64,000 nt of DNA from Halorarum salinum (lineage in GTDB: Archaea; Halobacteriota; Halobacteria; Halobacteriales; Haloferacaceae): contig NZ_CP058579.1 in NCBI RefSeq assembly GCF_013402875.1, positions 1,736,001 through 1,800,000 on the forward strand. Direction: 5' to 3'. The number at the start of each line of letters is the position of its first letter. Within the stretch, counting starts at the first letter, position 1. Below, in pieces: positions 1 through 64,000 of this stretch. Made by a program: the position numbers and the translations under genes. Under the pieces are notes generated by a model. That model was given only the letters and a program-made list of their open reading frames with translations. It had not been told where the DNA came from and made no database searches.

Positions 1-966
1 AGCATCCTGGCGGACGCGCCGGACAACTGGGGGACGTGGGGCGAGGACGACGAACTGGGTGCGGTCAACTACCTGACCGAGTCGGCGGTGCTCCGCGGCG
101 TCGCGGCCGTCGAGCACGGCACGACGTTCACGCTCGGGCTCCCGGTCGGCGGTGACGGGGGCGACCCCGTCTGGCCGAGCCGGGACGAGACGGGCCACTA
201 CATGCTCCGCGACAAGGGACACGTGGAGTCCGGGAAGGTGTCGCGGGAGGCGTTCGGCAACTGGGAGAACTCCGACGACGTGCTCCACATGTTCAACCAC
301 GGCACGACGCACGTGGACGCCCTCGGGCACGCCTGGTACGACGAGTCGCTCTACAACGGCTTCGACGCCAACTCGACGAAGGGCGGCCTGGACCGCTGTG
401 GCGTCGAGCACATCGCCGACCACGGCGTCGTCGGGCGGGGCGTCCTGCTCGACGTGGCTCGCCACCGGGACGTGTCGCATCTGGCCCACGGCGAGCGGAT
501 CACTCTCGAGGAGCTGCGGGAGTGTGCGGACGCCCAGGGCGTCGACCTCGAGAAGCGGGACGTGCTCATCGTGCGTACGGGCGCGATGGAGCTGTTCTAC
601 CGGGAGGGCCGGGAGGCGTTCTACGGGGAGTACGGCGTCGTCGACGACGGCGACCGGGTGCTCGACGAGCCCGGCATCACGTACACCGAGGCGCTGGCCG
701 AGTGGTTCCACGACATGGAGATCCCGTTCTTCGGCACCGACACGGTGACCGCCGAGCAGACGTTGTCGGAGGAGACGGGCACGCGGAACCCGCTTCACGC
801 GGCGTTCCTGCGCGACCTGGGCGTCGCCATCAGCGAGATGAACAGGCTCGACGAGCTCGCGGACGCCTGCGCGGACGACGGCTCGTACGACTTCCTGTTC
901 GTCGCGGCGCCGCTGCACGTCGTCGGCGGCTCCGGCGCCCCGGCCAACCCCGTCGCGATCAAGTAG
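1..966 (+). CDS. Cyclase-family (kynurenine formamidase-like) metal hydrolase, 5' end outside the window
   Basis: The frame is open from base 1, so the gene begins upstream; 321 codons are visible. Residues just inside the edge read NWGTWGEDDELGAVNYLT, the usual N-terminal signature of the Cyclase family (PF04199), and NHGTTHVDALGHAW carries the metal-binding HxGTHxDxxxH motif of kynurenine formamidases and related amide or lactone hydrolases. A GTG at 88 could be mistaken for a start, but it would remove the conserved N-terminal signature. The family hydrolyses small cyclic or amide substrates in the cytoplasm; the substrate here is unknown. Its neighbours are sugar-acid genes, so lactone or amide opening in that pathway is possible but is inference. 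Confidence 0.85.
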   Translation, partial: SILADAPDNWGTWGEDDELGAVNYLTESAVLRGVAAVEHGTTFTLGLPVGGDGGDPVWPSRDETGHYMLRDKGHVESGKVSREAFGNWENSDDVLHMFNHGTTHVDALGHAWYDESLYNGFDANSTKGGLDRCGVEHIADHGVVGRGVLLDVARHRDVSHLAHGERITLEELRECADAQGVDLEKRDVLIVRTGAMELFYREGREAFYGEYGVVDDGDRVLDEPGITYTEALAEWFHDMEIPFFGTDTVTAEQTLSEETGTRNPLHAAFLRDLGVAISEMNRLDELADACADDGSYDFLFVAAPLHVVGGSGAPANPVAIK

Positions 967-1023
967 CGCGGCCGGTCGCGCCCCGGCTGTCGGCGTCGCC
1001 GGTCGACGGGTCCGGGCTCGACC

Positions 1024-1233
1024 CTACGACTCCCAGCGCTCGGGCGCGACCCCGGCCGCGGCCACGACCCGCGGGTAGCCGAAGCCCACGACGAGTGCGA
1101 CGATGACGCCCATCCACAGCGGCACCGAGGTTCCCGTCCGCTCGATCGTCTCGACGACCAACAGGATCAGCCCGATCAACAGCGTGTAGTGAAGGACGAG
1201 ATACGAGGTGGCGCTCCGATCCATGACTCCCAC
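1024..1233 (-). CDS. Small two-helix membrane protein, unknown function
   Basis: This encodes a 69-residue protein with two hydrophobic stretches, about residues 11-27 (LVLHYTLLIGLILLVVE) and 37-56 (VPLWMGVIVALVVGFGYP), joined by a short polar loop: a hairpin inner-membrane protein. A second ATG three codons in (MDRSATS) is an equally good start. It lies convergent to the preceding hydrolase and upstream of nothing obvious. I do not recognise a family. Support is the hydrophobic pattern and the fit of the frame in an otherwise unassigned 340-base gap, so it is a moderate call. Confidence 0.5.
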   Translation of the reverse strand: MGVMDRSATSYLVLHYTLLIGLILLVVETIERTGTSVPLWMGVIVALVVGFGYPRVVAAAGVAPERWES

Positions 1234-1308
1234 TCCCGAACCGACCGGGAAAACGGTATCGTTCGCCTCGACGGCTGATCCGCGAACCGTGGGCGGTGCC
1301 GGTTCGGA

Positions 1309-2361
1309 TTACGGCGCGCGAATGGCGCTCAACAACCCGCGGAGGTAGCCGGCCGTGAACCCGCGGGCGCGGTGGCCCCAGTCGGTGTCGTCGTGCATCT
1401 CCGGGACGTGATCGGGGATGACGATCCCGTCGAACCCCGCGTCGACGAGCGCCGACATCACCTCGTACTCGTCGTAGTTCCCGCAGTCGACGAACGTCTC
1501 GTTGAACGACTCCGCGGTCCCCTCCACGTCGCGGAAGTGGACGAAGACGACGTCGTCGGTCTCGCCGAACTCGCGGACCACGTCGGCCACGTCGACGCCC
1601 ATCTCCGAGAAGCAGCCGAGACACAGCTTCAGCCCGTGGTTGTCGCTCGGGACCGTCTCCATCGCGCGCCGGAAGCTCTCGACGTTCCGGAACAGCCGCG
1701 GGATGCCGCCGAGCGACTCGATGGTCGGCGGGTCGATGGGGTGCAGGGCGAGCGTCACGCCGGCCCGTTCGGCGACCGGGAGGATCTCCTCGAGGAACGC
1801 CTCGTAGTTGTCCCACAGTTCGGCCTCCGAACACTCCCGGTCGAGGGCGGGGTCCGACGCGCCCTCGACGGCGTCGAGGTCGAAGTCGGTGCCGCGGGCG
1901 TCCCCGCGCAGCCGCGTGGTCCCGGTGCGCATCGGGACGACGCCCCGCGGGTTCCACTGGTAGCCGAGGACGGGGAGGCCGGCCTCGCCCATGTTCTCGA
2001 TCAGCTCCGCGATCGCCGCCACCTGGTCGTCGCGTCCCTCCCGCCCGAACTTGACGTCGCCGTAGCTGTTGTACCCCAGCGTGTGGATCCCGGCGAGGCG
2101 GACGTCGTGGGCCTCACACGCCTCCCTGAGCGAGCGGAGGTACGCGACCGAGGGAACCTCGTCGGGGCCGAGCGGGAGGCGGCGGTCGGTGTCGGTCCGG
2201 TCGCTCTCGTCGTCGAACACGTCCCCGCCGGTGCCGCCGCCCGGCTCGACCGGGTTGACGAAGACGTCGCTGACGCCGAGCTGGCGGACGTAGCGGAGCC
2301 GTTCGTCGGAGAGCGTGTTCGTCCGGAAGCCTACGCGCGGCGGGAGCGACTCTCGGTCCAT
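1309..2361 (-). CDS. Mannonate dehydratase (UxuA)-like TIM-barrel enzyme
   Basis: The 350-residue protein has the ordered motifs of the UxuA family (PF03786): HPIDPP, then GLKLCLGCFSEMG with the conserved cysteine, VHFRDVEG, and a C-terminal PDHVPEM followed by GFTAGYLRGLL. In known enzymes these supply the metal-binding His, Cys, His and Asp/His residues, and the reaction is D-mannonate to 2-keto-3-deoxygluconate. The start at 2361 gives MDRESLPPRVGF, and a TATA-like ctatat about 25 nt upstream indicates a leaderless transcript. The frame remains open upstream, but the extra residues are low-complexity. It is divergent from the enolase-family gene at 2572, with the promoters in the 210-base gap. 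The exact hexonate used is not certain. Confidence 0.8.
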   Translation of the reverse strand: MDRESLPPRVGFRTNTLSDERLRYVRQLGVSDVFVNPVEPGGGTGGDVFDDESDRTDTDRRLPLGPDEVPSVAYLRSLREACEAHDVRLAGIHTLGYNSYGDVKFGREGRDDQVAAIAELIENMGEAGLPVLGYQWNPRGVVPMRTGTTRLRGDARGTDFDLDAVEGASDPALDRECSEAELWDNYEAFLEEILPVAERAGVTLALHPIDPPTIESLGGIPRLFRNVESFRRAMETVPSDNHGLKLCLGCFSEMGVDVADVVREFGETDDVVFVHFRDVEGTAESFNETFVDCGNYDEYEVMSALVDAGFDGIVIPDHVPEMHDDTDWGHRARGFTAGYLRGLLSAIRAP

Positions 2362-2571
2362 ACCCCACGAGGGTCGAAAACACATATAGGCCTGGTGGTG
2401 CCTGCAGTTACCGGTCGAGGTCGCCGTAGACGAGCGGTCGTCGCCGGGTGGTCGTTGCCGCGGAGGAGCCGCCACTGGGTGGCCGTCGTCGCCGGGCGGG
2501 CGGAGGTCGGGACCCGCCGGGGCGATGGTTTTATGCGACCGGTTGACGGCGGTGTTCCTGTACCCGACATC

Positions 2572-3804
2572 ATGTACGAGGACTTCGCGACCAAGCTGGC
2601 CACGACCATGTGGGGCGATTACGACCGGACGCCCGGGCGCGAGACCGACGCGCCCGAGATCACCGACCTCTCGACGGTCGTCGTCGACGGCAACTTCCCG
2701 TGGACGATCGTGACGATCGAGACCGACGCGGGCGTCACCGGCATCGGCGAGTCGTACCCCTCACCCGGCGTCCACGAGGTCATCACGGACTACCTCCGCC
2801 CCGTGCTGGTGGGCGAGAACCCGCTCGACGTCGAGCGGCTCTACCACCTCATGCGGGAGAGCCTCTCCGGCCGGGGCTCCCAGCAGGGCATCGGGACGAT
2901 CGCCATCAGCGGCGTCGAACTCGCGCTGTGGGACGCCGCGGGCAAGTACCTCGACCAGCCGGTGTACCAACTGCTGGGCGGCAAGATGCGCGAGGAGGTC
3001 CGGATCTACGCCGACTGCCACGCGGGCGAGTCGATGGTGGATGCGGCCCTGGAGGGCCAGTCGGCCGAGACGTACCGCCCCGAAGCGTACGCCGAGGAGG
3101 CCCGTGACGCGGTCGACGAGGGGTTCGACCTCATCAAGTTCGACCTCGACGTGCCGTCGGGCGCGGAGATCCAGACCAAGTCGCGCCACCTCACCGAAGC
3201 CGAGGTCGAACACAAGCGGCGGCTCGTCGAGGCGGTCGCCGACGAGGTCGGCGACGAGGCCGAGTACGCGTTCGACCTCCACTGGAACTTCACGGTCGAG
3301 TCCGCAAAGCGGGTGTGTGACGCGATCCAGCGGTACGACCCGGCGTGGGTGGAGGATCCGCTGCCGCCGGAGAACACCGAGGCGATGGCGAACCTCGCCT
3401 CGAAGGTCGACGTGCCGCTGTTGACCGGCGAGAACCGGTACGGGCGACACGGCTTCCGGGACCTGCTCGAGCAGGGGGCGGTGGACTTCGTCGCGCCGGA
3501 CGTGCCGAAGACGGGCGGGATCGCCGAGTCGAAGAAGATCGGCGATCTGGCGGACGCGTACTACTGCCCGCTGACGCCACACAACATCGGGAGCCCGGTG
3601 GCGACGATGGCGGGCGTCCACGTGGGCGCGTCGGTGCCGAACTTCCTCGCGTTGGAGTTCCACGCGCGCGACGTGCCGTGGTGGGAGGACCTGGTCCGGC
3701 GGTCCGAGCCGCTGATCCAGAACGGTCGCATCACCGTCCCCGACGCGCCGGGGCTGGGCATCGAACTCGACTGGGACGTCGTCGAGGAACACCGCAAGGA
3801 GTGA
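2572..3804 (+). CDS. Enolase-superfamily acid-sugar dehydratase, KFD type
   Basis: The 410-residue protein has an N-terminal capping domain and a C-terminal barrel. Visible active-site residues are K189 and D191 in LIKFDLDVP, metal ligands D235 (FDLHWN), E261 (VEDP) and E287 (TGEN), and H337 in TPHNIGSPV. The second position of the usual KxK pair is Asp, a feature shared with the genes at 17144, 46649 and 55062. The family abstracts the proton alpha to a carboxylate and loses water to form a 2-keto-3-deoxy acid. Archaeal gluconate, xylonate and arabinonate dehydratases look similar; which acid is used cannot be told. A TTTTATG box lies at 2529-2535, so the 5' leader is short. It is divergent from the UxuA-like gene. 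Confidence 0.85.
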   Translation: MYEDFATKLATTMWGDYDRTPGRETDAPEITDLSTVVVDGNFPWTIVTIETDAGVTGIGESYPSPGVHEVITDYLRPVLVGENPLDVERLYHLMRESLSGRGSQQGIGTIAISGVELALWDAAGKYLDQPVYQLLGGKMREEVRIYADCHAGESMVDAALEGQSAETYRPEAYAEEARDAVDEGFDLIKFDLDVPSGAEIQTKSRHLTEAEVEHKRRLVEAVADEVGDEAEYAFDLHWNFTVESAKRVCDAIQRYDPAWVEDPLPPENTEAMANLASKVDVPLLTGENRYGRHGFRDLLEQGAVDFVAPDVPKTGGIAESKKIGDLADAYYCPLTPHNIGSPVATMAGVHVGASVPNFLALEFHARDVPWWEDLVRRSEPLIQNGRITVPDAPGLGIELDWDVVEEHRKE

Positions 3805-3931
3805 TTCGACCCGGGGGCGCCGCGTTCCGACGCCTCCGCCGTCGCGGCGTCGTCCCGTTCTCTCGGCGCCGCCACACTGCGTAGCCGAGTTCGACACGCC
3901 CGAGCCGAGCCGATCCCGGCCGCTCGGCCCG

Positions 3932-5572
3932 TCAGCGCGTCATGAACTCGCCCGCCTGCGGCTCGTACGGGTCCGTCGGGATCTCGACGAGCGTGGGTCC
4001 GGCGTCGAGCGCCTCGCGGGCGGCCGCGACGATCTCGTCGGGCGTCTCCGCCCGGGCCGTGCGCATCCCCATCCCCTCGGCGATGGTCGTGCAGTCGAGC
4101 GGCGCCCGCGTCCAGCCGTACTCGCCCCTGTCGAGCGCGTACGAGCGCTCGGCCTCCTCGCTGATGATGGCGTAGTCGTCGTTGTTGAACACGAACACCG
4201 CGACGTCGAGGTCCTCCGAGACGATCGTGTGGAGCTCCTCGACGCACATCATGAGCCCGCCCTCCCCGGTGAACGCGACGACCGGCTGATCCGGGTTCGC
4301 CGCCTTCGCCCCGACGGCCGCGGGCACGCCGAGCCCCATCGACGCCCAGGAGCCGGGGTTGACGTAGTCCCGGGGCTCGTAGGCGGGGAACGCCATCAAC
4401 GTCCAGATGCGCGACCCGCCCGCGTCCGCCGCGACGATCGTCTCCCGCGGCAGCGCGTCACGGAGCGCGGTCAGCGCGCTCACCGAGGTGAGCGGCGCCT
4501 CGGAGACGGCTCGGAGCTCGGCCATCCGCTCGGCCTCCGCGTCCCTGACGGCGCCCGCGCGCGCCGCCCCGTCGCCGCCGGCGAGCGAACGATCGCGCAG
4601 TTCCTCGTCGAGCGCGGCGAGCACCGGGCCCGCGTCGGCGACGATGGCGACACGCGGGTCGTAGCCCCGCCCGACGTCCGAGGGGGTCATCGTCACGTGC
4701 ACGAGGTCCTCGGGGAGGTCGTAGGACCACTGCTTCGTCCAGACCGCGTCGAAGTCCGTCCCCACGCCGAGGACCGCGTCGGCGCTCTCGAGGCAGTCGA
4801 CGAGTTCGGCGCTCGTCCCGCCACAGAGCACGCCCGCCGAGAGCGGGTGGTCCTCGGGGAACGTCGCCTTCCCCTTGTACGTCGTCGCGACCGGGGCCTC
4901 CAGCGTCTCGGCGAGCGTCAGGAGTTCCCCGCTCGCGTTCCCGGCGCGGACCCCGCCGCCGGCGACGATCACCGGGTCGCTCGCGGCGGCGAGCACGTCG
5001 CTCGCGTCCGCGATCTCGTCGCGCGGGAGCTCGGGGGCGGCGCCCGGTTCAGCCCGCTCTGCCGCCGCGAGGTCGACGTCCGTCGGGATGAAGTTCTTCG
5101 GGATGCCGACGCGCACCGGCCCCTTGGGCGCCTCCCGCGCGATGGCGATCGCCCGCTCCAGTTCGGCGATCGTGCTCTCGGGCGTCTCGACGGTGACGTT
5201 CTCCTTGACGACGTTGTCGTAGGTGTCCGGGGGCGTCTCGTGGATGCCGTCGCCGCCCCGCACCTCGGGTTCGGTCTCCACGGCGACGTGGAGTAGCGGC
5301 GTGCAGTCGTTGAGCGCGTTCTTCAGCCCGTTCATCGCGTTCATGTCGCCGGGGCCGGGGATCACCACCGTCGCGGCCATCTCCCCGCTCGTCTCGGCGT
5401 ACCCCCACGCCTGATGTGACACGTTCGTCTCGTGTCTCACCATCACGAACCGGATGTCATCCCGTTCGCTGATGCTCTTGTTCAGCGGCAGCGTCTGCTT
5501 GCCCGGGATGCCGAAGATCGTCCCGATTCCGTTGGAAGTGAGACAGTCGATGATCGCATCACTCGTTCTCAT
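3932..5572 (-). CDS. Thiamine pyrophosphate-dependent enzyme, acetolactate synthase/benzoylformate decarboxylase type
   Basis: The protein has 546 residues and three domains. The N-terminal PYR domain contains the catalytic glutamate in MVRHETN, a middle domain includes PVIVAGGGVRAG, and the C-terminal PP domain carries GSWASMGLGVPAAVGAK and AFTGEGGLMMC followed about 25 residues on by FNND. The cofactor motif normally reads GDG...NN; here the metal-binding Asp is Glu. Family members condense or decarboxylate 2-keto acids. The surrounding genes make 2-keto-3-deoxy acids and derived aldehydes, so a 2-keto-acid substrate from that route is likely but unproven. The start at 5572 (MRTSDAI) fits the family N-terminus. 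It is divergent from the dehydrogenase at 5865. A decayed relative lies at 29130. Confidence 0.82.
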   Translation of the reverse strand: MRTSDAIIDCLTSNGIGTIFGIPGKQTLPLNKSISERDDIRFVMVRHETNVSHQAWGYAETSGEMAATVVIPGPGDMNAMNGLKNALNDCTPLLHVAVETEPEVRGGDGIHETPPDTYDNVVKENVTVETPESTIAELERAIAIAREAPKGPVRVGIPKNFIPTDVDLAAAERAEPGAAPELPRDEIADASDVLAAASDPVIVAGGGVRAGNASGELLTLAETLEAPVATTYKGKATFPEDHPLSAGVLCGGTSAELVDCLESADAVLGVGTDFDAVWTKQWSYDLPEDLVHVTMTPSDVGRGYDPRVAIVADAGPVLAALDEELRDRSLAGGDGAARAGAVRDAEAERMAELRAVSEAPLTSVSALTALRDALPRETIVAADAGGSRIWTLMAFPAYEPRDYVNPGSWASMGLGVPAAVGAKAANPDQPVVAFTGEGGLMMCVEELHTIVSEDLDVAVFVFNNDDYAIISEEAERSYALDRGEYGWTRAPLDCTTIAEGMGMRTARAETPDEIVAAAREALDAGPTLVEIPTDPYEPQAGEFMTR

Positions 5573-5864
5573 AATCCTACCTCTGTCACCGTCGTTTGTC
5601 GTAATAATTGTTCGGTTGTTCACCCCCGCGTTCGGGGGATCCGCCGTCGTCTCGCGCCGCGGTCCGCCGTCGGTCGCCGTGGTCGACCGTCCCTCGTCGG
5701 TCCCGCGCCGCCGTGCTGCACCTGCTCGCCAAACTCGGTCGCCGCTCCGTCGCGTCGCCGTTCTCGACCGCCCTCCGCGCTTTGCCGGTCCTCGGCGTGG
5801 TGCCGCCGCTCCCTCCGTCGCACGGAAGATTATTGGTGGTACACGGGCTCGACCCAGCCACACC

Positions 5865-6806
5865 ATGAGACGACGGGTATCGGTCATCGGCGCGGGCAAC
5901 ATGGGCCAGGGGTTCGCGGTCCACTTCGGACTCCACGACCAGGACGTGACGCTCGTCGACCACCGCGAATCGAACCTCGAACGGGCGACAGCGCGCATCC
6001 GCGACGCCGCCTCGGGACTCGCCGCGGAGGGGCTCACGGAACGATCGCCCGGCGACGTCCTCGAGGGGATCACGTTCACGACCGACCGGGACGCCGGCGT
6101 CTCCGGGGCGGACGTCGTCCTCGAGACGGTCCCCGAGGACCTGGAGCTGAAACGGGAGGTGTTCGCCGCGGTCGCGGCGGCCGCGCCCGACGACGCGATC
6201 CTCGCGTCCAACACGTCCGGCATCCCGATCACCGATCTCGCGAAGGCCGTCCCCTCGGCCGCGGGTCGGGTCGTCGGCTGCCACTGGTGGTTCCCGCCGT
6301 ACCTGCTCGAGCCGGTCGAGGTCGTCCGCGGGGCCGGGACGACCGACCGGACGATGGAGCGGATCCGCGCGTTCGTCGAGGACGTCGACCGGCGGCCGAT
6401 CGTCGTCGAGCGCGACGTCCCCGGGTTCGTCTGGAACCGGGTCCAGAACGCCGTCATCAGGGAGTGTCTCCACCTCGTCGAGGCGGGCGTCGCGTCGATC
6501 GAGGACGTCAACGCCGCGGTCCGGGACGGCTACGCCCGGCGGACGTCCGTCATCGGCCCGTTCGAGACGATGGACATCGCCGGCGTCGACCAGTTCGAGA
6601 CCGTCGCGGCCCACCTCTACCCGCACCTGTGTGACGACGACGAGCCGAACGACGCGTTCGCCGAGCACCTGGAGGCGGGCCACCTCGGCGTCGAGACCGG
6701 CCGGGGGTTCTTCGAGTACGACGAGCCGGCCGAGGCGGTGATGCGGCGACGCGACGAGCGGCTGGCCGCGCTGGATCGCCGTTTCGACGCGATGCAGTCG
6801 GAGTGA
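5865..6806 (+). CDS. 3-hydroxyacyl-CoA dehydrogenase-family NAD-dependent dehydrogenase
   Basis: The 313-residue protein opens with the Rossmann signature VIGAGNMGQGFAVHF and the acidic end of strand 2 (TLVDHRES), as in 3-hydroxyacyl-CoA dehydrogenases. ASNTSGIPITDL and the segment CHWWFPPYLLEPVEVV correspond to the catalytic His region, and DVPGFVWNRVQNAV begins the C-terminal helical domain. The HWWFPPY segment departs from the usual HFFNP and resembles the L-gulonate 3-dehydrogenase (lambda-crystallin) branch, which would suit a sugar-acid substrate. The start is ATG 5865, with a weak TATA-like gattattgg about 30 nt upstream. It is divergent from the TPP enzyme. Family is sure; substrate is not. 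Confidence 0.82.
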   Translation: MRRRVSVIGAGNMGQGFAVHFGLHDQDVTLVDHRESNLERATARIRDAASGLAAEGLTERSPGDVLEGITFTTDRDAGVSGADVVLETVPEDLELKREVFAAVAAAAPDDAILASNTSGIPITDLAKAVPSAAGRVVGCHWWFPPYLLEPVEVVRGAGTTDRTMERIRAFVEDVDRRPIVVERDVPGFVWNRVQNAVIRECLHLVEAGVASIEDVNAAVRDGYARRTSVIGPFETMDIAGVDQFETVAAHLYPHLCDDDEPNDAFAEHLEAGHLGVETGRGFFEYDEPAEAVMRRRDERLAALDRRFDAMQSE

Positions 6807-6974
6807 CCGGCGAGCGCCGGCCGGCGGGGAACCCGGTCCGACGGCGGGCGGAACCGAGCCCGAACGGGGACCGACCCGAACCCGCGTCCCGTCCGGCCGA
6901 GGCGGGCCCCGCCCGCGACGGTCGGGTTCGCCGTAATCAGTATCTTTTTTCGCGACGTTCGTGAGTGTACCCCC

Positions 6975-8144
6975 GTGTCACCAGAGATCACACGGATCGA
7001 GTCGACGGAGTTCTCCTACGACATCGAGGACGTCGGCTACAGCCCGAACGGCTTCAGCGTCGTGTACGAGCCGGGCGCGACCAACGAGCGGAAGCTGTTC
7101 GGGATCAAGGTCCACACGGACACCGGCATCACGGGCGAGTACGTCGGCGGCAACTCCCCCGCGGCCGCACAGATCAACATGTTCGCGGACTACCTGATCG
7201 GGAAGAACCCGCTGGCCCGCGAGAAACACTGGAGCAACATCAACCGGGCGCTGCGCAAGTACGACCTGATGGGCATCGGCCCGGTCGACATCGCGCTGTG
7301 GGACTTCGCGGGCAAGTACTACGACGCGCCCATCCACGAGCTGCTCGGGACGTACCGCGAGCGGTTCCCGGCGTACGCGTCGACCTACCAGGGCGACGAG
7401 AACGGCGGGCTCGACTCGCCGGAGGCGTTCGCCGACTTCGCCGAGGAGTGCCTCGAGATGGGGTACGGGGCGTACAAGATCCACGACTGGGGCGGCGACT
7501 GGACGGACGCGGACAGGACCGTCGACACCGTCCTCGAGGTGGGCGGGCGGGTCGGCGACGAGATGGACCTCATGCTCGACCCGGCCTGCGAGCCGCCGAC
7601 GTTCGCCGACGCGGTGAAGATGGGCAAGGCGTGCGACGAGGCCGGGTTCCTCTGGTACGAGGACCCCTACCGCGACGGCGGCGTGTCCCAGCACGGCCAC
7701 CGGAAGCTCCGACAGCTCATCGACACGCCGCTGCTCCAGACCGAGCACGTGCGCGGGCTCGAGGCCCACACCGACTTCATCGCGACCGAGTCGACCGACT
7801 TCGTCCGCGCGGACCCGGAGTACGACGCCGGCATCACGGGCGCGATGAAGATCGCCCGCGTCGCGGAGGGGTTCGGGCTCGACGTGGAGTTCCACGCGCC
7901 CGGGCCCGCCCAGCGGCAGTGTCTCGCGGCGATCCGGAACACGAACTACTACGAGATCGCGCTCGTCCACCCGGACTGCCGGAACAACCAGCCGCCGGTG
8001 TACGCCGACGGCTACTCGGACTTCCTGGACACGGTCGACGACGACGGCACGGTCGGGGTCCCCGAGGGGCCAGGGCTCGGCGTCGAGTACGACTGGGAGT
8101 TCGTCGAGGCGAACAAGACGGGCAGCGTCCACGTGTACGAATAG
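6975..8144 (+). CDS. Enolase-superfamily acid-sugar dehydratase, KIH type
   Basis: The 389-residue protein starts at GTG 6975 (MSPEITRIESTEF). It shares its whole architecture with the genes at 27100, 33573 and 56403: GEYVGGNSP, GIGPVDIALWDFAGKYYDAP, YKIHDWGGDW with Lys in place but His as the second residue of the KxK site, metal ligands in LMLDPAC, WYEDPYRD and QTEHVRG, and EFHAPGPAQRQC near the C-terminus as the probable acid/base histidine. These are features of the mandelate racemase group; the substrate is unknown. It is co-oriented with the DapA-family gene at 8207 (62-base gap), suggesting that dehydration and the next step are encoded together. Confidence 0.85.
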   Translation: MSPEITRIESTEFSYDIEDVGYSPNGFSVVYEPGATNERKLFGIKVHTDTGITGEYVGGNSPAAAQINMFADYLIGKNPLAREKHWSNINRALRKYDLMGIGPVDIALWDFAGKYYDAPIHELLGTYRERFPAYASTYQGDENGGLDSPEAFADFAEECLEMGYGAYKIHDWGGDWTDADRTVDTVLEVGGRVGDEMDLMLDPACEPPTFADAVKMGKACDEAGFLWYEDPYRDGGVSQHGHRKLRQLIDTPLLQTEHVRGLEAHTDFIATESTDFVRADPEYDAGITGAMKIARVAEGFGLDVEFHAPGPAQRQCLAAIRNTNYYEIALVHPDCRNNQPPVYADGYSDFLDTVDDDGTVGVPEGPGLGVEYDWEFVEANKTGSVHVYE

Positions 8145-8206
8145 GCGCTCCCCTCCCCTCGCCGGCCCGCGAAGCTTTATCACGGGGTTGACCGATGCTA
8201 CGGCCC

Positions 8207-9148
8207 ATGGGCTTCGATCAGCTGAAGGCGAACCTCCGCGGCGTGGCGTTCACCAACCCGACCCCGTTCTCGGCGGACGGAGCGGACGTCCGACACGACG
8301 CGCTGGCGGAGAACACGCGCCACGTGGTCGACGCGGGCGGGCGGGTGCTCATCCCGTGCGGGAACACCGGCGAGTACTACTCGCTGACGGACGACGAGCG
8401 CGTCGCGGTCGTCTCGACGACCGCGACGGCGGCGGGCGAGGACGCGTCGATCGTCGCCGGCGCGGGCGGCAGCACGAAGGAGGCGATCGCGCTCGCCGAC
8501 GCCTACGAGGACGCAGGGGCGGACGCGATCATGGTGATGCACCCGGTGCACACCTACCAGCACGAGGCCGGGCTCCGCGAGTACTATCGGGCGATCGTCG
8601 ACGCGACTGACCTGCCGGTCGTCGTCTACAAGCGCGGGCCGGAGGTAACGGCGGACCTGATCCGCGAACTCGCCGCCCACGAACGGGTCGTGGGCGTCAA
8701 ATACGCCGAAGACGACGTCGCGGCGTTCGCGAACCTCGTCGCCTCGGTCGACGCGGACGTGGTCTGGTCGAACGGCATCGCCGAGCGGTACGCGCCGTCG
8801 TTCGCGATCGAAGGCGCCGAGGGGTTCACCACCGGCATCGGGAACTTCCTGCCCGGGGAGGTGCTCGCGCTCATGGACGCCATCAGGCGCGAGGACTGGG
8901 CGCGCGCTCGCGAGTTGCGCGACCTGCTGGCGCCCTACGAGCGGCTCCGCCAGGGGACCGGGCCGGACAACGAAATCCGCGCCGCCAACAACGTCCCCGG
9001 CGTGAAACGCGGCATGGAGCTGGCCGGGCTGTACGGCGGGCCCGTCCGGGAGCCGCTGGCGTCCCTGTCGGCGGCCGACGCCGAGCGGGCCGAGCAGTAT
9101 TACGAGGCGGCGAAGGCGGAGGCCGGAATCGACCGGTCGGTCGTCTGA
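8207..9148 (+). CDS. DapA-family lyase/dehydratase of 2-keto-3-deoxy sugar acids
   Basis: The 313-residue protein has the dihydrodipicolinate synthase/N-acetylneuraminate lyase fold signatures: CGNTGEYYSLTDDER near residue 49, Y141 in VVVYKRGP and the Schiff-base K165 in GVKYAEDD. In haloarchaea, relatives act as 2-keto-3-deoxyxylonate or -arabinonate dehydratases or as aldolases. The start is ATG 8207, because CTTTAT at 8174-8179 is placed for a transcript beginning near 8204; an ATG at 8195 in the same frame is less likely. It follows the KIH dehydratase and precedes the IclR regulator. Its closest relative in the window by eye is the gene at 10484-11422. Family certain, reaction inferred. 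Confidence 0.83.
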   Translation: MGFDQLKANLRGVAFTNPTPFSADGADVRHDALAENTRHVVDAGGRVLIPCGNTGEYYSLTDDERVAVVSTTATAAGEDASIVAGAGGSTKEAIALADAYEDAGADAIMVMHPVHTYQHEAGLREYYRAIVDATDLPVVVYKRGPEVTADLIRELAAHERVVGVKYAEDDVAAFANLVASVDADVVWSNGIAERYAPSFAIEGAEGFTTGIGNFLPGEVLALMDAIRREDWARARELRDLLAPYERLRQGTGPDNEIRAANNVPGVKRGMELAGLYGGPVREPLASLSAADAERAEQYYEAAKAEAGIDRSVV

Positions 9149-9186
9149 GCGGCCCTCCACGCGGCGACGTCCGGCCCGTCCGATGG

Positions 9187-9203
9187 GTTCGGGTCTGGAG
9201 AAC
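9187..9203. promoter_or_regulatory. Candidate IclR operator, copy 1
   Basis: GTTCGGGTCTGGAGAAC matches 14 of 17 positions of the copy at 10076. It lies between the DapA gene and the regulator, 96-112 nt before the regulator start. See the three companion sites; role inferred from repetition around the regulator gene. Confidence 0.4.
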
Positions 9204-9250
9204 GGCCGATACCGAAAACCGCTCGCCGCCGGCTGACCGCCGACCGGTCC

Positions 9251-9267
9251 GTTTGGCTATGGGGAAC
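9251..9267. promoter_or_regulatory. Candidate IclR operator, copy 2 (upstream edge of the regulator promoter)
   Basis: GTTTGGCTATGGGGAAC ends one base before the presumed TATA region (ctttgtatc) of the regulator gene that starts at 9299, a position suited to autoregulation. It matches the reverse complement of the site at 10371 at 14 of 17 positions. Confidence 0.5.
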
Positions 9268-9298
9268 ACCTTTGTATCTCCGGATGTGAGGCTCTCGC

Positions 9299-10072
9299 AT
9301 GACCGACACCCCACTCGAAGCGGACGTCCCCATCAGGGCGACCCAGCGGTCGATGGCGATCGTCGAGGAGATCATGCGACGCGAGCGCGCGGGCGTGACG
9401 GAGCTCGCGGAGTATTTCGGATTCTCGAAGAGCACGATCCACGACCACCTCACGACGCTCGTCCGGTTGAAGTACCTTCGCCGGGAGGGTGACGAGTACG
9501 CGGTCGGGTTGCGGTTCCTCAGCCTCGGCGGGCACGCGAGACAGCTCGAGGAGCTCTACGAGATCGCCAAGCCGGAGATCGACGACCTCGCGGCGGAGAC
9601 GGGCGAGGCGGCGAAGCTCGTCGTCGAGGACGCCGGCCGCGGCATCTACCTCTACCAGGCACGCGGCGGGCAGGCGGTCCAGACCGACTCACACGTGGGG
9701 ATGCGGGTGTACCTTCACTCATGTGCGACGGGCAAGGCGATGCTCGCGTACATCCCACGCGAGCGCGTCCGCGAGATCGTCGACGAGTACGGGCTGCCGG
9801 AGTGGACCGAGCACACGATCACCGACGAGGGGGAGCTGTACGAGGAACTGGACGCCATCAGGGACCGGAAGATCGCGATCGACGACGAGGAGCGGATCCG
9901 CGGGCTCCGCTGTGTCGCGACGCCGATCATCCGGGACGACGAGCTCCTCGGGGCGATCAGCATCTCCGGGCCGACGAAGCGGTTCGACAACGACGAGTAC
10001 GTCGACGAGATCTCGGACCTCATCAGGAACACCGCGCGCGTGATCGAGATCAACGCGAAGTACACGACGTAG
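9299..10072 (+). CDS. IclR-family transcriptional regulator
   Basis: The 257-residue protein has an N-terminal winged helix-turn-helix (about residues 15-75: RSMAIVEEIMRRERAGVTEL and YFGFSKSTIHDHLTTLVRL) and a C-terminal IclR effector domain with SCATGKAMLAYIP, GLRCVATPI and LGAISISGP. IclR proteins bind as dimers or tetramers to short palindromes and respond to small carboxylic acids; haloarchaeal members control pentose and sugar-acid genes. Four copies of a 17-bp semi-palindrome lie around this gene (9187, 9251, 10076, 10371). It sits between two DapA genes and close to the aldehyde dehydrogenase, so it probably controls this catabolic group and itself. Start ATG 9299. Confidence 0.88.
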   Translation: MTDTPLEADVPIRATQRSMAIVEEIMRRERAGVTELAEYFGFSKSTIHDHLTTLVRLKYLRREGDEYAVGLRFLSLGGHARQLEELYEIAKPEIDDLAAETGEAAKLVVEDAGRGIYLYQARGGQAVQTDSHVGMRVYLHSCATGKAMLAYIPRERVREIVDEYGLPEWTEHTITDEGELYEELDAIRDRKIAIDDEERIRGLRCVATPIIRDDELLGAISISGPTKRFDNDEYVDEISDLIRNTARVIEINAKYTT

Positions 10073-10075
10073 CGG

Positions 10076-10092
10076 GTTCCGCTATGGAGAAC
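10076..10092. promoter_or_regulatory. Candidate IclR operator, copy 3
   Basis: GTTCCGCTATGGAGAAC begins four bases after the regulator stop codon. It agrees with the reverse complement of the site at 10371 at 15 of 17 positions. Confidence 0.45.
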
Positions 10093-10292
10093 GCATCGTC
10101 CGGTCGGCCGTTCGTCGGAATCGGGGTCATGACCAGCGTCGAGTCCTGCGGTTCCGGAGCGATCGTCCGGCCGTCGCCGTGGCCGTCGCGACGACGACGC
10201 GTTCGTCGTCCGTCTCGGATGCCGTTCGAACGGCCCACGTACCTTACACTCGTACGATCGTCACGGAGACTGGGCCGTCCCCTCTCAGATTT

Positions 10293-10316
10293 CATTACAG
10301 TCGTATGGGTGTAATG
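10293..10316. repeat. Inverted repeat CATTACA-N10-TGTAATG
   Basis: Two perfect 7-base arms (10293-10299 and 10310-10316) are separated by ten bases in the spacer after the IclR gene. The spacing is about one helical turn and a half, as for a dimeric repressor site. No second exact copy was found by eye; a half-similar sequence is at 26761. Confidence 0.35.
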
Positions 10317-10370
10317 TATCGCCGTAGTGGGTGGCGTACAACGGGCGTTCGGAAGCGGGCGAAGCAATCC

Positions 10371-10387
10371 GTTCCCTATAGCGGAAC
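10371..10387. promoter_or_regulatory. Candidate IclR operator, copy 4 (inverted orientation)
   Basis: GTTCCCTATAGCGGAAC is the most symmetrical copy, with GTTCC/GGAAC arms. Read on the other strand it is GTTCCGCTATAGGGAAC, nearly identical to the site at 10076. Confidence 0.5.
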
Positions 10388-10483
10388 GGGATGTCGGACC
10401 CGATTCGTGCGGTCTCCCACGACGGTGCTCGCCAGTAGCGACCCACGCGCGACCGACGGAGAACCCGGACCGGCGCGACCGGC

Positions 10484-11422
10484 TCAGCCGACGAGCCGGT
10501 CGACGTCGTCCTCGAGCGCTGCGTACAGTTCCTCGGCCTCCCTGACTTGCTCCTCGGCGAGCGGGCGGATCGGCTCCCGGACGGAGCCGCCGTGCAGCCC
10601 CGCGAGGTCGAGCCCCTGCTTCACGGCCGGAACGCTGATCGCCCCCGGGATCTCGTTACCCTGGCCGGTTCCGTCGCGGAACCCCTGGTACGGCAGACAG
10701 GCGTTTCGGAGCGCCCGGGCGCGCTCCCAGTCGCCGTCGGTGAGCGCGTCGAACAGCGCGAGGCCGACCTCGGGGCGGAAGTTGCTGACGCCCGCGGAGA
10801 ACCCCTCGGCGCCCTCGGCCCAGAAGGAGACCGCGAACGGCTCGGCGAGCCCGTTCACCCAGACGACGTCGTCGTCGCCCGCGGCGACGCCGGCGCCGAG
10901 TTTCACTCCGTCGGGGAGCGCGTACTTGATCCCGATCACGCCGTCGACGCGCGTGAGGTCGCCGAGGTAGGCGACCGACGGGTCGAACCCGCGGACGTAC
11001 GGGACGAGCGGCCGGTCGGTGGCGGCCGCGAGTTCGCGGTAGTACCGGAGCAGCCCCGCCTCGTGGAGGTACGTGTGGTCCGGCGGCATGATCATCATCG
11101 CGTCGGCGCCGACGTCCTCGTAGCCGTCGATGAGTTCGCGCGCGTCGGCCGTGCTCCCGCCGACGCCGGCCAGGACGCACGCGTCCGCGGGGAGCGCGTC
11201 CACCGCCGTCTCGACGACGTCGACCCGCTCGGTCCGGGAGAGCGAGTGGTACTCGCTGATGTTCGCGGACGCCATGAACAGGCGGATCCCGCCCTCGTAG
11301 AGCGCGTCCGCGTTCTCGCGGAGCTTCCCGTGTTCGATCTCCCCGTCCGCGTCGAAGGGGGTGAGCAGTCCGACCGCGACGCCCCGCAGTCGGTCCCGTA
11401 TCCGATCGGCTGACAGCGGCAT
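10484..11422 (-). CDS. DapA-family lyase/dehydratase of 2-keto-3-deoxy sugar acids
   Basis: The 312-residue protein parallels the one at 8207: ANISEYHSLSRTERVDV at the substrate loop, VPYVRGFDPS with the conserved Tyr, and GIKYALPDG with the Schiff-base lysine. The loop lacks the GNTGE of its paralogue, so substrate preference probably differs. The start at 11422 (MPLSADRIRD) has TTTTATCG 26-33 nt upstream, a leaderless arrangement. The aldehyde dehydrogenase lies directly upstream on the same strand (50-base gap). In the Weimberg-type route of haloarchaea a DapA-family dehydratase makes 2-ketoglutarate semialdehyde, which an aldehyde dehydrogenase oxidises, and this pair fits that. Confidence 0.83.
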   Translation of the reverse strand: MPLSADRIRDRLRGVAVGLLTPFDADGEIEHGKLRENADALYEGGIRLFMASANISEYHSLSRTERVDVVETAVDALPADACVLAGVGGSTADARELIDGYEDVGADAMMIMPPDHTYLHEAGLLRYYRELAAATDRPLVPYVRGFDPSVAYLGDLTRVDGVIGIKYALPDGVKLGAGVAAGDDDVVWVNGLAEPFAVSFWAEGAEGFSAGVSNFRPEVGLALFDALTDGDWERARALRNACLPYQGFRDGTGQGNEIPGAISVPAVKQGLDLAGLHGGSVREPIRPLAEEQVREAEELYAALEDDVDRLVG

Positions 11423-11472
11423 GGTACGCCTCTGGTTCCGCGGACGCGATAAAACCACCGGCACCGCCGGGC

Positions 11473-12918
11473 TCAGTAGTCGACGTACACCGTCTTCGTC
11501 GTGGTGAAGAAGTCGAGTCCGGCGTCGCCCTGCTCGCGGTACGTGTTCGTCGAGGAGTCCTTGTACCCGCCGAAGGGGACGTGCAGTTCGACCCCCGTCG
11601 TCTTCTCGTTCACCTTGACCACGCCCGCCTCGGCCGCCTCGATGAACCGGTTCGCCTCGGAGAGGTCCCGCGTCACGATGCTCGCCGAGAGCCCGTAGTC
11701 GACGTCGTTGGCGACCTCGACGGCGTCCCCGAAGTCGCTCGCCTTCATGACCACGAGCACCGGGCCGAACACCTCCTCCTGAGCGATGCGCATCCGGCTC
11801 TCGACGTCGGAGAAGACCGTGGGTTCCACGAAGTGCCCGTCGTCGTACTCGTCGCCCTCGAGTTCGGCGCCGCCGGTCTCGAGCGTCGCGCCGTCCGCGC
11901 GGGCGACGTCGACGTACTCGAGCGTCGCGTCGAGCTCGCTTCGGCTGACGTGCGGGCCCATGTCCGGGTCCTCCAGCCCCGGGCCCACCGTGAGCGACTC
12001 GGCGTACTCGGCGATCGCGTCGACGAACTCGTCGTACACCGCCTCGTGGACGATGGCGCGCGAGCAGGCGGTACACGACTGGCCCGTGGTGCCGAACGCG
12101 CCGACGCCGACGATCTCGACCGCCCGGTCGAGGTCCGCGCTCGGCATCACCACGGTCGGGTTCTTGCCGCCCATCTCGCACTGCACCCGCTTCATGTCCG
12201 ACGAGGCGGTGCGGGCGACTCGCGTCCCGACCGACGTGCTGCCGGTGAACGAGACGCCGTCGATGCGTTCGTCCTCGGCCAGCGCCGCGCCGACCTCGCT
12301 CCCCGAACCGGTGACGTAGTTCGCCACGCCGTCGGGGAGCCCGGCCCCGTCGAGACACTCGAAGACCTGCCGCGTCACGTTCGGTGCCGCCGTCGCCGGC
12401 TTGATGACGACGGTGTTTCCGGTCGCGAGCGCGGGCGCGAGCTTCCACGCCGGGATCGCGATGGGGTAGTTCCAGGGCGTGATGAGCCCGACGGTCCCGA
12501 GCGGCTCCCGCCGCGTCCGCAGCGTCGCGTTCCTCCCGCTCGGGGCCTTGGCCGTCCCGCCGAGGTCGCGCGCCTTCTCGCCGTAGTACGCGAAGACGTC
12601 CACCGCGCGCCCCACTTCGCCGGCGGCCTCGCTGCGGGTCTTGCCCTCCTCCCTGACGAGCGTCTCCGTGATCTCGTCCTCGCGGTCGGCGAGCGCCTCG
12701 CTCGTCGCCCTGAGCACTCGACCGCGTTCGGGCGCCGGCGTGCCGGCCCACTCGTCCTGCGCGTCGACGGCGGCGCCGATCGCCCGCTCGGCGTCGGCCC
12801 GCGTCGAGGCCTGGTACGTCCCGACGACCTCCGCGGTGTCCGCGGGGTTCCGGACGTCGAACGTCTCGCCGCTCTCGGATTCGATCCACTCGCCGCCGAC
12901 GTAGTTCTCGTACATCAT
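11473..12918 (-). CDS. NAD(P)-dependent aldehyde dehydrogenase, probably 2-ketoglutarate semialdehyde dehydrogenase
   Basis: This is a full-length 481-residue aldehyde dehydrogenase. Visible landmarks are TPWNYPIAIPAWKLAPALA (active-site Asn and cofactor loop), FTGSTSVG (cofactor glycine region), CEMGGKNP (catalytic Glu), GQSCTACSR (catalytic Cys) and QEEVFGPVL. A second ATG one codon in is possible. A TATA-like ggtatagga lies about 30 nt upstream. Haloarchaeal xylose and arabinose degradation ends with an enzyme of this family oxidising 2-ketoglutarate semialdehyde (2,5-dioxovalerate). The adjacent DapA gene and the local dehydratases favour that role, but sequence alone does not fix the aldehyde. 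Confidence 0.85.
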   Translation of the reverse strand: MMYENYVGGEWIESESGETFDVRNPADTAEVVGTYQASTRADAERAIGAAVDAQDEWAGTPAPERGRVLRATSEALADREDEITETLVREEGKTRSEAAGEVGRAVDVFAYYGEKARDLGGTAKAPSGRNATLRTRREPLGTVGLITPWNYPIAIPAWKLAPALATGNTVVIKPATAAPNVTRQVFECLDGAGLPDGVANYVTGSGSEVGAALAEDERIDGVSFTGSTSVGTRVARTASSDMKRVQCEMGGKNPTVVMPSADLDRAVEIVGVGAFGTTGQSCTACSRAIVHEAVYDEFVDAIAEYAESLTVGPGLEDPDMGPHVSRSELDATLEYVDVARADGATLETGGAELEGDEYDDGHFVEPTVFSDVESRMRIAQEEVFGPVLVVMKASDFGDAVEVANDVDYGLSASIVTRDLSEANRFIEAAEAGVVKVNEKTTGVELHVPFGGYKDSSTNTYREQGDAGLDFFTTTKTVYVDY

Positions 12919-13111
12919 CGGTCGCGTGGTTCCGAGTTCGTCCTTCTCCTATACCAGCATTGTGGTCGATGCGAGCGAGTCACACGAAACTCGCACGCCC
13001 GGTCCGCGGGGTCGAGGTCTCGGAACGCCCTCGAACCGGCTGAGTTCCCCTCCGCCCCCGTCGACGTGCCGGTTGCAGAACGGATATATGACTGGGCGGG
13101 GACGGTCGCGC

Positions 13112-13495
13112 ATGGACGTACTGCACGCGGCGCTGTGGGTCGACGACGTCGAGGCGATGGACGAGTTCTACACCGAGGGGCTCGGGCTGGAGTTCAGCCG
13201 CGAGTTCGAGGGATCCGACGGCGTGCGGAACTACTTCCTGACAGGCGAGAGCGACACGGAGATCCAGTTCAAGCACGACGAGGGGGTCGACCGGGAATCC
13301 GGCCCCTCCTCCGGGTTCGACCACGTGGCGATCGCCGTCGAGGACGTCGAGGACCGGGTCGACCGGCTCGTCGACGCGTTCGGATCCGAGGTGGTCCGCG
13401 GGCCGGACCTGCTCGCGGACAAGGGCATCGAGATCGCGTTCGTCACGGACCCGGAGGGGTACGTCGTGGAGCTCATCGAACGGCTGGAGGAGTGA
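13112..13495 (+). CDS. Glyoxalase/VOC-superfamily protein
   Basis: The protein has 127 residues, one vicinal-oxygen-chelate module pair: MDVLHAALWVDDVEAMDEFY at the N-terminus, GFDHVAIAVEDVEDRVDRL mid-protein and FVTDPEGYVVELIE at the C-terminus. Metal ligands expected in this fold are H5, E near residue 51 (EIQFKH), H in FDHVA and the final E of YVVELIE. That set matches lactoylglutathione-lyase-like proteins, though archaea lack glutathione, so the substrate is probably another thiol or small ketoaldehyde. The start is ATG 13112, with GGATATATG at 13082-13090 about 25 nt upstream. It is convergent with the acyl-CoA dehydrogenase. Confidence 0.8.
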   Translation: MDVLHAALWVDDVEAMDEFYTEGLGLEFSREFEGSDGVRNYFLTGESDTEIQFKHDEGVDRESGPSSGFDHVAIAVEDVEDRVDRLVDAFGSEVVRGPDLLADKGIEIAFVTDPEGYVVELIERLEE

Positions 13496-13632
13496 GTTTC
13501 CGCGGCGGAGGTCGGCACGCGTGAGTTCGCGTGGTGGGCGCGAACTCCGGTTCGAGACGCCCGCCCGGCGCGCCGCCCCGTTCGAGGACAGCGCCGTCCC
13601 GTTCGAAGCACCCTCCCGCGTCCCCGCCGAAG

Positions 13633-14772
13633 CTATCGGTCCGAGACGGCGGGAACGCCGTCCTCCTTCAGCACCTTCGCGATGGTGTTCCGCTGGATCT
13701 CGTCGGTGCCCGCGGCGATCCGCCGCCCGCGCGTCAGCCGGTAGAGGTACTCGAGGGGATGTCCCTGCTGGTAGCCCCGGGCGCCGAACAGCTGCAACGC
13801 CTCGCTGATCACGCGCTCCGCGGTGGCCGAACAGTGCAGTTTCGCGACGGACGTCTGCAGCCGGTGGGGCGCGTCGCCGGTCCCCTCGGGGTCCGCGACC
13901 GCGCCGTACACGGTCGCGGCCGCCGTCTCGACCTGCCGGTACATCTCCGCGAGCTTCCACTCGACGCCCTGGAACTCCCCGATCGGCTGCCCGAACTGCT
14001 CGCGGTCTGCGGCGTGGTCCAGGGCGAGCTCCAGCCCGGCCGTCGCCCACGCCGTGGCGAGGATGGCGCTGCCCAGCCGCTCGTGGTTGAGCGAGACGAG
14101 CTGCTCCTTGAACGCCTGCTTGCCGCGCGTGAGGACGTGCGACTCGGGGACGACGACGTCGTCGATGGTGAAGTGGGTCTGGCTGTACCCCGCCATGTTC
14201 GTGTGCTCCGTCTCGACTTCGACGCCGGGATCGGTGAGATCGAGCACGATCGAGCCGAGCCCCTCGGGGAACCTCACCCAGGTGACGGCGACGTCGGAGA
14301 ACGGGACGCCGCCGACCCAGGTCTTCTCGCCGGAACACCGCAGCTCCCCGTCCTCCTCGGTCACGCGGGTGGACATCGAGCCGACGTCGGAGCCGGCGTC
14401 CGGCTCGGAGATGGCGATCGCGACGTGCTCCTCGCCCGCAGTCACGCCCGGCAGGTACCGCTCCTTGACCGTCTCGGAGCCGAAGAGGTCGATCGCGCGC
14501 GGCCCGACCATGCCCTGGGTGTAGACGAACCACGCCGTGTCGGGGCACACCCGGCCGACCGCCTCCGTCAGCAGGAGCGACGCCAGGTCCCCCCTCCCTC
14601 CGCCGCCGTACGCGTCGGAGACGGACGGACAGAGGAGGTCGGCGTCGGCCAGCGCCCGCATGTTCCTCCACGGGAGATCTCCCTGCCAGGTGTACGCGTC
14701 CTCCGCGAACCCCGCCGCGACCGATTCGGCCCGCTCCGCGAACTCGCGCTGGTCCGGACTGAGCGTGTGCAT
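13633..14772 (-). CDS. Acyl-CoA dehydrogenase family flavoprotein
   Basis: The 379-residue protein has the three acyl-CoA dehydrogenase domains: helical N-terminus, middle beta domain (AIAISEPDAGSDVGSMSTRV) and C-terminal helices (LQLFGARGYQQGHPLEYLYR and AAGTDEIQRNTIAKVL). The usual catalytic Glu precedes GT in the last motif, but here that position is Ala. An alternative Glu is present in LNHERLGSA, the place used by isovaleryl-CoA dehydrogenase and many actinobacterial FadE proteins. The start is ATG 14772, with an ATATGAG box about 25 nt upstream. It is divergent from the enolase gene at 14945. Substrate unknown; a role in branched acyl-CoA oxidation is a guess. Confidence 0.82.
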   Translation of the reverse strand: MHTLSPDQREFAERAESVAAGFAEDAYTWQGDLPWRNMRALADADLLCPSVSDAYGGGGRGDLASLLLTEAVGRVCPDTAWFVYTQGMVGPRAIDLFGSETVKERYLPGVTAGEEHVAIAISEPDAGSDVGSMSTRVTEEDGELRCSGEKTWVGGVPFSDVAVTWVRFPEGLGSIVLDLTDPGVEVETEHTNMAGYSQTHFTIDDVVVPESHVLTRGKQAFKEQLVSLNHERLGSAILATAWATAGLELALDHAADREQFGQPIGEFQGVEWKLAEMYRQVETAAATVYGAVADPEGTGDAPHRLQTSVAKLHCSATAERVISEALQLFGARGYQQGHPLEYLYRLTRGRRIAAGTDEIQRNTIAKVLKEDGVPAVSDR

Positions 14773-14944
14773 ACCACACCGACTGGCCCGACTCATATCA
14801 ATCGAACGGGTGTGCGACGGGGCGCCCCGACGTGCCGACTCCGGGCGGTCGTGGCGCCGCTCGGGGTCGCCGATCCGCCCGTGCCCTGCCGCCCGAATCT
14901 ACCGCAGCCGGTCGACTTATGTGGAAGCGACGTGGTGACCCCGT

Positions 14945-16189
14945 ATGCGTATCACGGACGTCAGAGGGTTCGCCCTCTCATCGCCGATCGACCCGCCCCA
15001 GGACCGTCGCTTCCACGGGGGGACGCGCCGCCTGCTGAAACGGGACGTCGTGCTCGCCGTCGTGGACACCGCCGACGGCCAGCGCGGCGCCGCGACGGCC
15101 GGCGCGACGTCCTCCTCGATGCGGGAGTTCTTCGAGGACGACTCGCACGGCACGTTCGCCGACGTGCTCGAGAACGAGGTGGCCGACGCGCTCGAGGGCG
15201 AGGAGGTCGACGCGATGGCGGACGCCCACGGGTACATCGACGCGACCGATCTGCCCGCACGACTCAAGACGAAGGCAGTCTCGGCCGTCGACGTCGCACT
15301 CCACGACATCCGCGGCAAGGAACTCGGCGCACCGGTGTACGAGCTCCTCCTCGATGGGTACGAGGACCCGCCGGCGCCGACGAAGGACCTCCCGCTGTAC
15401 GCCAGTTCGGGGATGTACATGGAGCCGGAGGGGTACGCCGAGCAGGCCGGCTACGTCGAGGAGGCCGGCTTCTTCGGCTACAAGTACCGCCCGGGGATCG
15501 GTCCCGAGCGCGACCGGCGGACGATCGACCTCGTGACCGAGGCCGTGACGGAGACCGAGGTGATGCTCGACGCGCACACCTGGTGGAAACTGGAGGACGC
15601 CTACGGCGCGGACGAGGTGGCGGAGATCGTCGCCTACGCCGACGAGCGGGGCGCCTACTGGGTCGAGGAGCCCGTCGCGCCCGACGACTACGACGGCTAC
15701 CGCCGGCTGGCAGAGACCGGCGCAGCCCTCGCCGGCGGGGAGAGCGAGGCGGGCCCCGAGGGGCTGCTCGCGCTCGGCGAAACGGGCGCGGTCGACTTCC
15801 TCCAGGGGGACGTCCGCCACCACCGCGGCTTCACCGGCTGTCGGCGCGCCGTCGAGCTCTGCCGCGGCCGTCCCGTGGAGTTCGTCCCGCACAACTTCGG
15901 CACCTGGCTCGGGTTGCTGGCGAACGCGCACCTCGTGGCCGCCGCCCCGGAGGTCGAACTCGTCGAGTACCCGATCTTCGAGAACGACCCGCTCGTCGAC
16001 GCGTCCGGCGACCCGGGGATGTACCCGTTCGACCTGGCGTTCGACCTCGTCGAGGGGCGACCCCCGGTCTCGGACGGCCGCCTCGCGGTGCCCGACGCAC
16101 CGGGGCTCGGCATCGAGGTCGACCTCGACGTCGTCGACGAGTACCCCTTCACTGAGGGCGCCTGGACCGAGTTCCGCTACGACGAGTAG
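14945..16189 (+). CDS. Enolase-superfamily dehydratase/racemase, divergent singleton
   Basis: The 414-residue protein has the capping domain then barrel: GYKYRPGIG with the catalytic Lys, LDAHTWWKL (first metal Asp), WVEEPVAPDDY (Glu), AGGESEA (third ligand Glu) and VPHNFGTWLG (His). The first domain contains an unusual acidic insertion around residues 55-95 (SSSMREFFEDDSHGTFADVL). It does not belong to any of the three repeated types in this window. The start is ATG 14945, with a weak TATA-like cttatg about 30 nt upstream. It is divergent from the acyl-CoA dehydrogenase. The reaction is likely dehydration or epimerisation of an acid; substrate unassigned. Confidence 0.8.
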   Translation: MRITDVRGFALSSPIDPPQDRRFHGGTRRLLKRDVVLAVVDTADGQRGAATAGATSSSMREFFEDDSHGTFADVLENEVADALEGEEVDAMADAHGYIDATDLPARLKTKAVSAVDVALHDIRGKELGAPVYELLLDGYEDPPAPTKDLPLYASSGMYMEPEGYAEQAGYVEEAGFFGYKYRPGIGPERDRRTIDLVTEAVTETEVMLDAHTWWKLEDAYGADEVAEIVAYADERGAYWVEEPVAPDDYDGYRRLAETGAALAGGESEAGPEGLLALGETGAVDFLQGDVRHHRGFTGCRRAVELCRGRPVEFVPHNFGTWLGLLANAHLVAAAPEVELVEYPIFENDPLVDASGDPGMYPFDLAFDLVEGRPPVSDGRLAVPDAPGLGIEVDLDVVDEYPFTEGAWTEFRYDE

Positions 16190-17143
16190 GGGCGACCGGG
16201 TCGAGGAGGGAGGTCGATTCACCCTCATATCCCCGTGCGCTGTGGCAGGGCTGTCTCGGTCGATCGACCGGCCCGACGACGTAGCCCGTGTGGAGGGTCA
16301 CTCGGCCCGGGATGCCGACGGCGAGGGAGGCCACGTCCCTCAGAGGTCGACGCTGAAAAGACAGAAATACAGAATAGAAAAATACTTTTCATCTATCGAC
16401 ATGGACGTCTCGTTCCCCTCTCCATCCGCGTGTCGACTCGTGGAAGCACCCCGTCGTTCGACGGCAACGGCCTCGCGCGCGAGATCAACCCCGAAGCGTC
16501 GGACTGGCATCGACCGGAGCGACCGTTTCTGGCGTGTACGGTCACCGTCCCGAGCGCCCCCCGTGAACCGTCCCGGGCGGGTGTCACCCGAGTCGGCCGC
16601 GTGGACCGTGTTGGGCGCCGTACGGCGGGAGTTATACGATCGACCAGTGGCGCAGTTCGGAACCGGCGTCGTGGAACGGTCGGCGGACACTTCCTCGAGC
16701 GTCCGGCAGTTCGGCGAGTTCGTCCGGCGGAACGCCGGCGGACGAGAATCGGACGCTCCGGTCGGGGAGGACCTCGATCCCCTCCCCCGCGGACCCGATC
16801 GGTTCGACCTCGGGGCGATTCCCTCGACGTGAGGTCGAACCGTTCGAATCCACCGCCGGGACACGCACGTTCCGTTCGACTGATCACCGTGAATCCCATG
16901 GGCCTCTGGACGTACCGAGCATGCTCACCGCGACGAGAGAACTGGTTTACATATAATAAAAGTTACTAAAACTCAAAACAGACCGTTACGATATCATTGT
17001 GACTGGCCGAACGAGTTCGAGGATCGCGACCCCCCCACGTCCGCGCCGCGGCGACCATGTCGAACCCGGACGGTTCGCGCCGACCGGTCCGCCGTCGACT
17101 CCGAGTGCCGAAGGTTTACCTTCGATCGAGTAAACTCGACCCC
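16190..17143. other. 954-base stretch without a supportable gene
   Basis: Several short frames cross the region, but none shows family motifs or a convincing start. Two A+T-rich patches stand out: 16357-16400 and 16940-16995, the latter with tacatataataaaag. They could be promoters or remnants of inserted DNA. The TTTACC box used by the downstream enolase gene is at 17114-17119. Confidence 0.4.
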
Positions 17144-18382
17144 ATGGGCAGGAACTACGAGTCGCTCCACGATCCGAACGCGGAGTACACGATGCGGGAG
17201 CTCTCCGGGGAGACGATGGGCGTGCGGGCCAAGCGCGGCGGCGGCCGCGACATGGAGATCACGGACGTCCAGTGCACGATGGTGGACGGAAACTTCCCGT
17301 GGACGCTCGTGCGCGTCTACACGGACGCCGGCATCGTCGGAACCGGCGAGGCGTACTGGGGCGCCGGCGTCCCCGAGCTGATCGAACGCATGACGCCGTT
17401 CGTCGTCGGGGAGAACCCCCTCGACGTCGACCGGCTGTTCGAGTACCTGATACAGAAGATGTCGGGCGAGGGCTCCGTCGAGGGCGTCACCGTCACCGCG
17501 ATCGCGGGCATCGAGATCGCGCTCCACGACCTGGCGGGCAAGATCCTCGAACTCCCCGCCTACCAGCTCCTCGGCGGCAAGTACCGCGACGAGGTACGCG
17601 TCTACTGCGACTGTCACACCGAGGAGGAAGCCGATCCCGGGGCGTGCGCCGACGAGGCCGAGCGCGTGGTCGAGGACCTCGGCTACGACGCGCTGAAGTT
17701 CGACCTCGACGTGCCCTCGGGCTTCGAGAAGGACCGCGCGAACCGGCACCTCCGGCCCGGCGAGATCCGCCACAAGGCAGAGATCGTCGAGCGGGTGACC
17801 GAGCGGGTGAAGGACCGCGCGGACGTCGCGTTCGACTGCCACTGGACGTTCTCGGCGAACTCGGCCCAGCGGCTCGCCGCGGCGATCGAGGAGTACGACG
17901 TCTGGTGGCTGGAGGACCCCGTCCCGCCCGAGAACCTCCAGGTGCAGGAGGAGGTCACCAAGTCCACCACGACGCCGATCACGGTCGGCGAGAACCGGTA
18001 CCGCGTCACCGAGGAGCGCCGGCTGATCGAGAACGGCGCGGTGGACATCATCGCGCCCGACCTCCCGAAGGTCGGCGGGATGCGCGAGACGCGGAAGGTC
18101 GCCGACGTGGCGAACCAGTACTACGTCCCGGTGGCGATGCACAACGTCTCCTCGCCCGTGGCGACGATGGCCTCGGCGCAGGTCGGCGCGGCCATCCCCA
18201 ACTCGCTGGCCGTCGAGTACCACAGCTACGAACTCGGCTGGTGGTCCGACCTCGTCGAGGAGACGGTCATCGAGGACGGTTCCATCGAGATCCCCGAGGA
18301 ACCGGGACTGGGCGTGACGCTGGACCTCGATACGGTCGAGGAGCACATGATCGGCGGCGAGACCCTGTTCGACGAAGCGTAG
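17144..18382 (+). CDS. Enolase-superfamily acid-sugar dehydratase, KFD type
   Basis: The 412-residue protein belongs with the genes at 2572, 46649 and 55062: VYCDCHTEEEA, ALKFDLDVPSG (Lys, then Asp in the second KxK place), FDCHWTFS (first metal ligand), WLEDPVPPEN, VGENRY and AMHNVSSPV with the C-terminal His. The start is ATG 17144 (MGRNYESLHDP), 26-30 nt after a TTTACC box; an upstream in-frame ATG at 17057 would add 29 basic residues unlike any paralogue and is rejected. The predicted role is dehydration of an aldonate to a 2-keto-3-deoxy acid. It stands alone between a 954-base spacer and an NTF2-like gene. Confidence 0.84.
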   Translation: MGRNYESLHDPNAEYTMRELSGETMGVRAKRGGGRDMEITDVQCTMVDGNFPWTLVRVYTDAGIVGTGEAYWGAGVPELIERMTPFVVGENPLDVDRLFEYLIQKMSGEGSVEGVTVTAIAGIEIALHDLAGKILELPAYQLLGGKYRDEVRVYCDCHTEEEADPGACADEAERVVEDLGYDALKFDLDVPSGFEKDRANRHLRPGEIRHKAEIVERVTERVKDRADVAFDCHWTFSANSAQRLAAAIEEYDVWWLEDPVPPENLQVQEEVTKSTTTPITVGENRYRVTEERRLIENGAVDIIAPDLPKVGGMRETRKVADVANQYYVPVAMHNVSSPVATMASAQVGAAIPNSLAVEYHSYELGWWSDLVEETVIEDGSIEIPEEPGLGVTLDLDTVEEHMIGGETLFDEA

Positions 18383-18550
18383 CTCCGTCGGGTCGGTGAC
18401 TTCTCGATCCGCCACCCTCGGCGGGTCGGGAACGGCGAGCGGATCGGAAGCGGCGAGCGTCCCGGTTCGCCCGCGAGGTCGCGAAACGGGGCCCCGCGAT
18501 CGCCGACCGTGCCACCCTAGTTACTACGGCGAGCGCCACGTATCCCGACC

Positions 18551-18907
18551 ATGGGTAGCTCCGAACCGGAATCGGTGGCCCGTCGGTACTACGACCTCGT
18601 CGACGCCGAGCGGTACGACGACCTGGTCTCGCTGTTCGCCGCGGACGTCCGATACGAACGGCCGGGACGGGACGCCATCGAGGGCCGAGACGGGCTTCGA
18701 GCGTTCTACGAGTCCGGCCGCCCGCTGGAGGACGGTCGCCACGAGATACACGACGTCGTCGTCGACGGCGCCACCGCGGCCGTTCGGGGGCGGTTCACCG
18801 GCCGACAGGGCGGCGAGGAGGTCGCGTTCGGCTTCGCCGACTTCCACGAGATCGAGGCCGGCGAGATCGCGCGCCGGTACACGTTCACCGACCGCGACGA
18901 GGTGTAG
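18551..18907 (+). CDS. SnoaL/NTF2-like (ketosteroid isomerase-fold) protein
   Basis: The 118-residue protein has the pattern of small NTF2-fold proteins: an N-terminal helix ending VARRYYDLVDAERYDDLVSL, then FAADVRYERPG and GRDGLRAFYES, and the later strands IHDVVVDGATAAVRGRFTG and VAFGFADFHEIEAGEI. Members include limonene-epoxide hydrolases, polyketide cyclases and many proteins of unknown role. A TAGTTACTA box lies about 28 nt upstream of the ATG. No catalytic residue assignment is possible by eye. Confidence 0.72.
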   Translation: MGSSEPESVARRYYDLVDAERYDDLVSLFAADVRYERPGRDAIEGRDGLRAFYESGRPLEDGRHEIHDVVVDGATAAVRGRFTGRQGGEEVAFGFADFHEIEAGEIARRYTFTDRDEV

Positions 18908-19002
18908 CGGCTGTCGGTGCGTCCGGTGCACCGTCGCGGTGTCCCCGCGCTCGGGGCGCCGTGCGGAGTCGATTTTATCCCGTTAGAATGGGTACAGGTA
19001 CC

Positions 19003-19977
19003 ATGGAACACGATCCCGGAGGGGAGCGATACACGGTCGACCACCGCCTCTCGGACGCGGACCACAACATCCACAGCAAGTGGGACGGCTCGCTCGACCC
19101 GGTCCTCACTGTCGAACCCGGCGAGATCGTGCGGTTCGAGTGTCGCGACGCCGTCGACCGCCAGGTGGACGTGGAGACGACCGCCGAGGAGGTGACGGAC
19201 GTTTCGTTCGACCCGGTCCACCCGCTCACAGGGCCGGTGTACGTCGAGGGCGCCGAACCCGGCGACGTCCTCGAGGTGGAACTGCTCGACCTCCAGCACA
19301 AGGGCTGGGGGTACAACCTCTACTTCCCCGGCGAGATGGGGCTGGGCCTGCTCCCGGAGGACTTCGACGACCCGGGCATCCACGTCTGGGACCTCGAGGG
19401 CGACGTCGGGGCGTTCGTGAACGGCATCGAGGTGCCGCTCGACCCGTTCCCGGGCGTCATCGGCAACGCGCCCGGCGAGGCCGGAGAGCACGACACGCTC
19501 CCGCCGCGTGACGTCGGCGGCAACATGGACGTCAAGCACATGACCGCCGGCTCGACCGTCTACCTCCCGGTGGAGGTCGAGGGCGCGCTGTTCTCGACGG
19601 GCGACTGCCACGCGGCGCAGGGCGACGGCGAGGTGTGTGTCACCGGCGTCGAGGCGCCGATGTTCGTCACCGCGAGGTTCTCGGTCCGGAAGGAGATGGA
19701 CGTCGAACAGCCCCAGCTCCACACGCAAGGGCCGTTCACCCCGACCGGCGTCGACGAGCCGACGTACGCCACGACCGGCATCGATCCGGACCTCATGGAG
19801 GCGACGAGGAAGGCGACCCGGCACATGATCGATCACCTCCACGGGAACCGGGGGCTGACGCGGGGCGAGGCGTACCTCCTCTGTTCGGCCGCGATGGATC
19901 TGAAGGTGAGCGAGGTCGTGGACGCGCCGAACTGGACCGTGACCGCCTACGTCGCGGACAGCCTCTTCCCCGAGTAG
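19003..19977 (+). CDS. Acetamidase/formamidase family amidohydrolase
   Basis: The 324-residue protein has the FmdA_AmdA family (PF03069) sequence throughout: HNIHSKWDGSLDPVLTVEPG, TGPVYVEGAEPGDVLEVELL, GGNMDVKHMTAGSTVYLPV, and the catalytic-region segment LFSTGDCHAAQGDGEVC. Family enzymes hydrolyse formamide or short amides to ammonia and the acid in the cytoplasm. The start is ATG 19003, because gattttatcc at 18971-18980 sits about 27 nt upstream; ATG 18988 in frame is possible. Ammonia released could be assimilated by the glutamate dehydrogenases encoded nearby; that link is inference. Confidence 0.87.
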   Translation: MEHDPGGERYTVDHRLSDADHNIHSKWDGSLDPVLTVEPGEIVRFECRDAVDRQVDVETTAEEVTDVSFDPVHPLTGPVYVEGAEPGDVLEVELLDLQHKGWGYNLYFPGEMGLGLLPEDFDDPGIHVWDLEGDVGAFVNGIEVPLDPFPGVIGNAPGEAGEHDTLPPRDVGGNMDVKHMTAGSTVYLPVEVEGALFSTGDCHAAQGDGEVCVTGVEAPMFVTARFSVRKEMDVEQPQLHTQGPFTPTGVDEPTYATTGIDPDLMEATRKATRHMIDHLHGNRGLTRGEAYLLCSAAMDLKVSEVVDAPNWTVTAYVADSLFPE

Positions 19978-20018
19978 GGTCCGTCCCGCCATCCCGGATC
20001 GAGGTCGCGCCCGGCCAG

Positions 20019-20549
20019 CTAGCCGCCGCCGTCGCCCCGAAGCCGGTCCGCGATCCGCTTCCCGACGCTCCGGGCGTCCCCCTCCACGACCGCGAGTTCG
20101 TCGCCCACCGCGACGGTGCCCGGTTCGACCACGTCCGCACAGACGCCGCCGCGACGCTCCTTCAGCGCCCGGGCGACACCTTCCTCCCCCGCGACCTGCT
20201 CCACGTGCGCGCAGGGCGGGCGGGGACGGGTCCCCCGGAACGTCGCCCCGCCGACGCGGAACGTCGCGCCGAGCAGGTCGTGGAGTCCGTCCGTGCCGAC
20301 GCCGCGGAGGACGACGTTCCGCCGGTGGCGCCCGTCCGTGAGGTCGATGCCGAACGACTCGCGGATCTCTTCGATCGCCTCGGCCGCGACGAAGGTGACC
20401 TGGCAGACGTCGAACGGGGAGTAGAAGCCGGTGCCCAGCAGGTAGCGGTCGCCCTTGATGCCGCCCTCGACGCACTCGATCCGGTCGTGGCTCTCCATCG
20501 GGGCCGAATCCTCGGGGGCGGTGAACAGCGCCTCGACGCGGACGTTCAT
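20019..20549 (-). CDS. MOSC-domain protein
   Basis: The 176-residue protein consists of a single MOSC domain: EGGIKGDRYLLGTG, NVVLRGVGTDGLHDLLGATF, and the conserved cysteine in RPRPPCAHVEQVAG. MOSC domains are found in molybdenum-cofactor sulfurases and in YiiM-type proteins that handle sulfur on the cofactor. The start is ATG 20549 (MNVRVEALF); a longer frame adds a Pro/Ala-rich tail with no counterpart. It is convergent with the formamidase. No partner molybdoenzyme gene is seen in the window. Confidence 0.8.
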   Translation of the reverse strand: MNVRVEALFTAPEDSAPMESHDRIECVEGGIKGDRYLLGTGFYSPFDVCQVTFVAAEAIEEIRESFGIDLTDGRHRRNVVLRGVGTDGLHDLLGATFRVGGATFRGTRPRPPCAHVEQVAGEEGVARALKERRGGVCADVVEPGTVAVGDELAVVEGDARSVGKRIADRLRGDGGG

Positions 20550-20743
20550 GGCTACCGGTTGGGCACGAGCGTGGATAGCTCTTGGTGGGGGAGCCACGAC
20601 GGCGGTCGGGATCGCCAGCTACGCCGACGGCGAAGCGGGGGCGCTTTGCCGACGGCTCCCGCCATCCGTTCCCGTCGTCCGCCTTCCGACGCGACCGCTT
20701 TCGAGGGAATCGCCCTCGGGGTCCGAATCGCGCTTCGGGGCGG

Positions 20744-20899
20744 TCAGAAGGAGCCGTGGAGGCCTGACTCGAACCGGTCGACGCAGTCACGGCAGAACTG
20801 CGGGTCGCGTGCGGGCCGTATCCCGTACAGTTCGGTCAACGACGTGGCCTCCGCCTCGTCGACCACGGCGTCACAGCCGGAACACTCCACGCTGGTCAT
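20744..20899 (-). CDS. 51-residue four-cysteine zinc-finger protein
   Basis: A short frame from ATG 20899 encodes MTSVECSGCDAVVDEAEA..., with CSGC at residues 6-9 and CRDC at 36-39 spaced as a treble-clef or zinc-ribbon site, ending ...HGSF. A tttagtatc box lies 25-30 nt upstream, the standard leaderless layout here. Haloarchaea encode many such small zinc proteins. Function unknown; it lies between the MOSC gene and a glutamate dehydrogenase, both on the same strand. Confidence 0.7.
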   Translation of the reverse strand: MTSVECSGCDAVVDEAEATSLTELYGIRPARDPQFCRDCVDRFESGLHGSF

Positions 20900-20930
20900 G
20901 GTTCGGACGACTCGGCCCTCGATACTAAAC

Positions 20931-20984
20931 CCTGGCCCGCATCCGGTCCCTGGCCCGCATCCGGTCCCTGGCCCGCATCCGGTC
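20931..20984 (+). repeat. Tandem repeat, three perfect copies of an 18-mer
   Basis: CCTGGCCCGCATCCGGTC occurs three times head to tail, at 20931-20948, 20949-20966 and 20967-20984, directly upstream of the small zinc-finger gene promoter and after the glutamate dehydrogenase stop. Perfect identity suggests recent slippage expansion; a regulatory role is possible. Confidence 0.9.
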
Positions 20985-21049
20985 TCGGAACTACGGCCGC
21001 CGCCCCACGACCCGTCGGCCGGGAAGGGTCGGGTTCGGATGGACCCCGA

Positions 21050-22306
21050 CTACGGCCAGTTCCCGCTGTCCTCGTAGGCGTCCATCACGCGGCGGATTCC
21101 CACGACGTACGCGGCGGTCCTGAAGTTCGGCAGGTCCATCGACTCGTACGCCTCCACCAGGTTCTCGAACGCGGGGACGATCACCGCCTCCAGTTCCTCG
21201 TTCACCCGCTCCTCGCTCCAGTAGAAGCGCTGGCGGTTCTGCACCCACTCGAAGTAGGAGACGGTGACGCCGCCCGCGTTCGCGAGGATGTCGGGGAGGA
21301 CGTACACGTCCCGGCTCGCGAGCACCTCGTCGGCCTCCGGCGTGAGGGGGCCGTTCGCCGCCTCGACGACGACGTCCGCCCGGACCTCGCGCGCCAGGTC
21401 CCCGTCGATCGCGTTCTCCAGCGCGGCGGGGACGAGCAGATCGACGTCCAGCGTGAGCAGGTCCTCGTTCGAGAGCTTCTCCTCGGCGCGGGCGTAGCCC
21501 GACACCGATCCCGTCTCGTTCTTGTGCTCCTTGACGGCGCGGGTGTCCAGCCCGGACTCCCGGCGGATCGCTCCCGAGGAGTCGGAGACGGCGACGACGT
21601 CGGCGCCCAGATCCTCCAGCAGGTAGGCGGCGACGTGGCCCGCGTTCCCGTACCCCTGCACGGCGACGGTCGCCCCGGCCATCTCCTTCCCGAGGTAGTC
21701 GAACGCCTCGCGCGCCACGAGCATCGTGGAGCGGCCGGTCGCCTCGACGCGCCCCTCGCTCCCCCCGGAGTCGAGCGACTTGCCGGTGACGACGCCGGGC
21801 GCCGTCCCCCCGACCAGCGTCTCGTAGGTGTCCTTGATCCAGTTCATCTCCCGCTGGCCGGTGTTCACGTCCGGCGCGGGGACGTCCACGTCCTCGCCGA
21901 TGAACGGCCGGAGCTCCGCCGCGAACGCGCGCGTGATGCGCTCGAGTTCGTCCGTCGAGTGTTCCGCGGGGTCGATGACGATGCCGCCCTTCGCGCCCCC
22001 GTAGGGAACGTCGACGACGGCGCACTTGTACGCCATCCACCCGGAGAGCGCCTTCACCTCGTCTCGGCTGACGCCGGGGTGGTAGCGGATCCCGCCCTTG
22101 TACGGCCCCCGGTCGCCGTTGAACTGGGAGCGAAACGCGGTGAAGCGCCCGATCGAACCGTCGTCGAGGTCGACCGAGAGGTTCAGTTCGACCACCCGCT
22201 GGGGGTGTTTGAGCCGTTCGAGGGCGTCGTCGTCGACCTCGAGGTACGACGCGGCGTCGTCCACCTGCGACTGCAGGCTCTCGAATGGGTTTGCCTCGCC
22301 TTCCAT
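21050..22306 (-). CDS. Glutamate dehydrogenase, paralogue 1
   Basis: The 418-residue protein is a canonical Glu/Leu/Phe/Val dehydrogenase: [19 protein letters not shown] (substrate site), [19 protein letters not shown] (catalytic Lys), PAPDVNTG (catalytic Asp), [17 protein letters not shown] (dinucleotide fold), [14 protein letters not shown] and the [18 protein letters not shown] segment. It interconverts glutamate with 2-ketoglutarate and ammonia. The start at 22306 ([11 protein letters not shown]) fits homologue lengths, although upstream in-frame ATGs exist. It is divergent from a second glutamate dehydrogenase at 22571. Cofactor choice (NAD or NADP) cannot be read safely. Confidence 0.9.
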
Positions 22307-22570
22307 GGACGTGGATTCAGACCTATGGGGGTTAGCATTGTCGGCGGTCGCCAATTTCGACAGCATCGGTACCGCCCGAACCGGTTCCGTCCGCGTCGGC
22401 ACGACCGCATCGGTCGACCGTCGCGCCGGGACGGGACCGGACGGAACTGGACGGAGAAAATAATAGTGTGTTTAATGACCTTAGTGAAGACTGTATCATC
22501 AATATTTTATTCCGGAACGGCGGATCACCGATAACGGGGCCGTACGGACCGCGCCCCCACGTACGTCACC

Positions 22571-23875
22571 ATGTCAACCGGAACAGCGGACACGACGGAG
22601 ACGCAGGCGGACCCGAGCGACGCGGAGGAACCGGAGAGCGCCCTCGAGACGGCGCGCCGCCAGCTCGAGCACGCGGCCGCGCATCTCGACGTCGACCCCG
22701 GCGTCATCGAGCGCCTCAAGCACCCGACGACGGTCCACCGCGTCGCGGTCCCGCTGGAGCACGACGACGGCTCGGTGAACGTGTACACCGGCTACCGGGC
22801 CCAGCACGACGACGTCCGCGGGCCGTACAAGGGCGGGCTCCGCTACCACCCCCACGTGAGCGAGGAGGAGTGTGTGGGCCTCTCGATGTGGATGACCTGG
22901 AAGTGCGCCGTGATGGACCTCCCGTTCGGCGGGGGGAAGGGCGGCGTCGTCGTCGACCCGCGCGAACTCTCCGACGGGGAGCGGGAACGGCTCACGCGCC
23001 GGTTCGCCGAGGAGCTGCGGAAGTTCGTCGGCCCGAAGAAGGACATCCCTGCGCCCGACATGGGCACCGACTCCCAGACGATGGCCTGGTTCATGGACGC
23101 CTATAGCATGCAGGAGGGCGAGACCATCCCCGGCGTCGTCACGGGCAAGCCGCCGGTGGTGGGCGGGTCGGAGGGGCGCGAGGAGGCGCCCGGTCGCAGC
23201 GTCGCGCTCATCACACGCGAGGCCGCCGACTACTACGACCGCGACCTCGACGGCCTCACGGTCGCCGTGCAGGGCTACGGCTCGGTCGGCGCGAACGCCG
23301 CCCGCCTGCTCGACGACTGGGGCGCGAACGTCGTCGCCGTCTCCGACACCGGCGGCGCCGTCCACGACCCGGCGGGGCTCGACACCCACGCCGTCCCCTC
23401 CTTCTCCGAGGAGCAGAACGCCGTCACGAACCACGACGCCCCCGAGACGCTCGAGGACGGGAACGACATCCTCGAACTCGACGTCGACGTGCTGATCCCC
23501 GCGGCCGTCGGCAACGTCATCACCACGGAGAACGCGGCCGACGTCGAGGCGGACCTGGTCGTCGAGGGGGCGAACGGGCCGACGACGTTCGCGGCCGACG
23601 CCATCCTGGCCGAGCGCGGCGTCGAGGTCATCCCCGACATCCTGGCCAACGCCGGCGGGGTGACCGTCAGCTACTTCGAGTGGCTCCAGGACATCAACCG
23701 CCGGACCTGGTCGCTCGAACGGGTGAACGACGAGCTCGAATCGGAGATGCTCTCCGCCTGGGACGACGTCCGCGCCGAGGTCGAGGAGCGCGACGTGACG
23801 TGGCGCGACGCCGCCTACATCGTCGCGCTCCGGCGCATCGCGGAGGCGAAGAGCGTCCGCGGGCTCTGGCCGTAG
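22571..23875 (+). CDS. Glutamate dehydrogenase, paralogue 2
   Basis: The 434-residue protein has [67 protein letters not shown] and [19 protein letters not shown], the complete active-site set of glutamate dehydrogenase. It has a Ser/Asp-rich N-terminal extension of about 35 residues that paralogue 1 lacks. The two genes diverge from a 264-base region with A+T-rich elements near 22455-22515 (ataatagtgtgtttaatg and atattttattcc). It probably pairs with paralogue 1 for opposite directions of nitrogen flow, as haloarchaea often keep separate biosynthetic and catabolic forms; this is inference. Confidence 0.9.
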
Positions 23876-23894
23876 GCAGTCTCCGGCTCCCCGC

Positions 23895-24761
23895 TCAGTT
23901 CTCGTCCCCGCCGTCCCGCTCGACCGCGAGCCGGGCGTACTCGCGGATCCGCTCCGCGCGCGCGATCAGCGGTGCGTCGATCATCTCGCCGTCCACCTCG
24001 AAGACGCCGCGGTCCTCGGCGGCGGCCTCCTCGCGGGCGGACAGGACCGTCTCGGCCCACTCCCGCTCCGACTCGTCCGGGGTGAACGCCCCGTTGACGA
24101 CCGGCACCTGCGCGGGGTGGATGGCCATCTTCCCGTCGTAGCCCAGCCCCCTCGCGAACCGGGTCTCCTCGCGGAGCCCCGCCGCGTCCTCGAACTCCGT
24201 GTACACCGTGTCGATCGCGTCGACGCCGGCGGCGGCGGCCGCGACGACGACCTTCTCGCGGGCGTACAGCACCTCGGTCCCCTCCCGGGTGCGCGTCGCG
24301 CCGAGGTCGGCCGAGAGGTCCTCCGCGCCGAACAGGAGGGCGTCGGTCGCCCCCGCGTCCGCGATCGCCGCGGCGTTCAGAACGCCCCGCGCGGTCTCCA
24401 CCAGCGCGAGCACGGGAACGCGACAGTCGTGTTCCCGGAGCTGATTCTCGAGGTGGTCGACCCGGTCGGCGGACCCGGCCTTCGGGAGCATCACGGCGTC
24501 GAAGTTCCCCGGCCCCTCGTCGGCCAGCGCCTCCAGGTCACGGTACGTGTCGGCGCCGGTGACGCGGACGCACACCTCGGCGTCGGGGTCGAACGTCGGG
24601 TCCGCCAGGACGTCGCGGACGGCCGCCCGCGCCTCCGCCTTCCGGGCGGGAGCGACGGCGTCCTCGAGGTCGAAGACGATCGTGTCCGCGCCCGCGCCGG
24701 GTGCCTTCCGCATGAGCGCCGGGCGGTCGCCCGGCGAGAAGAGGACGCTGCGTCTGACCAT
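23895..24761 (-). CDS. CitE-like HpcH/HpaI-family lyase (malyl-CoA/citrate lyase beta type)
   Basis: The 288-residue protein begins MVRRSVLFSPGDRPALMRKA and continues with DTIVFDLEDAVAP (metal-binding Glu/Asp), CVRVTG, AVMLPKA, LALVETARGVLNA (metal Glu), LLFGAEDLSADLG (metal Asp) and KMAIHPAQVPVVN. That is the CitE/Mcl arrangement used to cleave or form C-C bonds next to a CoA thioester, for example malyl-CoA, methylmalyl-CoA or citramalyl-CoA. The start at 24761 removes 36 basic residues that have no family counterpart. It ends 19 bases from the convergent glutamate dehydrogenase. Exact substrate open. Confidence 0.84.
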   Translation of the reverse strand: MVRRSVLFSPGDRPALMRKAPGAGADTIVFDLEDAVAPARKAEARAAVRDVLADPTFDPDAEVCVRVTGADTYRDLEALADEGPGNFDAVMLPKAGSADRVDHLENQLREHDCRVPVLALVETARGVLNAAAIADAGATDALLFGAEDLSADLGATRTREGTEVLYAREKVVVAAAAAGVDAIDTVYTEFEDAAGLREETRFARGLGYDGKMAIHPAQVPVVNGAFTPDESEREWAETVLSAREEAAAEDRGVFEVDGEMIDAPLIARAERIREYARLAVERDGGDEN

Positions 24762-25353
24762 GTTTCGGGTTCGCGCGGTCGGGGTTTCAATCCCATCGAC
24801 TCCGGTCGCCCGAGTCGATCGCTGTCGATCCACGAGAAGTGCACGAGTCGCCTTCCGCATCGTACCCACGGGACGGGGTCCGTGCCGAGGTGATCCGATG
24901 GATCGAAAGATACGTTAGATGACTGTTAACCCGAAAGCACAGTAGAATGGAATAATCGGAACTGCGATGGGTCCCGGCGGTGTTCACTCGGGAATCACGT
25001 TTTCGGTGATGAAACGCCACGTTCTCGGATCGGAGCCTACGAGGTGCAGATCGGGGAACGGTTCGTCCGAAACGCTCGGAAACGCCCTGGTACTGCGGGA
25101 TTTTCCCACGTATATCGCTGCTTCGAACTATTTTACGGGTCGCGGGACAAATACTGTGCAGTCCAGTTCGACACACCCGGCCGTCCGTCGGAATGTAAAT
25201 GAGATAAACATATATGAATTACAGTTAGTATCGAGAACGAACGGTTTTTCGACAGACTCCGTCCCCCGGAGCCACCGAACAGGGATTCCAGTCGCCGTTC
25301 GGTTCCCGGTCGTGAACCCGACGCGAAATGTCGGCCGGAATGCAGGCCAGCCG
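24762..25353. other. 592-base region without a gene, A+T-rich in part
   Basis: No frame shows recognisable motifs. Composition changes near 25180-25250 (aatgtaaatgagataaacatatatgaatt), unlike the G+C-rich surroundings. This may be an old promoter or a boundary of inserted or deleted DNA; the decayed UxaA fragment begins right after. Confidence 0.4.
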
Positions 25354-25767
25354 TTACGTCGACGGCCCGACGCGAGTGATCGCGAAGTCGCTCAAGCCGT
25401 GGCGCTCCGCGCAGGACTGGCCGCCGCACGGGACCCGAACGACGTACTCGAGTAACTCCGACGCCGACGTGGCCGTCGCGTCGACGTCCATGTCGGTCTC
25501 GAGCGCCTCGTGGGTCGCCCCGTTGCCAGTGACCTTCACGACGGGTGCGACCGGGTGGCCCGTGGGAACGCCTTCGTCGGTGACGTGGACGATCACTTGA
25601 GCACCCGCTGCCGCGAGCGCGGTCGCCGCCTCGGCGAACTGTGAGTGGGCGTCGACCACCGCGAGTCCGGATTCGTGCGTCGCCGTTTCGCCGTACTCGA
25701 CGACGTCCCGCACCGGCTGATCACCCCATGCTCGCGTCCCTTCCGCGAAGGAGCGTTCGCCGGCCAT
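25354..25767 (-). pseudogene. C-terminal fragment of an altronate/galactarate dehydratase (UxaA C-domain)
   Basis: The frame encodes the tail of the UxaA family: QPVRDVVEYGETATHESGLAV, AAAGAQVIVHVTDEGVPTG followed by HPVAPVVKVTGN, DMDVDA and a terminal AERHGLSDFAITRVGPST. Intact enzymes of this family are far longer and dehydrate altronate or galactarate with an iron centre. Nothing corresponding to the N-terminal part lies upstream, where a strong hairpin (25751-25780) marks the break. I read it as a truncated gene. The fragment indicates that hexuronate or aldarate catabolism once extended here. Confidence 0.72.
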
Positions 25768-25780
25768 CCGGCGAACGCTC
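25751..25780. repeat. Perfect hairpin, 13-base arms and 4-base loop
   Basis: GAGCGTTCGCCGG at 25751-25763 is followed by ccat and then its exact reverse complement at 25768-25780. It lies at the broken 5' edge of the UxaA fragment. It could be a mobile-element end, a recombination scar or an RNA hairpin. Confidence 0.75.
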
Positions 25781-25845
25781 GTCTCCTTGGCCGGAACCCC
25801 CGTGGCGGGCTAGCAGGTCCTCGACCTTCCCCTGGCCTCGTCGCT

Positions 25846-25875
25846 CCCGGCAGCCACGCGCGTGTGACTGCCGGG
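25846..25875. repeat. Inverted repeat with 8-base arms enclosing a palindrome
   Basis: CCCGGCAG (25846-25853) and CTGCCGGG (25868-25875) are exact reverse complements. The 14-base interval contains CACGCGCGTG, itself palindromic, so the segment could form nested foldback structures. Confidence 0.6.
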
Positions 25876-26713
25876 ATGCACGTTCAGACGTCCCGTTCCG
25901 GCGGCGACCTGCGACCCGCGTTCTGCGGGACGGAACCCGTGATGGAGGCCGGAGAGGACTGAGCCGCGGACGGATCGTCGGGATCGCTCCCCGTCGCAGA
26001 CCCCGTTCGCGCAGACCGCCCGAATCCCTCGGGAGTCGGATCGCCGTGTCGAGGCTCGCGGTGCTGTGCTGAGAGGGCGGGTCAGCCGGCACGCGTCGCA
26101 CTGCGCGCCGGCGTCGGTCGCCTGCTCGGGGCTGGGTTCCGGCCCCCTTCCTGATTCCGTGCGACGATCGCCGCCGACGGTCCCGACGAATCGGGATCCC
26201 CGGGGAACCGACGGCGTTCGGACGGCGGACCCCGGTCGCCGTCCCGAGGGGGGTTCGAAGACGGGGCCGTCGAACGGCGGTCGGATTTCGCCCCTCCCAG
26301 AGTGCGTGCGACGACGTCGCACGCGGCTTCCGATCCGTCTCCCCTGGCGCGTCCCGATCGTTGATGCGTACGCACGACCCGGAAAGGGGGACGACCGTCG
26401 AGGAAATCCCCGAGATCGGGACACGGTCCGCCCCCGGAAACCGTCGGACGACGGAACGGGTCGACGTGGTCCGACATGACGGAGCGTTCGAGAGGAGTGA
26501 ACGCCCATTCAGCCGACGTGCGGTTCCCGAACCCCCGTTCTATTCGATTCACGAAAGTAAAGTTGATGATCACGAAAGGAAGGGCCGGATCGAGCCAACA
26601 TCCGTCCGTGGAACCGTCACCACGAAACGACGGACGAGTAGTCGGTTAGACGACGTCTCTCGGCGACAGCGGGAAGGGATTCACGTCGAGACGGCCGTTT
26701 TCCTCCAAAATCC

Positions 26714-26741
26714 CCGGGACGGCGTCCGGACGCCGTCCCGG
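26714..26741. repeat. 28-base perfect palindrome
   Basis: Fourteen bases reading CCGGGACGGCGTCC are followed immediately by their reverse complement with no loop. There is no T-run on the + side, so a simple archaeal terminator is unlikely. It could be a protein-binding site, resolution site or element end. Confidence 0.8.
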
Positions 26742-27099
26742 CGCAACGTCGGTAGAACGTCATTACAGACGCACCGGCGTAAGACGAGGGGTTCCTTTGC
26801 CGTCAGACGGGATCCCCCCGGCTTCGTGCGACGTTATCACACAGTCGTACGGCATAAAAGGAATCGTCGGCCGACCGGCCGACATCCCGCCTCGGACCGG
26901 CGCGGACGGACGGCGGGGGGCAGCGTCGGGTCGTCGGGGAGGGACGTCCCGAGGACACCCGTCGGACGAACCGGATCTCGTGGACCGTCCCGGTCCAACC
27001 GTTCGACGCCCGGCGGCCGAGTCCGTTCGGTGAGCCTCGCCACGGGCACGCACCCGGCGCGTACCAGCGTTTAATACGGCTCACCCTGACGGCGGAGTC

Positions 27100-28274
27100 A
27101 TGGGATCTGCGATCGCCCCCATCGAGAGCACCGAGTTCCGGTACCCGATCGAGGACGTGGGGACGGACGGGAACGGGTTCAACCTGATGTACGATCCGGG
27201 GAGACGACCGAGCGGAAGTCGTTCGCGCTGAGGGTCCACACCGACGAGGGGGTGACGGGCGAGTACGTCGGCGGGAACTCCCCCGCGGCCGCCCAGATCA
27301 ACACGGTCGCGAACTACCTCGTGGGTAGGGACCCGCTTCGCCGGGAGCGCCACTGGAGCAACATCAACCGGGCGCTGCGCAAGTACGACCGGATGGGCAT
27401 CGGCCCGGTCGACATCGCGCTGTGGGACCTCGCGGGCAAGTACTACGACGCGCCCGTCCACGAGCTCCTGGGCACCTACCGGGATCGGCTCCCCGCCTAC
27501 GCCTCGACGTACGGCGGCGACCGAAACGGCGGGCTGGACTCGCCGGACGCGTTCGCCGACTTCGCCGAGGACTGTCTCGACATGGGGTACCGGGGCTTCA
27601 AGATCCACGTCTGGGGCGGGAGCGACGGCGCAAGGGACGTGAACCGCGAGGCGGAGACCGTGCGGGCCGTCGGCGAGCGCGTCGGCGCCGAGATGGACCT
27701 GATGGTCGACCCCGCCTGCGAGCCGGAGACGTTCGCGGACGCGCTGAAGATCGGCCGCGCCTGCGACGAGTACGACTACCTCTGGCTCGAGGACCCGTAT
27801 CGGGACGCCGGCATCTCCCAACACGGGCACGCGAAACTCCGCGAACTCGTCGACACTCCCCTGCTTCGGACGGAACACGTCCGGGGACTCGAACCGCACA
27901 CTGACTTCGTGGCGAACGGCGCGACCGACTTCCTCCGCGCGGACCCGGAGTATGACGCCGGCATCACGGGCGCGCTGAAACGCGCCAAAGTGGCCGAGGG
28001 GTTCGGGCTGGACGTGGAGTTCCACGCTCCGGGTCCGGCCCAGCGGCAGTGCATCGCCGCCATCCGCAACACCAACTACTACGAAATGGCACTCGTCCAC
28101 CCGGAGGCGCAGAACACCCAGCCGCCGGTGTACCGGGGCGACTACTCCGACATGTTCGACGCGATCGACACGGACGGGACGGTTCCAGTCCCGGACGGCC
28201 CCGGCCTCGGCGTCGAGTACGACTGGGACTACATCGGGACGAACGCCACTGGCAGCGTCCACGTCTACGAGTAA
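27100..28274 (+). pseudogene. Enolase-superfamily dehydratase, KIH type, with one frameshift
   Basis: The first 33 codons (MGSAIAPIESTEFRYPIEDV...NLMYDPG) match the N-terminus of the paralogue at 6975. The frame then shifts at the G-run 27198-27201, where five Gs would restore GETTERKSFALRVHTDEGVTG, and the remaining 350 codons are intact. Active-site landmarks are FKIHVWGG, LMVDPACEPE, WLEDPYRD, RTEHVRG and EFHAPGPAQRQC. A tttaata TATA element 26 nt before the ATG is preserved. One missing base in a homopolymer, with everything else conserved, means that either a very recent mutation or a sequencing error is likely; the protein may be functional. Confidence 0.8.
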
Positions 28275-28848
28275 CCGCCACCTCGTCCGGGAGGGTGCCG
28301 TCGTTCTCGCGCGAGTTCCGCGGTCGTGGCGTCGCCGCTCGAGCATCCACTGCCGGTCGTCGTCGCGGCCACCGGCCGTTCCCCGGAACTGAACGACGTC
28401 AGCGGCGTGAGAACGTCTCCCTCCGGGGCGCGTTCCCCGCCCGAAGACACGTCGAACCCGTTCACCCAGGTTTCGGCGTGATTCGACGTGCCCCATCGTC
28501 GAACGAAGCGACCTGCGTTCCTGCGTGGCCGATTCGGGGCCGATGGACCGTCGGGCGCGGGAATCGTGGTCGCGTCCCGTCGCCGGTCGACGAACCGACA
28601 TCGTTACGAGCATATGATTGTAATCCCAGGCGGGACGTCCGTCCCGCGTCACCCTCGCACCGTCACCCGCTGTGATCCCGGGAATCGCCGGAGACGGTGT
28701 GCCATGATATCAAACCGCACAGGAATGAAGATTCGACAACTCAAACGCTGTGACACTTCACTACCGTGGAATAACCAGTGAAATACCGTAGCTTCGTATC
28801 GATTCCCTCTCTGCGGGCGAACGGGCGCCGCTTTTCGAACGTTCGTCA
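28275..28848. other. 574-base region without a gene
   Basis: I see no motif-bearing frame. The stretch is G+C-rich to about 28600 and then A+T-richer (tacgagcatatgattgtaatccc near 28605-28630). It separates the frameshifted dehydratase from the block of hydroxyacid dehydrogenase and TPP-enzyme remnants. Confidence 0.4.
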
Positions 28849-29140
28849 CTACGGTACGACTGTCGCCGTTCCCCCGTCGAGCGCCGTTACGAGGCCACCC
28901 TCGACGGCGCGGCCGCCGCGCGTGAGATCGACGAACGGCGCCGTCTCCTTCACCCGGCCGAAGGCGTCCGCGTCGAACGTCCGTAATCGTGGACGTTCGC
29001 GGTCGTCCTCCGGTGGTTCCACCGTCGCGCCCCCGTCTCTCCAGCTTACGGCATCAGGCCACGTTCCAGCGCGAGGTCAGCACAGGCGTGTGGTCCGACA
29101 CCTCGTCCTCGCCGTAGCGGGGGACGTTGGCGACGGCATT
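28849..29140 (-). pseudogene. D-2-hydroxyacid dehydrogenase remnant with internal deletion
   Basis: Two pieces in the right order remain on the minus strand. Near 29130-29054 is VANVPRYGEDEVSDHT, matching VANVPDYGxxEVxxHA of the NAD-domain entrance. Near 28985-28849 is TFDADAFGRVKETAPFVDLT followed by RGGRAVEGGLVTALDGG, matching the FDxxxFxxMKxxAxxVNxxRGG segment. The central glycine-rich fold and the C-terminus are missing. It is clearly non-functional. The intact relative is at 43507. Confidence 0.65.
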
Positions 29141-29540
29141 GCTCGCGGACGCCGAGCGTCCAGTCGCCCACGTCGGCGGGGGCGCACGGCGCTCGCCGGG
29201 CGGGGTCGAGGCGGTCCGCGGCCTCGGCGACGACCTCGATGCACCCGTGGCCGTCCCGTACAAGGGGAGGGCGTCTTCCCGAGGACGATCCCCGATTCCT
29301 GGGCGTCACGGGGTCACACTTCCCCCAGCTGGGAGGCGCGTCCTCGACCGGGCGGACGTCGTGCTCGCGCTCGGGACGTGCTTCGACGGGATCACGACGG
29401 CCGACTGGTCCCTCCCCATGGGCGACCGATTGATCCACGTCACGCTCGACCCCGAATCCGTCGACGTCGCCTACGAGGCCGACGACGCCGCCGTGCCTGA
29501 CCTCGATCATCTCGCCTTCGAGCGTCTCGCGGAGCGGACG
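29130..29540 (+). pseudogene. TPP-enzyme remnant (middle domain)
   Basis: The frames give ATALLADAERPVAHVGGGAR, LDAPVAVPYKG, then after a shift LPEDDPRFLGVTGSHFPQ, then after another shift LDRADVVLALGTCFDGITTA and MGDRLIHVTLDPESVDVAYE. These match the central domain of acetolactate-synthase-like enzymes such as the intact one at 3932-5572. Both catalytic domains are absent. It abuts the hydroxyacid dehydrogenase remnant on the other strand, showing that two broken genes were joined. Confidence 0.65.
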
Positions 29541-29699
29541 TTCGCGCTGGCCGGCGGCGTCACGAGGCCCCTCCGGATGGACGGCCACGGGAAGTCGCTC
29601 TCCTTCGTCGTCTTGGGTATCGGCCTCGACCCATAGCCGGTCGCTCGGTTCGTCCGGTCTCCGGCCTCGATGGTCGAGCGAGGTGGAACGTGCCGACGG

Positions 29700-29977
29700 T
29701 TAGCCGCGACCGAAGACGCGTTTCACCGCCTCGATGAGTCCTTCGTCCACGTCGGTTCGGCGGACGACCTCCCCCGGGAGCTTCCGGTACCCTCTCTCGC
29801 CGGGCCCGTTCTCGTATCGGGTGACGGCGCTGACGAGGTTCCCGAACGCCTCCTCCTCGACGTATCCGAAGCCAATGCACTCGGTGACCGGATCCTCGGC
29901 CGTCCAGAGCGGTTCCTCCAGGTCATACACCGGGGGTTCGAGGCGGTCGCCCGTTCCCGCAGTGCCTCCGCGTCCAC
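29700..29977 (-). pseudogene. Unrecognised short coding remnant with a frameshift
   Basis: Reading from GTG 29977 gives MDAEALRERATASNP. After a shift at the G-run 29932-29936 the frame continues PVYDLEEPLWTAEDPVTECI and on to GYVEEEAFGNLVSAVTRYEN and EGLIEAVKRVFGRG, ending at 29700. The composition is strongly haloarchaeal-protein-like (acidic, helical), and the two frames join sensibly if one C is restored. I do not recognise the family. It could be the C-terminal part of a longer gene whose front is lost. Confidence 0.4.
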
Positions 29978-30072
29978 CCTCGTGTATCGGGCGATGACCT
30001 ACATGGGTGCCGGGGGAGCGTGCGCCGGGCGGGCGCCGGACCGGCGAGTACTCCAGGCGGTCGTCCCGTCGG

Positions 30073-31341
30073 TCAGTCCTCGGCGGGAACGCCGCCACGT
30101 GGCCGGGCCGACGGGTAACTCTCGACGAGGAAGTGCGCGACCAGCGCCGTGGCGGCGATCGCGAGCACGCTCCCCGAGGCGAACGCCGTCTCGTAACTGA
30201 ACAGCGTCGCCAGGCTGCCGATGAGCGCGGGCCCGGCGGCGCCCCCGAGGCCGCGGGCCGTCGAGTGCAACCCCATCAGTTCCGACTCCCGTTCGTCGGG
30301 CGAGACGTCGCCGATGAACGCGTAGGTGCCCGTCGTCTCCGAGGAGAACGCCGCCGCCAGCACGAGGAACGAGGCGCCGATGAGGACCGCCCGGACCAGC
30401 ACCGAGTCGGGGACGACGGCGGCGGCGACGATGAGCGCGTGGACGCCCGCGCCGGCCATCCCGTACACGACGAGTGGCTTCCGCCCGGAGGTGTCGGCGA
30501 CGTGGCCGAACAGGTACATGAAGAACATCTGCGCCGCGGGGTTGATCGCCAGGAGGACCCCCATCACGAACTCCGAGACACCCACCTCGCTCACGAGGTA
30601 GATGGGCAGGAGACTGGACGTGCCGAGCACGGTCATGTTCCGCAGGAGGACGGCCGCGTAGAGCCACTTCAGGCCGTTTCGGTCCAGGTGTTGGCGGTCC
30701 CGCTTGGCCGGGAACAGTCGCGTCTTGACCTCGATGGCCAGCTCGGAGAGCGTCGGCGTCCCACCCGTGGCCGGCGTCGTGTCGCGGACGAACACGGCGG
30801 CGACGGCGACGCTCCCGCTGACCGCGGCGACGACCAGGTAGACCGCCCACGGCGCGACCAGGCCGAGGAGGACGCCGGCGAAGAACTGCGCCAGCGTGAA
30901 CCCGATGGCCTGCGTGCTGTTGAAGAAGCCGAGCGACTGGCCGCGTCCCTCGCTGCCGCCCCGTTCGCTCACGATGGTGAGCATGACGGGCAGGAACCCG
31001 GCGGCGAAGACGGCGAACAGGCCGCGGAACGCGAGCGGCCCCCACACGCCGTCGACGACGGTCAACGGGACGACTGTGAGCGTCGAGAGCGTCGCCGTCC
31101 CGACGAGTACCGCCCGGCGGCGGCCGGTCACGTCGGCGATCGCCCCCGCGACGGGCGAGAAGACCATCAGCCCGAACCAGTAGACGGTGAACACGAGACT
31201 CACCGCGAAGGGCGACCCGACCTGCCCGATGTAGACGGACATCACCGTCCCCATCAGGACGACTCGTCCCTTGTTCGCCGCGGCGGCGATCCCGATGGCG
31301 AGGCGCTGGTACCGCTCCCGACGGCCGAGGGATTCGTTCAC
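30073..31341 (-). CDS. Major facilitator superfamily transporter
   Basis: The 422-residue protein has about twelve hydrophobic segments, in two groups separated by a charged loop near residues 200-225 (EVKTRLFPAKRDRQHLDRN). After helix 2 there is the MFS loop signature GAIADVTGRRRAVLVGT, and in the second half GHVADTSGRKPLVVYG repeats it. Family members move sugars, acids or drugs by ion coupling. Surrounding catabolic genes suggest uptake or efflux of an organic acid, but no substrate-specific motif is evident. It is the only intact gene between the decayed blocks at 25-30 kb and 31.5 kb. Confidence 0.85.
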   Translation of the reverse strand: MNESLGRRERYQRLAIGIAAAANKGRVVLMGTVMSVYIGQVGSPFAVSLVFTVYWFGLMVFSPVAGAIADVTGRRRAVLVGTATLSTLTVVPLTVVDGVWGPLAFRGLFAVFAAGFLPVMLTIVSERGGSEGRGQSLGFFNSTQAIGFTLAQFFAGVLLGLVAPWAVYLVVAAVSGSVAVAAVFVRDTTPATGGTPTLSELAIEVKTRLFPAKRDRQHLDRNGLKWLYAAVLLRNMTVLGTSSLLPIYLVSEVGVSEFVMGVLLAINPAAQMFFMYLFGHVADTSGRKPLVVYGMAGAGVHALIVAAAVVPDSVLVRAVLIGASFLVLAAAFSSETTGTYAFIGDVSPDERESELMGLHSTARGLGGAAGPALIGSLATLFSYETAFASGSVLAIAATALVAHFLVESYPSARPRGGVPAED

Positions 31342-31518
31342 GTTGGCCGTGTCACCTGATAGTGGGCTAGTCCCGCAGCGAGTTATTAAGGCAACCGGTC
31401 GGGGAACTCAACGAACGCCGGTCGGGAATCCACGTTCGAGACCGTCGCCCGGATCGCTGACGGGGTCGCCGCGGGCGACGATCGGCGTTTCCCGGGGAAG
31501 TCGTCGCGATTCCGCTGC

Positions 31519-31985
31519 TCACACCACGCAGTTCGTCATCTCCCCACCCTCACGAATCCGGTCCACGTTCCCGCGGACGATGGCCGCGACCCCGCGCCAG
31601 TACTCCCTGTCCGAACCCACACGGTGCGGGGTGACGATCACCTCGTCCACGTCCCAGAGCGGCGAGTCCTCCGGGAGCGGTTCCGCCTCGAACACGTCGA
31701 GGCCGGCGCCGGAGATCTCGCCCGCGTCGAGCGCCTCGACCAGCGCCTCCTCGTCGACCGCCGCGCCACGGGCGACGTTGAGGAGGTGGGCGTCCCCACG
31801 CATCGCCTCGAACGCCGCGGCGTCGAACAGGTGGTGGGTCGCCTCGTTCAGCGGGCAGGCGAGCGCGACGAACCGCGCCTCGGTGAGGCGAGGTCCTCGT
31901 CGTCGTACCCCATCGCGCGGAACGTCGACCGGTGTGGCGCCCGCTCGGGACCCTCGGTTACGTCGTTGCTCCGGAGTCGGGCATC
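31519..31985 (-). pseudogene. D-2-hydroxyacid dehydrogenase remnant, C-terminal half
   Basis: From about 31985 one frame gives EGPERAPHRSTFRAMGYDDE, and after a shift another gives LTEARFVALACPLNEATHHL, LLNVARGAAVDEEALVEALD, GEISGAGLDVFEAEPLPEDS and VIVTPHRVG to the stop at 31519. These are the NAD-domain Arg (ARG), Glu (EAEP) and His (TPHRVG) regions of the family. The N-terminal substrate domain and GxGxxG fold are lost. It is not functional as it stands. Confidence 0.7.
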
Positions 31986-32064
31986 CTTCGACGGCCACGT
32001 CCCTTTCTGACCATGCGAGCGAATCACGACCGATCCTCATCGACCTTCGCGACGACCGCGAGGG

Positions 32065-33528
32065 TCAGAGCGTGTCGTACGCGTCGTTCCACGGGCGAGT
32101 CCGCTCGACGGCGGCGGTCGCGGCCAGTACCCGCTCGTCGGCAAAGCGTGGGCCGGCCACCTGCATGCCGACGGGCATCCCGGCCGCGGTCAGGCCCGCC
32201 GGGACGTTCGCCACCGGGTGGCCCGTCATGTTGAACGGGTACGTCAGACACCAGCCGATGAGCGGGTCGACGGGTTCGCCGTTCAACTCGCTCGGGCCGA
32301 CGGTGTTCCCCTCGTCGTCGCCGGCGTTGTCGATCGATTCGACGGCGAGGGTCGGCGCGACGAGCAGGTCGTGCTCCTCGAACACGTCCTGGACGCCGAG
32401 GAAGACGTCGGTACGGACGTTGTCGGCGCGCTGGTAGTCGACGGCGCTCATCGCGGCCCCGGCGTCGGCCGCCTCCACGAACGTCCGCGTCGCGTCCGCC
32501 CGGTCCTCGCCGCGGTAGTCGACGCCGAGCGCCTTCCTGTCCTCCGCGAGCGCGCCGAAGTTGGTCCGGAAGCCGGCGAGCCACGCGTCCTCCATCTCCT
32601 CGCGCGTCCGGCCGTCGTAGTCGAGTTCGACGTCGACGACGTCCGCGCCCGCCCGCTCGAAGGCCGACAGCGCGTCGTCGACGATGTCGGTCACCGTCTC
32701 CTCGACCGGAAAGACGCCGAGGTTCGGACTGTACGCGACCGAGAGGCCCTCGATGCCGCGGGTCGTCGCCGCGAGGTAGTCGTCGTCCGACTCGGGCAGG
32801 ACCATCGGGTCCTCCGGGTGCGGGCCGGCCATGACGTCCAACAGCAGGGCCGCGTCGCGCACCGTCCGAGCGTGGGGGCCGAGTTGCGAGAAGGGCGTGT
32901 GCGTGAACGCGTTCGGCCTCGCCGGGCGAGCGATGCGGCGGTAGGTGGGTTTGACGCCGAAGACGCCGCAGAACGCCGACGGGATGCGGATGGACCCGCC
33001 GCCGTCGGACCCCTGTGCGAGCGGCGCCAGCCCCGCGGCGACGGCGGCGGCGCTCCCGCCCGAGGACCCGCCAGCGTTCTTCGAGGCGTCGAACGGCGTC
33101 CCGGTAGGGCCGACGACGAGGTTGTCGGTCGTCCCCTTGTGGCCGTACTCGGGGGTGTTTGTCTTGCCCAGGACGATGGCGCCGGCGTCGAGCAACCGGT
33201 CGACGAACAGGTCGTTCTCCTCGGCGACGAAGTCCGTCATCGGCTTCGAGCCGAACGTCGTCGGAACGCCGGCGACGTTCTGGAGGTCCTTGACGGCGAC
33301 GGGAACGCCGTGCAGGGGTCCCAGGTCGGCGCCAGATTCGACCGCGCGTTCGGCGTCCGCGGCCGCCCTGCGCGCCTGGTCGTCGAGCACCTCAACGTAG
33401 GCGTTCAGTTCCCCGTCGCGGTCGTCGATGCGGTCGAGGTGCGCCTCGACCACCTCGACGGGCGAGAGCGATCCGTCGCGGATGCGTCGCGCGAGCGACT
33501 CGGCCGACGAGAGACAGGGGTCCGCCAT
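32065..33528 (-). CDS. Amidase-signature hydrolase
   Basis: The 487-residue protein shows the amidase signature: catalytic Lys in VPVAVKDLQNVAGVPTTFGS, the Gly/Ser-rich segment KNAGGSSGGSAAAVAAG and the downstream GSDGGGSIRIPSAFCG carrying the nucleophile Ser, followed by GVFGVKPTYRR. That gives the Lys-cisSer-Ser triad. Enzymes of this family hydrolyse amides, including GatA and indoleacetamide or general amidases; no GatB/C genes are nearby, so a catabolic amidase is more likely. The start is ATG 33528, with a ttatgg box about 27 nt upstream. Substrate unknown. Confidence 0.87.
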   Translation of the reverse strand: MADPCLSSAESLARRIRDGSLSPVEVVEAHLDRIDDRDGELNAYVEVLDDQARRAAADAERAVESGADLGPLHGVPVAVKDLQNVAGVPTTFGSKPMTDFVAEENDLFVDRLLDAGAIVLGKTNTPEYGHKGTTDNLVVGPTGTPFDASKNAGGSSGGSAAAVAAGLAPLAQGSDGGGSIRIPSAFCGVFGVKPTYRRIARPARPNAFTHTPFSQLGPHARTVRDAALLLDVMAGPHPEDPMVLPESDDDYLAATTRGIEGLSVAYSPNLGVFPVEETVTDIVDDALSAFERAGADVVDVELDYDGRTREEMEDAWLAGFRTNFGALAEDRKALGVDYRGEDRADATRTFVEAADAGAAMSAVDYQRADNVRTDVFLGVQDVFEEHDLLVAPTLAVESIDNAGDDEGNTVGPSELNGEPVDPLIGWCLTYPFNMTGHPVANVPAGLTAAGMPVGMQVAGPRFADERVLAATAAVERTRPWNDAYDTL

Positions 33529-33572
33529 CGTACCCAACCATCCCGGAGGGGCACCATAACGTTAGGTACCGG

Positions 33573-34739
33573 CTACTCGTAGGTCCGCCGGCCAGTCTCG
33601 TTGTCCTCGATGTAGTCCCAGTCGTAGGTGACGCCGAGCCCCGGCCCGTCCGGGATCGAGACGTATCCCTCGTCGTCGATGGATTCCAGCTGGTCGTCGT
33701 AGCCGCCGGTGTACACCGGCGGCGTCGTGTTCGGGACCTCCGGGTGGACGAGCGCCATTTCGTAGTAGTTGGTGTTGCGGATGGCGGCGATGCACTGCCG
33801 CTGGGCCGGACCCGGAGCGTGGAACTCCACGTCCAGCCCGAACCCCTCGGCCACTTTGGCGCGTTTCAGCGCGCCCGTGATGCCGGCGTCATACTCCGGG
33901 TCCGCGCGGAGGAAGTCCGTCGACTCGGTGGCGGCGAAGTCGGTGAACGGCTCCAGTCCGCGGACGTGTTCGGTCTGGAGGATCGGCGTCGTCAGTTGCT
34001 GACGGAGTTTCCGGTGGGCGTGTTGCGAGATGCCGGCGTCCCGATAGGGGTCCTCGTACCAGAAGAACTCCTGTTCGTCGCAGGCTCTCCCCACCGTCAG
34101 CGCGTCGGCGAACGTCTCGAGCTGACAGGCCGGGTCGAGCATGAGGTCCATCTCGTCGCCGACCCGCTCGCCCACCGCGTGGATCACGTCGACGACCTCC
34201 TCGGTGTCACGCCACTCGCCACCCCAGACGTGGATCTTGAAGCCCCGGTACCCCATGTCGAGACAGTCCTCGGCGAAGTCGGCGTACGCCTCCGGGGAGT
34301 CCAGCCCGCCGTTTCGGTCGCCGCCGTACGTCGAGGCGTAGGCGGGGAGCCGATCCCGGTAGGTGCCCAGGAGCTCGTGGATGGGCGCGTCGTAGTACTT
34401 GCCCGCGAAGTCCCACAGCGCGATGTCGACCGGGCCGATGCCCATCCGGTCGTACTTCCGGAGCGCGCGCTTCAACTCGCTCCAGTGGCGCTCCCGGCGA
34501 AGCGGGTCCCTACCCACGAGGTAATCGGCGATCATGTTCAACTCCGCCATGCCGGGGGAGTTTCCCCCGACGTACTCGCCTGTCACCCCATCGTCGGTGT
34601 GGACGCGCACGCCGAAGAGGTGGCGGGTGGTCGTCTCGCCCGGGTGGTAGGCCATCCCGAAACCGCCGGGGTAGGGCCCGCGGTCCTCCAGTTCGTAACC
34701 GAACTCCGTTGATTCGATTCGGGTGATAGTCGGCGCCAT
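33573..34739 (-). CDS. Enolase-superfamily acid-sugar dehydratase, KIH type
   Basis: The 388-residue protein parallels the genes at 6975, 27100 and 56403. Landmarks are GEYVGGNSPGMAELN, GIGPVDIALWDFAGKYYDAP, FKIHVWGGEW (Lys and His at the KxK site), LMLDPACQLE, WYEDPYRD, QTEHVRG and EFHAPGPAQRQC. The segment from KYYDAP through YRGFKIHVWGG is almost identical to the copy at 27100, suggesting recent duplication or gene conversion. The start is ATG 34739 (MAPTITRIES), with ataataag 22-28 nt upstream. It ends 44 bases before the amidase gene on the same strand. Confidence 0.85.
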   Translation of the reverse strand: MAPTITRIESTEFGYELEDRGPYPGGFGMAYHPGETTTRHLFGVRVHTDDGVTGEYVGGNSPGMAELNMIADYLVGRDPLRRERHWSELKRALRKYDRMGIGPVDIALWDFAGKYYDAPIHELLGTYRDRLPAYASTYGGDRNGGLDSPEAYADFAEDCLDMGYRGFKIHVWGGEWRDTEEVVDVIHAVGERVGDEMDLMLDPACQLETFADALTVGRACDEQEFFWYEDPYRDAGISQHAHRKLRQQLTTPILQTEHVRGLEPFTDFAATESTDFLRADPEYDAGITGALKRAKVAEGFGLDVEFHAPGPAQRQCIAAIRNTNYYEMALVHPEVPNTTPPVYTGGYDDQLESIDDEGYVSIPDGPGLGVTYDWDYIEDNETGRRTYE

Positions 34740-34777
34740 ACGTGGGTCGGGACCGCCGTGATAATAAGGTTCAGCGT

Positions 34778-34925
34778 TCAGGGGGTCGTCAGGAGGGCGC
34801 CGCTGCCGCCGACGATCAGTTCGAGTTCGTCGAACGACTGGGTTGCGTCGTTCAGCGACTCCTCGTTCGGGACGCCGTACAGGTCGACGTCGGTCACGCG
34901 GGTCACGTCGTCGGCTACGAGCGCC
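34778..34925 (-). pseudogene. C-terminal fragment of an unidentified protein
   Basis: A frame ending at 34778 reads VADDVTRVTDVDLYGVPNEE then SLNDATQSFDELELIVGGSG and ALLTTP. It looks like a genuine protein tail, acidic and in register with codon bias, but has no start of its own, since the upstream enolase gene ends at 34938. I cannot name the family. It is probably a leftover from a deletion. Confidence 0.35.
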
Positions 34926-34937
34926 TCCCGTATCTAA

Positions 34938-36071
34938 CTACGCGCGGTACCGGTCGAGCGCGTCCGCGTCGAGAGCCACGCCGAGCCCCGGTTCGCCCGG
35001 GATCGACACGCGGCCGTCCTCCGCGGCGAACGGTTCCGCGGCCAGTTCCTCGCGGAGCGGGTTCGACGAGCGGTCGAACTCCAGCCACGGCCGGCCCCGG
35101 AGCGTGGCGACGAGCTGGAGGCTCGCACCCAGACCGACGGGCGTCCCCCACACGTGCGGCACGAGCGAGACCCCGTGGTCGCGCGCCCGCCGCGCGATGC
35201 GGCGGGCCGGCGTCAGGCCGCCGACGATGCAGACGTCCGGCTGGGCGACGTCGACGGCGTGCGTCTCCAGCAGGCGGTCGAACTCGGCCGGCGCGTGACA
35301 CTCCCCGCCGGCGACGGGGACCTCGAGCGCCTCGCGTAGCTCCGCGTACCCCTCGATGTCCTCCGGCGGGACCGGCTCCTCGAACCACTCCACGTCGAGC
35401 GATTCGAGTTCGCGGCCGACCCGGCGGGCGTCCCGCCGGTCGTAGGCGTAGTTGGCGTCGACCATCACCGTCGTCTCCGGGCCGACTGCCTCCCGGACGC
35501 GGCGGACGAGTTCGACGTCCTCCCGGGGGCCGTAGCCGAGCAGTTCGAGGCCGACCTTCAGTTTGATCGCGCCGAGTTCGTTCGCGTTCGTCCGCGCCTC
35601 CGCCACGATGCGGTCGTACTGTTCCTCGAGGTCGTCGACGGGCTTGAAGTAGTGGCCGGTGGCGTAGGGGCGGATCGACTCGCGCCGCCGGCCGCCGAGC
35701 AGCGTCGCCGTCGACACGCCCTGGAGTTTCCCCGCGAGGTCCCACAGCGCGACGTCGAGGCCGCTGATCGCCGGCAGGGGAACGATGGTCTGGTACGTCG
35801 CCCGCCCCACGTCGTAGAGGCGGTCGTAGAGGCGCTCGACCTCGAGCGGGTTCTCGTCGACGACGTGCGGGGCGAGCACGGACTCGACGACCTCGCCGGT
35901 CCCCTCGACGGGCCCCCAGCACTCGCCCCACCCGACGGTGCCGTCGCTCGCCTCGACGCGAACCAGCGTCGCGGTCCGCTCGTCGACCCACGCCTGCGCG
36001 TAGCCGAACGGCTCGTCGGTCGGCGCGCACACGCCGATCGCCTCCACCGAGTCCACGGTAACGTCGTTCAT
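34938..36071 (-). CDS. Enolase-superfamily acid-sugar dehydratase, KLK singleton
   Basis: The 377-residue protein is a classical mandelate-racemase-group enzyme: AIKLKVGLEL (intact KxK), MVDANYAYD (Asp ligand), WFEEPVPPED (Glu), AGGECHA (Glu) and VPHVWGTPVG (His). It differs from the repeated KFD, KIH and KTK types in the window. Similar full-motif proteins dehydrate rhamnonate, fuconate or galactarate, so one of those is a reasonable guess. The start is ATG 36071 (MNDVTVDSVEAIG), with ttattag about 27 nt upstream. It is divergent from a truncated aminotransferase gene. Confidence 0.85.
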   Translation of the reverse strand: MNDVTVDSVEAIGVCAPTDEPFGYAQAWVDERTATLVRVEASDGTVGWGECWGPVEGTGEVVESVLAPHVVDENPLEVERLYDRLYDVGRATYQTIVPLPAISGLDVALWDLAGKLQGVSTATLLGGRRRESIRPYATGHYFKPVDDLEEQYDRIVAEARTNANELGAIKLKVGLELLGYGPREDVELVRRVREAVGPETTVMVDANYAYDRRDARRVGRELESLDVEWFEEPVPPEDIEGYAELREALEVPVAGGECHAPAEFDRLLETHAVDVAQPDVCIVGGLTPARRIARRARDHGVSLVPHVWGTPVGLGASLQLVATLRGRPWLEFDRSSNPLREELAAEPFAAEDGRVSIPGEPGLGVALDADALDRYRA

Positions 36072-36171
36072 TCGAGCGGACGTCGGCGGGGGGACTAATA
36101 ACCGTGTCCGATTCCATGGCAAGTGGTACCGGTGAACACTGTTTTGTGCTCGCTCGGCGAACTGGTCGCGC

Positions 36172-36803
36172 ATGTCAGACCTCACGGAGGAGTACGAGCG
36201 GAGGACGCCGGAGTCGCGGCGGCTGTTCGAGGAGGCGGGCGCCGTCATGCCCGGCGGCGACACGCGCGAGGTGACGTACTTCGACCCGTACCCGACGTTC
36301 GTCGAGGAGGCGTCGGGGTGTACGCTGACGACGGCGAGGAGCTGCTCGACTTCCTCAACAACTACACGCAGGCGGTCCTCGGCCACGCGCCGCTCGCGGT
36401 CGTCGAGGCGGTCACTGAGCGGTTCGCCCGCGGCAACGGCTTCGCGGCACCGACGCGCGAGGCGACCCGACTCGCCGAACGGATCGTCGAGCGGACGCCC
36501 TCGGTCGAGTCGGTCCGGTTCGCCAACTCGGGTACGGAGGCGACGACGAACGCCGTCCGGGCCGCCATCGCCCACACCGGGAACGACCACGTCCTCAAAC
36601 TCGACGGCGCGTTCCACGGCACCCACGACACGGTGCTCGTCGGCGTCACCGGCGACGGCCGGAAGAACTCCGGCATCCCCCGGAACGTCGAGGAGCGGGT
36701 CTCGACCGTCCCGTTCAACGACGCCGAGATCGACGCGCTCGTCGACGCGTTCGAGGCGGCTCTCAGGGACGTCTCCCCAGCCGTCGCGGCGGAGGTCGAT
36801 TGA
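36172..36803 (+). pseudogene. Class III aminotransferase (glutamate-1-semialdehyde aminotransferase-like), frameshifted and truncated
   Basis: The N-terminus MSDLTEEYERRTPESRRLFE leads to VMPGGDTREVTYFDPYPTFV; the frame breaks at the G-run 36315-36318 and resumes as GVYADDGEELLDFLNNYTQA, RFANSGTEATTNAVRAA and LKLDGAFHGTHD. These are the N-terminal and cofactor-pocket motifs of HemL-type aminotransferases. The sequence stops after about 207 codons, where homologues run to about 430, so the PLP-lysine half is missing. The front promoter (ttttgtg, 27 nt upstream) remains. The truncation point abuts an SDR tail on the other strand. Confidence 0.75.
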
Positions 36804-36807
36804 ATCC

Positions 36808-36893
36808 TCACCGACCCCGGCTTCCCCACGCGAACGCCGTCCAGCCGCCGTCGGCAGTGGGCACCTCGCCGGTCACGAAGTTGTCTTCGCTCC
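36808..36893 (-). pseudogene. C-terminal tail of a short-chain dehydrogenase
   Basis: The minus strand reads SEDNFVTGEVPTADGGWTAF followed by a few residues and a stop at 36808. This is the typical SDR end, FVTGEVLxVDGG. Only some 28 codons remain. It lies a few bases beyond the truncated aminotransferase, marking a deletion or inversion junction. Confidence 0.6.
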
Positions 36894-36938
36894 CCTCGCG
36901 GGACGTAGATTTATCCCGAAGACGGTCCCACGCCGGGT

Positions 36939-38033
36939 ATGGAGATCACCGGCGTCGAGACCTACACGCTCCACCAGCCGCTCGACCGGGTCGTCGGCGA
37001 CTCGCGGCTCGAGATCACCGACATGTACACCGTCGTCGTGGAACTGGAGACCGAGGAGGGGCACACCGGGACGGGGTGGATGAACTCGCTCGGCTTCGCG
37101 CCCGACCTGCTGGAGCGCTTCGTCGACTCGCAGTTCCGCGACCTCGTCGTCGGCGCCGACCCCTTCGCCACGGAGGAACTTCGCCAGCGGCTCAGGGCGC
37201 AAACCGTCTACTACGGCGAACTCGGGCTGTCGGCGTGGCCCCGGGGCGCCATCGACGTCGCCTGCTGGGACATCAAGGCGAAGGCCGCCGGGCAGCCGCT
37301 CTACCGGCTCCTCGGCGGCGACGACGACCGCGTCCGGGCGTACGCCTCCAGCATGGACGCCCATCACGACCTCGGAGAACTCCGGGCGCTGCACGGGGGA
37401 TTCGCCGACGAGGGCTTCACCGCGTTCAAGACGAAGGTCGGCGACAGGTCGACCGCCGAGGAGGCCCGCCGCGTCGCCGAGGTGCGCGAGGCGGTCGGCT
37501 CCGACGCCGACGTCTTCGTCGACGCCAACCAGGCGTGGACCGTGCCGGAGGCGATCGGGACGGTCGAGGCGATGGACGAACACGGCGTCGACTGGGTCGA
37601 GGAGCCCATCTCGGAGTTCGACCTCGAGGGCCACCGACGAGTGGCGGAGGCGACGGGGCCGCCGCTTGCGACGGGCGAGATGCTGAACCGCCCCGAGCAG
37701 TTCGTCCGCCTCCTGGAGCGCGGCGGCATGGAGGTCGCCCAGCCGGACCTGATCCGGGCGGGCGGCGTCTCCGGAGCGACGCGCGTCGCCGACCTCGCGG
37801 CGACGTACGGCGTGCCGCTGGCGACGCACTTCTACTACGTCGTCAGCGCGCACCTCGTCAGCGCCGCGCCGACCGGTTTCGTCGTCGAGTACATCCCGGA
37901 GTACGACGTGGGGCCGCTCCTGGACCCGTCCCCGGTCATCGAGGACGGCACCGTCCTCATCCCGGACCGTCCGGGCCACGGGTACCGCGTCGACCCGGAC
38001 GCGAAGGAGGAACACCTCGTCGCGTTCGACTGA
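36939..38033 (+). CDS. Enolase-superfamily dehydratase, KTK type
   Basis: The 364-residue protein has capping-domain motifs GHTGTGWMNSLGFAPDLLE and ATEELRQRLRAQTVYYGELG, then barrel motifs AFKTKVGDRS (intact KxK), FVDANQAWTV, WVEEPISEFD, ATGEMLNRPE and ATHFYYVVSAHLV (His). It pairs with the gene at 57620-58708, which has the same order and length. The pattern is that of muconate-lactonizing-like members that act on aldonates or as racemases. A gatttatcc box 25-31 nt before ATG 36939 marks a leaderless transcript. It is followed closely by the reductoisomerase-like gene (56-base gap), probably one operon. Confidence 0.84.
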   Translation: MEITGVETYTLHQPLDRVVGDSRLEITDMYTVVVELETEEGHTGTGWMNSLGFAPDLLERFVDSQFRDLVVGADPFATEELRQRLRAQTVYYGELGLSAWPRGAIDVACWDIKAKAAGQPLYRLLGGDDDRVRAYASSMDAHHDLGELRALHGGFADEGFTAFKTKVGDRSTAEEARRVAEVREAVGSDADVFVDANQAWTVPEAIGTVEAMDEHGVDWVEEPISEFDLEGHRRVAEATGPPLATGEMLNRPEQFVRLLERGGMEVAQPDLIRAGGVSGATRVADLAATYGVPLATHFYYVVSAHLVSAAPTGFVVEYIPEYDVGPLLDPSPVIEDGTVLIPDRPGHGYRVDPDAKEEHLVAFD

Positions 38034-38089
38034 GTGGAAGCCGTCGACGACCAGTACAGTCTTGGTCCGTGCCAACGAACCGCTCGCCG

Positions 38090-39085
38090 ATGTCAGAAAC
38101 GAGGGTCTACTACGATGAGGACGCCGACCTGTCCGTCCTCGACGGTCGAACGGTGGCGGTGATTGGCTACGGCAACCAGGGCCGGTCGCAGGCGCTGAAC
38201 CTCCGTGATTCCGGCGTCGAGGTGGTCGTGGGCAACCGTTCGGACGACTACCGCGAACGCGCCCGCGAGGACGGCTTCGACGCCCTCCCCATCGACGAGG
38301 CGGCCGCCGAGGGGGACGTCGTCTTCCTGCTCGTCCCCGACGAGGTCGCCCCGGAAGTGTACGAGGGAAAGATCGAACCGAACCTCGCGTCGGGCGACGT
38401 CCTCTACTTCTCGCACGGGTACAACGTCACCTTCGACCGCATCCGGCCCCCGGACGACGTCGACGTCGTGCTCGTCGCCCCGCGGATGGCCGGCACGTCG
38501 GTCCGCACGCTCTACGAGGCGGGCGAGGGCTTCCCGAGCATCCTCGCGGTGAACCAGGACGCGACCGGCGAGGCGACGGCGACCGCGCTCGCGCTGGCGA
38601 AGGGCATCGGGTCGACCGCCGCCGGCGTGGTCGAGGGGACCTTCGACATGGAGACGAAAGTGGACCTGCTCTCCGAGCAGGCGCTCGTGCCGATGCTGAT
38701 GGGCGCGATGCGGGCGAAGTTCGAGGTGGAGGTGGCCAACGGCATCCCGCCCGAGATCGTGATGTCCGAACTCTACCTCTCGAAGGAGCTGGCCGAGATC
38801 TTCGAGCTGATGGCCGAGGAAGGGTTCCTCGGGCAGTTGCCGTACCACTCGACGACGAGCCAGTACGGCCAGCTCTCCCGCGCCGAGGAGTTCGACCACG
38901 AGCCGCTCAAGGCGTTCGTCGAGGAGCGCCTGCGGGAGATCGACGACGGCTCGTTCGCCCGCGAGTGGAGCGCCGAACGGCAGCGGGACGGCGCCACCCT
39001 CGACCGGCTATACGAGAAGCACCGCGAGTCGGAGTTCGTTCGGGCCGAGCAGGAGACGATGGCGAAGCTCTTCGGCCGCGACTGA
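38090..39085 (+). CDS. Ketol-acid reductoisomerase-like protein (IlvC family, diverged)
   Basis: The 331-residue protein has the KARI dinucleotide fold VAVIGYGNQGRSQALNLRDS, GDVVFLLVPDEVAPEVY, SHGYNV, and the C-terminal knotted domain with DLLSEQALVPMLMGAM. Several active-site motifs are changed: the usual APKGPG is APRMAG, DLFGEQ is DLLSEQ, and the helix with the two later metal glutamates reads MSELYLSKELAEIF in place of ECLHELKLIVDL. No other branched-chain synthesis gene is nearby and the neighbours are sugar-acid dehydratases, so a different 2-keto or ketol acid substrate is likely. Start ATG 38090. Confidence 0.78.
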   Translation: MSETRVYYDEDADLSVLDGRTVAVIGYGNQGRSQALNLRDSGVEVVVGNRSDDYRERAREDGFDALPIDEAAAEGDVVFLLVPDEVAPEVYEGKIEPNLASGDVLYFSHGYNVTFDRIRPPDDVDVVLVAPRMAGTSVRTLYEAGEGFPSILAVNQDATGEATATALALAKGIGSTAAGVVEGTFDMETKVDLLSEQALVPMLMGAMRAKFEVEVANGIPPEIVMSELYLSKELAEIFELMAEEGFLGQLPYHSTTSQYGQLSRAEEFDHEPLKAFVEERLREIDDGSFAREWSAERQRDGATLDRLYEKHRESEFVRAEQETMAKLFGRD

Positions 39086-39086
39086 C

Positions 39087-39236
39087 GGGGAGAGCGACTT
39101 CGACGCCGTCTCGCCGGGCAACGAGCGCCTCCTCGCGGCGGCGTTGGCGACACTCGTCGCGTGGCGCACCGAGCGGGTCCTCCCGACGCCGAGCGTCGGG
39201 ATGGCCGTCCTCTGGGGGCTGCGGTTCCTCGCGTAG
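39087..39236 (+). pseudogene. C-terminal remnant of an AzlD-like membrane protein
   Basis: After the reductoisomerase stop the sequence reads FDAVSPGNERLLAAALATLV, then AWRTERVLPTPSVGMAVLWG and LRFLA before a stop at 39234-39236. This resembles the end of AzlD branched-chain amino acid permease subunits. Only about 45 codons exist and there is no start. Confidence 0.45.
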
Positions 39237-39614
39237 TCAGGCGTCCCCGGAGGCGGGCCGGCCGTCGTCGGTGGCCGGCGGTGCGCCGACGATGAGCCAG
39301 ACGTGCTCGCCGTCGGTGTCGTTGAGCACCTGTCGGTCGGTCTCGGGCGGGATGCGGACCGCCGTCCCCTCCTGGACGTCGAGCAGTTCCCCCGCGATCT
39401 TCATTCGGCCGGGCCCCCGAAGAACGTAGTAGAGTTCCTCCTGTTCGGTCTGTCGGTGGTAGCTCATCGCGTCGCCGGGCGAGAGGTACCACACCTTCGG
39501 TCGCATCTCCGTACAGCCGAGCCGTTCGACCAGGTCGACGTGGTCGGTCCCGGAACTCTTCGACGGCTTCGGTTCCACGTCGTCCACCCGGACCGTGCTG
39601 TGTTCGCCGGACAT
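39237..39614 (-). CDS. Cupin-domain protein
   Basis: The 125-residue protein is a single cupin barrel: WYLSPGDAMSYHRQTEQEEL holds the first His/Glu metal set, YYVLRGPGRMKIAGELLDVQ the turn, and GTAVRIPPETDRQVLNDTDG the second motif, in which the usual His is replaced by Arg or Gln. The start is ATG 39614 (MSGEHSTVRVDD), with an A-run (ttttt on the coding strand) about 30 nt upstream. Small cupins of haloarchaea bind sugars or act as isomerases or regulators. Role unassigned. Confidence 0.78.
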   Translation of the reverse strand: MSGEHSTVRVDDVEPKPSKSSGTDHVDLVERLGCTEMRPKVWYLSPGDAMSYHRQTEQEELYYVLRGPGRMKIAGELLDVQEGTAVRIPPETDRQVLNDTDGEHVWLIVGAPPATDDGRPASGDA

Positions 39615-39714
39615 CGTCCGGCGTTCGCCGCCGTCGAGCAAAAAGATGGGCCGTCCGACCGCTCGCGGCGTAGGTTCATCCCGGACCCTCTCGTCGGTCG
39701 GCACGGGTCGAATC

Positions 39715-39878
39715 GAGGCTACCGAACTCGAATCGTTCGCGCGTTCGGTCGTCGAATCGTGGGACACCCCGCCGGACGTCGCGGCGTCGCTCGTCGGCGT
39801 CGACCTGATCGGCCACGGCTCCCACGGCGTGTGCCGCCTCGCCACGCTCTCCCCCGACACGGTCGCCGAGGGCGGCTG
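39715..39878 (+). pseudogene. N-terminal remnant of a malate/L-lactate dehydrogenase (Ldh_2 family)
   Basis: The frame gives ATELESFARSVVESWDTPPD, then VAASLVGVDLIGHGSHGVCR and LATLSPDTV. That matches the start of YlbC/ComC-type dehydrogenases, in which DLxGHxSHGVxRL is diagnostic. About 55 codons remain, and then the sequence switches to an aldolase fragment. Confidence 0.6.
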
Positions 39879-40079
39879 CTCGACGCGATGTCCCGGGTCG
39901 CCGAAGCCGGGGGGGAGGCGGGCACCGCGGTCGGATCGCTCGCCGTCTCCGCCGCGGACGTCGACCGCTGGATGGGCCTCGGCTTCGACTTCCTCATCGT
40001 CGGCACCGACAGGGGCTATCTCATCCGCGGCGGCACCGAACTGACGGGGGCGTTCGAGGACGCCGTGAGCGGCGAGTGA
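39879..40079 (+). pseudogene. C-terminal remnant of an HpcH/HpaI aldolase
   Basis: In the next frame the sequence reads LLDAMSRVAEAGGEAGTAVG, then SLAVSAADVDRWMGLGFDFL and IVGTDRGYLIRGGTELTGAF to the stop at 40077. That is the final strand and helix of HpcH/HpaI aldolases (AGxxAxDxxxxxxxxxxGFxFxxxGxDxxxL). It is fused directly to the Ldh_2 remnant, so two different genes were joined by deletion. Confidence 0.6.
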
Positions 40080-40128
40080 CGCCGGCGCACGGGCAGGTTT
40101 ATCAACGGTACCTCCATACCCCTGCGGC

Positions 40129-41820
40129 ATGAACGGTGGACGCGAAGACGTCGACTACGCCCCCGTCGACGCCGGGTCGTGGACCCTCCGGGACGAGGAG
40201 GCGCGGACGTTCGTCTCCGCCGCGACGCGGACCGTCGCGTCGCTCGTCCGCTCGACGCTCGGCCCGAACGGGATGAGCGCGCAGATCGAAACCGTCGACA
40301 ACGTCGAGGAACCCGAGACGGTGCTGACGTCCGACGCCGGCGAGATACTCGACGCCATCGAGCGCGGCGGCGGCTTCGGCCACCCCGTCGCCGCGCTGTT
40401 CGTGGACGCCGTCGACGGCATGCGGCGCGAACTCTCCGACGGTTCGACCACCGCCGTCCTCCTCGGGGAGGCCCTGGTCGACGAGGGCGTCGACCTCGTC
40501 GAGGCGGGCCTCCACCCGGGGAACGTCGTCGTCGGCTACTCGATGGCGGCCGCCCGCGCGGGCGCCGTCCTCGACGCGCTCGCGAGGGAGGTCGACCCGG
40601 AGGACGTCGACCTGCTCGAACGCGTCGCCGCCACCTCGATGACCGGCGACCTCGGCGCGAGCACGCGCGAGGCGTACGCCGCTCGCGTCGCGGAGACGAT
40701 TCGCGTGCTCGCCGAGCGGGGCGACACCGACTGGGTCGACACCGACGACGCGAAGGTGCTCGCCGGCCCCGAGGCGCCCGGCGGCCGCTACCGCGGCGTC
40801 GTCGTCCGCCGGTACCCCGGGCCGCTCGACGAGTCGGAGGAGGCGGTTCGCGAGTTCGACTGGTCGACGCTCGACCCGATGACCGACGCGACGGTGGCGA
40901 TCGTCGACGAGGAGATCGACGTCGAGAAGACGGCGACGTCGTTCGGCGGGGGGAGCGATTCCGGCGTCGAGATCGAGTCGTTCGAGGGGTGGACGGACTA
41001 CACCGAGGGGCTGAATCGCCGCGTCGCGGCGCTCGCCGACCGCCTCGTCGGGATGGGCGTCGACGTGCTGGTCTCCCAGGAGCGGCTCGACGACCGGACG
41101 CGGACGGCCTTCGAGTCCCGCGGCGTCGCTGTCGTCGACGAGGTGAAGTATCCGCTCGTCGACGTCTACCGGCTGGCGCGGGCCTCCGGCGGGACCGTCG
41201 TCGACGACCTCTCGGAGCTGACGCCGGACCGGCTCGGGACGGTCGGATCGATAACCGAGCGCCGCGTCGGCGACGAGAAGTGGACCTTCTTCGACGACTG
41301 CGAGGGCGCCGTGTACACGCTCACCGTCGACGTGGAGACCGAGACGGCCAGCGCCGAACACGAGCGGATGCTGGAGGACGCCCTCGAGGTGACGGCGACG
41401 GCGGCCACCGACGGTCAGGTGCTTCCCGGGGCGGGTGCGCCCGCGATGGCCGTCGCCGCTGACCTCCGGGAGTACGCCACCTCCGTCCCGGACCTCGAAC
41501 AGCTGGCCATCGAGGCGTTCGCCGACGCGCTCGAATCCGTGCCGGCGGCGCTGGCGGCGAACGCCGGCGCCGACCGCCTCGACGTGCTCACCGCCCTGCG
41601 GGCCGAACACGGGGGCGACGAGGGGCCGATAGCCGTGGGCGTCTCCGTCGACGGCGACCCGGTCGACGCGTGGGAGGCCGGCGTCGTGGAACCCCGTCGG
41701 CTGTTCTCGCAGGCCGTCGAGACGGCGAACTCGGTCGCCGAGCAGCTGCTCACCGTCGACGCGGTCATCCACCCCGGCGTCGACCTGGGGGAATTCCGTC
41801 CGGAACCCGAACGGGACTGA
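40129..41820 (+). CDS. Diverged group II chaperonin (thermosome/TCP-1-like) paralogue A
   Basis: The 563-residue protein follows the chaperonin order from end to end: VRSTLGPNGM at residue 42 (usually LGPKGM), TSDAGEIL with D69, SDGSTTAVLLGEALVDEG with D104 (usually GDGTTTAVV), GLHPGNVVVGYSMA, MTGDLGA, apical-domain segment LVGMGVDVLVSQERLDD, ED at 416-417, VLPGAGAPA (usually GGGAxE) and LEQLAIEAFADALESVPAAL. The three aspartates used for ATP hydrolysis appear retained. It is about 30 to 40 residues longer than paralogue B. TTTATC 27-35 nt upstream marks its promoter. It ends six bases from the convergent paralogue B. A specialised folding or scaffold role is inferred. Confidence 0.86.
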   Translation: MNGGREDVDYAPVDAGSWTLRDEEARTFVSAATRTVASLVRSTLGPNGMSAQIETVDNVEEPETVLTSDAGEILDAIERGGGFGHPVAALFVDAVDGMRRELSDGSTTAVLLGEALVDEGVDLVEAGLHPGNVVVGYSMAAARAGAVLDALAREVDPEDVDLLERVAATSMTGDLGASTREAYAARVAETIRVLAERGDTDWVDTDDAKVLAGPEAPGGRYRGVVVRRYPGPLDESEEAVREFDWSTLDPMTDATVAIVDEEIDVEKTATSFGGGSDSGVEIESFEGWTDYTEGLNRRVAALADRLVGMGVDVLVSQERLDDRTRTAFESRGVAVVDEVKYPLVDVYRLARASGGTVVDDLSELTPDRLGTVGSITERRVGDEKWTFFDDCEGAVYTLTVDVETETASAEHERMLEDALEVTATAATDGQVLPGAGAPAMAVAADLREYATSVPDLEQLAIEAFADALESVPAALAANAGADRLDVLTALRAEHGGDEGPIAVGVSVDGDPVDAWEAGVVEPRRLFSQAVETANSVAEQLLTVDAVIHPGVDLGEFRPEPERD

Positions 41821-41826
41821 CCGCCC

Positions 41827-43398
41827 TCAGGGGCGCTCTCCGAGCCTGTCCGCCGTCTCCTCGTCGCTCAGGTCGGACGCGGGGACCTCGGCGTCCACGC
41901 GGACGAGGTGGGTTGCGAGGTCGGTCGCCGCCGACCAGACGTCGCGCTTGAGCGCCGTCGGTTCGGCGATGGGGTCCTCCGCGAGGACGTCGCGGGTCTC
42001 GCCGAACAGGCAGTCGACGCCGACCGCGTCGTGCCCCTCGTGGTGGGCGACCCGGAGGCGGACGAGGCCGCGCCAGCCGTCGATGCCGGCGTTGACCGCC
42101 AGCGCCCGGGGGATGGTCGCCATCGCGTCGCCGAACGCCTCGATCGCGAGCTGTTCGGTCCCGGCGACCGACCGGGCGTGTTCGCGGACCGCGAGCGTCG
42201 CCCCCGTCTCCGCCGCGCCGCCGCCGGGGACGACGGTGCGGGTCCGATACGCGTGGTCGACGGCCGCCAGCGCGCTCCCGACGGACCGCTCGAACGCCTC
42301 AACCGAGCGGGAATCGGGTGCCCGACAGAACAGCGTGTAGACCGGTTCCCGCTCGGCGCCGACGGACTCGAAGGACGTCACGTCGCGGCCGGCCCGCCGG
42401 GTGACGCGGACGGCCGCGCGCCCGAGCGTCTCCGGGGCCACCTGTTCGAGCCCCGGGACGACCGTCGCACCCGTGGCACGGGCGACGCCCGGCAGGTCCT
42501 CCTCGTCGACGCGCTGGAGGGCGAGGACGCCGGCGTTCGCCATCATTCGCTCGACGCGCTCGTTGATGGCCATGCCCGTCACGACGACGCGGCAGCCGAC
42601 GTCGACGGCGGCGTCGAGCTGCTCGCGGAAGCGCTCGCGCTCGCCGTCGCCGATCGCGGCCCGGTCCTCGAAGCGCTCGGGGCTGATCGAGAGCTTGACG
42701 TCCAGCCGGCCGGTACTGCCGCCGAGCTTCGGCACGTCGACCGTCGCCGAGAGCACCGCCACGCCGGCGTCCTCGAGCGTCCGCGGCATGTCGTCGGTCA
42801 CGGGGTCCCGGTCGAGGACGACGCCCTCGACGAGTTCCGTCTCCGACTCGCTCCCGCCAAGCCGCGACAGGACCTTCACTCGATCGGCGTCGAAGCCGTC
42901 CTCGTCGGCGAGGCTCTCGGCGATGCGCGCCACGTACTCGCCCACTTGCGCGCGCGTGTTCGGGTTTCGCGTCGCCGTGAGCGCCGTGCGCGCGACGGCG
43001 TCGACGCCCACCTCGTCGAGGGGGCGGGCGCTCCGCTCCAATCGGTCGACCGCGACGCCGAGCGCCTCGCGGTACCCCCGTTCTATCGTCGTCGGGTGGA
43101 GCCCTAGCTCCGCGAGGCGGTCGGCCTCGGTCAGGAGCGCCCCCGTGAGCGCGACGACGGAACTCGCCCCATCGCCGTGGGCGTCCCTGAAGTCGCTCGC
43201 CGCGCCCTTCAACAGGTTCACCGCCGGGTTGTCGAGTTCGAGCGAGTCGAGAACGAGCGATCCCGACGCCGTCGTCGTCGCCGTCCCGTTCGTGCCGAGT
43301 ACGAGTTTGTTCGCGCCGAACGGCCCGACCGTCGTCCGGACGAGGTCACAGACGGTGCGGGCATCGGCAGTGAGGTCGGCACGCGCGTTCTCGGCCAT
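41827..43398 (-). CDS. Diverged group II chaperonin (thermosome/TCP-1-like) paralogue B
   Basis: The 523-residue protein contains VRTTVGPFGANKLV, then TTTASGSLVLDSLELDNPAV, GDGASSVVALTGALL, LHPTTIERGYREAL, ELVEGVVLDRDPV, MPRTLEDAGVAVL, VVPGGGAAETGATLAVREHA and TEQLAIEAFGDAMATIPRAL. The GDG is present, but the Asp normally in TNDG is replaced by Ser, and the Asp of the ED pair before VVPGGG is Gly (FERSVGSAL). It may therefore bind but not hydrolyse ATP normally. The start is ATG 43398, with a ctataa box 26-34 nt upstream. It is convergent with paralogue A and divergent from the hydroxyacid dehydrogenase. Confidence 0.86.
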   Translation of the reverse strand: MAENARADLTADARTVCDLVRTTVGPFGANKLVLGTNGTATTTASGSLVLDSLELDNPAVNLLKGAASDFRDAHGDGASSVVALTGALLTEADRLAELGLHPTTIERGYREALGVAVDRLERSARPLDEVGVDAVARTALTATRNPNTRAQVGEYVARIAESLADEDGFDADRVKVLSRLGGSESETELVEGVVLDRDPVTDDMPRTLEDAGVAVLSATVDVPKLGGSTGRLDVKLSISPERFEDRAAIGDGERERFREQLDAAVDVGCRVVVTGMAINERVERMMANAGVLALQRVDEEDLPGVARATGATVVPGLEQVAPETLGRAAVRVTRRAGRDVTSFESVGAEREPVYTLFCRAPDSRSVEAFERSVGSALAAVDHAYRTRTVVPGGGAAETGATLAVREHARSVAGTEQLAIEAFGDAMATIPRALAVNAGIDGWRGLVRLRVAHHEGHDAVGVDCLFGETRDVLAEDPIAEPTALKRDVWSAATDLATHLVRVDAEVPASDLSDEETADRLGERP

Positions 43399-43506
43399 GC
43401 CTGTTCCATGGCGCACACGGAGTTATAGATGTATTGAACCACGGAACTATCGAACCGCGGGCACCCGTAACGTTATGCCGTCGCCGCGTGCCTGCATGTC
43501 CAGAGC
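43399..43506. promoter_or_regulatory. Divergent promoter between chaperonin B and the hydroxyacid dehydrogenase
   Basis: The 108-base gap holds two core promoters. On the minus strand tacatctataac (about 43422-43433) serves the chaperonin start at 43398. On the plus strand cgttatgcc (43471-43479) lies 28-36 nt before ATG 43507. Both spacings suit leaderless or nearly leaderless transcripts. Confidence 0.55.
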
Positions 43507-44451
43507 ATGCGTGACTATACCGTGGTCGCCACCGACCAGAACTACGGGGAGTTCGGGGTGGAGCGCGAGATCCTCGGCGACCTCGCCGAGATACGGTTGC
43601 TCGAGGAGGACGGCGTCTCGCTCGCCGACGCGGACGCCCTCATCAACCACGTCGACGTCGTCTCCGCCGCCGACGTCGCCGAACTCGAGGACTGCCGCGT
43701 CATCGCCCGCTACGGCGTCGGAGTGGACAACATCGGCGTCGGGGCGGCCACCGAGCGGGGCATCTACGTCGCCAACGTCCCCGACTACTGTCTGGAGGAG
43801 GTCCCGACCCACGCCGTCGCCCTGATCCTCGCGCTCGACCGCCGGCTCAAGCAGTACGACGCAGCGATCGCCGCCGGGGAGTGGAAGACCGACGGGGCCG
43901 CGGAGATCCACCGCTTCTCCGAGCAGACGGTGAGCGTCGTCGGGTTCGGGAAACTCGGCCGCGGAGTCGGCGACCGAACGGCGGCGCTCGGCGCGACGGT
44001 GTTGACGGCCGATCCGTACCTCGACCCCGAGGACCTCGCCGACCACGACGCCGAACTCGTCCCGTTCGAGGAGGCCGTCGAACGGGCCGACTACCTCTCG
44101 GTCCACTCGCCGCTGACGCCCGAGACGGAGGGGCTGATCGACGCCGGCGTCCTCGCGCGGATGAAGGAGACGTCGTCCCTGGTGAACGTCGCGCGCGGCC
44201 CCGTCGTCGACGAGACGGCGCTCGTCGAGGCGCTCGACGCCGGCGAGATAGCCGGAGCGGGCATCGACGTCTTCGAGGAGGAACCGCCGGCACCCGACAG
44301 CCGGCTCCGTGACCACCCGCGGGTCGTCACCACGCCGCACCAGGCGTGGTACTCCGAGGAGTCGGAACGGGAGTGCCGGGAGGGCGTCGCGCGCGCCATC
44401 CGACAGGCGCTCGAGGGGAAACGCCCCGAGACGGCGGTGAACGACCCGTGA
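43507..44451 (+). CDS. D-2-hydroxyacid dehydrogenase (C-terminal-binding-protein-like)
   Basis: The 314-residue protein has DCRVIARYGVGVDNIGVGAA, NVPDYCLEEVPTHAVALIL, the NAD fold VSVVGFGKLGRGVGDRTAAL ending in Asp (TADPY), NVARGPVVDETALVEALDAG with catalytic Arg, DVFEEEPP with Glu and TTPHQAWYSEES with His. It reduces 2-keto acids or oxidises 2-hydroxy acids with NAD. Its stop overlaps the dgoD start by four bases (GTGA), so translation is coupled. At least four decayed relatives occur in the window (28849, 31519, 53080, 59700). Confidence 0.87.
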   Translation: MRDYTVVATDQNYGEFGVEREILGDLAEIRLLEEDGVSLADADALINHVDVVSAADVAELEDCRVIARYGVGVDNIGVGAATERGIYVANVPDYCLEEVPTHAVALILALDRRLKQYDAAIAAGEWKTDGAAEIHRFSEQTVSVVGFGKLGRGVGDRTAALGATVLTADPYLDPEDLADHDAELVPFEEAVERADYLSVHSPLTPETEGLIDAGVLARMKETSSLVNVARGPVVDETALVEALDAGEIAGAGIDVFEEEPPAPDSRLRDHPRVVTTPHQAWYSEESERECREGVARAIRQALEGKRPETAVNDP

Positions 44452-45626
44452 AAATCGTCGACTGCGAGACGTTCGCCGTCCCACCCCGGTGGCTGTTCGT
44501 CCGCCTCGAAACCGCGGACGGCACCGTCGGGTGGGGCGAACACGTCACCGGCGGAGGCGGCCCGGCCCCCGTCGCGGCGGCCGTCGCGGCGCTCTTCGAG
44601 CAACGACTGCGCGGGGCGGACCCGCTGCGCATCGAGGACCACTGGACGACGATGTACCGCGGGGGCTTCTACCGGGGCGGCCCCGTGCTCATGAGCGCCA
44701 TCGCGGGCATCGACCAGGCGCTGTGGGACGTCAAGGGCAAGCACCACGGCGCGCCCGTCCACGAACTGCTCGGCGGGAGAGCCCGCGATCGGATGCGGGT
44801 CTACCAGTGGATCGGCGGCGACCGTCCGGCCGACGTCGGCGAGGCGGCCGAACGGAAGGTCGACCAGGGATTCACCGCCATGAAGATGAACGCGACCGAG
44901 GAGTTCCGCCGCATCGAGTCGCCCGCCGCCGTCGAAGCCGCGGTCGCTCGCCTCCGCGAGGTCCGCGAGGCGGTCGGGCCGGACGTCGGCGTCGCCGTCG
45001 ACTTCCACGGGCGGGTGGCCAAGTCGATGGCGAAGAAGTTGGCGGCGGCGCTGGAACCCCACGACCCGATGTTCGTCGAGGAACCCGTCCTCTCCGAGCA
45101 CCTCGAGGCGTTCTCGGAGGTGGCGGCCCACACGGACTCGCCGATCGCGACCGGCGAGCGGCTGTTCACCCGCTGGGACTACAAGCCGCTCCTCGAGTCC
45201 GGCGCGGTCGACGTCGTCCAGCCGGACCTCTCGCACGCGGGCGGCATCACGGAGGTACGGAAGATCGCGGCGATGGCGGAGGCGTACGACGTCGCGCTGG
45301 CGCCCCACTGCCCGCTCGGCCCCGTCGCGCTCGCGGCGTGTCTCCAGGTCGACGCCGCCACGCCGAACGCCGTCATCCAGGAACAGAGCCTCGACGTCCA
45401 CTACAACCGCGAGGCCGACCTGCTCGATTACCTCGACGACCCGTCGGTCCTCGAGTACGAGGACGGATACGTCGACATCCCGGACGACCCGGGGCTGGGG
45501 ATCCCCATCGACGAATCGAAGGTCCGGGGGGCCGCCGAGGACCCCGCGGCCGTCGACTGGGGGGAGGCGCTCTCGTTCCACCGCGACGTCTGGCGACACG
45601 AGGACGGGAGCTTCGCCGAGTGGTGA
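44448..45626 (+). CDS. dgoD: D-galactonate dehydratase
   Basis: The 392-residue protein begins at GTG 44448 with MKIVDCETFAVPPRWLFVRL and follows E. coli DgoD along its whole length as I recall it: FYRGGPVLMSAIAGIDQALW, GGDRPADV, VDFHGRVAKSMAK, FVEEPVL, ATGERLFTRWDYK, QPDLSHAGGITE, LAPHCPLGPVALAACLQVD, QEQSLDVHYN and a WRHEDGSFAEW end. Predicted metal ligands are D185, E211 and E237 and the catalytic pair H187 and H287, offset by two from the described E. coli residues. The product would be 2-keto-3-deoxygalactonate. It is coupled to the preceding dehydrogenase, with a DapA aldolase gene following. Confidence 0.93.
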   Translation: MKIVDCETFAVPPRWLFVRLETADGTVGWGEHVTGGGGPAPVAAAVAALFEQRLRGADPLRIEDHWTTMYRGGFYRGGPVLMSAIAGIDQALWDVKGKHHGAPVHELLGGRARDRMRVYQWIGGDRPADVGEAAERKVDQGFTAMKMNATEEFRRIESPAAVEAAVARLREVREAVGPDVGVAVDFHGRVAKSMAKKLAAALEPHDPMFVEEPVLSEHLEAFSEVAAHTDSPIATGERLFTRWDYKPLLESGAVDVVQPDLSHAGGITEVRKIAAMAEAYDVALAPHCPLGPVALAACLQVDAATPNAVIQEQSLDVHYNREADLLDYLDDPSVLEYEDGYVDIPDDPGLGIPIDESKVRGAAEDPAAVDWGEALSFHRDVWRHEDGSFAEW

Positions 45627-45637
45627 GGCGGGGCACC

Positions 45638-45645
45638 TTTTTTAG
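45638..45645 (+). promoter_or_regulatory. T-rich element: TATA box of the aldolase gene and possible terminator of dgoD
   Basis: Six Ts followed by AG lie 12 bases after the dgoD stop and 24-31 bases before ATG 45669. The spacing fits the TATA box of the aldolase gene; a T-run is also a simple archaeal termination signal. It may serve both. Confidence 0.45.
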
Positions 45646-45668
45646 GGCTCACCGAGAGGTAGGCACCG

Positions 45669-46565
45669 ATGCAAATATCCGGCACGATTCCACCGATGGT
45701 GACGCCGACGCTCGCTCGCGACGGAGGCGTCGACGTCCCGACGCTCCGGTCGTTCACCGGGTCGCTCGTCGACGGCGGCGTTCACGCGCTATTCCCGAAC
45801 GGCTCGGCCGGGGAGTTCTCCAGTCTCACGCGCGCCGAGCGACGGACGGTGGTCGAGACGGTGGTCGAGACAGCGGACGGGACGCCCGTCATCGCCGGCT
45901 GCGGCGGGACGAGCGTGGGCGACGTGCTGGCGGGCATCGACGACGCAGCGGAGGCGGGCGCGGACGCCGCCGTCGTAGTGACGCCCTACTACCTCTCGAC
46001 GCGGCAGTCGGGGCTGCGGGAGTTCTACGAGACCGTGGCGACCCGCTCGCCGCTCCCGGTGGTGCTGTACAACATCCCCCAGTTGACCGGCGTCTCCCTC
46101 GACGTCGAGACGGTGACGGCGCTCTCCGACCACGACGACATCGTCGGCATCAAGGACTCCAGCGGGGGAGCGACCTACCACTTCAGGCTCGTCGAGAACA
46201 CGCCCGAGGACTTCTCGGTCGTCCAGGGCATCACGACGCTCGCGACGGCGTCGCTCGACGCGGGTTCCGACGGCATCGTCACGGGAACGGCGAACGTCTT
46301 CCCGGGCGCGATGGTCGACCTGTACGACGCCCACGTCGCCGGCGACCGGGACCGGGCGGCCCGACTGCTCAAGGACGTCGTCATCCCCGTCAGCGCCGGC
46401 CACGACGGCATCCCGACGGCGGTAGCGATGAAGTACCTCGTCCGCCGCGGCGGCACGGACGTCGGCCCGCCGCTGTTGCCGCTGCCGGAACTGTCCGCCG
46501 AGGAGGAACGGCGGCTAGGGGACGCATACGACGCCGTCGTCGGGCGGCTCGAGGCGACGGGATGA
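45669..46565 (+). CDS. DapA-family aldolase, probably for 2-keto-3-deoxy-galactonate/gluconate
   Basis: The 298-residue protein has the NAL/DHDPS landmarks IPPMVTPTLARDGGVDVPTL, PNGSAGEFSSLTRAER, VTPYYLSTRQSGLREFYE, Y134 in VLYNIPQLTGV and the Schiff-base K162 in GIKDSSGG. The YNIP and KDSSG forms are those of true aldolases of this superfamily, unlike the YKRGP/KYAED pair at 8207. Placed directly after dgoD, it probably splits 2-keto-3-deoxygalactonate, phosphorylated or not, into pyruvate and glyceraldehyde or its phosphate. No 2-keto-3-deoxy sugar acid kinase is seen in the window. Confidence 0.84.
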   Translation: MQISGTIPPMVTPTLARDGGVDVPTLRSFTGSLVDGGVHALFPNGSAGEFSSLTRAERRTVVETVVETADGTPVIAGCGGTSVGDVLAGIDDAAEAGADAAVVVTPYYLSTRQSGLREFYETVATRSPLPVVLYNIPQLTGVSLDVETVTALSDHDDIVGIKDSSGGATYHFRLVENTPEDFSVVQGITTLATASLDAGSDGIVTGTANVFPGAMVDLYDAHVAGDRDRAARLLKDVVIPVSAGHDGIPTAVAMKYLVRRGGTDVGPPLLPLPELSAEEERRLGDAYDAVVGRLEATG

Positions 46566-46648
46566 CTGTCGCACGGCGGCTGGACGAGCCACCGTGACTG
46601 ACCGCTCCCGGAGCTTTATGTGAACTCGTGCGGTTTACCGACCGAGCT

Positions 46649-47914
46649 ATGACCGAAGACGAAGCCGACTATCGGATACCGCCGGGTGGCGGCGTTCCGT
46701 GGCGCGACCTGAGCGTCGAGGAACGCCACCGGCCGCCGGAGCGCGACGTCGAGATCACGGGCATCGAGACGATGGCGGTCGCGGGGAACTTCACGTGGGG
46801 ACTGGTCAAGGTCGAGACGAACGCCGAACACCACGGCATCGGCGAGACGTTCCGGGCCGAGGCGGCGCTCGACATGGCCGAGCGACTCGTCGTCGACCTG
46901 GCGGGCGAGAATCCGCTCGACGTCGAACGGCTGCTCGAACTGATGAACCAGCGCTACACGGGCAGCGGGCGCATCGGGCAGGCGGCGTTCACCGGCATCG
47001 AGACTGCGCTGTGGGACATCAAGGGGAAGGTGCTCGACGTCCCCGTCTACGAACTGCTCGGCGGGAAGTACCGCGACGAGATCCGGATCTACTGTGACAC
47101 CCACGGCGGCGAGTCGCTGGGACAGGCCGCCTCGCGGGATCCGATGGACGTCTACACGCCGGAGTCGTACGCGCGGGCGGCCCGCGAGGTGGTCGACGAG
47201 GGATTCGAGGCGCTCAAGTTCGACCTCGACGTGCCGACACACCGCGACATCGACACGGCGGCGCGCCGCCTCGACAACGAGGCGATCGAACACAAGGTGT
47301 CGCTCGTGGAGGCGGTCCGCGACGAGATCGGGTACGACGTCGACCTCGGAATGGACCTCCACTGGAACTTCACCGTCGAGACGGCCCGTCGCGTCGGGCG
47401 GAAACTCGAACCGTACGACCTGGCGTGGCTGGAGGACCCCGTCCCGCCGGAGCAGCTGGAGGCACACGCCAGGCTCGCCGAGGAACTGCACCTCCCGATC
47501 CTGACGGGCGAGAACCTCGTGACCGCCGACGCGTTCAACGACTACGCGGGGGCCGGCGCGATGGACATCGCGGCGCCCGACGTCAACAAGTGCGGGGGGC
47601 TGTGGGAACTCCGGAAGATCGCGACCGTCTGTGACCTCAACGGCATCCCGCTGTCGCCGCACAACATCTCCAGTCCGGTCGGCACGGTCGCGGGCGCCCA
47701 CGTCTGTGCCGCCATCCCGAACTTCCTCTCGCTCGAGTGGCACGCGCGTGACGTCCCGTGGTGGGGCGAGTTGGTGGACCGGACCGACGCCCCCGACGAC
47801 CCCATCATCGAGGACGGCTTCATCGATCTGCCCGAGGGACCCGGACTCGGCGTCGAACTCGACGCCGACGTCGTCGAGGACCACCTCGTCGAGGGATCGA
47901 CGTCGTTCCTCTGA
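46649..47914 (+). CDS. Enolase-superfamily acid-sugar dehydratase, KFD type
   Basis: The 421-residue protein is the longest of its group (with 2572, 17144 and 55062). Landmarks are TALWDIKGKVLDVPVYELLG, IRIYCDTHGGE, ALKFDLDVPTHRD, MDLHWNFTVE, WLEDPVPPEQ, TGENLV and SPHNISSPVGTVAG. The start is ATG 46649 (MTEDEADYRIP); a ctttatg box at 46613-46619 is 30-36 nt away, so the leader is a few bases or none, and GTG 46628 would fall within about nine bases of the box. It is the last gene before the ABC importer and may supply its intracellular first step; the substrate is not determined. Confidence 0.84.
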   Translation: MTEDEADYRIPPGGGVPWRDLSVEERHRPPERDVEITGIETMAVAGNFTWGLVKVETNAEHHGIGETFRAEAALDMAERLVVDLAGENPLDVERLLELMNQRYTGSGRIGQAAFTGIETALWDIKGKVLDVPVYELLGGKYRDEIRIYCDTHGGESLGQAASRDPMDVYTPESYARAAREVVDEGFEALKFDLDVPTHRDIDTAARRLDNEAIEHKVSLVEAVRDEIGYDVDLGMDLHWNFTVETARRVGRKLEPYDLAWLEDPVPPEQLEAHARLAEELHLPILTGENLVTADAFNDYAGAGAMDIAAPDVNKCGGLWELRKIATVCDLNGIPLSPHNISSPVGTVAGAHVCAAIPNFLSLEWHARDVPWWGELVDRTDAPDDPIIEDGFIDLPEGPGLGVELDADVVEDHLVEGSTSFL

Positions 47915-48080
47915 CCTCGCTGAGGGTGCGGACACTCCCGTTCGTTCTCGTGCTCGGGTTCGTTCGCCCTCCCGGACGGTCGGAGCGCACGCCCCTCCCG
48001 CTCGACCGGCCGATCGTGACGCGACGGGATCCCCAACGCGAACGGGGCTGACACGCAACTGCCGGTCATTTTCACCTAAA

Positions 48081-48159
48081 ACATAACGTTTACCTATACT
48101 ACATCCGGCCAATCATGCCCCGAACTTTTATTACATATACCGCTTAAGACGCAATCGGT
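48081..48159 (+). promoter_or_regulatory. A+T-rich promoter region of the sugar importer
   Basis: Ahead of the binding-protein gene the sequence turns A+T-rich. TTTTATTA at 48126-48133 lies 27-34 nt before the ATG at 48160 and fits the core box. A second set, cataacgtttacctatac (48083-48100), could be another box or a regulator site. Confidence 0.6.
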
Positions 48160-49701
48160 ATGTCAAAGGGTGACACGAATACTACCGAAGAACCGGTGGA
48201 CTCCTCCCGACGTAACTTCCTGAAAGTCACCAGTGCTGCCGGGGCGGCCGGCGCACTCGGGGCGCTCGCCGGTTGTGCCGGCGGCGGAAACGGCGATGGG
48301 AACGGCGGCGGGAACGGCGGCGGAAACGGCGGCGGGAACGGCGGCGGAAACGGCGGTGGTTCCGAGGGCGCCAGTTTCCAGTATCTCTCGGCCGAAGCCG
48401 CCGAGAACTCGCTGACGAAGCCGCACTTCAACGAGTCCGTCAAGCGGTTCAACGAACAGACGGGCCACAACGCGACGCTGCAGACGGCCTCGTACTCCGA
48501 CGTCAGACAGAAGATCTCCTCGACCGTCTCGGCGGGCAACCCGCCGGCGCTGGCGGAGTCCGGCGGCGCGGGTATCGAGTTCTGGGACGACGGAACCGTG
48601 CCCGACCACGGACAGTGGATCGAGGGGAGCGACTACCCGGATCGCTGGAGCACGGCGGCGGAGGCGACGGCCGACTTCCGCGGTAACTGGTGGAGCGCCG
48701 GCCCGCTCCGCCACACCCATAGCCACCTGGGCATCCGGCCCAAGATGTTCAGCCAGGCGGGGGTTTCCGACCCCTCGCAGCTGGAAACCTGGAGCGGTTT
48801 CTACGAGGCGCTCCAGATGGTCGACCAGGAGTTCTCGAACGCCATCGCCTACGAGGAGACCGGCGTCGGGCCGGACCTCGAATCCTACTGGGGGCAGGCT
48901 CGTACGGCGTACACCGACGGGGCCGACCCGTGGATTCGAGGCGAGGGCGCCAACCCCGAGGTCCTCATCGACGGCGACGGTGAGGAGGGCGACCGGACGG
49001 ACGGGATGATCAAGAACACGGTCACGCTGGCCAACCAGTTCTCCAGCAACGAGTCGGCCAGCCGCGGCGACGAGGAGATCCCGTCGCTGATGCTGACCGA
49101 CCGCGTCGCGTCCTTCACCTACATGACGGAGAACTTCACCCGCTGGAAGCAGGTGAAGGAAGACGTCACCTTCGGCTGGAACGGCGGCGACGGCGACGTG
49201 ATGGCGCTCCCCGTCCCCAGGCTCGACGCCGACTACGGCGCGGCAATCGGAATCAGCGAACTCGAGGGCCTCGAAGGCCAACACGGCGGCCACGTGTGGT
49301 CGCTCGAGCAGGCGCACTCCGTCTACGACGTCGGCGACCAGGCGAAGATGGACGCGGCCTGGGAACTCAACACCTTCCTGCACCAGGACGACCAGCACGT
49401 CCTCACGCAATACGGCGAGACCTACCCCGCTTCCCCGGCTGACCTGCCCATGCAGCAGAAGCTGCTGGAGGAGTATCCCGACATGCCGCAGAACTTCACG
49501 AAGGTGCTGGAGGACGTCGAACAGTACGGAAGCCAGTACAACAACACGGGCGGCCCGTGGGACGTCTGGGGGACCGATCAGATCCGCTGGACGGACATCA
49601 ACGAGACCATGAGCCAGGCCATCGCGGGACAGGTTCAGGTAGAAAACCTGCCCCAGCAGATCCGACAGAAGGTCGACACTACGCTGGAGGAGCGCAACTA
49701 G
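48160..49701 (+). CDS. Sugar ABC transporter substrate-binding lipoprotein (CUT1 type)
   Basis: The 513-residue precursor carries a Tat signal (S-R17-R18-N-F-L-K), a hydrophobic Ala/Gly stretch and the lipobox LAGC with C39, so it is exported folded and anchored by a lipid. A Gly/Asn linker follows (repeats of GGGN). The mature part resembles family 1 extracellular solute-binding proteins, with an N-terminal lobe from FQYLSAEAAENSLTKPHFNE and a C-terminal WTDINETMSQAIAG region, in place of maltose- or xylose-type binders. It heads a four-gene importer set with two permeases and an ATPase. The ligand is probably a sugar or oligosaccharide. Confidence 0.87.
   Translation: MSKGDTNTTEEPVDSSRRNFLKVTSAAGAAGALGALAGCAGGGNGDGNGGGNGGGNGGGNGGGNGGGSEGASFQYLSAEAAENSLTKPHFNESVKRFNEQTGHNATLQTASYSDVRQKISSTVSAGNPPALAESGGAGIEFWDDGTVPDHGQWIEGSDYPDRWSTAAEATADFRGNWWSAGPLRHTHSHLGIRPKMFSQAGVSDPSQLETWSGFYEALQMVDQEFSNAIAYEETGVGPDLESYWGQARTAYTDGADPWIRGEGANPEVLIDGDGEEGDRTDGMIKNTVTLANQFSSNESASRGDEEIPSLMLTDRVASFTYMTENFTRWKQVKEDVTFGWNGGDGDVMALPVPRLDADYGAAIGISELEGLEGQHGGHVWSLEQAHSVYDVGDQAKMDAAWELNTFLHQDDQHVLTQYGETYPASPADLPMQQKLLEEYPDMPQNFTKVLEDVEQYGSQYNNTGGPWDVWGTDQIRWTDINETMSQAIAGQVQVENLPQQIRQKVDTTLEERN
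48284..48361 (+). repeat. 12-base tandem repeats encoding a Gly-Gly-Gly-Asn linker
   Basis: Variants of ggcggcgggaac and ggcggcggaaac alternate five to six times inside the binding-protein gene, giving the flexible linker after the lipobox. The alternating G/A at one position suggests a 24-base unit. Copy number is likely to vary among strains. Confidence 0.8.
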
Positions 49702-49826
49702 AGCACCTCGATTGGTCGCTTGGACAGCACATCAGAGGCTCAAACGCTACTCCACGGAAGACAGCACGAACATGACTCACGATGATTTTTATACCGGGTT
49801 AGTGAATCACCCAACGATGCTCCGAG

Positions 49827-50786
49827 GTGACTGTTAGCGTGGCACAAGAGGAACGATCCGCCGAGGCGATCCGCGAACGATACGGCGTCGGTGAGGAGAC
49901 GCTCCTCGACAGGATGCGGGAGAACTACGCGGGATACCTGTTCATCCTGCCGACGTTCGTCATGTTCGTCCTCCTGTTCTACATCCCGATCGTTCAGGGG
50001 GTCTTCATCACGTTCACGAACGCGACGCTCGGCGGGACGAGCTACGAGTTCGTCGGACTGGACAACTACGTGTGGATGTTCTCGAACGACCTGTTCGTGT
50101 TCGCGCTCGGCTGGACCTTGGTGTTCGTCTTCAGCGTGACGGCCCTGCAGCTGCTGGTCGGCCTCATGGCCGCGCTGTTGCTGAACGAGATCCGGACCGG
50201 GCTGAAGGAGACGTTCAGCGCCATCATGATGTCGCCGTACTTCTCGGCCCCGCTGGCCGGCGGTGTCATCTGGTTCTGGTTCCTGGACAGCAACTACGGG
50301 CTCGCCGCGATGCTGGCGGCCGACCTCGGCACGACCGCGCCGGGGTTCCTCGCGGAGGGCTTCTGGCCGTACGTCTCGCTCATCGTCGCACAGACGTGGC
50401 ACGACTACGCGTACGCGGCCATCATCTACCTCGCCGCGTTGGCGTCGGTTCCGCGGGATCAGTACGAGGCCGCCGCCCTCGACGGCGCCGGCCGACTCCG
50501 TCGGTTCCGGGACGTGACGCTCCCGCACCTGCTGATCCCGACGGTGATCATCCTCGCGCTCCGGACCGCGTGGAACGTCGCCGAGTTCGCACAGCCCTTC
50601 GAACTGACGGCCGGTGGCCCGGGGACTCGGACCATGCTCCTGTCAATCCTGACGTACCGCACCGCGTTCGTCAACCTCTCGTTCTCGCGTGCGTTCGCCA
50701 TCGGCGTGGTGATGATCCTGCTCGCGATGTTCGCGGGGATCGTCTACATCAACGCGATCCGACAGGAGGAGGAGCTCTACGTCTGA
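49827..50786 (+). CDS. Sugar ABC transporter permease, MalF-like
   Basis: The 319-residue protein has about six transmembrane helices starting with YLFILPTFVMFVLLFYIPIV. The cytoplasmic EAA loop QYEAAALDGAGRLRRFRDVT, which contacts the ATPase, is followed by LPHLLIPTVIILALRTAW. Translation starts at GTG 49827 or, four codons later, GTG 49839 (MAQEERSAEAI); tttttatacc at 49786-49795 is the promoter box, so expression does not depend only on the upstream gene. It is followed by the second permease after two bases. Confidence 0.88.
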   Translation: MTVSVAQEERSAEAIRERYGVGEETLLDRMRENYAGYLFILPTFVMFVLLFYIPIVQGVFITFTNATLGGTSYEFVGLDNYVWMFSNDLFVFALGWTLVFVFSVTALQLLVGLMAALLLNEIRTGLKETFSAIMMSPYFSAPLAGGVIWFWFLDSNYGLAAMLAADLGTTAPGFLAEGFWPYVSLIVAQTWHDYAYAAIIYLAALASVPRDQYEAAALDGAGRLRRFRDVTLPHLLIPTVIILALRTAWNVAEFAQPFELTAGGPGTRTMLLSILTYRTAFVNLSFSRAFAIGVVMILLAMFAGIVYINAIRQEEELYV

Positions 50787-50788
50787 CC

Positions 50789-51634
50789 ATGCTGAACGAA
50801 AACAAACGGTCGAAAACACTGCTGTGGGCCGGCATCGCCGTCTTCACCCTCTGGGCGCTGATTCCCTACCTGTGGGTCCTCAGAACGTCGGTGTTGACGA
50901 ACTTCGCCGCCATCGATCCGGCAGCGCCGTACATCCCCACGGCTGACATCTTCACCATCGAACCGTTCATGCAGATCTGGGAACGCGCCGATTTCCCGCT
51001 GTTCTTCCGGAACAGCATCATCGTCGCGTTCTCCGCGATGGTGATCTCGGTGCTGTTCTCCATCCCGGGCGCGTACGCGTTCGCCCGGCTGGACTTCCCG
51101 GGACGGCAGATCCTGTTCTACACGGCCGTGTTCACCATCATGTTCCCCTGGATCGTCATCACCATCCCGGTGTACGAGATCTTCTTCCGGCTGGGACTGG
51201 TGAACACGCTCACGGGCGTCATCATCGCCATCGCGATCTTCACGCTGCCACAGAACATCTGGTTGCTCCAGGGGTTCTTCCGGCAGGGGATCCCGCCGAA
51301 CATCGAGGAGGCGGCGCTGCTCGACGGCAACACGGAGATCACCGCGTTCCTCCGCATCGTGCTCCCGCTGAGCGCGCCCGCCATCGGCGCCGCGGCCCTG
51401 TTCTCGTTCCTCACGGGATGGAACAACTTCCTCTGGGTGTTCATCCTCACGAGCGACGAGAACGTCCGGACGGCGACCGTCGCGATCCACTACATCCTCG
51501 GGAGCGACGTGCTCCGCGAGTGGAACGTCCTGATGGCCGCCGTGGTGATCCTGGTCGCGCCGCCGGTCATCTTCTACGGCCTCTCCCAGCGCTACGTCGG
51601 CGAGGGGCTGGGCGGAACCGCCGGGGGTGGATGA
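50789..51634 (+). CDS. Sugar ABC transporter permease, MalG-like
   Basis: The 281-residue protein opens with a membrane helix (TLLWAGIAVFTLWALIPYLW) typical of MalG subunits and contains six predicted helices. The EAA loop reads NIEEAALLDGNTEITAFLRI, followed by VLPLSAPAIGAAALFSFLTG and WNNFLWVFIL. ATG 50789 lies two bases after the preceding stop, so the two permeases form one translational unit. It forms the channel with the MalF-like subunit. Confidence 0.9.
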   Translation: MLNENKRSKTLLWAGIAVFTLWALIPYLWVLRTSVLTNFAAIDPAAPYIPTADIFTIEPFMQIWERADFPLFFRNSIIVAFSAMVISVLFSIPGAYAFARLDFPGRQILFYTAVFTIMFPWIVITIPVYEIFFRLGLVNTLTGVIIAIAIFTLPQNIWLLQGFFRQGIPPNIEEAALLDGNTEITAFLRIVLPLSAPAIGAAALFSFLTGWNNFLWVFILTSDENVRTATVAIHYILGSDVLREWNVLMAAVVILVAPPVIFYGLSQRYVGEGLGGTAGGG

Positions 51635-51769
51635 TCGTGACGGGCCTCGATTCCACCCCGGCGCCGTGCTCGTGTCGGCCGGCATCGAACCCCGGTACTG
51701 CTCGCGTCGCGACCGTTCCGGAAGTAACGTTAAATAACCGAAACCTGACACCCACGCAACAAGACAACT

Positions 51770-52957
51770 ATGGCACGACTACAGATAGATAACCTCACGA
51801 AAGTGTTCGAGGCGGACTCCGGTCCCATCGTCGCGGTCGAAGAGCTGGACCTGGACATCAAGGACGGCGAGTTCGTCGTCGTCGTCGGCCCGTCGGGCTG
51901 TGGCAAGTCGACGACGCTGCGGACGGTCGCCGGCCTGGAGACCGCCACGGAGGGCGAGATCCGCATCGGCGACGAGGTCATCAACGACAAGGCGCCGAAG
52001 GACCGCGACATCGCCATGGTCTTCCAGAGCTACGCGCTCTACCCCCACAAGACGGTCAGGGGGAACATGGCATACGGCCTCCGGCTCTCGACCGACCTCA
52101 CGGATGAGGAGATCGACAAACGGGTCGAGGAGGCCGCGGCGATGATGGGCATCGAGGATCTCCTGGAGAAGAAACCCGGCTCGCTGTCCGGCGGCCAGCA
52201 GCAGCGGGTCGCCACGGGTCGCGCGATCGTCCGCGAGCCGGCGGTGTTCCTGTTCGACGAGCCGCTGTCGAACCTCGACGCGAAGCTCAGAAAGCACATG
52301 CGGACCGAACTGGCCCGCCTCCACACGGAACTGGGCATCACGACGATGTACGTGACCCACGACCAGGAGGAGGCGATGACGATGGCAGACCGCATCGTCG
52401 TGCTCAACGACGGGCGACTCCAGCAGGTGGCCACGCCGAAGGAGGTCTACTACGAACCGGTGAACTACTTCGTCGCCGACTTCATCGGCTCGCCCAGCAT
52501 GAACTTCTTCGAGGTCGAACTGGAGACCGCCGCCGACGGGGGCGGACGGCTGGTGAACGAGAGCTTCACCTACGAGGTGTCCGAGGACATCGTGAACAAC
52601 GTCCAGGACCGAAAGAGCGATCTGATGACCATGGGAATCCGCCCCGAGAGCATCACCCCCGCGGACGAGACGACCCCGGAGGGCAAGACGGTCAACGCCC
52701 GCGTCGAGGTCGTCGAGGTCGTCGGCTCGGACAACTTCATCTACCTCGACGTGGACGGCAAGGAGTGCCGCGTGCGGACGCCGTCGACGATCGAACCCGA
52801 CATCGACGCCGTCTTCGAGATCACCTTCGACGAGGAGAACGTCCACCTCTTCGACATCGAGACCGAGCAGGCGCTCACCCACGGCACGGAGAAATCCAGG
52901 GCGGTCCGGGACCGGGATCAGGAGGCCCCCATCGAGGGGGTAGGCGGCGCGGAGTAG
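51770..52957 (+). CDS. Sugar ABC transporter ATP-binding protein (MalK/UgpC type)
   Basis: The 395-residue protein has Walker A GPSGCGKST, the Q-loop VFQSYALYPHKTV, signature LSGGQQQRVATGRAI, Walker B VFLFDEPLSNLDAKLR and the switch VTHDQEEAMTMAD. The region after about residue 240 forms the OB-fold regulatory domain of CUT1 ATPases (MGIRPESI). It has its own promoter, since ttaaataa lies about 35 nt before ATG 51770. Such ATPases can serve several importers in haloarchaea; here it follows its permeases after 135 bases. Confidence 0.92.
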   Translation: MARLQIDNLTKVFEADSGPIVAVEELDLDIKDGEFVVVVGPSGCGKSTTLRTVAGLETATEGEIRIGDEVINDKAPKDRDIAMVFQSYALYPHKTVRGNMAYGLRLSTDLTDEEIDKRVEEAAAMMGIEDLLEKKPGSLSGGQQQRVATGRAIVREPAVFLFDEPLSNLDAKLRKHMRTELARLHTELGITTMYVTHDQEEAMTMADRIVVLNDGRLQQVATPKEVYYEPVNYFVADFIGSPSMNFFEVELETAADGGGRLVNESFTYEVSEDIVNNVQDRKSDLMTMGIRPESITPADETTPEGKTVNARVEVVEVVGSDNFIYLDVDGKECRVRTPSTIEPDIDAVFEITFDEENVHLFDIETEQALTHGTEKSRAVRDRDQEAPIEGVGGAE

Positions 52958-53079
52958 CCCGCCGAACGGGTTCTCGCCTTCACCTCTCGCACGGCGGTAC
53001 GCCAGGCGGGAACCGGCCTGTCGGTTCCGCCCCCGTCGTTCTGCCTACCCGTGTCCCGAGGGGCGGACCGATTCGTACG

Positions 53080-53607
53080 GCTCCTCCAGATGATCCATCT
53101 CGCTCCCGGACGGCGAGATATCGAGCGCCTCGACGCGTTCGGTCCGCACCTCACCGGCGTCCGGTACACGCCGGAGAAGGGAGGCCCGGCCGACGAGGTG
53201 CTCTGCTTCGACGAGGCGGACTTCCACGACGCGCTGGCGCGGACGATTATCTCGTGTTGGCCTGCCGCTGACCGTGACGACCCGCGGACTCGTCGGGCGG
53301 GCGGAGTTCGAGGCGCTCCCGCCGGAGGCCGTCCTCGTCAACGCCGGCCGTGGCCCCATCGTGGACACCGACGCGCTGACCGACGCGGTCAACGACGGCG
53401 ACATCCGCGGGGCGGCCCTCGACGTGACGGACCCCGAACCGCTCCCATCTGACCACGACCTCTGGCGGATGGGCAACGTCCACGTCACGCCGCACAACTC
53501 CGGGTACACGCCCCAGTACCCCCCGCGTCGCCGACGTCCTCGCCCGCAACCTCGCGCGGGTCGAGGGGACCGGGTCCTACGAGGACATCGAGAACCGGAT
53601 CATCTGA
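53080..53607 (+). pseudogene. D-2-hydroxyacid dehydrogenase remnant, several frameshifts
   Basis: Pieces in three frames line up as ERLDAFGPHLTGVRYTPEKG, DDYLVLAC, PLTVTTRGLVGRAEFEALPP then EAVLVNAGRGPIVDTDALTD, GAALDVTDPEPLPSDHDLWR, NVHVTPHNSGYTPQY and, after another shift, RVADVLARNLARVEGTGSYE to a stop at 53607. Catalytic Arg, Glu (substituted in TDPEP context) and His regions are recognisable, but the substrate domain and GxGxxG are gone. It lies just after the importer. Confidence 0.7.
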
Positions 53608-53663
53608 GCCGCCCGGCGACGGGTGCGTAGTACATTTATACCATCCGACGGACTACTTCGGGT

Positions 53664-53954
53664 ATGACCTACGGTCTGGATGCCATCCACGAACTCATCG
53701 AGGATTCCGGGTGGAGCTATCCGGTGACGGTCAGCCGGCTCGAACGCGAACACGCCCTCGAGAACGTCAAACTCGACGAGGACGGCCAGCACATGATCAT
53801 GGTGTCGGAGCTGTTCGTCGACAACGGCGTCGACCGCTTCGAGAGCCGCGAGGACCTCGAACGGAAGCTCGAACCGATAATCGAGTCGGAGATACGCTCG
53901 CGCCGAGTCGGCCTCTTCGTCCGTCTCAAACGGGCGCTCTTCGCCTGGCGATGA
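53664..53954 (+). CDS. Conserved-looking 96-residue protein, unknown function
   Basis: The protein is acidic and mostly helical: MTYGLDAIHELIEDSGWSYP, REHALENVKLDEDGQHMIMV, and a basic tail RRVGLFVRLKRALFAWR. It resembles small haloarchaeal proteins of undefined role, but I do not recognise a named family. A catttatacc box lies 24-33 nt before ATG 53664. Its TGA overlaps the ATG of the next gene (ATGA), so the two are translationally coupled and probably act together, perhaps at the membrane. Confidence 0.7.
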   Translation: MTYGLDAIHELIEDSGWSYPVTVSRLEREHALENVKLDEDGQHMIMVSELFVDNGVDRFESREDLERKLEPIIESEIRSRRVGLFVRLKRALFAWR

Positions 53955-54991
53955 CGAACTGGCTCCGCGTCGTCTCCGTTTCGTCCGCCACGTTCCTGTT
54001 CGCGCTGAGCGTCTGGGCAGCCGTCGCGTACGGCGGCCCGCTTCGGTTCCTGCCGGGCGTCGTCACCGCGATGACGATACTGCTGCTCCCGAAGGCGCTC
54101 GCGTACGCGAAGCTCTGGTCGCGCCGCGGGAGACGGTACCTCACGGCCCGCCGCCGCGGCGCCGCGGAACTCGACGCGACGTTCGTCTCGGACGAACCGG
54201 ACCCGAACCCCGACGGCGCGCTGTCGTGCATCGCCGACGCCATCGGCGGCGGCATCGCCGACTCGGTCCGTCGGGAGTCGTTCCCCGAGGGCGAGGGGCT
54301 GATGGTCAGACACGGCGGCTTCCACAACTCGTTCGTCCGGCTCACGGGCGGCGGACAACTCGTCGTCACCGGCGCCTCCAAGCGGACGCGGGCGCTGGCG
54401 GAGCGGGTGGCCGACATCCGGGGCGTGTCGATGCGGAACCGCTCGAACAACCCGCTGGTCGGACCGATACCCGTCCGCGGCGCGCCGCGGTGGTTCCTCG
54501 CGCTCGGACTCGTGGCCATCCTCGTCGTCGGCGTCATGGGCGTCGTCAACGCGGCGTACGCGACCGACACCTACACCGCGCCCGAGAAGGCCGTGCTCGT
54601 CTCCTACGACGCCCGAGCCGACTTCGACCCCGGCACGTCACCGACCGACGCACGCCTCGGGAAGGCCGAGTTCCTGATCGGCGCGCTCTCGGAGGAGGCG
54701 GTCGAGGTGGCCTGGGAGCAGAACGAATCACGGTACATCGTCGAGGACGGCCGGCAGGCCATCGAGATGAGCCGGGACGTCAGGACGCACCTCCGGACGG
54801 CCCGCGAGGGGTCGCTCACGCCCGACCAGCGGGAACGGGCGGCGAGCATCGAGACCGACCTCCACGCGGCAGAGCGGGACGTCGCGGGTGCGCTGGGGGA
54901 GCGTCTCGAGACCGGCACCGCCGGGCCGTACGCCGGCGAGGTTCGGTTGCTGCGGGAGCGTCTGCTGCGTCTGGCGGAACAACCGGTCTGA
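53951..54991 (+). CDS. Membrane protein with three predicted helices, unknown function
   Basis: The 346-residue protein has two adjacent N-terminal helices (FLFALSVWAAVAYGG and VVTAMTILLLPKALAYA), a cytoplasmic region of about 150 residues with a Gly-rich patch (LMVRHGGFHNSFVRLTGGGQ), a third helix (WFLALGLVAILVVGVMGVVN) and an acidic, helical C-terminal domain rich in Arg/Glu. ATG 53951 overlaps the upstream stop. The C-terminal part could be a coiled-coil sensor. No family recognised. Confidence 0.72.
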   Translation: MTNWLRVVSVSSATFLFALSVWAAVAYGGPLRFLPGVVTAMTILLLPKALAYAKLWSRRGRRYLTARRRGAAELDATFVSDEPDPNPDGALSCIADAIGGGIADSVRRESFPEGEGLMVRHGGFHNSFVRLTGGGQLVVTGASKRTRALAERVADIRGVSMRNRSNNPLVGPIPVRGAPRWFLALGLVAILVVGVMGVVNAAYATDTYTAPEKAVLVSYDARADFDPGTSPTDARLGKAEFLIGALSEEAVEVAWEQNESRYIVEDGRQAIEMSRDVRTHLRTAREGSLTPDQRERAASIETDLHAAERDVAGALGERLETGTAGPYAGEVRLLRERLLRLAEQPV

Positions 54992-55061
54992 TGGCCACCG
55001 GCATGGGGGACGTTACCTCGTCAAGAGCGTTTTCCCTCGTATCGTTTCGACTCGCGTGGGC

Positions 55062-56127
55062 ATGGAAATCACCGAAATCGAGGGTTTCGCGGCCTCGATC
55101 CTCCTCGAGGAGCCGGTATCGTTCGCCACCCGGACCGTCGAGGAGCGGGACCACGCGATCGTCTACGTCCGGACCGACGAGGGTCACGAGGGTCTCGGCT
55201 ACTCGCTGGGGTACGGCGGCGCCAAACTCGTCGCCGCCGCCGTGCTCGCGCCGATGCTCGAGGGCGAGGACCCGCGGGACACGACGCGGCTCTGGCGGGA
55301 GATGTTCGACGGGACCGTCCGGATCGGCCGCAAGGGCGTCATGGTGCGCGCCATCCCCATTCTCGACATCGCGCTGTGGGACGTCGCCGGCAAGGTCCTC
55401 GACGTCCCCGTCTACCAGTTGTTCGGCGGCAAGCACCGCGACGAGGTACGCATCTACTGCGACTGCCATGCCGGCGAGGCGTTCGCGACGGACGCCGGCG
55501 AGTGGTAGCCGGCGTCCAACGACGCGTACTCGTTCGAGGCGTACGCCGAGGAGGCGGGCCGCGTCGCCGACATGGGCTTTTCCGCACCGAGGTTCGACCT
55601 CGACCAGCCGTTCGACAACCACCCGGACCCCCAAAACGGGCGGGTCTCGAACGCCGCCATCCGGCGGAAGGTCGACACCGTCGAGGCCATCCGCGAGGAG
55701 ATCGGCTCCGAGATCGACCTCGCGTTCGACATCCACTGGGACTACTCGATGGACAGCGCGAAACGGCTCTGCCGAAAGCTCGAACCGTACGACCTGATGT
55801 GGCTCGAGGACCCCTTGCCGCCGGAGAACGTGGAGGCCCAGCGCGAGATAACCCGCGTCTCGCCGGTCCCCATCGCCACGGGAGAGAACCGGTTCCGAGT
55901 CCACGAGTTCGAGGACCTGCTGTACGACTTCGGCGTCGACATCACCACGCCGGACCTCCCGACGTGCGGCGGGCTCGCCGAGTCGAAGGCGATCGCCAAC
56001 CGCGCCGAGGAGAACTACACCGCCTTCTCGCCGCACAACGCCCGTGGCCCCATCGGCACGATGGCCTGCGTCCACCTCGGGGCGTGCGTCCCCAACCTCG
56101 ACGTGCTGGAGTACCACGCGCTCGAGG
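55062..56127 (+). pseudogene. Enolase-superfamily dehydratase, KFD-like type, in-frame stop and lost 3' end
   Basis: The gene opens MEITEIEGFAASILLEEPVS and keeps VRIYCDCHAGE, but TAG at 55506-55508 interrupts it (GEW then stop). The same frame then continues through RFDLDQPFD, FDIHWDYSMD, WLEDPLPPEN, TGENRF and SPHNARGPIG. The catalytic Lys expected before FDLD is Arg (APRFDLD), so activity was impaired even without the stop. The 3' end is missing: after VPNLDVLEYHALE the sequence passes into the tail of another enolase gene in opposite orientation. Non-functional, except possibly as a fragment. Confidence 0.78.
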
Positions 56128-56260
56128 GCGAACGCGTTCGGGACGGTCGCCCAGACGTGGGCGCTCACGAGCGTCCCGACGGGGTTTGAGACGTTGTGCG
56201 GCGCGACGGGCACGTCGAAGGCGTCGGCGACGGTGGCGATCTTCCGGAACTCGCCGCGAC
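56121..56260 (-). pseudogene. C-terminal fragment of a second enolase-superfamily gene, inverted
   Basis: On the minus strand the sequence reads GEFRKIATVADAFDVPVAPH, then NVSNPVGTLVSAHVWATVPN and AFALE. These are the barrel strands with the His of PHNVSNPV found in the KFD group. The reading breaks at CTCGAG (56121-56126), shared with the + strand gene, so the two truncated genes meet tail to tail. No N-terminal part exists nearby. Confidence 0.72.
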
Positions 56261-56402
56261 GTTGGGAACCGTTGAAAGATTTCGGGTGAGGGAGGCGGAA
56301 CGCCGGTTCTCGTGGGGCGGACGTCTTAGTGAGGCCGACACGCATGCGACGGTCGCCCGCGTTCCCCTCCGTCGCCCGTTCTACCGCCATCGCCCGCACG
56401 TT

Positions 56403-57575
56403 CTAGTCGAAGACGCGCCCGCCGAGCGCGTGTTCCTCGACGTACTCCCAGTCGTAGGTGACGCCGAGGCCCGGCCCGTCCTGGACCGACACGTGCCCGT
56501 CGTCGACGGCGTCCATCGCGTCCGTGTAGCCGTCGACGTAGACGGGTGGCTCGACGTGTGGCACACCGAAGTCCGGGCCGACGAGGCCGAGTTCGTAGTA
56601 GTTGGTGTTGCGCGTCGCCGCCAGCAGGTGTCGCTGGACGGGCCCGGCGAGGTGATGCTCCACGTCGAGGCCGAAGCCCTCGGCGGCGCGAGCGCGCTTT
56701 ACCGCCCCCGTGATGCCGGCGTCCCACTCGGGGTCGGCCCGCGCGAAGTCCGTCGCCTCGGTCGCCAGGAAGTCCGTGTGCGGTTCCAGCCCCCGGACCA
56801 GTTCGGTCATCAGGAGCGGCGTCTCCAGTTGCTGGCGGAGCTTTCGGCTTGCGTGCCGTGAACGGGTGGCCCCCCGGAGCGGGTCCTCGTACCAGAGGAA
56901 CCCCTGTTCGTCGCAGGCCCTCCCCACCGTCAGCGCGTCGGCGAACGTATGGTACTCGCCGACGGGGTCCAGCATCAGGTCCATCTCGTCGCCGACCCGC
57001 TCGCCGACGGCGTGGACCGCCGCGACCTCGCGGTCGACGTCCCGGTCGTCGAGTCCGCCGATGGGGTGGATCTTGAACGCCCGGAATCCCCGATCGAGAC
57101 AGCCCTCGGCGAAGTCGGCGTACGCCTCCGGCGAGTCGAGGCCGCCCGCCTCGCTCCCGAAGTACGTGGAGACGTAGGCCGGGAACCGCTCGCGGTAGGT
57201 ACCCAGTAACTCGTGGATGGGAGCGTCGTAGTGCTTCCCCGCGAGGTCCCAGAGGGCGATGTCGACCGGGCCGATGCCCATCCGGTCGTACTTGCGGAGC
57301 GCGCGCTTCAGCTCGCTCCAGTGTTTCTCCCGGCGGAGCGGGTTCCTGCCCACGAGGTAATCGGCGATCATGTTCACCTGCGCGAAGCCTGGCGGGTTCC
57401 CGCCGACGTACTCGCCCGTCACCCCCTCGTCGGTGTGGATCCTGATCCCGTACGTGATCCGCTCGCGTGTCCGTCCGGGTTCGTAGACGAAGTCGAACCC
57501 GTGGGGATTTCTCGTGACGTTCTCCAACGGGTAGGCGAACTCCGTCGTCTCGATGCGCGTGATCGTCGGTGCCAT
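56403..57575 (-). CDS. Enolase-superfamily acid-sugar dehydratase, KIH type, most diverged copy
   Basis: The 390-residue protein aligns with the genes at 6975, 27100 and 33573 over its full length, but its active-site loops differ: FKIHPIGGLDDRD, MLDPVGEYHT in place of DPACEPE, WYEDPLRGAT in place of EDPYRDA, MTELVRG for QTEHVRG, and EHHLAGPVQRHL for EFHAPGPAQRQC. Metal ligands Asp, Glu and Glu are kept. A shift in substrate is likely. Start ATG 57575 (MAPTITRIETTEF). It is followed on the same strand, upstream, by the KTK-type gene. Confidence 0.84.
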   Translation of the reverse strand: MAPTITRIETTEFAYPLENVTRNPHGFDFVYEPGRTRERITYGIRIHTDEGVTGEYVGGNPPGFAQVNMIADYLVGRNPLRREKHWSELKRALRKYDRMGIGPVDIALWDLAGKHYDAPIHELLGTYRERFPAYVSTYFGSEAGGLDSPEAYADFAEGCLDRGFRAFKIHPIGGLDDRDVDREVAAVHAVGERVGDEMDLMLDPVGEYHTFADALTVGRACDEQGFLWYEDPLRGATRSRHASRKLRQQLETPLLMTELVRGLEPHTDFLATEATDFARADPEWDAGITGAVKRARAAEGFGLDVEHHLAGPVQRHLLAATRNTNYYELGLVGPDFGVPHVEPPVYVDGYTDAMDAVDDGHVSVQDGPGLGVTYDWEYVEEHALGGRVFD

Positions 57576-57619
57576 GAATCCGTCACTCCCGACTGGGGTA
57601 AGGGAGTTGTGGTGCCGGC

Positions 57620-58708
57620 TCAGCCGTCGAGTCGGTTCCGCTCGCGGGCGTCCGGGTCGAGCCGACAGCCGTGACCGGGTTCCTCGGGGAGGACGACGTG
57701 GCCGTCGCGGACGGTCGGCCCCGCGGCCAGGAGTGGCGAGGCGTCGTACTCCGGGATGTACTCCGCGTACAGGCCGTTGGGCGCGGCGCTGACGAGGTGC
57801 GCGCTGACGGCGTAGTGGACGTGCGGCGCGAACGGGACGCGCTGGCTCTCGGCCAGGTGGGCCGCGTTTAGGAGTCCCGTGACCCCGCCGCCGCGGACGA
57901 GGTCGGGTTGTGCGACGTCGACGGCACCCGCGCCGAGCAGGTGGCGCAGCCGCTCCGGGCGGTAGAACATCTCGCCCGTCGCGATGGGGACGCTCGCCCC
58001 CGCCGCGACCCGGCGGTAGGCGTCGACGTCGAACGCCGAGACGGGTTCCTCGACCCAGCCGACGTCCCGTTCGGCGAGGGCCGCGACCGCCCGCCGTGCC
58101 TCCGCGACGGTCCAGGCCTGGTTGGCGTCGACGAGCAGGTCGACGTCGTCCCCGAGCGCCGCCCGCAGGGCGTCGACCCGCTCGAGGTCGGCCGCCAGCG
58201 ACCGCCCGCCGACCTTCGTCTTGAAGGCCTCGAACCCGCGGTCGCCCTGTGCTGTGTGCCGTTCGACGAGGGTCCCCGCGTCCTCGCCCGCGTCGAGGCG
58301 CGAGCAGTAGGCCGGCACCTCGCGGTCCGTGCCGCCGAGGAGGCGGTAGAGCGGCACTCCCGCCGTCCGGGCTTTGAGGTCCCAGCAGGCCACGTCGACG
58401 GCCGAACGGGGGTGTGCGGAGAACCCGAGTTCGCCCGGGTAGTAGAGCGTCCGCCCGCGCATCGCCTCGCTGAGGGTCGTCGTGGCGAAGGGGTCGGCGC
58501 CGACCAGCAGGTCCGAGAACTCCCTGGTGTAGCGCGCGAGCAGGTCGGGCACGCGCCACGTGCTCATCCACCCGGTGCCCGTCAACCCCGCGTCGGTGTC
58601 GAGTTCGACGACGACCCAGTAGCGCTCCGTGACCGACGCCCGCGCGTCGCCGAGTTCCGTCTCCAGCGGCACGCGGAGCGCGTCGACCCGGACGTCGGTG
58701 ATCTCCAT
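57620..58708 (-). CDS. Enolase-superfamily dehydratase, KTK type
   Basis: The 362-residue protein has the same plan as the gene at 36939: LTGTGWMSTWRVPDLLARYT, GELGFSAHPRSAVDVACWDL, AFKTKVGGRS, LVDANQAWTV, WVEEPVSAFD, ATGEMFYRPE, QPDLVRGGGV and APHVHYAVSAHLVSAAPNG. The intact KxK and the His in the eighth strand suggest a normally active enzyme. It ends 44 bases before the KIH-type gene start on the same strand, so the two may be one operon. Start ATG 58708. Confidence 0.84.
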   Translation of the reverse strand: MEITDVRVDALRVPLETELGDARASVTERYWVVVELDTDAGLTGTGWMSTWRVPDLLARYTREFSDLLVGADPFATTTLSEAMRGRTLYYPGELGFSAHPRSAVDVACWDLKARTAGVPLYRLLGGTDREVPAYCSRLDAGEDAGTLVERHTAQGDRGFEAFKTKVGGRSLAADLERVDALRAALGDDVDLLVDANQAWTVAEARRAVAALAERDVGWVEEPVSAFDVDAYRRVAAGASVPIATGEMFYRPERLRHLLGAGAVDVAQPDLVRGGGVTGLLNAAHLAESQRVPFAPHVHYAVSAHLVSAAPNGLYAEYIPEYDASPLLAAGPTVRDGHVVLPEEPGHGCRLDPDARERNRLDG

Positions 58709-58910
58709 GATCTCAGTGATGTCCTCGAACGCCCGTCCTCGCGCTCACCTGGGGCAGGCGTCGGCCCACGGCCTGACGCGCTCGGGCGCCGCGCTCGCCG
58801 CGGGCACGTCGGCGTCGGTGTTTCGATGGCCGACCACCCGCATCCCGACGGGTCGACGGCTTCCACCACCTCGCGGACGAACCAGTCGCCTCACGTTGCG
58901 TGGACATCGC

Positions 58911-59687
58911 TCACCTGAGCGCCTCGAGGCGGTCGCCGAGCACCTCGCGGACCGACCCCACCTCGTCGCCGACGCGGAGGATGGAGTAGCCGTCCTCGAG
59001 CGCGGCGGCCGCCGCGTCGGTGTCGTGCTTGGGCGCACCGAAGGGCACGCCGGCGTCGAGACAGGCTGACTCGACGCGTTCGATCGCGTCGACCACCTCG
59101 GGGTGATCCGTCTCCCGGGGGTGGCCGAGCGAGATGGAGAGGTCGTTCGCGCCGATGAACGCGAAGCCGAGGTGCGGCACCGAGAGGATCTCCCCGACGT
59201 CCGCGACGGCCGCCGCGCTCTCGATCATCGCGCCCACGAGCACCTGCTCGTCCTCGCGGTCGGTGAAGCCCTTCGCGTCCGCGCCCCACCCCGTCGGCCG
59301 GCCGCCTCCCCACCCGCGGTCGCCGGGTTCGCCGTCGAACTCGAACCGGGCGGCCCTGACGGCGCGCTCCACCTGGGCTGCCGATTCGACCCGCGGGACC
59401 AGCAGCGTCGAGACGCCGGCGTCGAGCACCTTGTGGACGAGCGGCGGGTCCCCGTGGGGGACGCGAACCAGGAGTTCGACGTCGGCGCCCTCGGCCGCTC
59501 GAACGAGCGACTCGAGGGCCGTGCTGTCGTAGGGGCTCGCGCCCGCGTGCTCGAAGTCAAGCCACACGAAGTCGTAGCCCAACTGGCCGTACACCTCGAT
59601 GAGGGTCGGTGACATCGTCTCGGCGCGCGCGCCGAGCGCGGCGCCGCCGGACTCCAGTCGTTCCCGTACCTTGTTCTCACGGCTCAT
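58911..59687 (-). CDS. HpcH/HpaI-family aldolase (2-keto-3-deoxy sugar acid type)
   Basis: The 258-residue protein begins MSRENKVRERLESGGAALGA and has DFVWLDFEHAGASPYD (His/Glu of the active site), LVRVPHGDP (Arg), VLDAGVSTLLVPRVES, LVGAMIESAAAV (metal Glu) and FIGANDLSISLG (metal Asp). Relatives such as GarL, RhmA and HpaI cleave 2-keto-3-deoxy acids into pyruvate and an aldehyde. An insertion (EPGDRGWGGGRPTGWGADAK) contains the conserved RG/W segment of the subgroup. It is co-oriented with the two enolase genes downstream, which fits a dehydratase plus aldolase module. Confidence 0.85.
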   Translation of the reverse strand: MSRENKVRERLESGGAALGARAETMSPTLIEVYGQLGYDFVWLDFEHAGASPYDSTALESLVRAAEGADVELLVRVPHGDPPLVHKVLDAGVSTLLVPRVESAAQVERAVRAARFEFDGEPGDRGWGGGRPTGWGADAKGFTDREDEQVLVGAMIESAAAVADVGEILSVPHLGFAFIGANDLSISLGHPRETDHPEVVDAIERVESACLDAGVPFGAPKHDTDAAAAALEDGYSILRVGDEVGSVREVLGDRLEALR

Positions 59688-59699
59688 ACGATGTCGAGT

Positions 59700-60404
59700 C
59701 GCAAACCGGCGGCAAAACGCTTTGGGCCGCGACCACTCGGCGGCCGCGACCTCGTTCACCGCCGTCTCCGGAAGGCGCCCCTCGTGGACCGCCCGGCTGT
59801 TCTCGGCCGCGCCGCGGCTCATCCGCTCCATCGCTTCGACGCTGCTGAAGAGGTCGTCCACCGGCACGACGCGCGTCGCCCCCGGCGATCCCTCGCCGGC
59901 AGGGAGGTACGGGTCGGAGAAGCTGACTTCCATCCCGAACCCCTACGCGAGGGCGGCCATCTCGCCCCGATGTCACCGCTCCCGAACGGGCCCAGCGTGT
60001 CGTCGCGGACCTCGCTCGCCGCGTACTTCGTCCGGTTCCAGGTCCCCGCGCGGCCGTCGGCGTCCGCGACCCGTATCCGCTTTCGCGCCGCGAGCAGGAG
60101 CGTCATCGCGTGTTCGGCGACGGACGGTGCGTTCACGTCCGGCGTGTTGCAGACGACGTCGCCGACCCCGGCGCCGCCTCGATGTCGACGGCGTCGAACC
60201 CGCGCCGCATTTCGAGACGACCTTCAGCCGCTCGGCACGGTCGACGACGAAGGTCCGAATGACGACGGCGTCGAACCGGCCGATGTCGGCCCGCATCTCG
60301 TCGCGACCGTCGTACCACACGCAGTCCGCGACGTCGGCGATGTCCTCCGGTCCCACCTCGTCCATCGGTTCCGGGACGAGCACGCGCCAGCGGTCCTCGG
60401 CCAT
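59700..60404 (-). pseudogene. D-2-hydroxyacid dehydrogenase remnant with frameshifts and internal deletion
   Basis: The 5' end is intact: MAEDRWRVLVPEPMDEVGPE through FDAVVIRTFVVDRAERLKVV and SKCGAG. After shifts the pieces FDAVDIEAA, GDVVCNTPDVNAPSVAEHAM, LLLAARKRIRVADADGRAG, then EVSFSDPYLPAGEGSP and ERMSRGAAENSRAVHEGRLP follow. The GxGxxG segment and most of the catalytic NAD domain are deleted. It lies directly upstream of the HpcH aldolase gene and was probably once in its operon. Confidence 0.72.
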
Positions 60405-60506
60405 ACGCTACCCTTCCGGGACGAGGGAAAAGCTAGCTCCCGCCGGGGGCGGACCCTCGCTCCCGGTCGAGGGCGGACTTCCGGGCCTGCGCCCGGAGTG
60501 CGAGGT

Positions 60507-60656
60507 ATGCGCGACCTCGAGCATGCCGCGGTGGCGAGGCGGATCGTCGAACGACTGGGCGAACTGACGGCCGACGAGGAGGCACTCGTCGTCGCCGACC
60601 GCAGCGCCGCCGTCGGGAGGGGCGCTATCCGTCCGCGTTCCGGGTCCAGTTGCTGA
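60507..60656 (+). pseudogene. Possible N-terminal fragment of an unidentified gene
   Basis: MRDLEHAAVARRIVERLGEL then TADEEALVVADRSAAVGRGA looks like the opening of a longer protein, with good codon bias, but it ends after 49 codons against the 3' end of the SDR gene. It slightly resembles the start of M29-type aminopeptidases; this is not secure. Confidence 0.3.
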
Positions 60657-61392
60657 ACTTGTTCCGGCGGTAGAACCCGAGTTCGGCGACGGCGTTCGGC
60701 GCCTCCTGCCGCGCGGCGAAGGCGATGCACTCCGCGAACTCCTCCGGCGTCGCCGAGTCGATGTCGGCGAAGCGTTCATGGGCGGGCCGGCCGTCGTGGA
60801 TGCCGATTTCCGTGTCGACCTCGCTCGGGCTGACGACGGTGACGCCCACGTCGTCGCGGCCGAGATAGCCCGCCAGCGACAGCGCGAACCCGCGGGTCCA
60901 CCACTTGGAGGCGGCGTAGATCGGCTGGTCTGGACGGGGGTAGTGCCCCGCGAAACTCGCGACGAATATCAGGACGCCCGCCGTCTCCCGGAGCGCGGGG
61001 ATCGCCGCCTGCGCGGTGAAGAAGGTGCCGTCGACGTTGACGTCCATCAGCGAGCGGTACCGCTCGGTCGAGATGTCCTCGACGCTCCCCTGCCGGTTGA
61101 TGCCGGCGTTGGCGACGACGAGGTCGACTCCCCCGAGTTCGTCGGCCGTGCGCTCGACCATCTCCCGCACCTGCGTCTCGTCCGTCACGTCCGTCGGAAC
61201 GGCGAGCACCCGTCGGCCGTGCTCCGCCTCGATCTCGTCGGCGAGTTCGCGGAGTCGCTCCTCGCGCCGCGCGGCGAGAGCCACGTCGGCCCCGTCGCGG
61301 GCAAGCAGTCCGGCGGCGGCGCGCCCGATCCCGGAACTCGCGCCGGTCACGAGCGCCGTCTTCCCGTCGAGAGGTGTGTCATCACGTGTCAT
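60625..61392 (-). CDS. Short-chain dehydrogenase/reductase
   Basis: The 255-residue classical SDR has the cofactor motif ALVTGASSGIGRAAAGLLA, ALAARREERLREL (Arg after strand 2, favouring NADP), VVANAGINRQGS, the catalytic FVASFAGHYPRPDQPIYAASK with Ser, Tyr and Lys, and VSPSEVDTEIG. The start is ATG 61392 (MTRDDTPLDGKTA); a longer frame lacks family similarity. It is divergent from the DapA-family gene at 61510. Likely a sugar, polyol or keto-acid reductase; substrate unknown. Confidence 0.85.
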   Translation of the reverse strand: MTRDDTPLDGKTALVTGASSGIGRAAAGLLARDGADVALAARREERLRELADEIEAEHGRRVLAVPTDVTDETQVREMVERTADELGGVDLVVANAGINRQGSVEDISTERYRSLMDVNVDGTFFTAQAAIPALRETAGVLIFVASFAGHYPRPDQPIYAASKWWTRGFALSLAGYLGRDDVGVTVVSPSEVDTEIGIHDGRPAHERFADIDSATPEEFAECIAFAARQEAPNAVAELGFYRRNKFSNWTRNADG

Positions 61393-61509
61393 GACGGCCG
61401 CGGAGACGCGGCGACGGCGTAAAGTCGTCCGGGTCGCGGTACGCACACACTTAACACGGTCCGGGTCGCACCTTCGGCCGACTCTGATGCTCACAACGAG
61501 GTGCTCACG

Positions 61510-62424
61510 ATGACGGACGTCCACGGAGTCGTTCCACCGATCGTAACACCCTTCGACGAGGCGGGCGAGATCGACGCCGACGCGCTGCGGGAGGAGATTC
61601 GGTACCACCTCGATTCGGGCGTCAACGGCGTCTCCGTCGCCGGCAGCACCGGCGAGGGAAACGCCCTCTCGGTCGACGAACACGAACTAGTGTACGGCGT
61701 CGCCGTCGACGAGGTGGACGGGTCGGTACCCGTCGTCGCGGGCGTCATCGCCACCAGCGCCCGTGAAGCGGCCGCGAAGGCCGAACGTGCCCGCGACGTG
61801 GGCGCGGACGCCGTCATGGCGACGCCGCCGCACTACGAGCGGCCGACCGACGACGGCCTCGTCGACTACTTCGCCGCCGTCGGCGACGCCGGCGGCCTGC
61901 CCATCCTCATCTACGACGTCATCGAGAAAGTGGACGTGACGGCCGACCTGGCCGCCCGGATCGCCGACGAGGTGCCCGAACTGTACGGCATCAAACAGAG
62001 CGGGGGCGACATGCACGGCCTCGCGCACATGCTCAACACCGTCGGCGACGAGTTGACCGTCCTGACCGCGCTCGACGACCTGCTCTTCCCGTCGTACGTC
62101 CTCGGCGCGGAGGGGACCATCGGTGGCGTCACGTCCGTCTACCCCCGCGTGAGCGTCGACCTCTGGGAGGCCGTCCGGAACGGCGAAATCGACCGGGCGC
62201 GCGCCATCCACGAGGCCACGCTCCCGCTCGCGCGGGCGGCGGTGTGGGACCGCGACGGCAACTACCCCGGCGGCGTCAAGGCGGCCATCGAACTGCTCGG
62301 CCGGAACCCGGGCCACCCGCGGAACCCCATCGTCGACTCGTCGGGGGCGGACCGCGAGCGCATCGCCGACGCCGTCGCGGCCATGCGCGACCGCGGCGTC
62401 TACGAGAACCCGGCGAACGGATAG
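61510..62424 (+). CDS. DapA-family aldolase/dehydratase
   Basis: The 304-residue protein has GVVPPIVTPFDEAGEIDADA, VAGSTGEGNALSVDEHEL, ATPPHYERPTDDGLVDYFAA, Y135 in LIYDVIEKVDV and K162 in GIKQSGGDMH. The STGEG loop resembles the STGE of lysine-pathway enzymes, but the KQSGG segment and the context (between two SDRs) suggest a sugar-acid aldolase or dehydratase. The start ATG 61510 gives MTDVHGVVPP; ATG 61486 and GTG 61501 are upstream alternatives. It is the fourth DapA-family gene in the window. Confidence 0.82.
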   Translation: MTDVHGVVPPIVTPFDEAGEIDADALREEIRYHLDSGVNGVSVAGSTGEGNALSVDEHELVYGVAVDEVDGSVPVVAGVIATSAREAAAKAERARDVGADAVMATPPHYERPTDDGLVDYFAAVGDAGGLPILIYDVIEKVDVTADLAARIADEVPELYGIKQSGGDMHGLAHMLNTVGDELTVLTALDDLLFPSYVLGAEGTIGGVTSVYPRVSVDLWEAVRNGEIDRARAIHEATLPLARAAVWDRDGNYPGGVKAAIELLGRNPGHPRNPIVDSSGADRERIADAVAAMRDRGVYENPANG

Positions 62425-62591
62425 CCCACCGGTAGCGTCGTTCTCCCGTCCCGGGCGGGACCAGCATCGAGATCGCCGAGATGGAGGTGCTCCGGTCGCC
62501 CGCCGGGAACCGCCGCTCCGGAATTCGTGGGGCGTCCACCACCGCACCCGACGACCTAACAGCTATCATCCCCGCCGCTGCACCGGGGGCC

Positions 62592-63374
62592 ATGGGACGT
62601 GCAAGCTACGACTACGAGGACGAGACGGTGCTCGTCACTGGCGGGAGTTCGGGCATCGGCCGCGAGATAGCCACCAGGTTCGCCGATTCCGGAGCGGCGG
62701 TCGTCGTCGCCGACGTCCGCGAGGAGCCGCGGGACCGGGGGGAGACGACGCCGACCCGCGAGGTCGTCCGGGAACGGGGCGGCGACGCGGCGTTCGTCGC
62801 GACGGACGTCAGCGACCCCGAGCAGGTCGAGGCGGCCGTCGAAGCCGCCCGCGAGTTCGGCGGCGTCGACGTGATGGTCAACAACGCGGGCGTCCACGTC
62901 GAGGAGTCGATCCGGTCGGTCGACCCCGAGACGTTCGATCGCGTCCACGCCGTCAACGTCAGGGGGACGTTCTTCGGCTGTCAGGCAGCCGCGAACGACA
63001 TGATAGACCGCGGCGCGGGCGGGGTCGTCCTCAACATGGCCTCCATCAGTTCGACGGGGGCCAAGCCCCGGCAGGTCGCCTACGAATCGACGAAGGGCGC
63101 AGTGCGGATGATCACGCTGAGCGCCGCCGTCGAACTCGCCGAACACGACGTCCGGGTCAACGCGATCGCTCCGGGGCGGATCGCCACGGAGTTCGGCCTC
63201 CTCGACGCCGAGGAGACCGAAAGGAGCGGGGGGGAGGGTATCAAGCCGATCCCGGCCGGCCGGGCGGGCCGCCCCGAGGACGTCGCGGGGGCGGCGCTCT
63301 ATCTGGCGTGTGAGGACGCCGACTACGTCACCGGCGAACTGCTGTACGTCGACGGCGGCTACAGCGCCATCTAG
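62592..63374 (+). CDS. Short-chain dehydrogenase/reductase
   Basis: The 260-residue classical SDR shows VLVTGGSSGIGREIATRFAD, VVVADVRE (Asp after strand 2, favouring NAD), VMVNNAGVHVEESI, NMASISSTGAKPRQVAYEST then KGAVRMI with the Ser-Tyr-Lys set, VRVNAIAPGRIATEFG and the terminal YVTGELLYVDGGYSAI. It resembles glucose/gluconate-type and galactose-type dehydrogenases of this family, which would supply sugar acids to the local dehydratases. Start ATG 62592. It follows the DapA gene in the same direction after 167 bases. Confidence 0.87.
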   Translation: MGRASYDYEDETVLVTGGSSGIGREIATRFADSGAAVVVADVREEPRDRGETTPTREVVRERGGDAAFVATDVSDPEQVEAAVEAAREFGGVDVMVNNAGVHVEESIRSVDPETFDRVHAVNVRGTFFGCQAAANDMIDRGAGGVVLNMASISSTGAKPRQVAYESTKGAVRMITLSAAVELAEHDVRVNAIAPGRIATEFGLLDAEETERSGGEGIKPIPAGRAGRPEDVAGAALYLACEDADYVTGELLYVDGGYSAI

Positions 63375-63440
63375 CGGGGACGACGTCGCTGGTGCGACCG
63401 ACCCCTCTGACGCCCCCAGGGGCCACCCGTCCGACCACCC

Positions 63441-64000
63441 TCATGCGAAACCGCTCCGAAACGGGCCCGCGGAGTGACCGCGCCATAGTCGCGCCACCGT
63501 TCCGCCCATCGCCTCGGCGATACGGGACCGAACAGTCGACCCGTCGAGGCCGTGACGCCGTCCTGCCTCGAAGGCTCGCGTCGGCGTGTCGTCGTCCGGC
63601 GCCGAGACGAGCGCGGCGACGCCCCGGTCTTTGATGCGCCCGGAGCAAGCCGTCACAGCCCCCGGGTCGTCGATCGCCGAGCTGAGGTCAAGCGGACCAC
63701 CCACTCCGAGGGGAGCGCGCCGACCTGCTCGAGCGTGACCGGGTTCGTGCTCTCGACGACGCAGAGGACGCTCCGCCTCCAGGTCGGGACGGAGGGGGGA
63801 ACCGCCCGGGGCGGGTGACGGCGCCTCCACGTACCGTGCGAGTCCGGCGCCTCCGACGTGGAGGACCAACCCGTCCGAACGCGCCGCCCCCGTCGCCAGC
63901 GCGTCGAGGTACCGCTCGTGTGAGGCGTCGGCGACCACGATCGTACGGCCTGCGCGCTGCCGCTCGAAGGTCGGAGGTGACGGCGTCCGCCCCGACCGCG
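63441..64000 (-). pseudogene. Four-carbon acid sugar kinase (DUF1537 family) remnant, running off the window
   Basis: On the minus strand one frame gives MVADASHERYLDALATGAAR and SDGLVLHVGGAGLARYVEA, matching the end of the kinase N-domain. A shifted frame then gives LCVVESTNPVTLEQVGALPS, and the first frame resumes with KDRGVAALVSAPDDDTPTRA, GRRHGLDGSTVRSRIAEAMG and GTVARLW. The final nucleotide-binding GGDTA segment is missing. Such kinases phosphorylate tetronates or keto-acids beside aldolases. Two shifts and a lost tail mean it is not functional as read. Confidence 0.62.

Follow-up and report, generated by a model that had tools for sequence, protein, structure and literature searches.

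The window analysed here is a 64,000-nucleotide stretch of the Halorarum salinum genome (NZ_CP058579.1, positions 1,736,001 to 1,800,000). It sits on the 4.02-Mb contig of a 4.26-Mb assembly of two contigs, with an estimated completeness of 99.83% and an estimated contamination of 4.8%. Two incomplete genes of the enolase superfamily lie tail to tail at a CTCGAG palindrome in the window. The reference for the comparisons was G001, a genome of the same genus from a separate assembly, and all deletion sizes are relative to it. The features at and around the site, named after the G001 genes A, B and X, are as follows.

53123–53135, no strand: sister scar with a 13-bp shared run and a 2.0-kb deletion relative to G001 (comparison with G001)
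55062–55382, plus: 5' part of gene A, which supplies cap-domain sequence to the hybrid (Pfam MR_MLE_N, E = 1.2e-16 on the 148-aa frame before the stop)
55368–55382, plus: A/B fusion point, the 15-bp ATCGCGCTGTGGGAC encoding IALWD (1165-bp deletion relative to G001)
55368–56126, plus: barrel part of gene B, truncated at the 3' end (Pfam MR_MLE_C, E = 4.1e-47 for 55572–56126)
55490–55517, plus: hairpin with a 10-bp perfect stem and an 8-base loop (55500–55507), the loop inverted compared with G001 B and giving TAG at 55506–55508
56121–56126, no strand: CTCGAG junction between convergent B and X, with a ~14.8-kb deletion (comparison with G001)
56121–56253, minus: barrel piece of the enolase-superfamily gene X, lacking the rest of the gene at both the 5' and the 3' end (Pfam MR_MLE_C, E = 1.7e-9 for 45 aa)
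56253–56254, no strand: second junction, ~4.6 kb absent relative to G001, lacking a shared run and weakly anchored on the right (18 of 40)
56403–57575, minus: enolase-superfamily open reading frame adjoining the X fragment (Pfam MR_MLE_N and MR_MLE_C), its 3' flank abutting the second junction

In G001 the three genes are complete open frames: A (387 aa; longest frame 1341851–1343014) and B (406 aa; 1340566–1341786) stand in tandem, followed after ~14.8 kb by X (1324837–1326099, 420 aa), which faces B in a convergent arrangement. The order and orientation of A, B and X are collinear with the pieces in the window, and the excess of G001 over the window at the three gaps is 1165, 14790 and 4623 bp. 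The block 56254–58708, beyond the second junction, is 90% identical to G001:C1:1318706-1321175. A second relative, the MAG contig L124 (QH_6_64_20), carries A, B and then four stretches of the interval in the G001 order, matching G001 1339153–1336625, 1332657–1331873, 1328885–1327673 and 1326384–1326098. The last of these is the 3' flank of X. A search of the final 276 bp of L124 did not find gene X itself, so that this contig is no witness for X in place; the undeleted arrangement is thus seen in G001 and partly in L124.

The closest NCBIfam models are galactonate dehydratase for B and X and archaeal arabinonate dehydratase for A, all with scores below the curated cut-offs; the intact B of G001 scores 249.9 against the cut-off of 311 of the galactonate dehydratase model NF010624. 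Among proteins of solved structure, the closest in sequence are 2qq6 to B and 5olc to A. The genome of H. salinum itself has many relatives of these genes, with 19 and 18 matches to the two pieces.

Searched against 60 relatives and aligned with G001, the plus-strand gene proved to be a hybrid of A and B. Its nucleotides 1–324 are 91% identical to G001:C1:1342622-1342954 in A, and its nucleotides 302–1064 are 93% identical to G001:C1:1340717-1341479 in B; in the protein alignment the A part is three residues shorter than G001 A. The two parts meet at ATCGCGCTGTGGGAC, a 15-mer; A and B of G001 share no longer exact match. Between its two G001 copies lie 1165 bp that are absent from the window, and both sides are collinear with G001. 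The fusion is in frame and lies ~15 residues ahead of the end of the Pfam cap-domain match. From 55062 the frame has a single in-frame stop, TAG at 55506–55508, and otherwise reads on to VPNLDVLEYHALE, with homology stopping at CTCGAG and ~35 final codons of the B barrel lost. The earlier note had described a plus-strand gene running to VLEYHALE and a minus-strand fragment AFALE...PHNVSNPV starting from the same CTCGAG, and the reading frames, the Pfam matches and the alignment with G001 bear out both. Its view that two paralogues are joined at a short shared sequence, with parts of both lost, also holds; however, the plus-strand gene is not the single family member that the note took it for.

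The stop lies in a hairpin whose loop has been flipped. In G001 B the sequence reads GACGCCGGC-TACCACTC-GCCGGCGTC, and the window has identical arms around GAGTGGTA, the exact reverse complement of the G001 loop. The unflipped form GGCTACCAC is also present in L087, L090 and L124, so the ancestral state of the loop between its perfect arms is seen in relatives as well as in G001. The predicted fold has an energy of −14.6 kcal/mol (z −3.7), which 2 of 200 shuffles equalled. When 22 blocks totalling 47,099 aligned bases were scanned for exact, ungapped reverse-complement patches of 6–40 bases with at least four differences, one patch was returned, the loop flip itself, and the control transforms (reversed only, complement only) gave none in the same bases.

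Codon comparisons with G001 showed 27 amino-acid-changing and 18 silent codons in the B part, a ratio of 1.5, whereas eight usable control genes range from 0.24 to 1.03. The A part (6 changing, 12 silent, 0.50) and the X fragment (8 changing, 11 silent, 0.73) are within the control range. Ten distinct control genes were taken and two were left out: 56403–57575, whose best match is a 71.5% paralogue (1.17), and 34915–36117, apparently in the wrong frame (11.0). With the B part alone in excess, the counts suggest that the decay is recent or uneven. They also bear on whether the hybrid could be a working new enzyme with an A cap and a B barrel, perhaps made by readthrough of the stop or by a start at the internal ATG at 55572. 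In favour, the reading frame is kept across the fusion, which lies near the cap/barrel boundary, there is only one stop, and an open reading frame of 205 aa begins at that ATG. However, the TAG is in frame, the final barrel codons are gone, the barrel KFD has become RFD, other residues common to the B relatives are also altered in the alignment, and the B part carries the excess of amino-acid changes. A functional hybrid is hardly credible on these grounds.

The minus-strand piece is 133 bp long, and its 56121–56248 portion is 86% identical at the DNA level to G001:C1:1325804-1325931, inside gene X. The G001 ends of B and X share CTCGA (5 bp), which in the window appears as CTCGAG (6 bp). At random junctions in the G001 region, a shared run of at least five bases is found in ~1% and one of at least six in ~0.4%. 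The runs at A/B (15 bp) and at B/X (5 bp in G001) are thus beyond chance, in contrast to the second junction, where the shared run is 0 bp. A special role for the word CTCGAG was considered and dismissed, because it is common in the window (63 copies compared with 46 ± 6.5 in 100 shuffles). The X 5' part is gone from ~56253, where G001 has the extra 4,623 bp.

The earlier note had explained the junction by foldback or inversion, with two paralogues recombining at the palindrome, and had suggested looking among relatives for an uninverted arrangement. The paralogues B and X do point at each other and the junction is a palindrome; in the family alignment only 15 nt separate their break points, a closeness that might come from a hairpin between opposed copies. 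However, in the relative that retains all three genes, B and X already face each other, and their order and orientation are those of the window. A plain deletion of ~14.8 kb would therefore give the junction without any inversion. Since CTCGAG is palindromic, it reads alike in both opposed genes and can serve as an ordinary direct shared run. Moreover, there is no inverted copy of adjacent sequence: the X piece matches the B of the window at 72% over 74 bp. Leu-Glu is present in both proteins, as the note had pointed out, but the two are not homologous: the FALE of X aligns with DVLE of B, five residues before HALE. A hairpin at a shared position was rejected on the same alignment, in which the two CTCGAG sites are five residues apart. 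The 15-nt closeness of the break points is perhaps a coincidence, and a hairpin-assisted deletion, instead of an inversion, is possible. Foldback or inversion itself is highly improbable. The tail-to-tail junction is best read, from the comparison of gene orders, as ordinary gene decay by deletion between convergent genes.

No copy of the lost halves turned up elsewhere. As the earlier note had suggested, the missing halves were sought in the genome of H. salinum itself. The A-3'/B-5' stretch of G001 has best matches of 74% and 82% at another locus (3698954 and 3701057), the X 5' part has a best match of 71%, and one 1.9-kb gene of the 14.8-kb interior has a best match of 74%. At 71–82% identity these matches are other paralogues, and these stretches appear absent from the genome. 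The B 3' end, the X 3' end and the remaining interior were compared within 160 kb around the window.

The losses extend over a wider region, from ~34.8 to 63.5 kb (34807–63476), which takes up 28.7 kb in the window compared with ~65 kb in G001. Eleven junctions, taken from 20 block boundaries, have window-side blocks that overlap or lie at most 9 bases apart. All eleven are at or inside the window edge, and one qualifying boundary outside the window (~64279/64283) was left out. In five of the eleven the shared run is 5 bp or longer (9, 13, 15, 5 and 11 bp) and in six it is 0–1 bp, whereas a run reaching 5 bp was found at 1 of 150 simulated junctions. The scar at 53123–53135 joins, head to head, the 3' ends of an aldo/keto-reductase-like gene (minus strand, named from the gene sequence without a family search) and a D-2-hydroxyacid dehydrogenase gene (plus strand), both of which have lost their 5' parts. 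At the junction 34807–34815, 17.2 kb are absent compared with G001, with a 9-bp shared run.

The occurrence of several junctions within one region might also be expected if the junctions were false joins made in assembly. However, shared runs of 5–15 bp are, in our judgement, short for a repeat-driven misjoin, and a genuinely dead gene would be expected to show the stop of the hybrid and the excess of amino-acid change in its B part. The assembly consists of only two contigs and has a high estimated completeness, though with the estimated contamination given above, and the separately assembled G001 carries a like A/B fusion at another locus. An assembly artefact is therefore very unlikely.

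The second A/B hybrid lies at G001:C1:2373124-2374347 (L054, 4125–5345). Its cap is of the A type (82%) and its barrel of the B type (65%), its break is just ahead of IALWD, after codon 105, and it bears a TAG of its own where another genome, G002, reads GAG. The matching locus of G002 is an intact tandem with flanks 85–89% alike. One motif was thus the site of two fusions, at different loci and independent of each other, within one genus. A tandem with A upstream of B on one strand is present in 20 of 40 named haloarchaeal loci (L087–L126), among which B is in pieces in L108, and in 16 of 30 loci of a second set. Hybrids were found in 1 of 49 loci, in which at least two organisms are present twice (L087/L059 and L090/L056), and in 1 of 30 loci of ~3.2 kb; these are L054 and the window itself, respectively. 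The idea of the hybrid as a standing gene family was dismissed on these counts. A 68-residue hybrid probe run against 392 genomes of the order matched the window at 94% and other sequences at no more than 73% among the matches listed (E cut-off 1e-22), which do not include G001 and in which diverged hybrids would not stand out.

Two further loci were noted. In Halarchaeum acidiphilum (L108, 4463–5641), tblastn finds the B that follows A as several pieces, and this B is probably another broken copy. In G145, a genome of another family, the A-B tandem (L149, 117–2499) has 86–90% protein identity to that of G001 and is nearer to it than several loci of the same family are; horizontal transfer is possible.

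Taken together, the site very probably consists of what successive deletions have left of dead genes, two remnants in all, in a decay linked to microhomology. The ancestral state would be that of G001, with A and B in tandem and X facing B from a distance of ~15 kb. Deletion of 1165 bp at the 15-bp IALWD sequence would have fused the A cap in frame to the B barrel. The 8-base loop of the hairpin would then have flipped and produced the TAG stop. A ~14.8-kb deletion at CTCGA(G) would have taken the last ~35 codons of B, the interval and the X 3' end, and a further loss of 4.6 kb the X 5' part. The order of these events, and the treatment of each gap as a single event, are our inference from the comparison, and parts of the G001 excess may be insertions in G001. 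For the short runs the mechanism would be microhomology-mediated end joining. The 15-bp run would stem from end joining, strand annealing or homologous recombination, and the flipped loop from template switching.

That A and B were fused in parallel at the same motif in two sister genomes suggests that deletions can be channelled into in-frame hybrids by conserved coding motifs close to domain boundaries. A broader claim, that haloarchaeal tandem A-B genes repeatedly recombine at IALWD, as an in-frame hinge near the cap/barrel boundary, and so yield cap-swapped hybrids, is unlikely though conceivable. If it were true, natural domain swapping would be a route to new sugar-acid dehydratases, and the window locus and G001:C1:2373124 would mark attempts at it that failed or lapsed. 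The locus is a clean case, dated by comparison, of the decay of a haloarchaeal cluster of sugar-acid enzyme genes by short-run deletions and a stop-making loop flip. Ordinary in kind, it gains a little from the in-frame fusions having arisen in parallel and from the stop made by the loop flip. Literature searches on enolase-superfamily cap chimeras, haloarchaeal galactonate dehydratases, archaeal tandem-paralog fusion by deletion and haloarchaeal sugar-acid pseudogenes found nothing relevant, by which no claim of absence from print is made.

In comparison with the enolase-superfamily sugar-acid dehydratases (mandelate racemase / galactonate dehydratase-like, PF02746/PF13378), both Pfam domains, MR_MLE_N and MR_MLE_C, are also found here. 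They occur in pieces, with the hybrid interrupted by its stop; the copies in the window are broken, and the scores stay under every listed NCBIfam cut-off. The deletions with short shared runs at their ends resemble end joining in Haloferax volcanii (PMC2700283, PMC7521656). The accessible text of PMC2700283 describes microhomology-mediated end joining as a main double-strand-break pathway of the wild type, with runs of 3–5 bp and deletions of 6–977 bp in a plasmid assay in this Ku-less haloarchaeon. That of PMC7521656 describes the pathway as turning active and causing deletions under strong self-targeting. In contrast, the losses here are natural and chromosomal, of ~1–17 kb compared with a sister species, and the pathway is one that we only infer; the shared runs are 5–15 bp at five junctions and 0–1 bp at six. 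The loop flip has its counterpart in the inversion of inverted-repeat spacers by template switching in yeast, where, in the accessible text of PMC8604942, the loop between perfect repeats likewise becomes its exact reverse complement. In comparison with the yeast case, the presumed template switch here is archaeal, involves an 8-base loop and yields a stop codon instead of amino-acid replacements.
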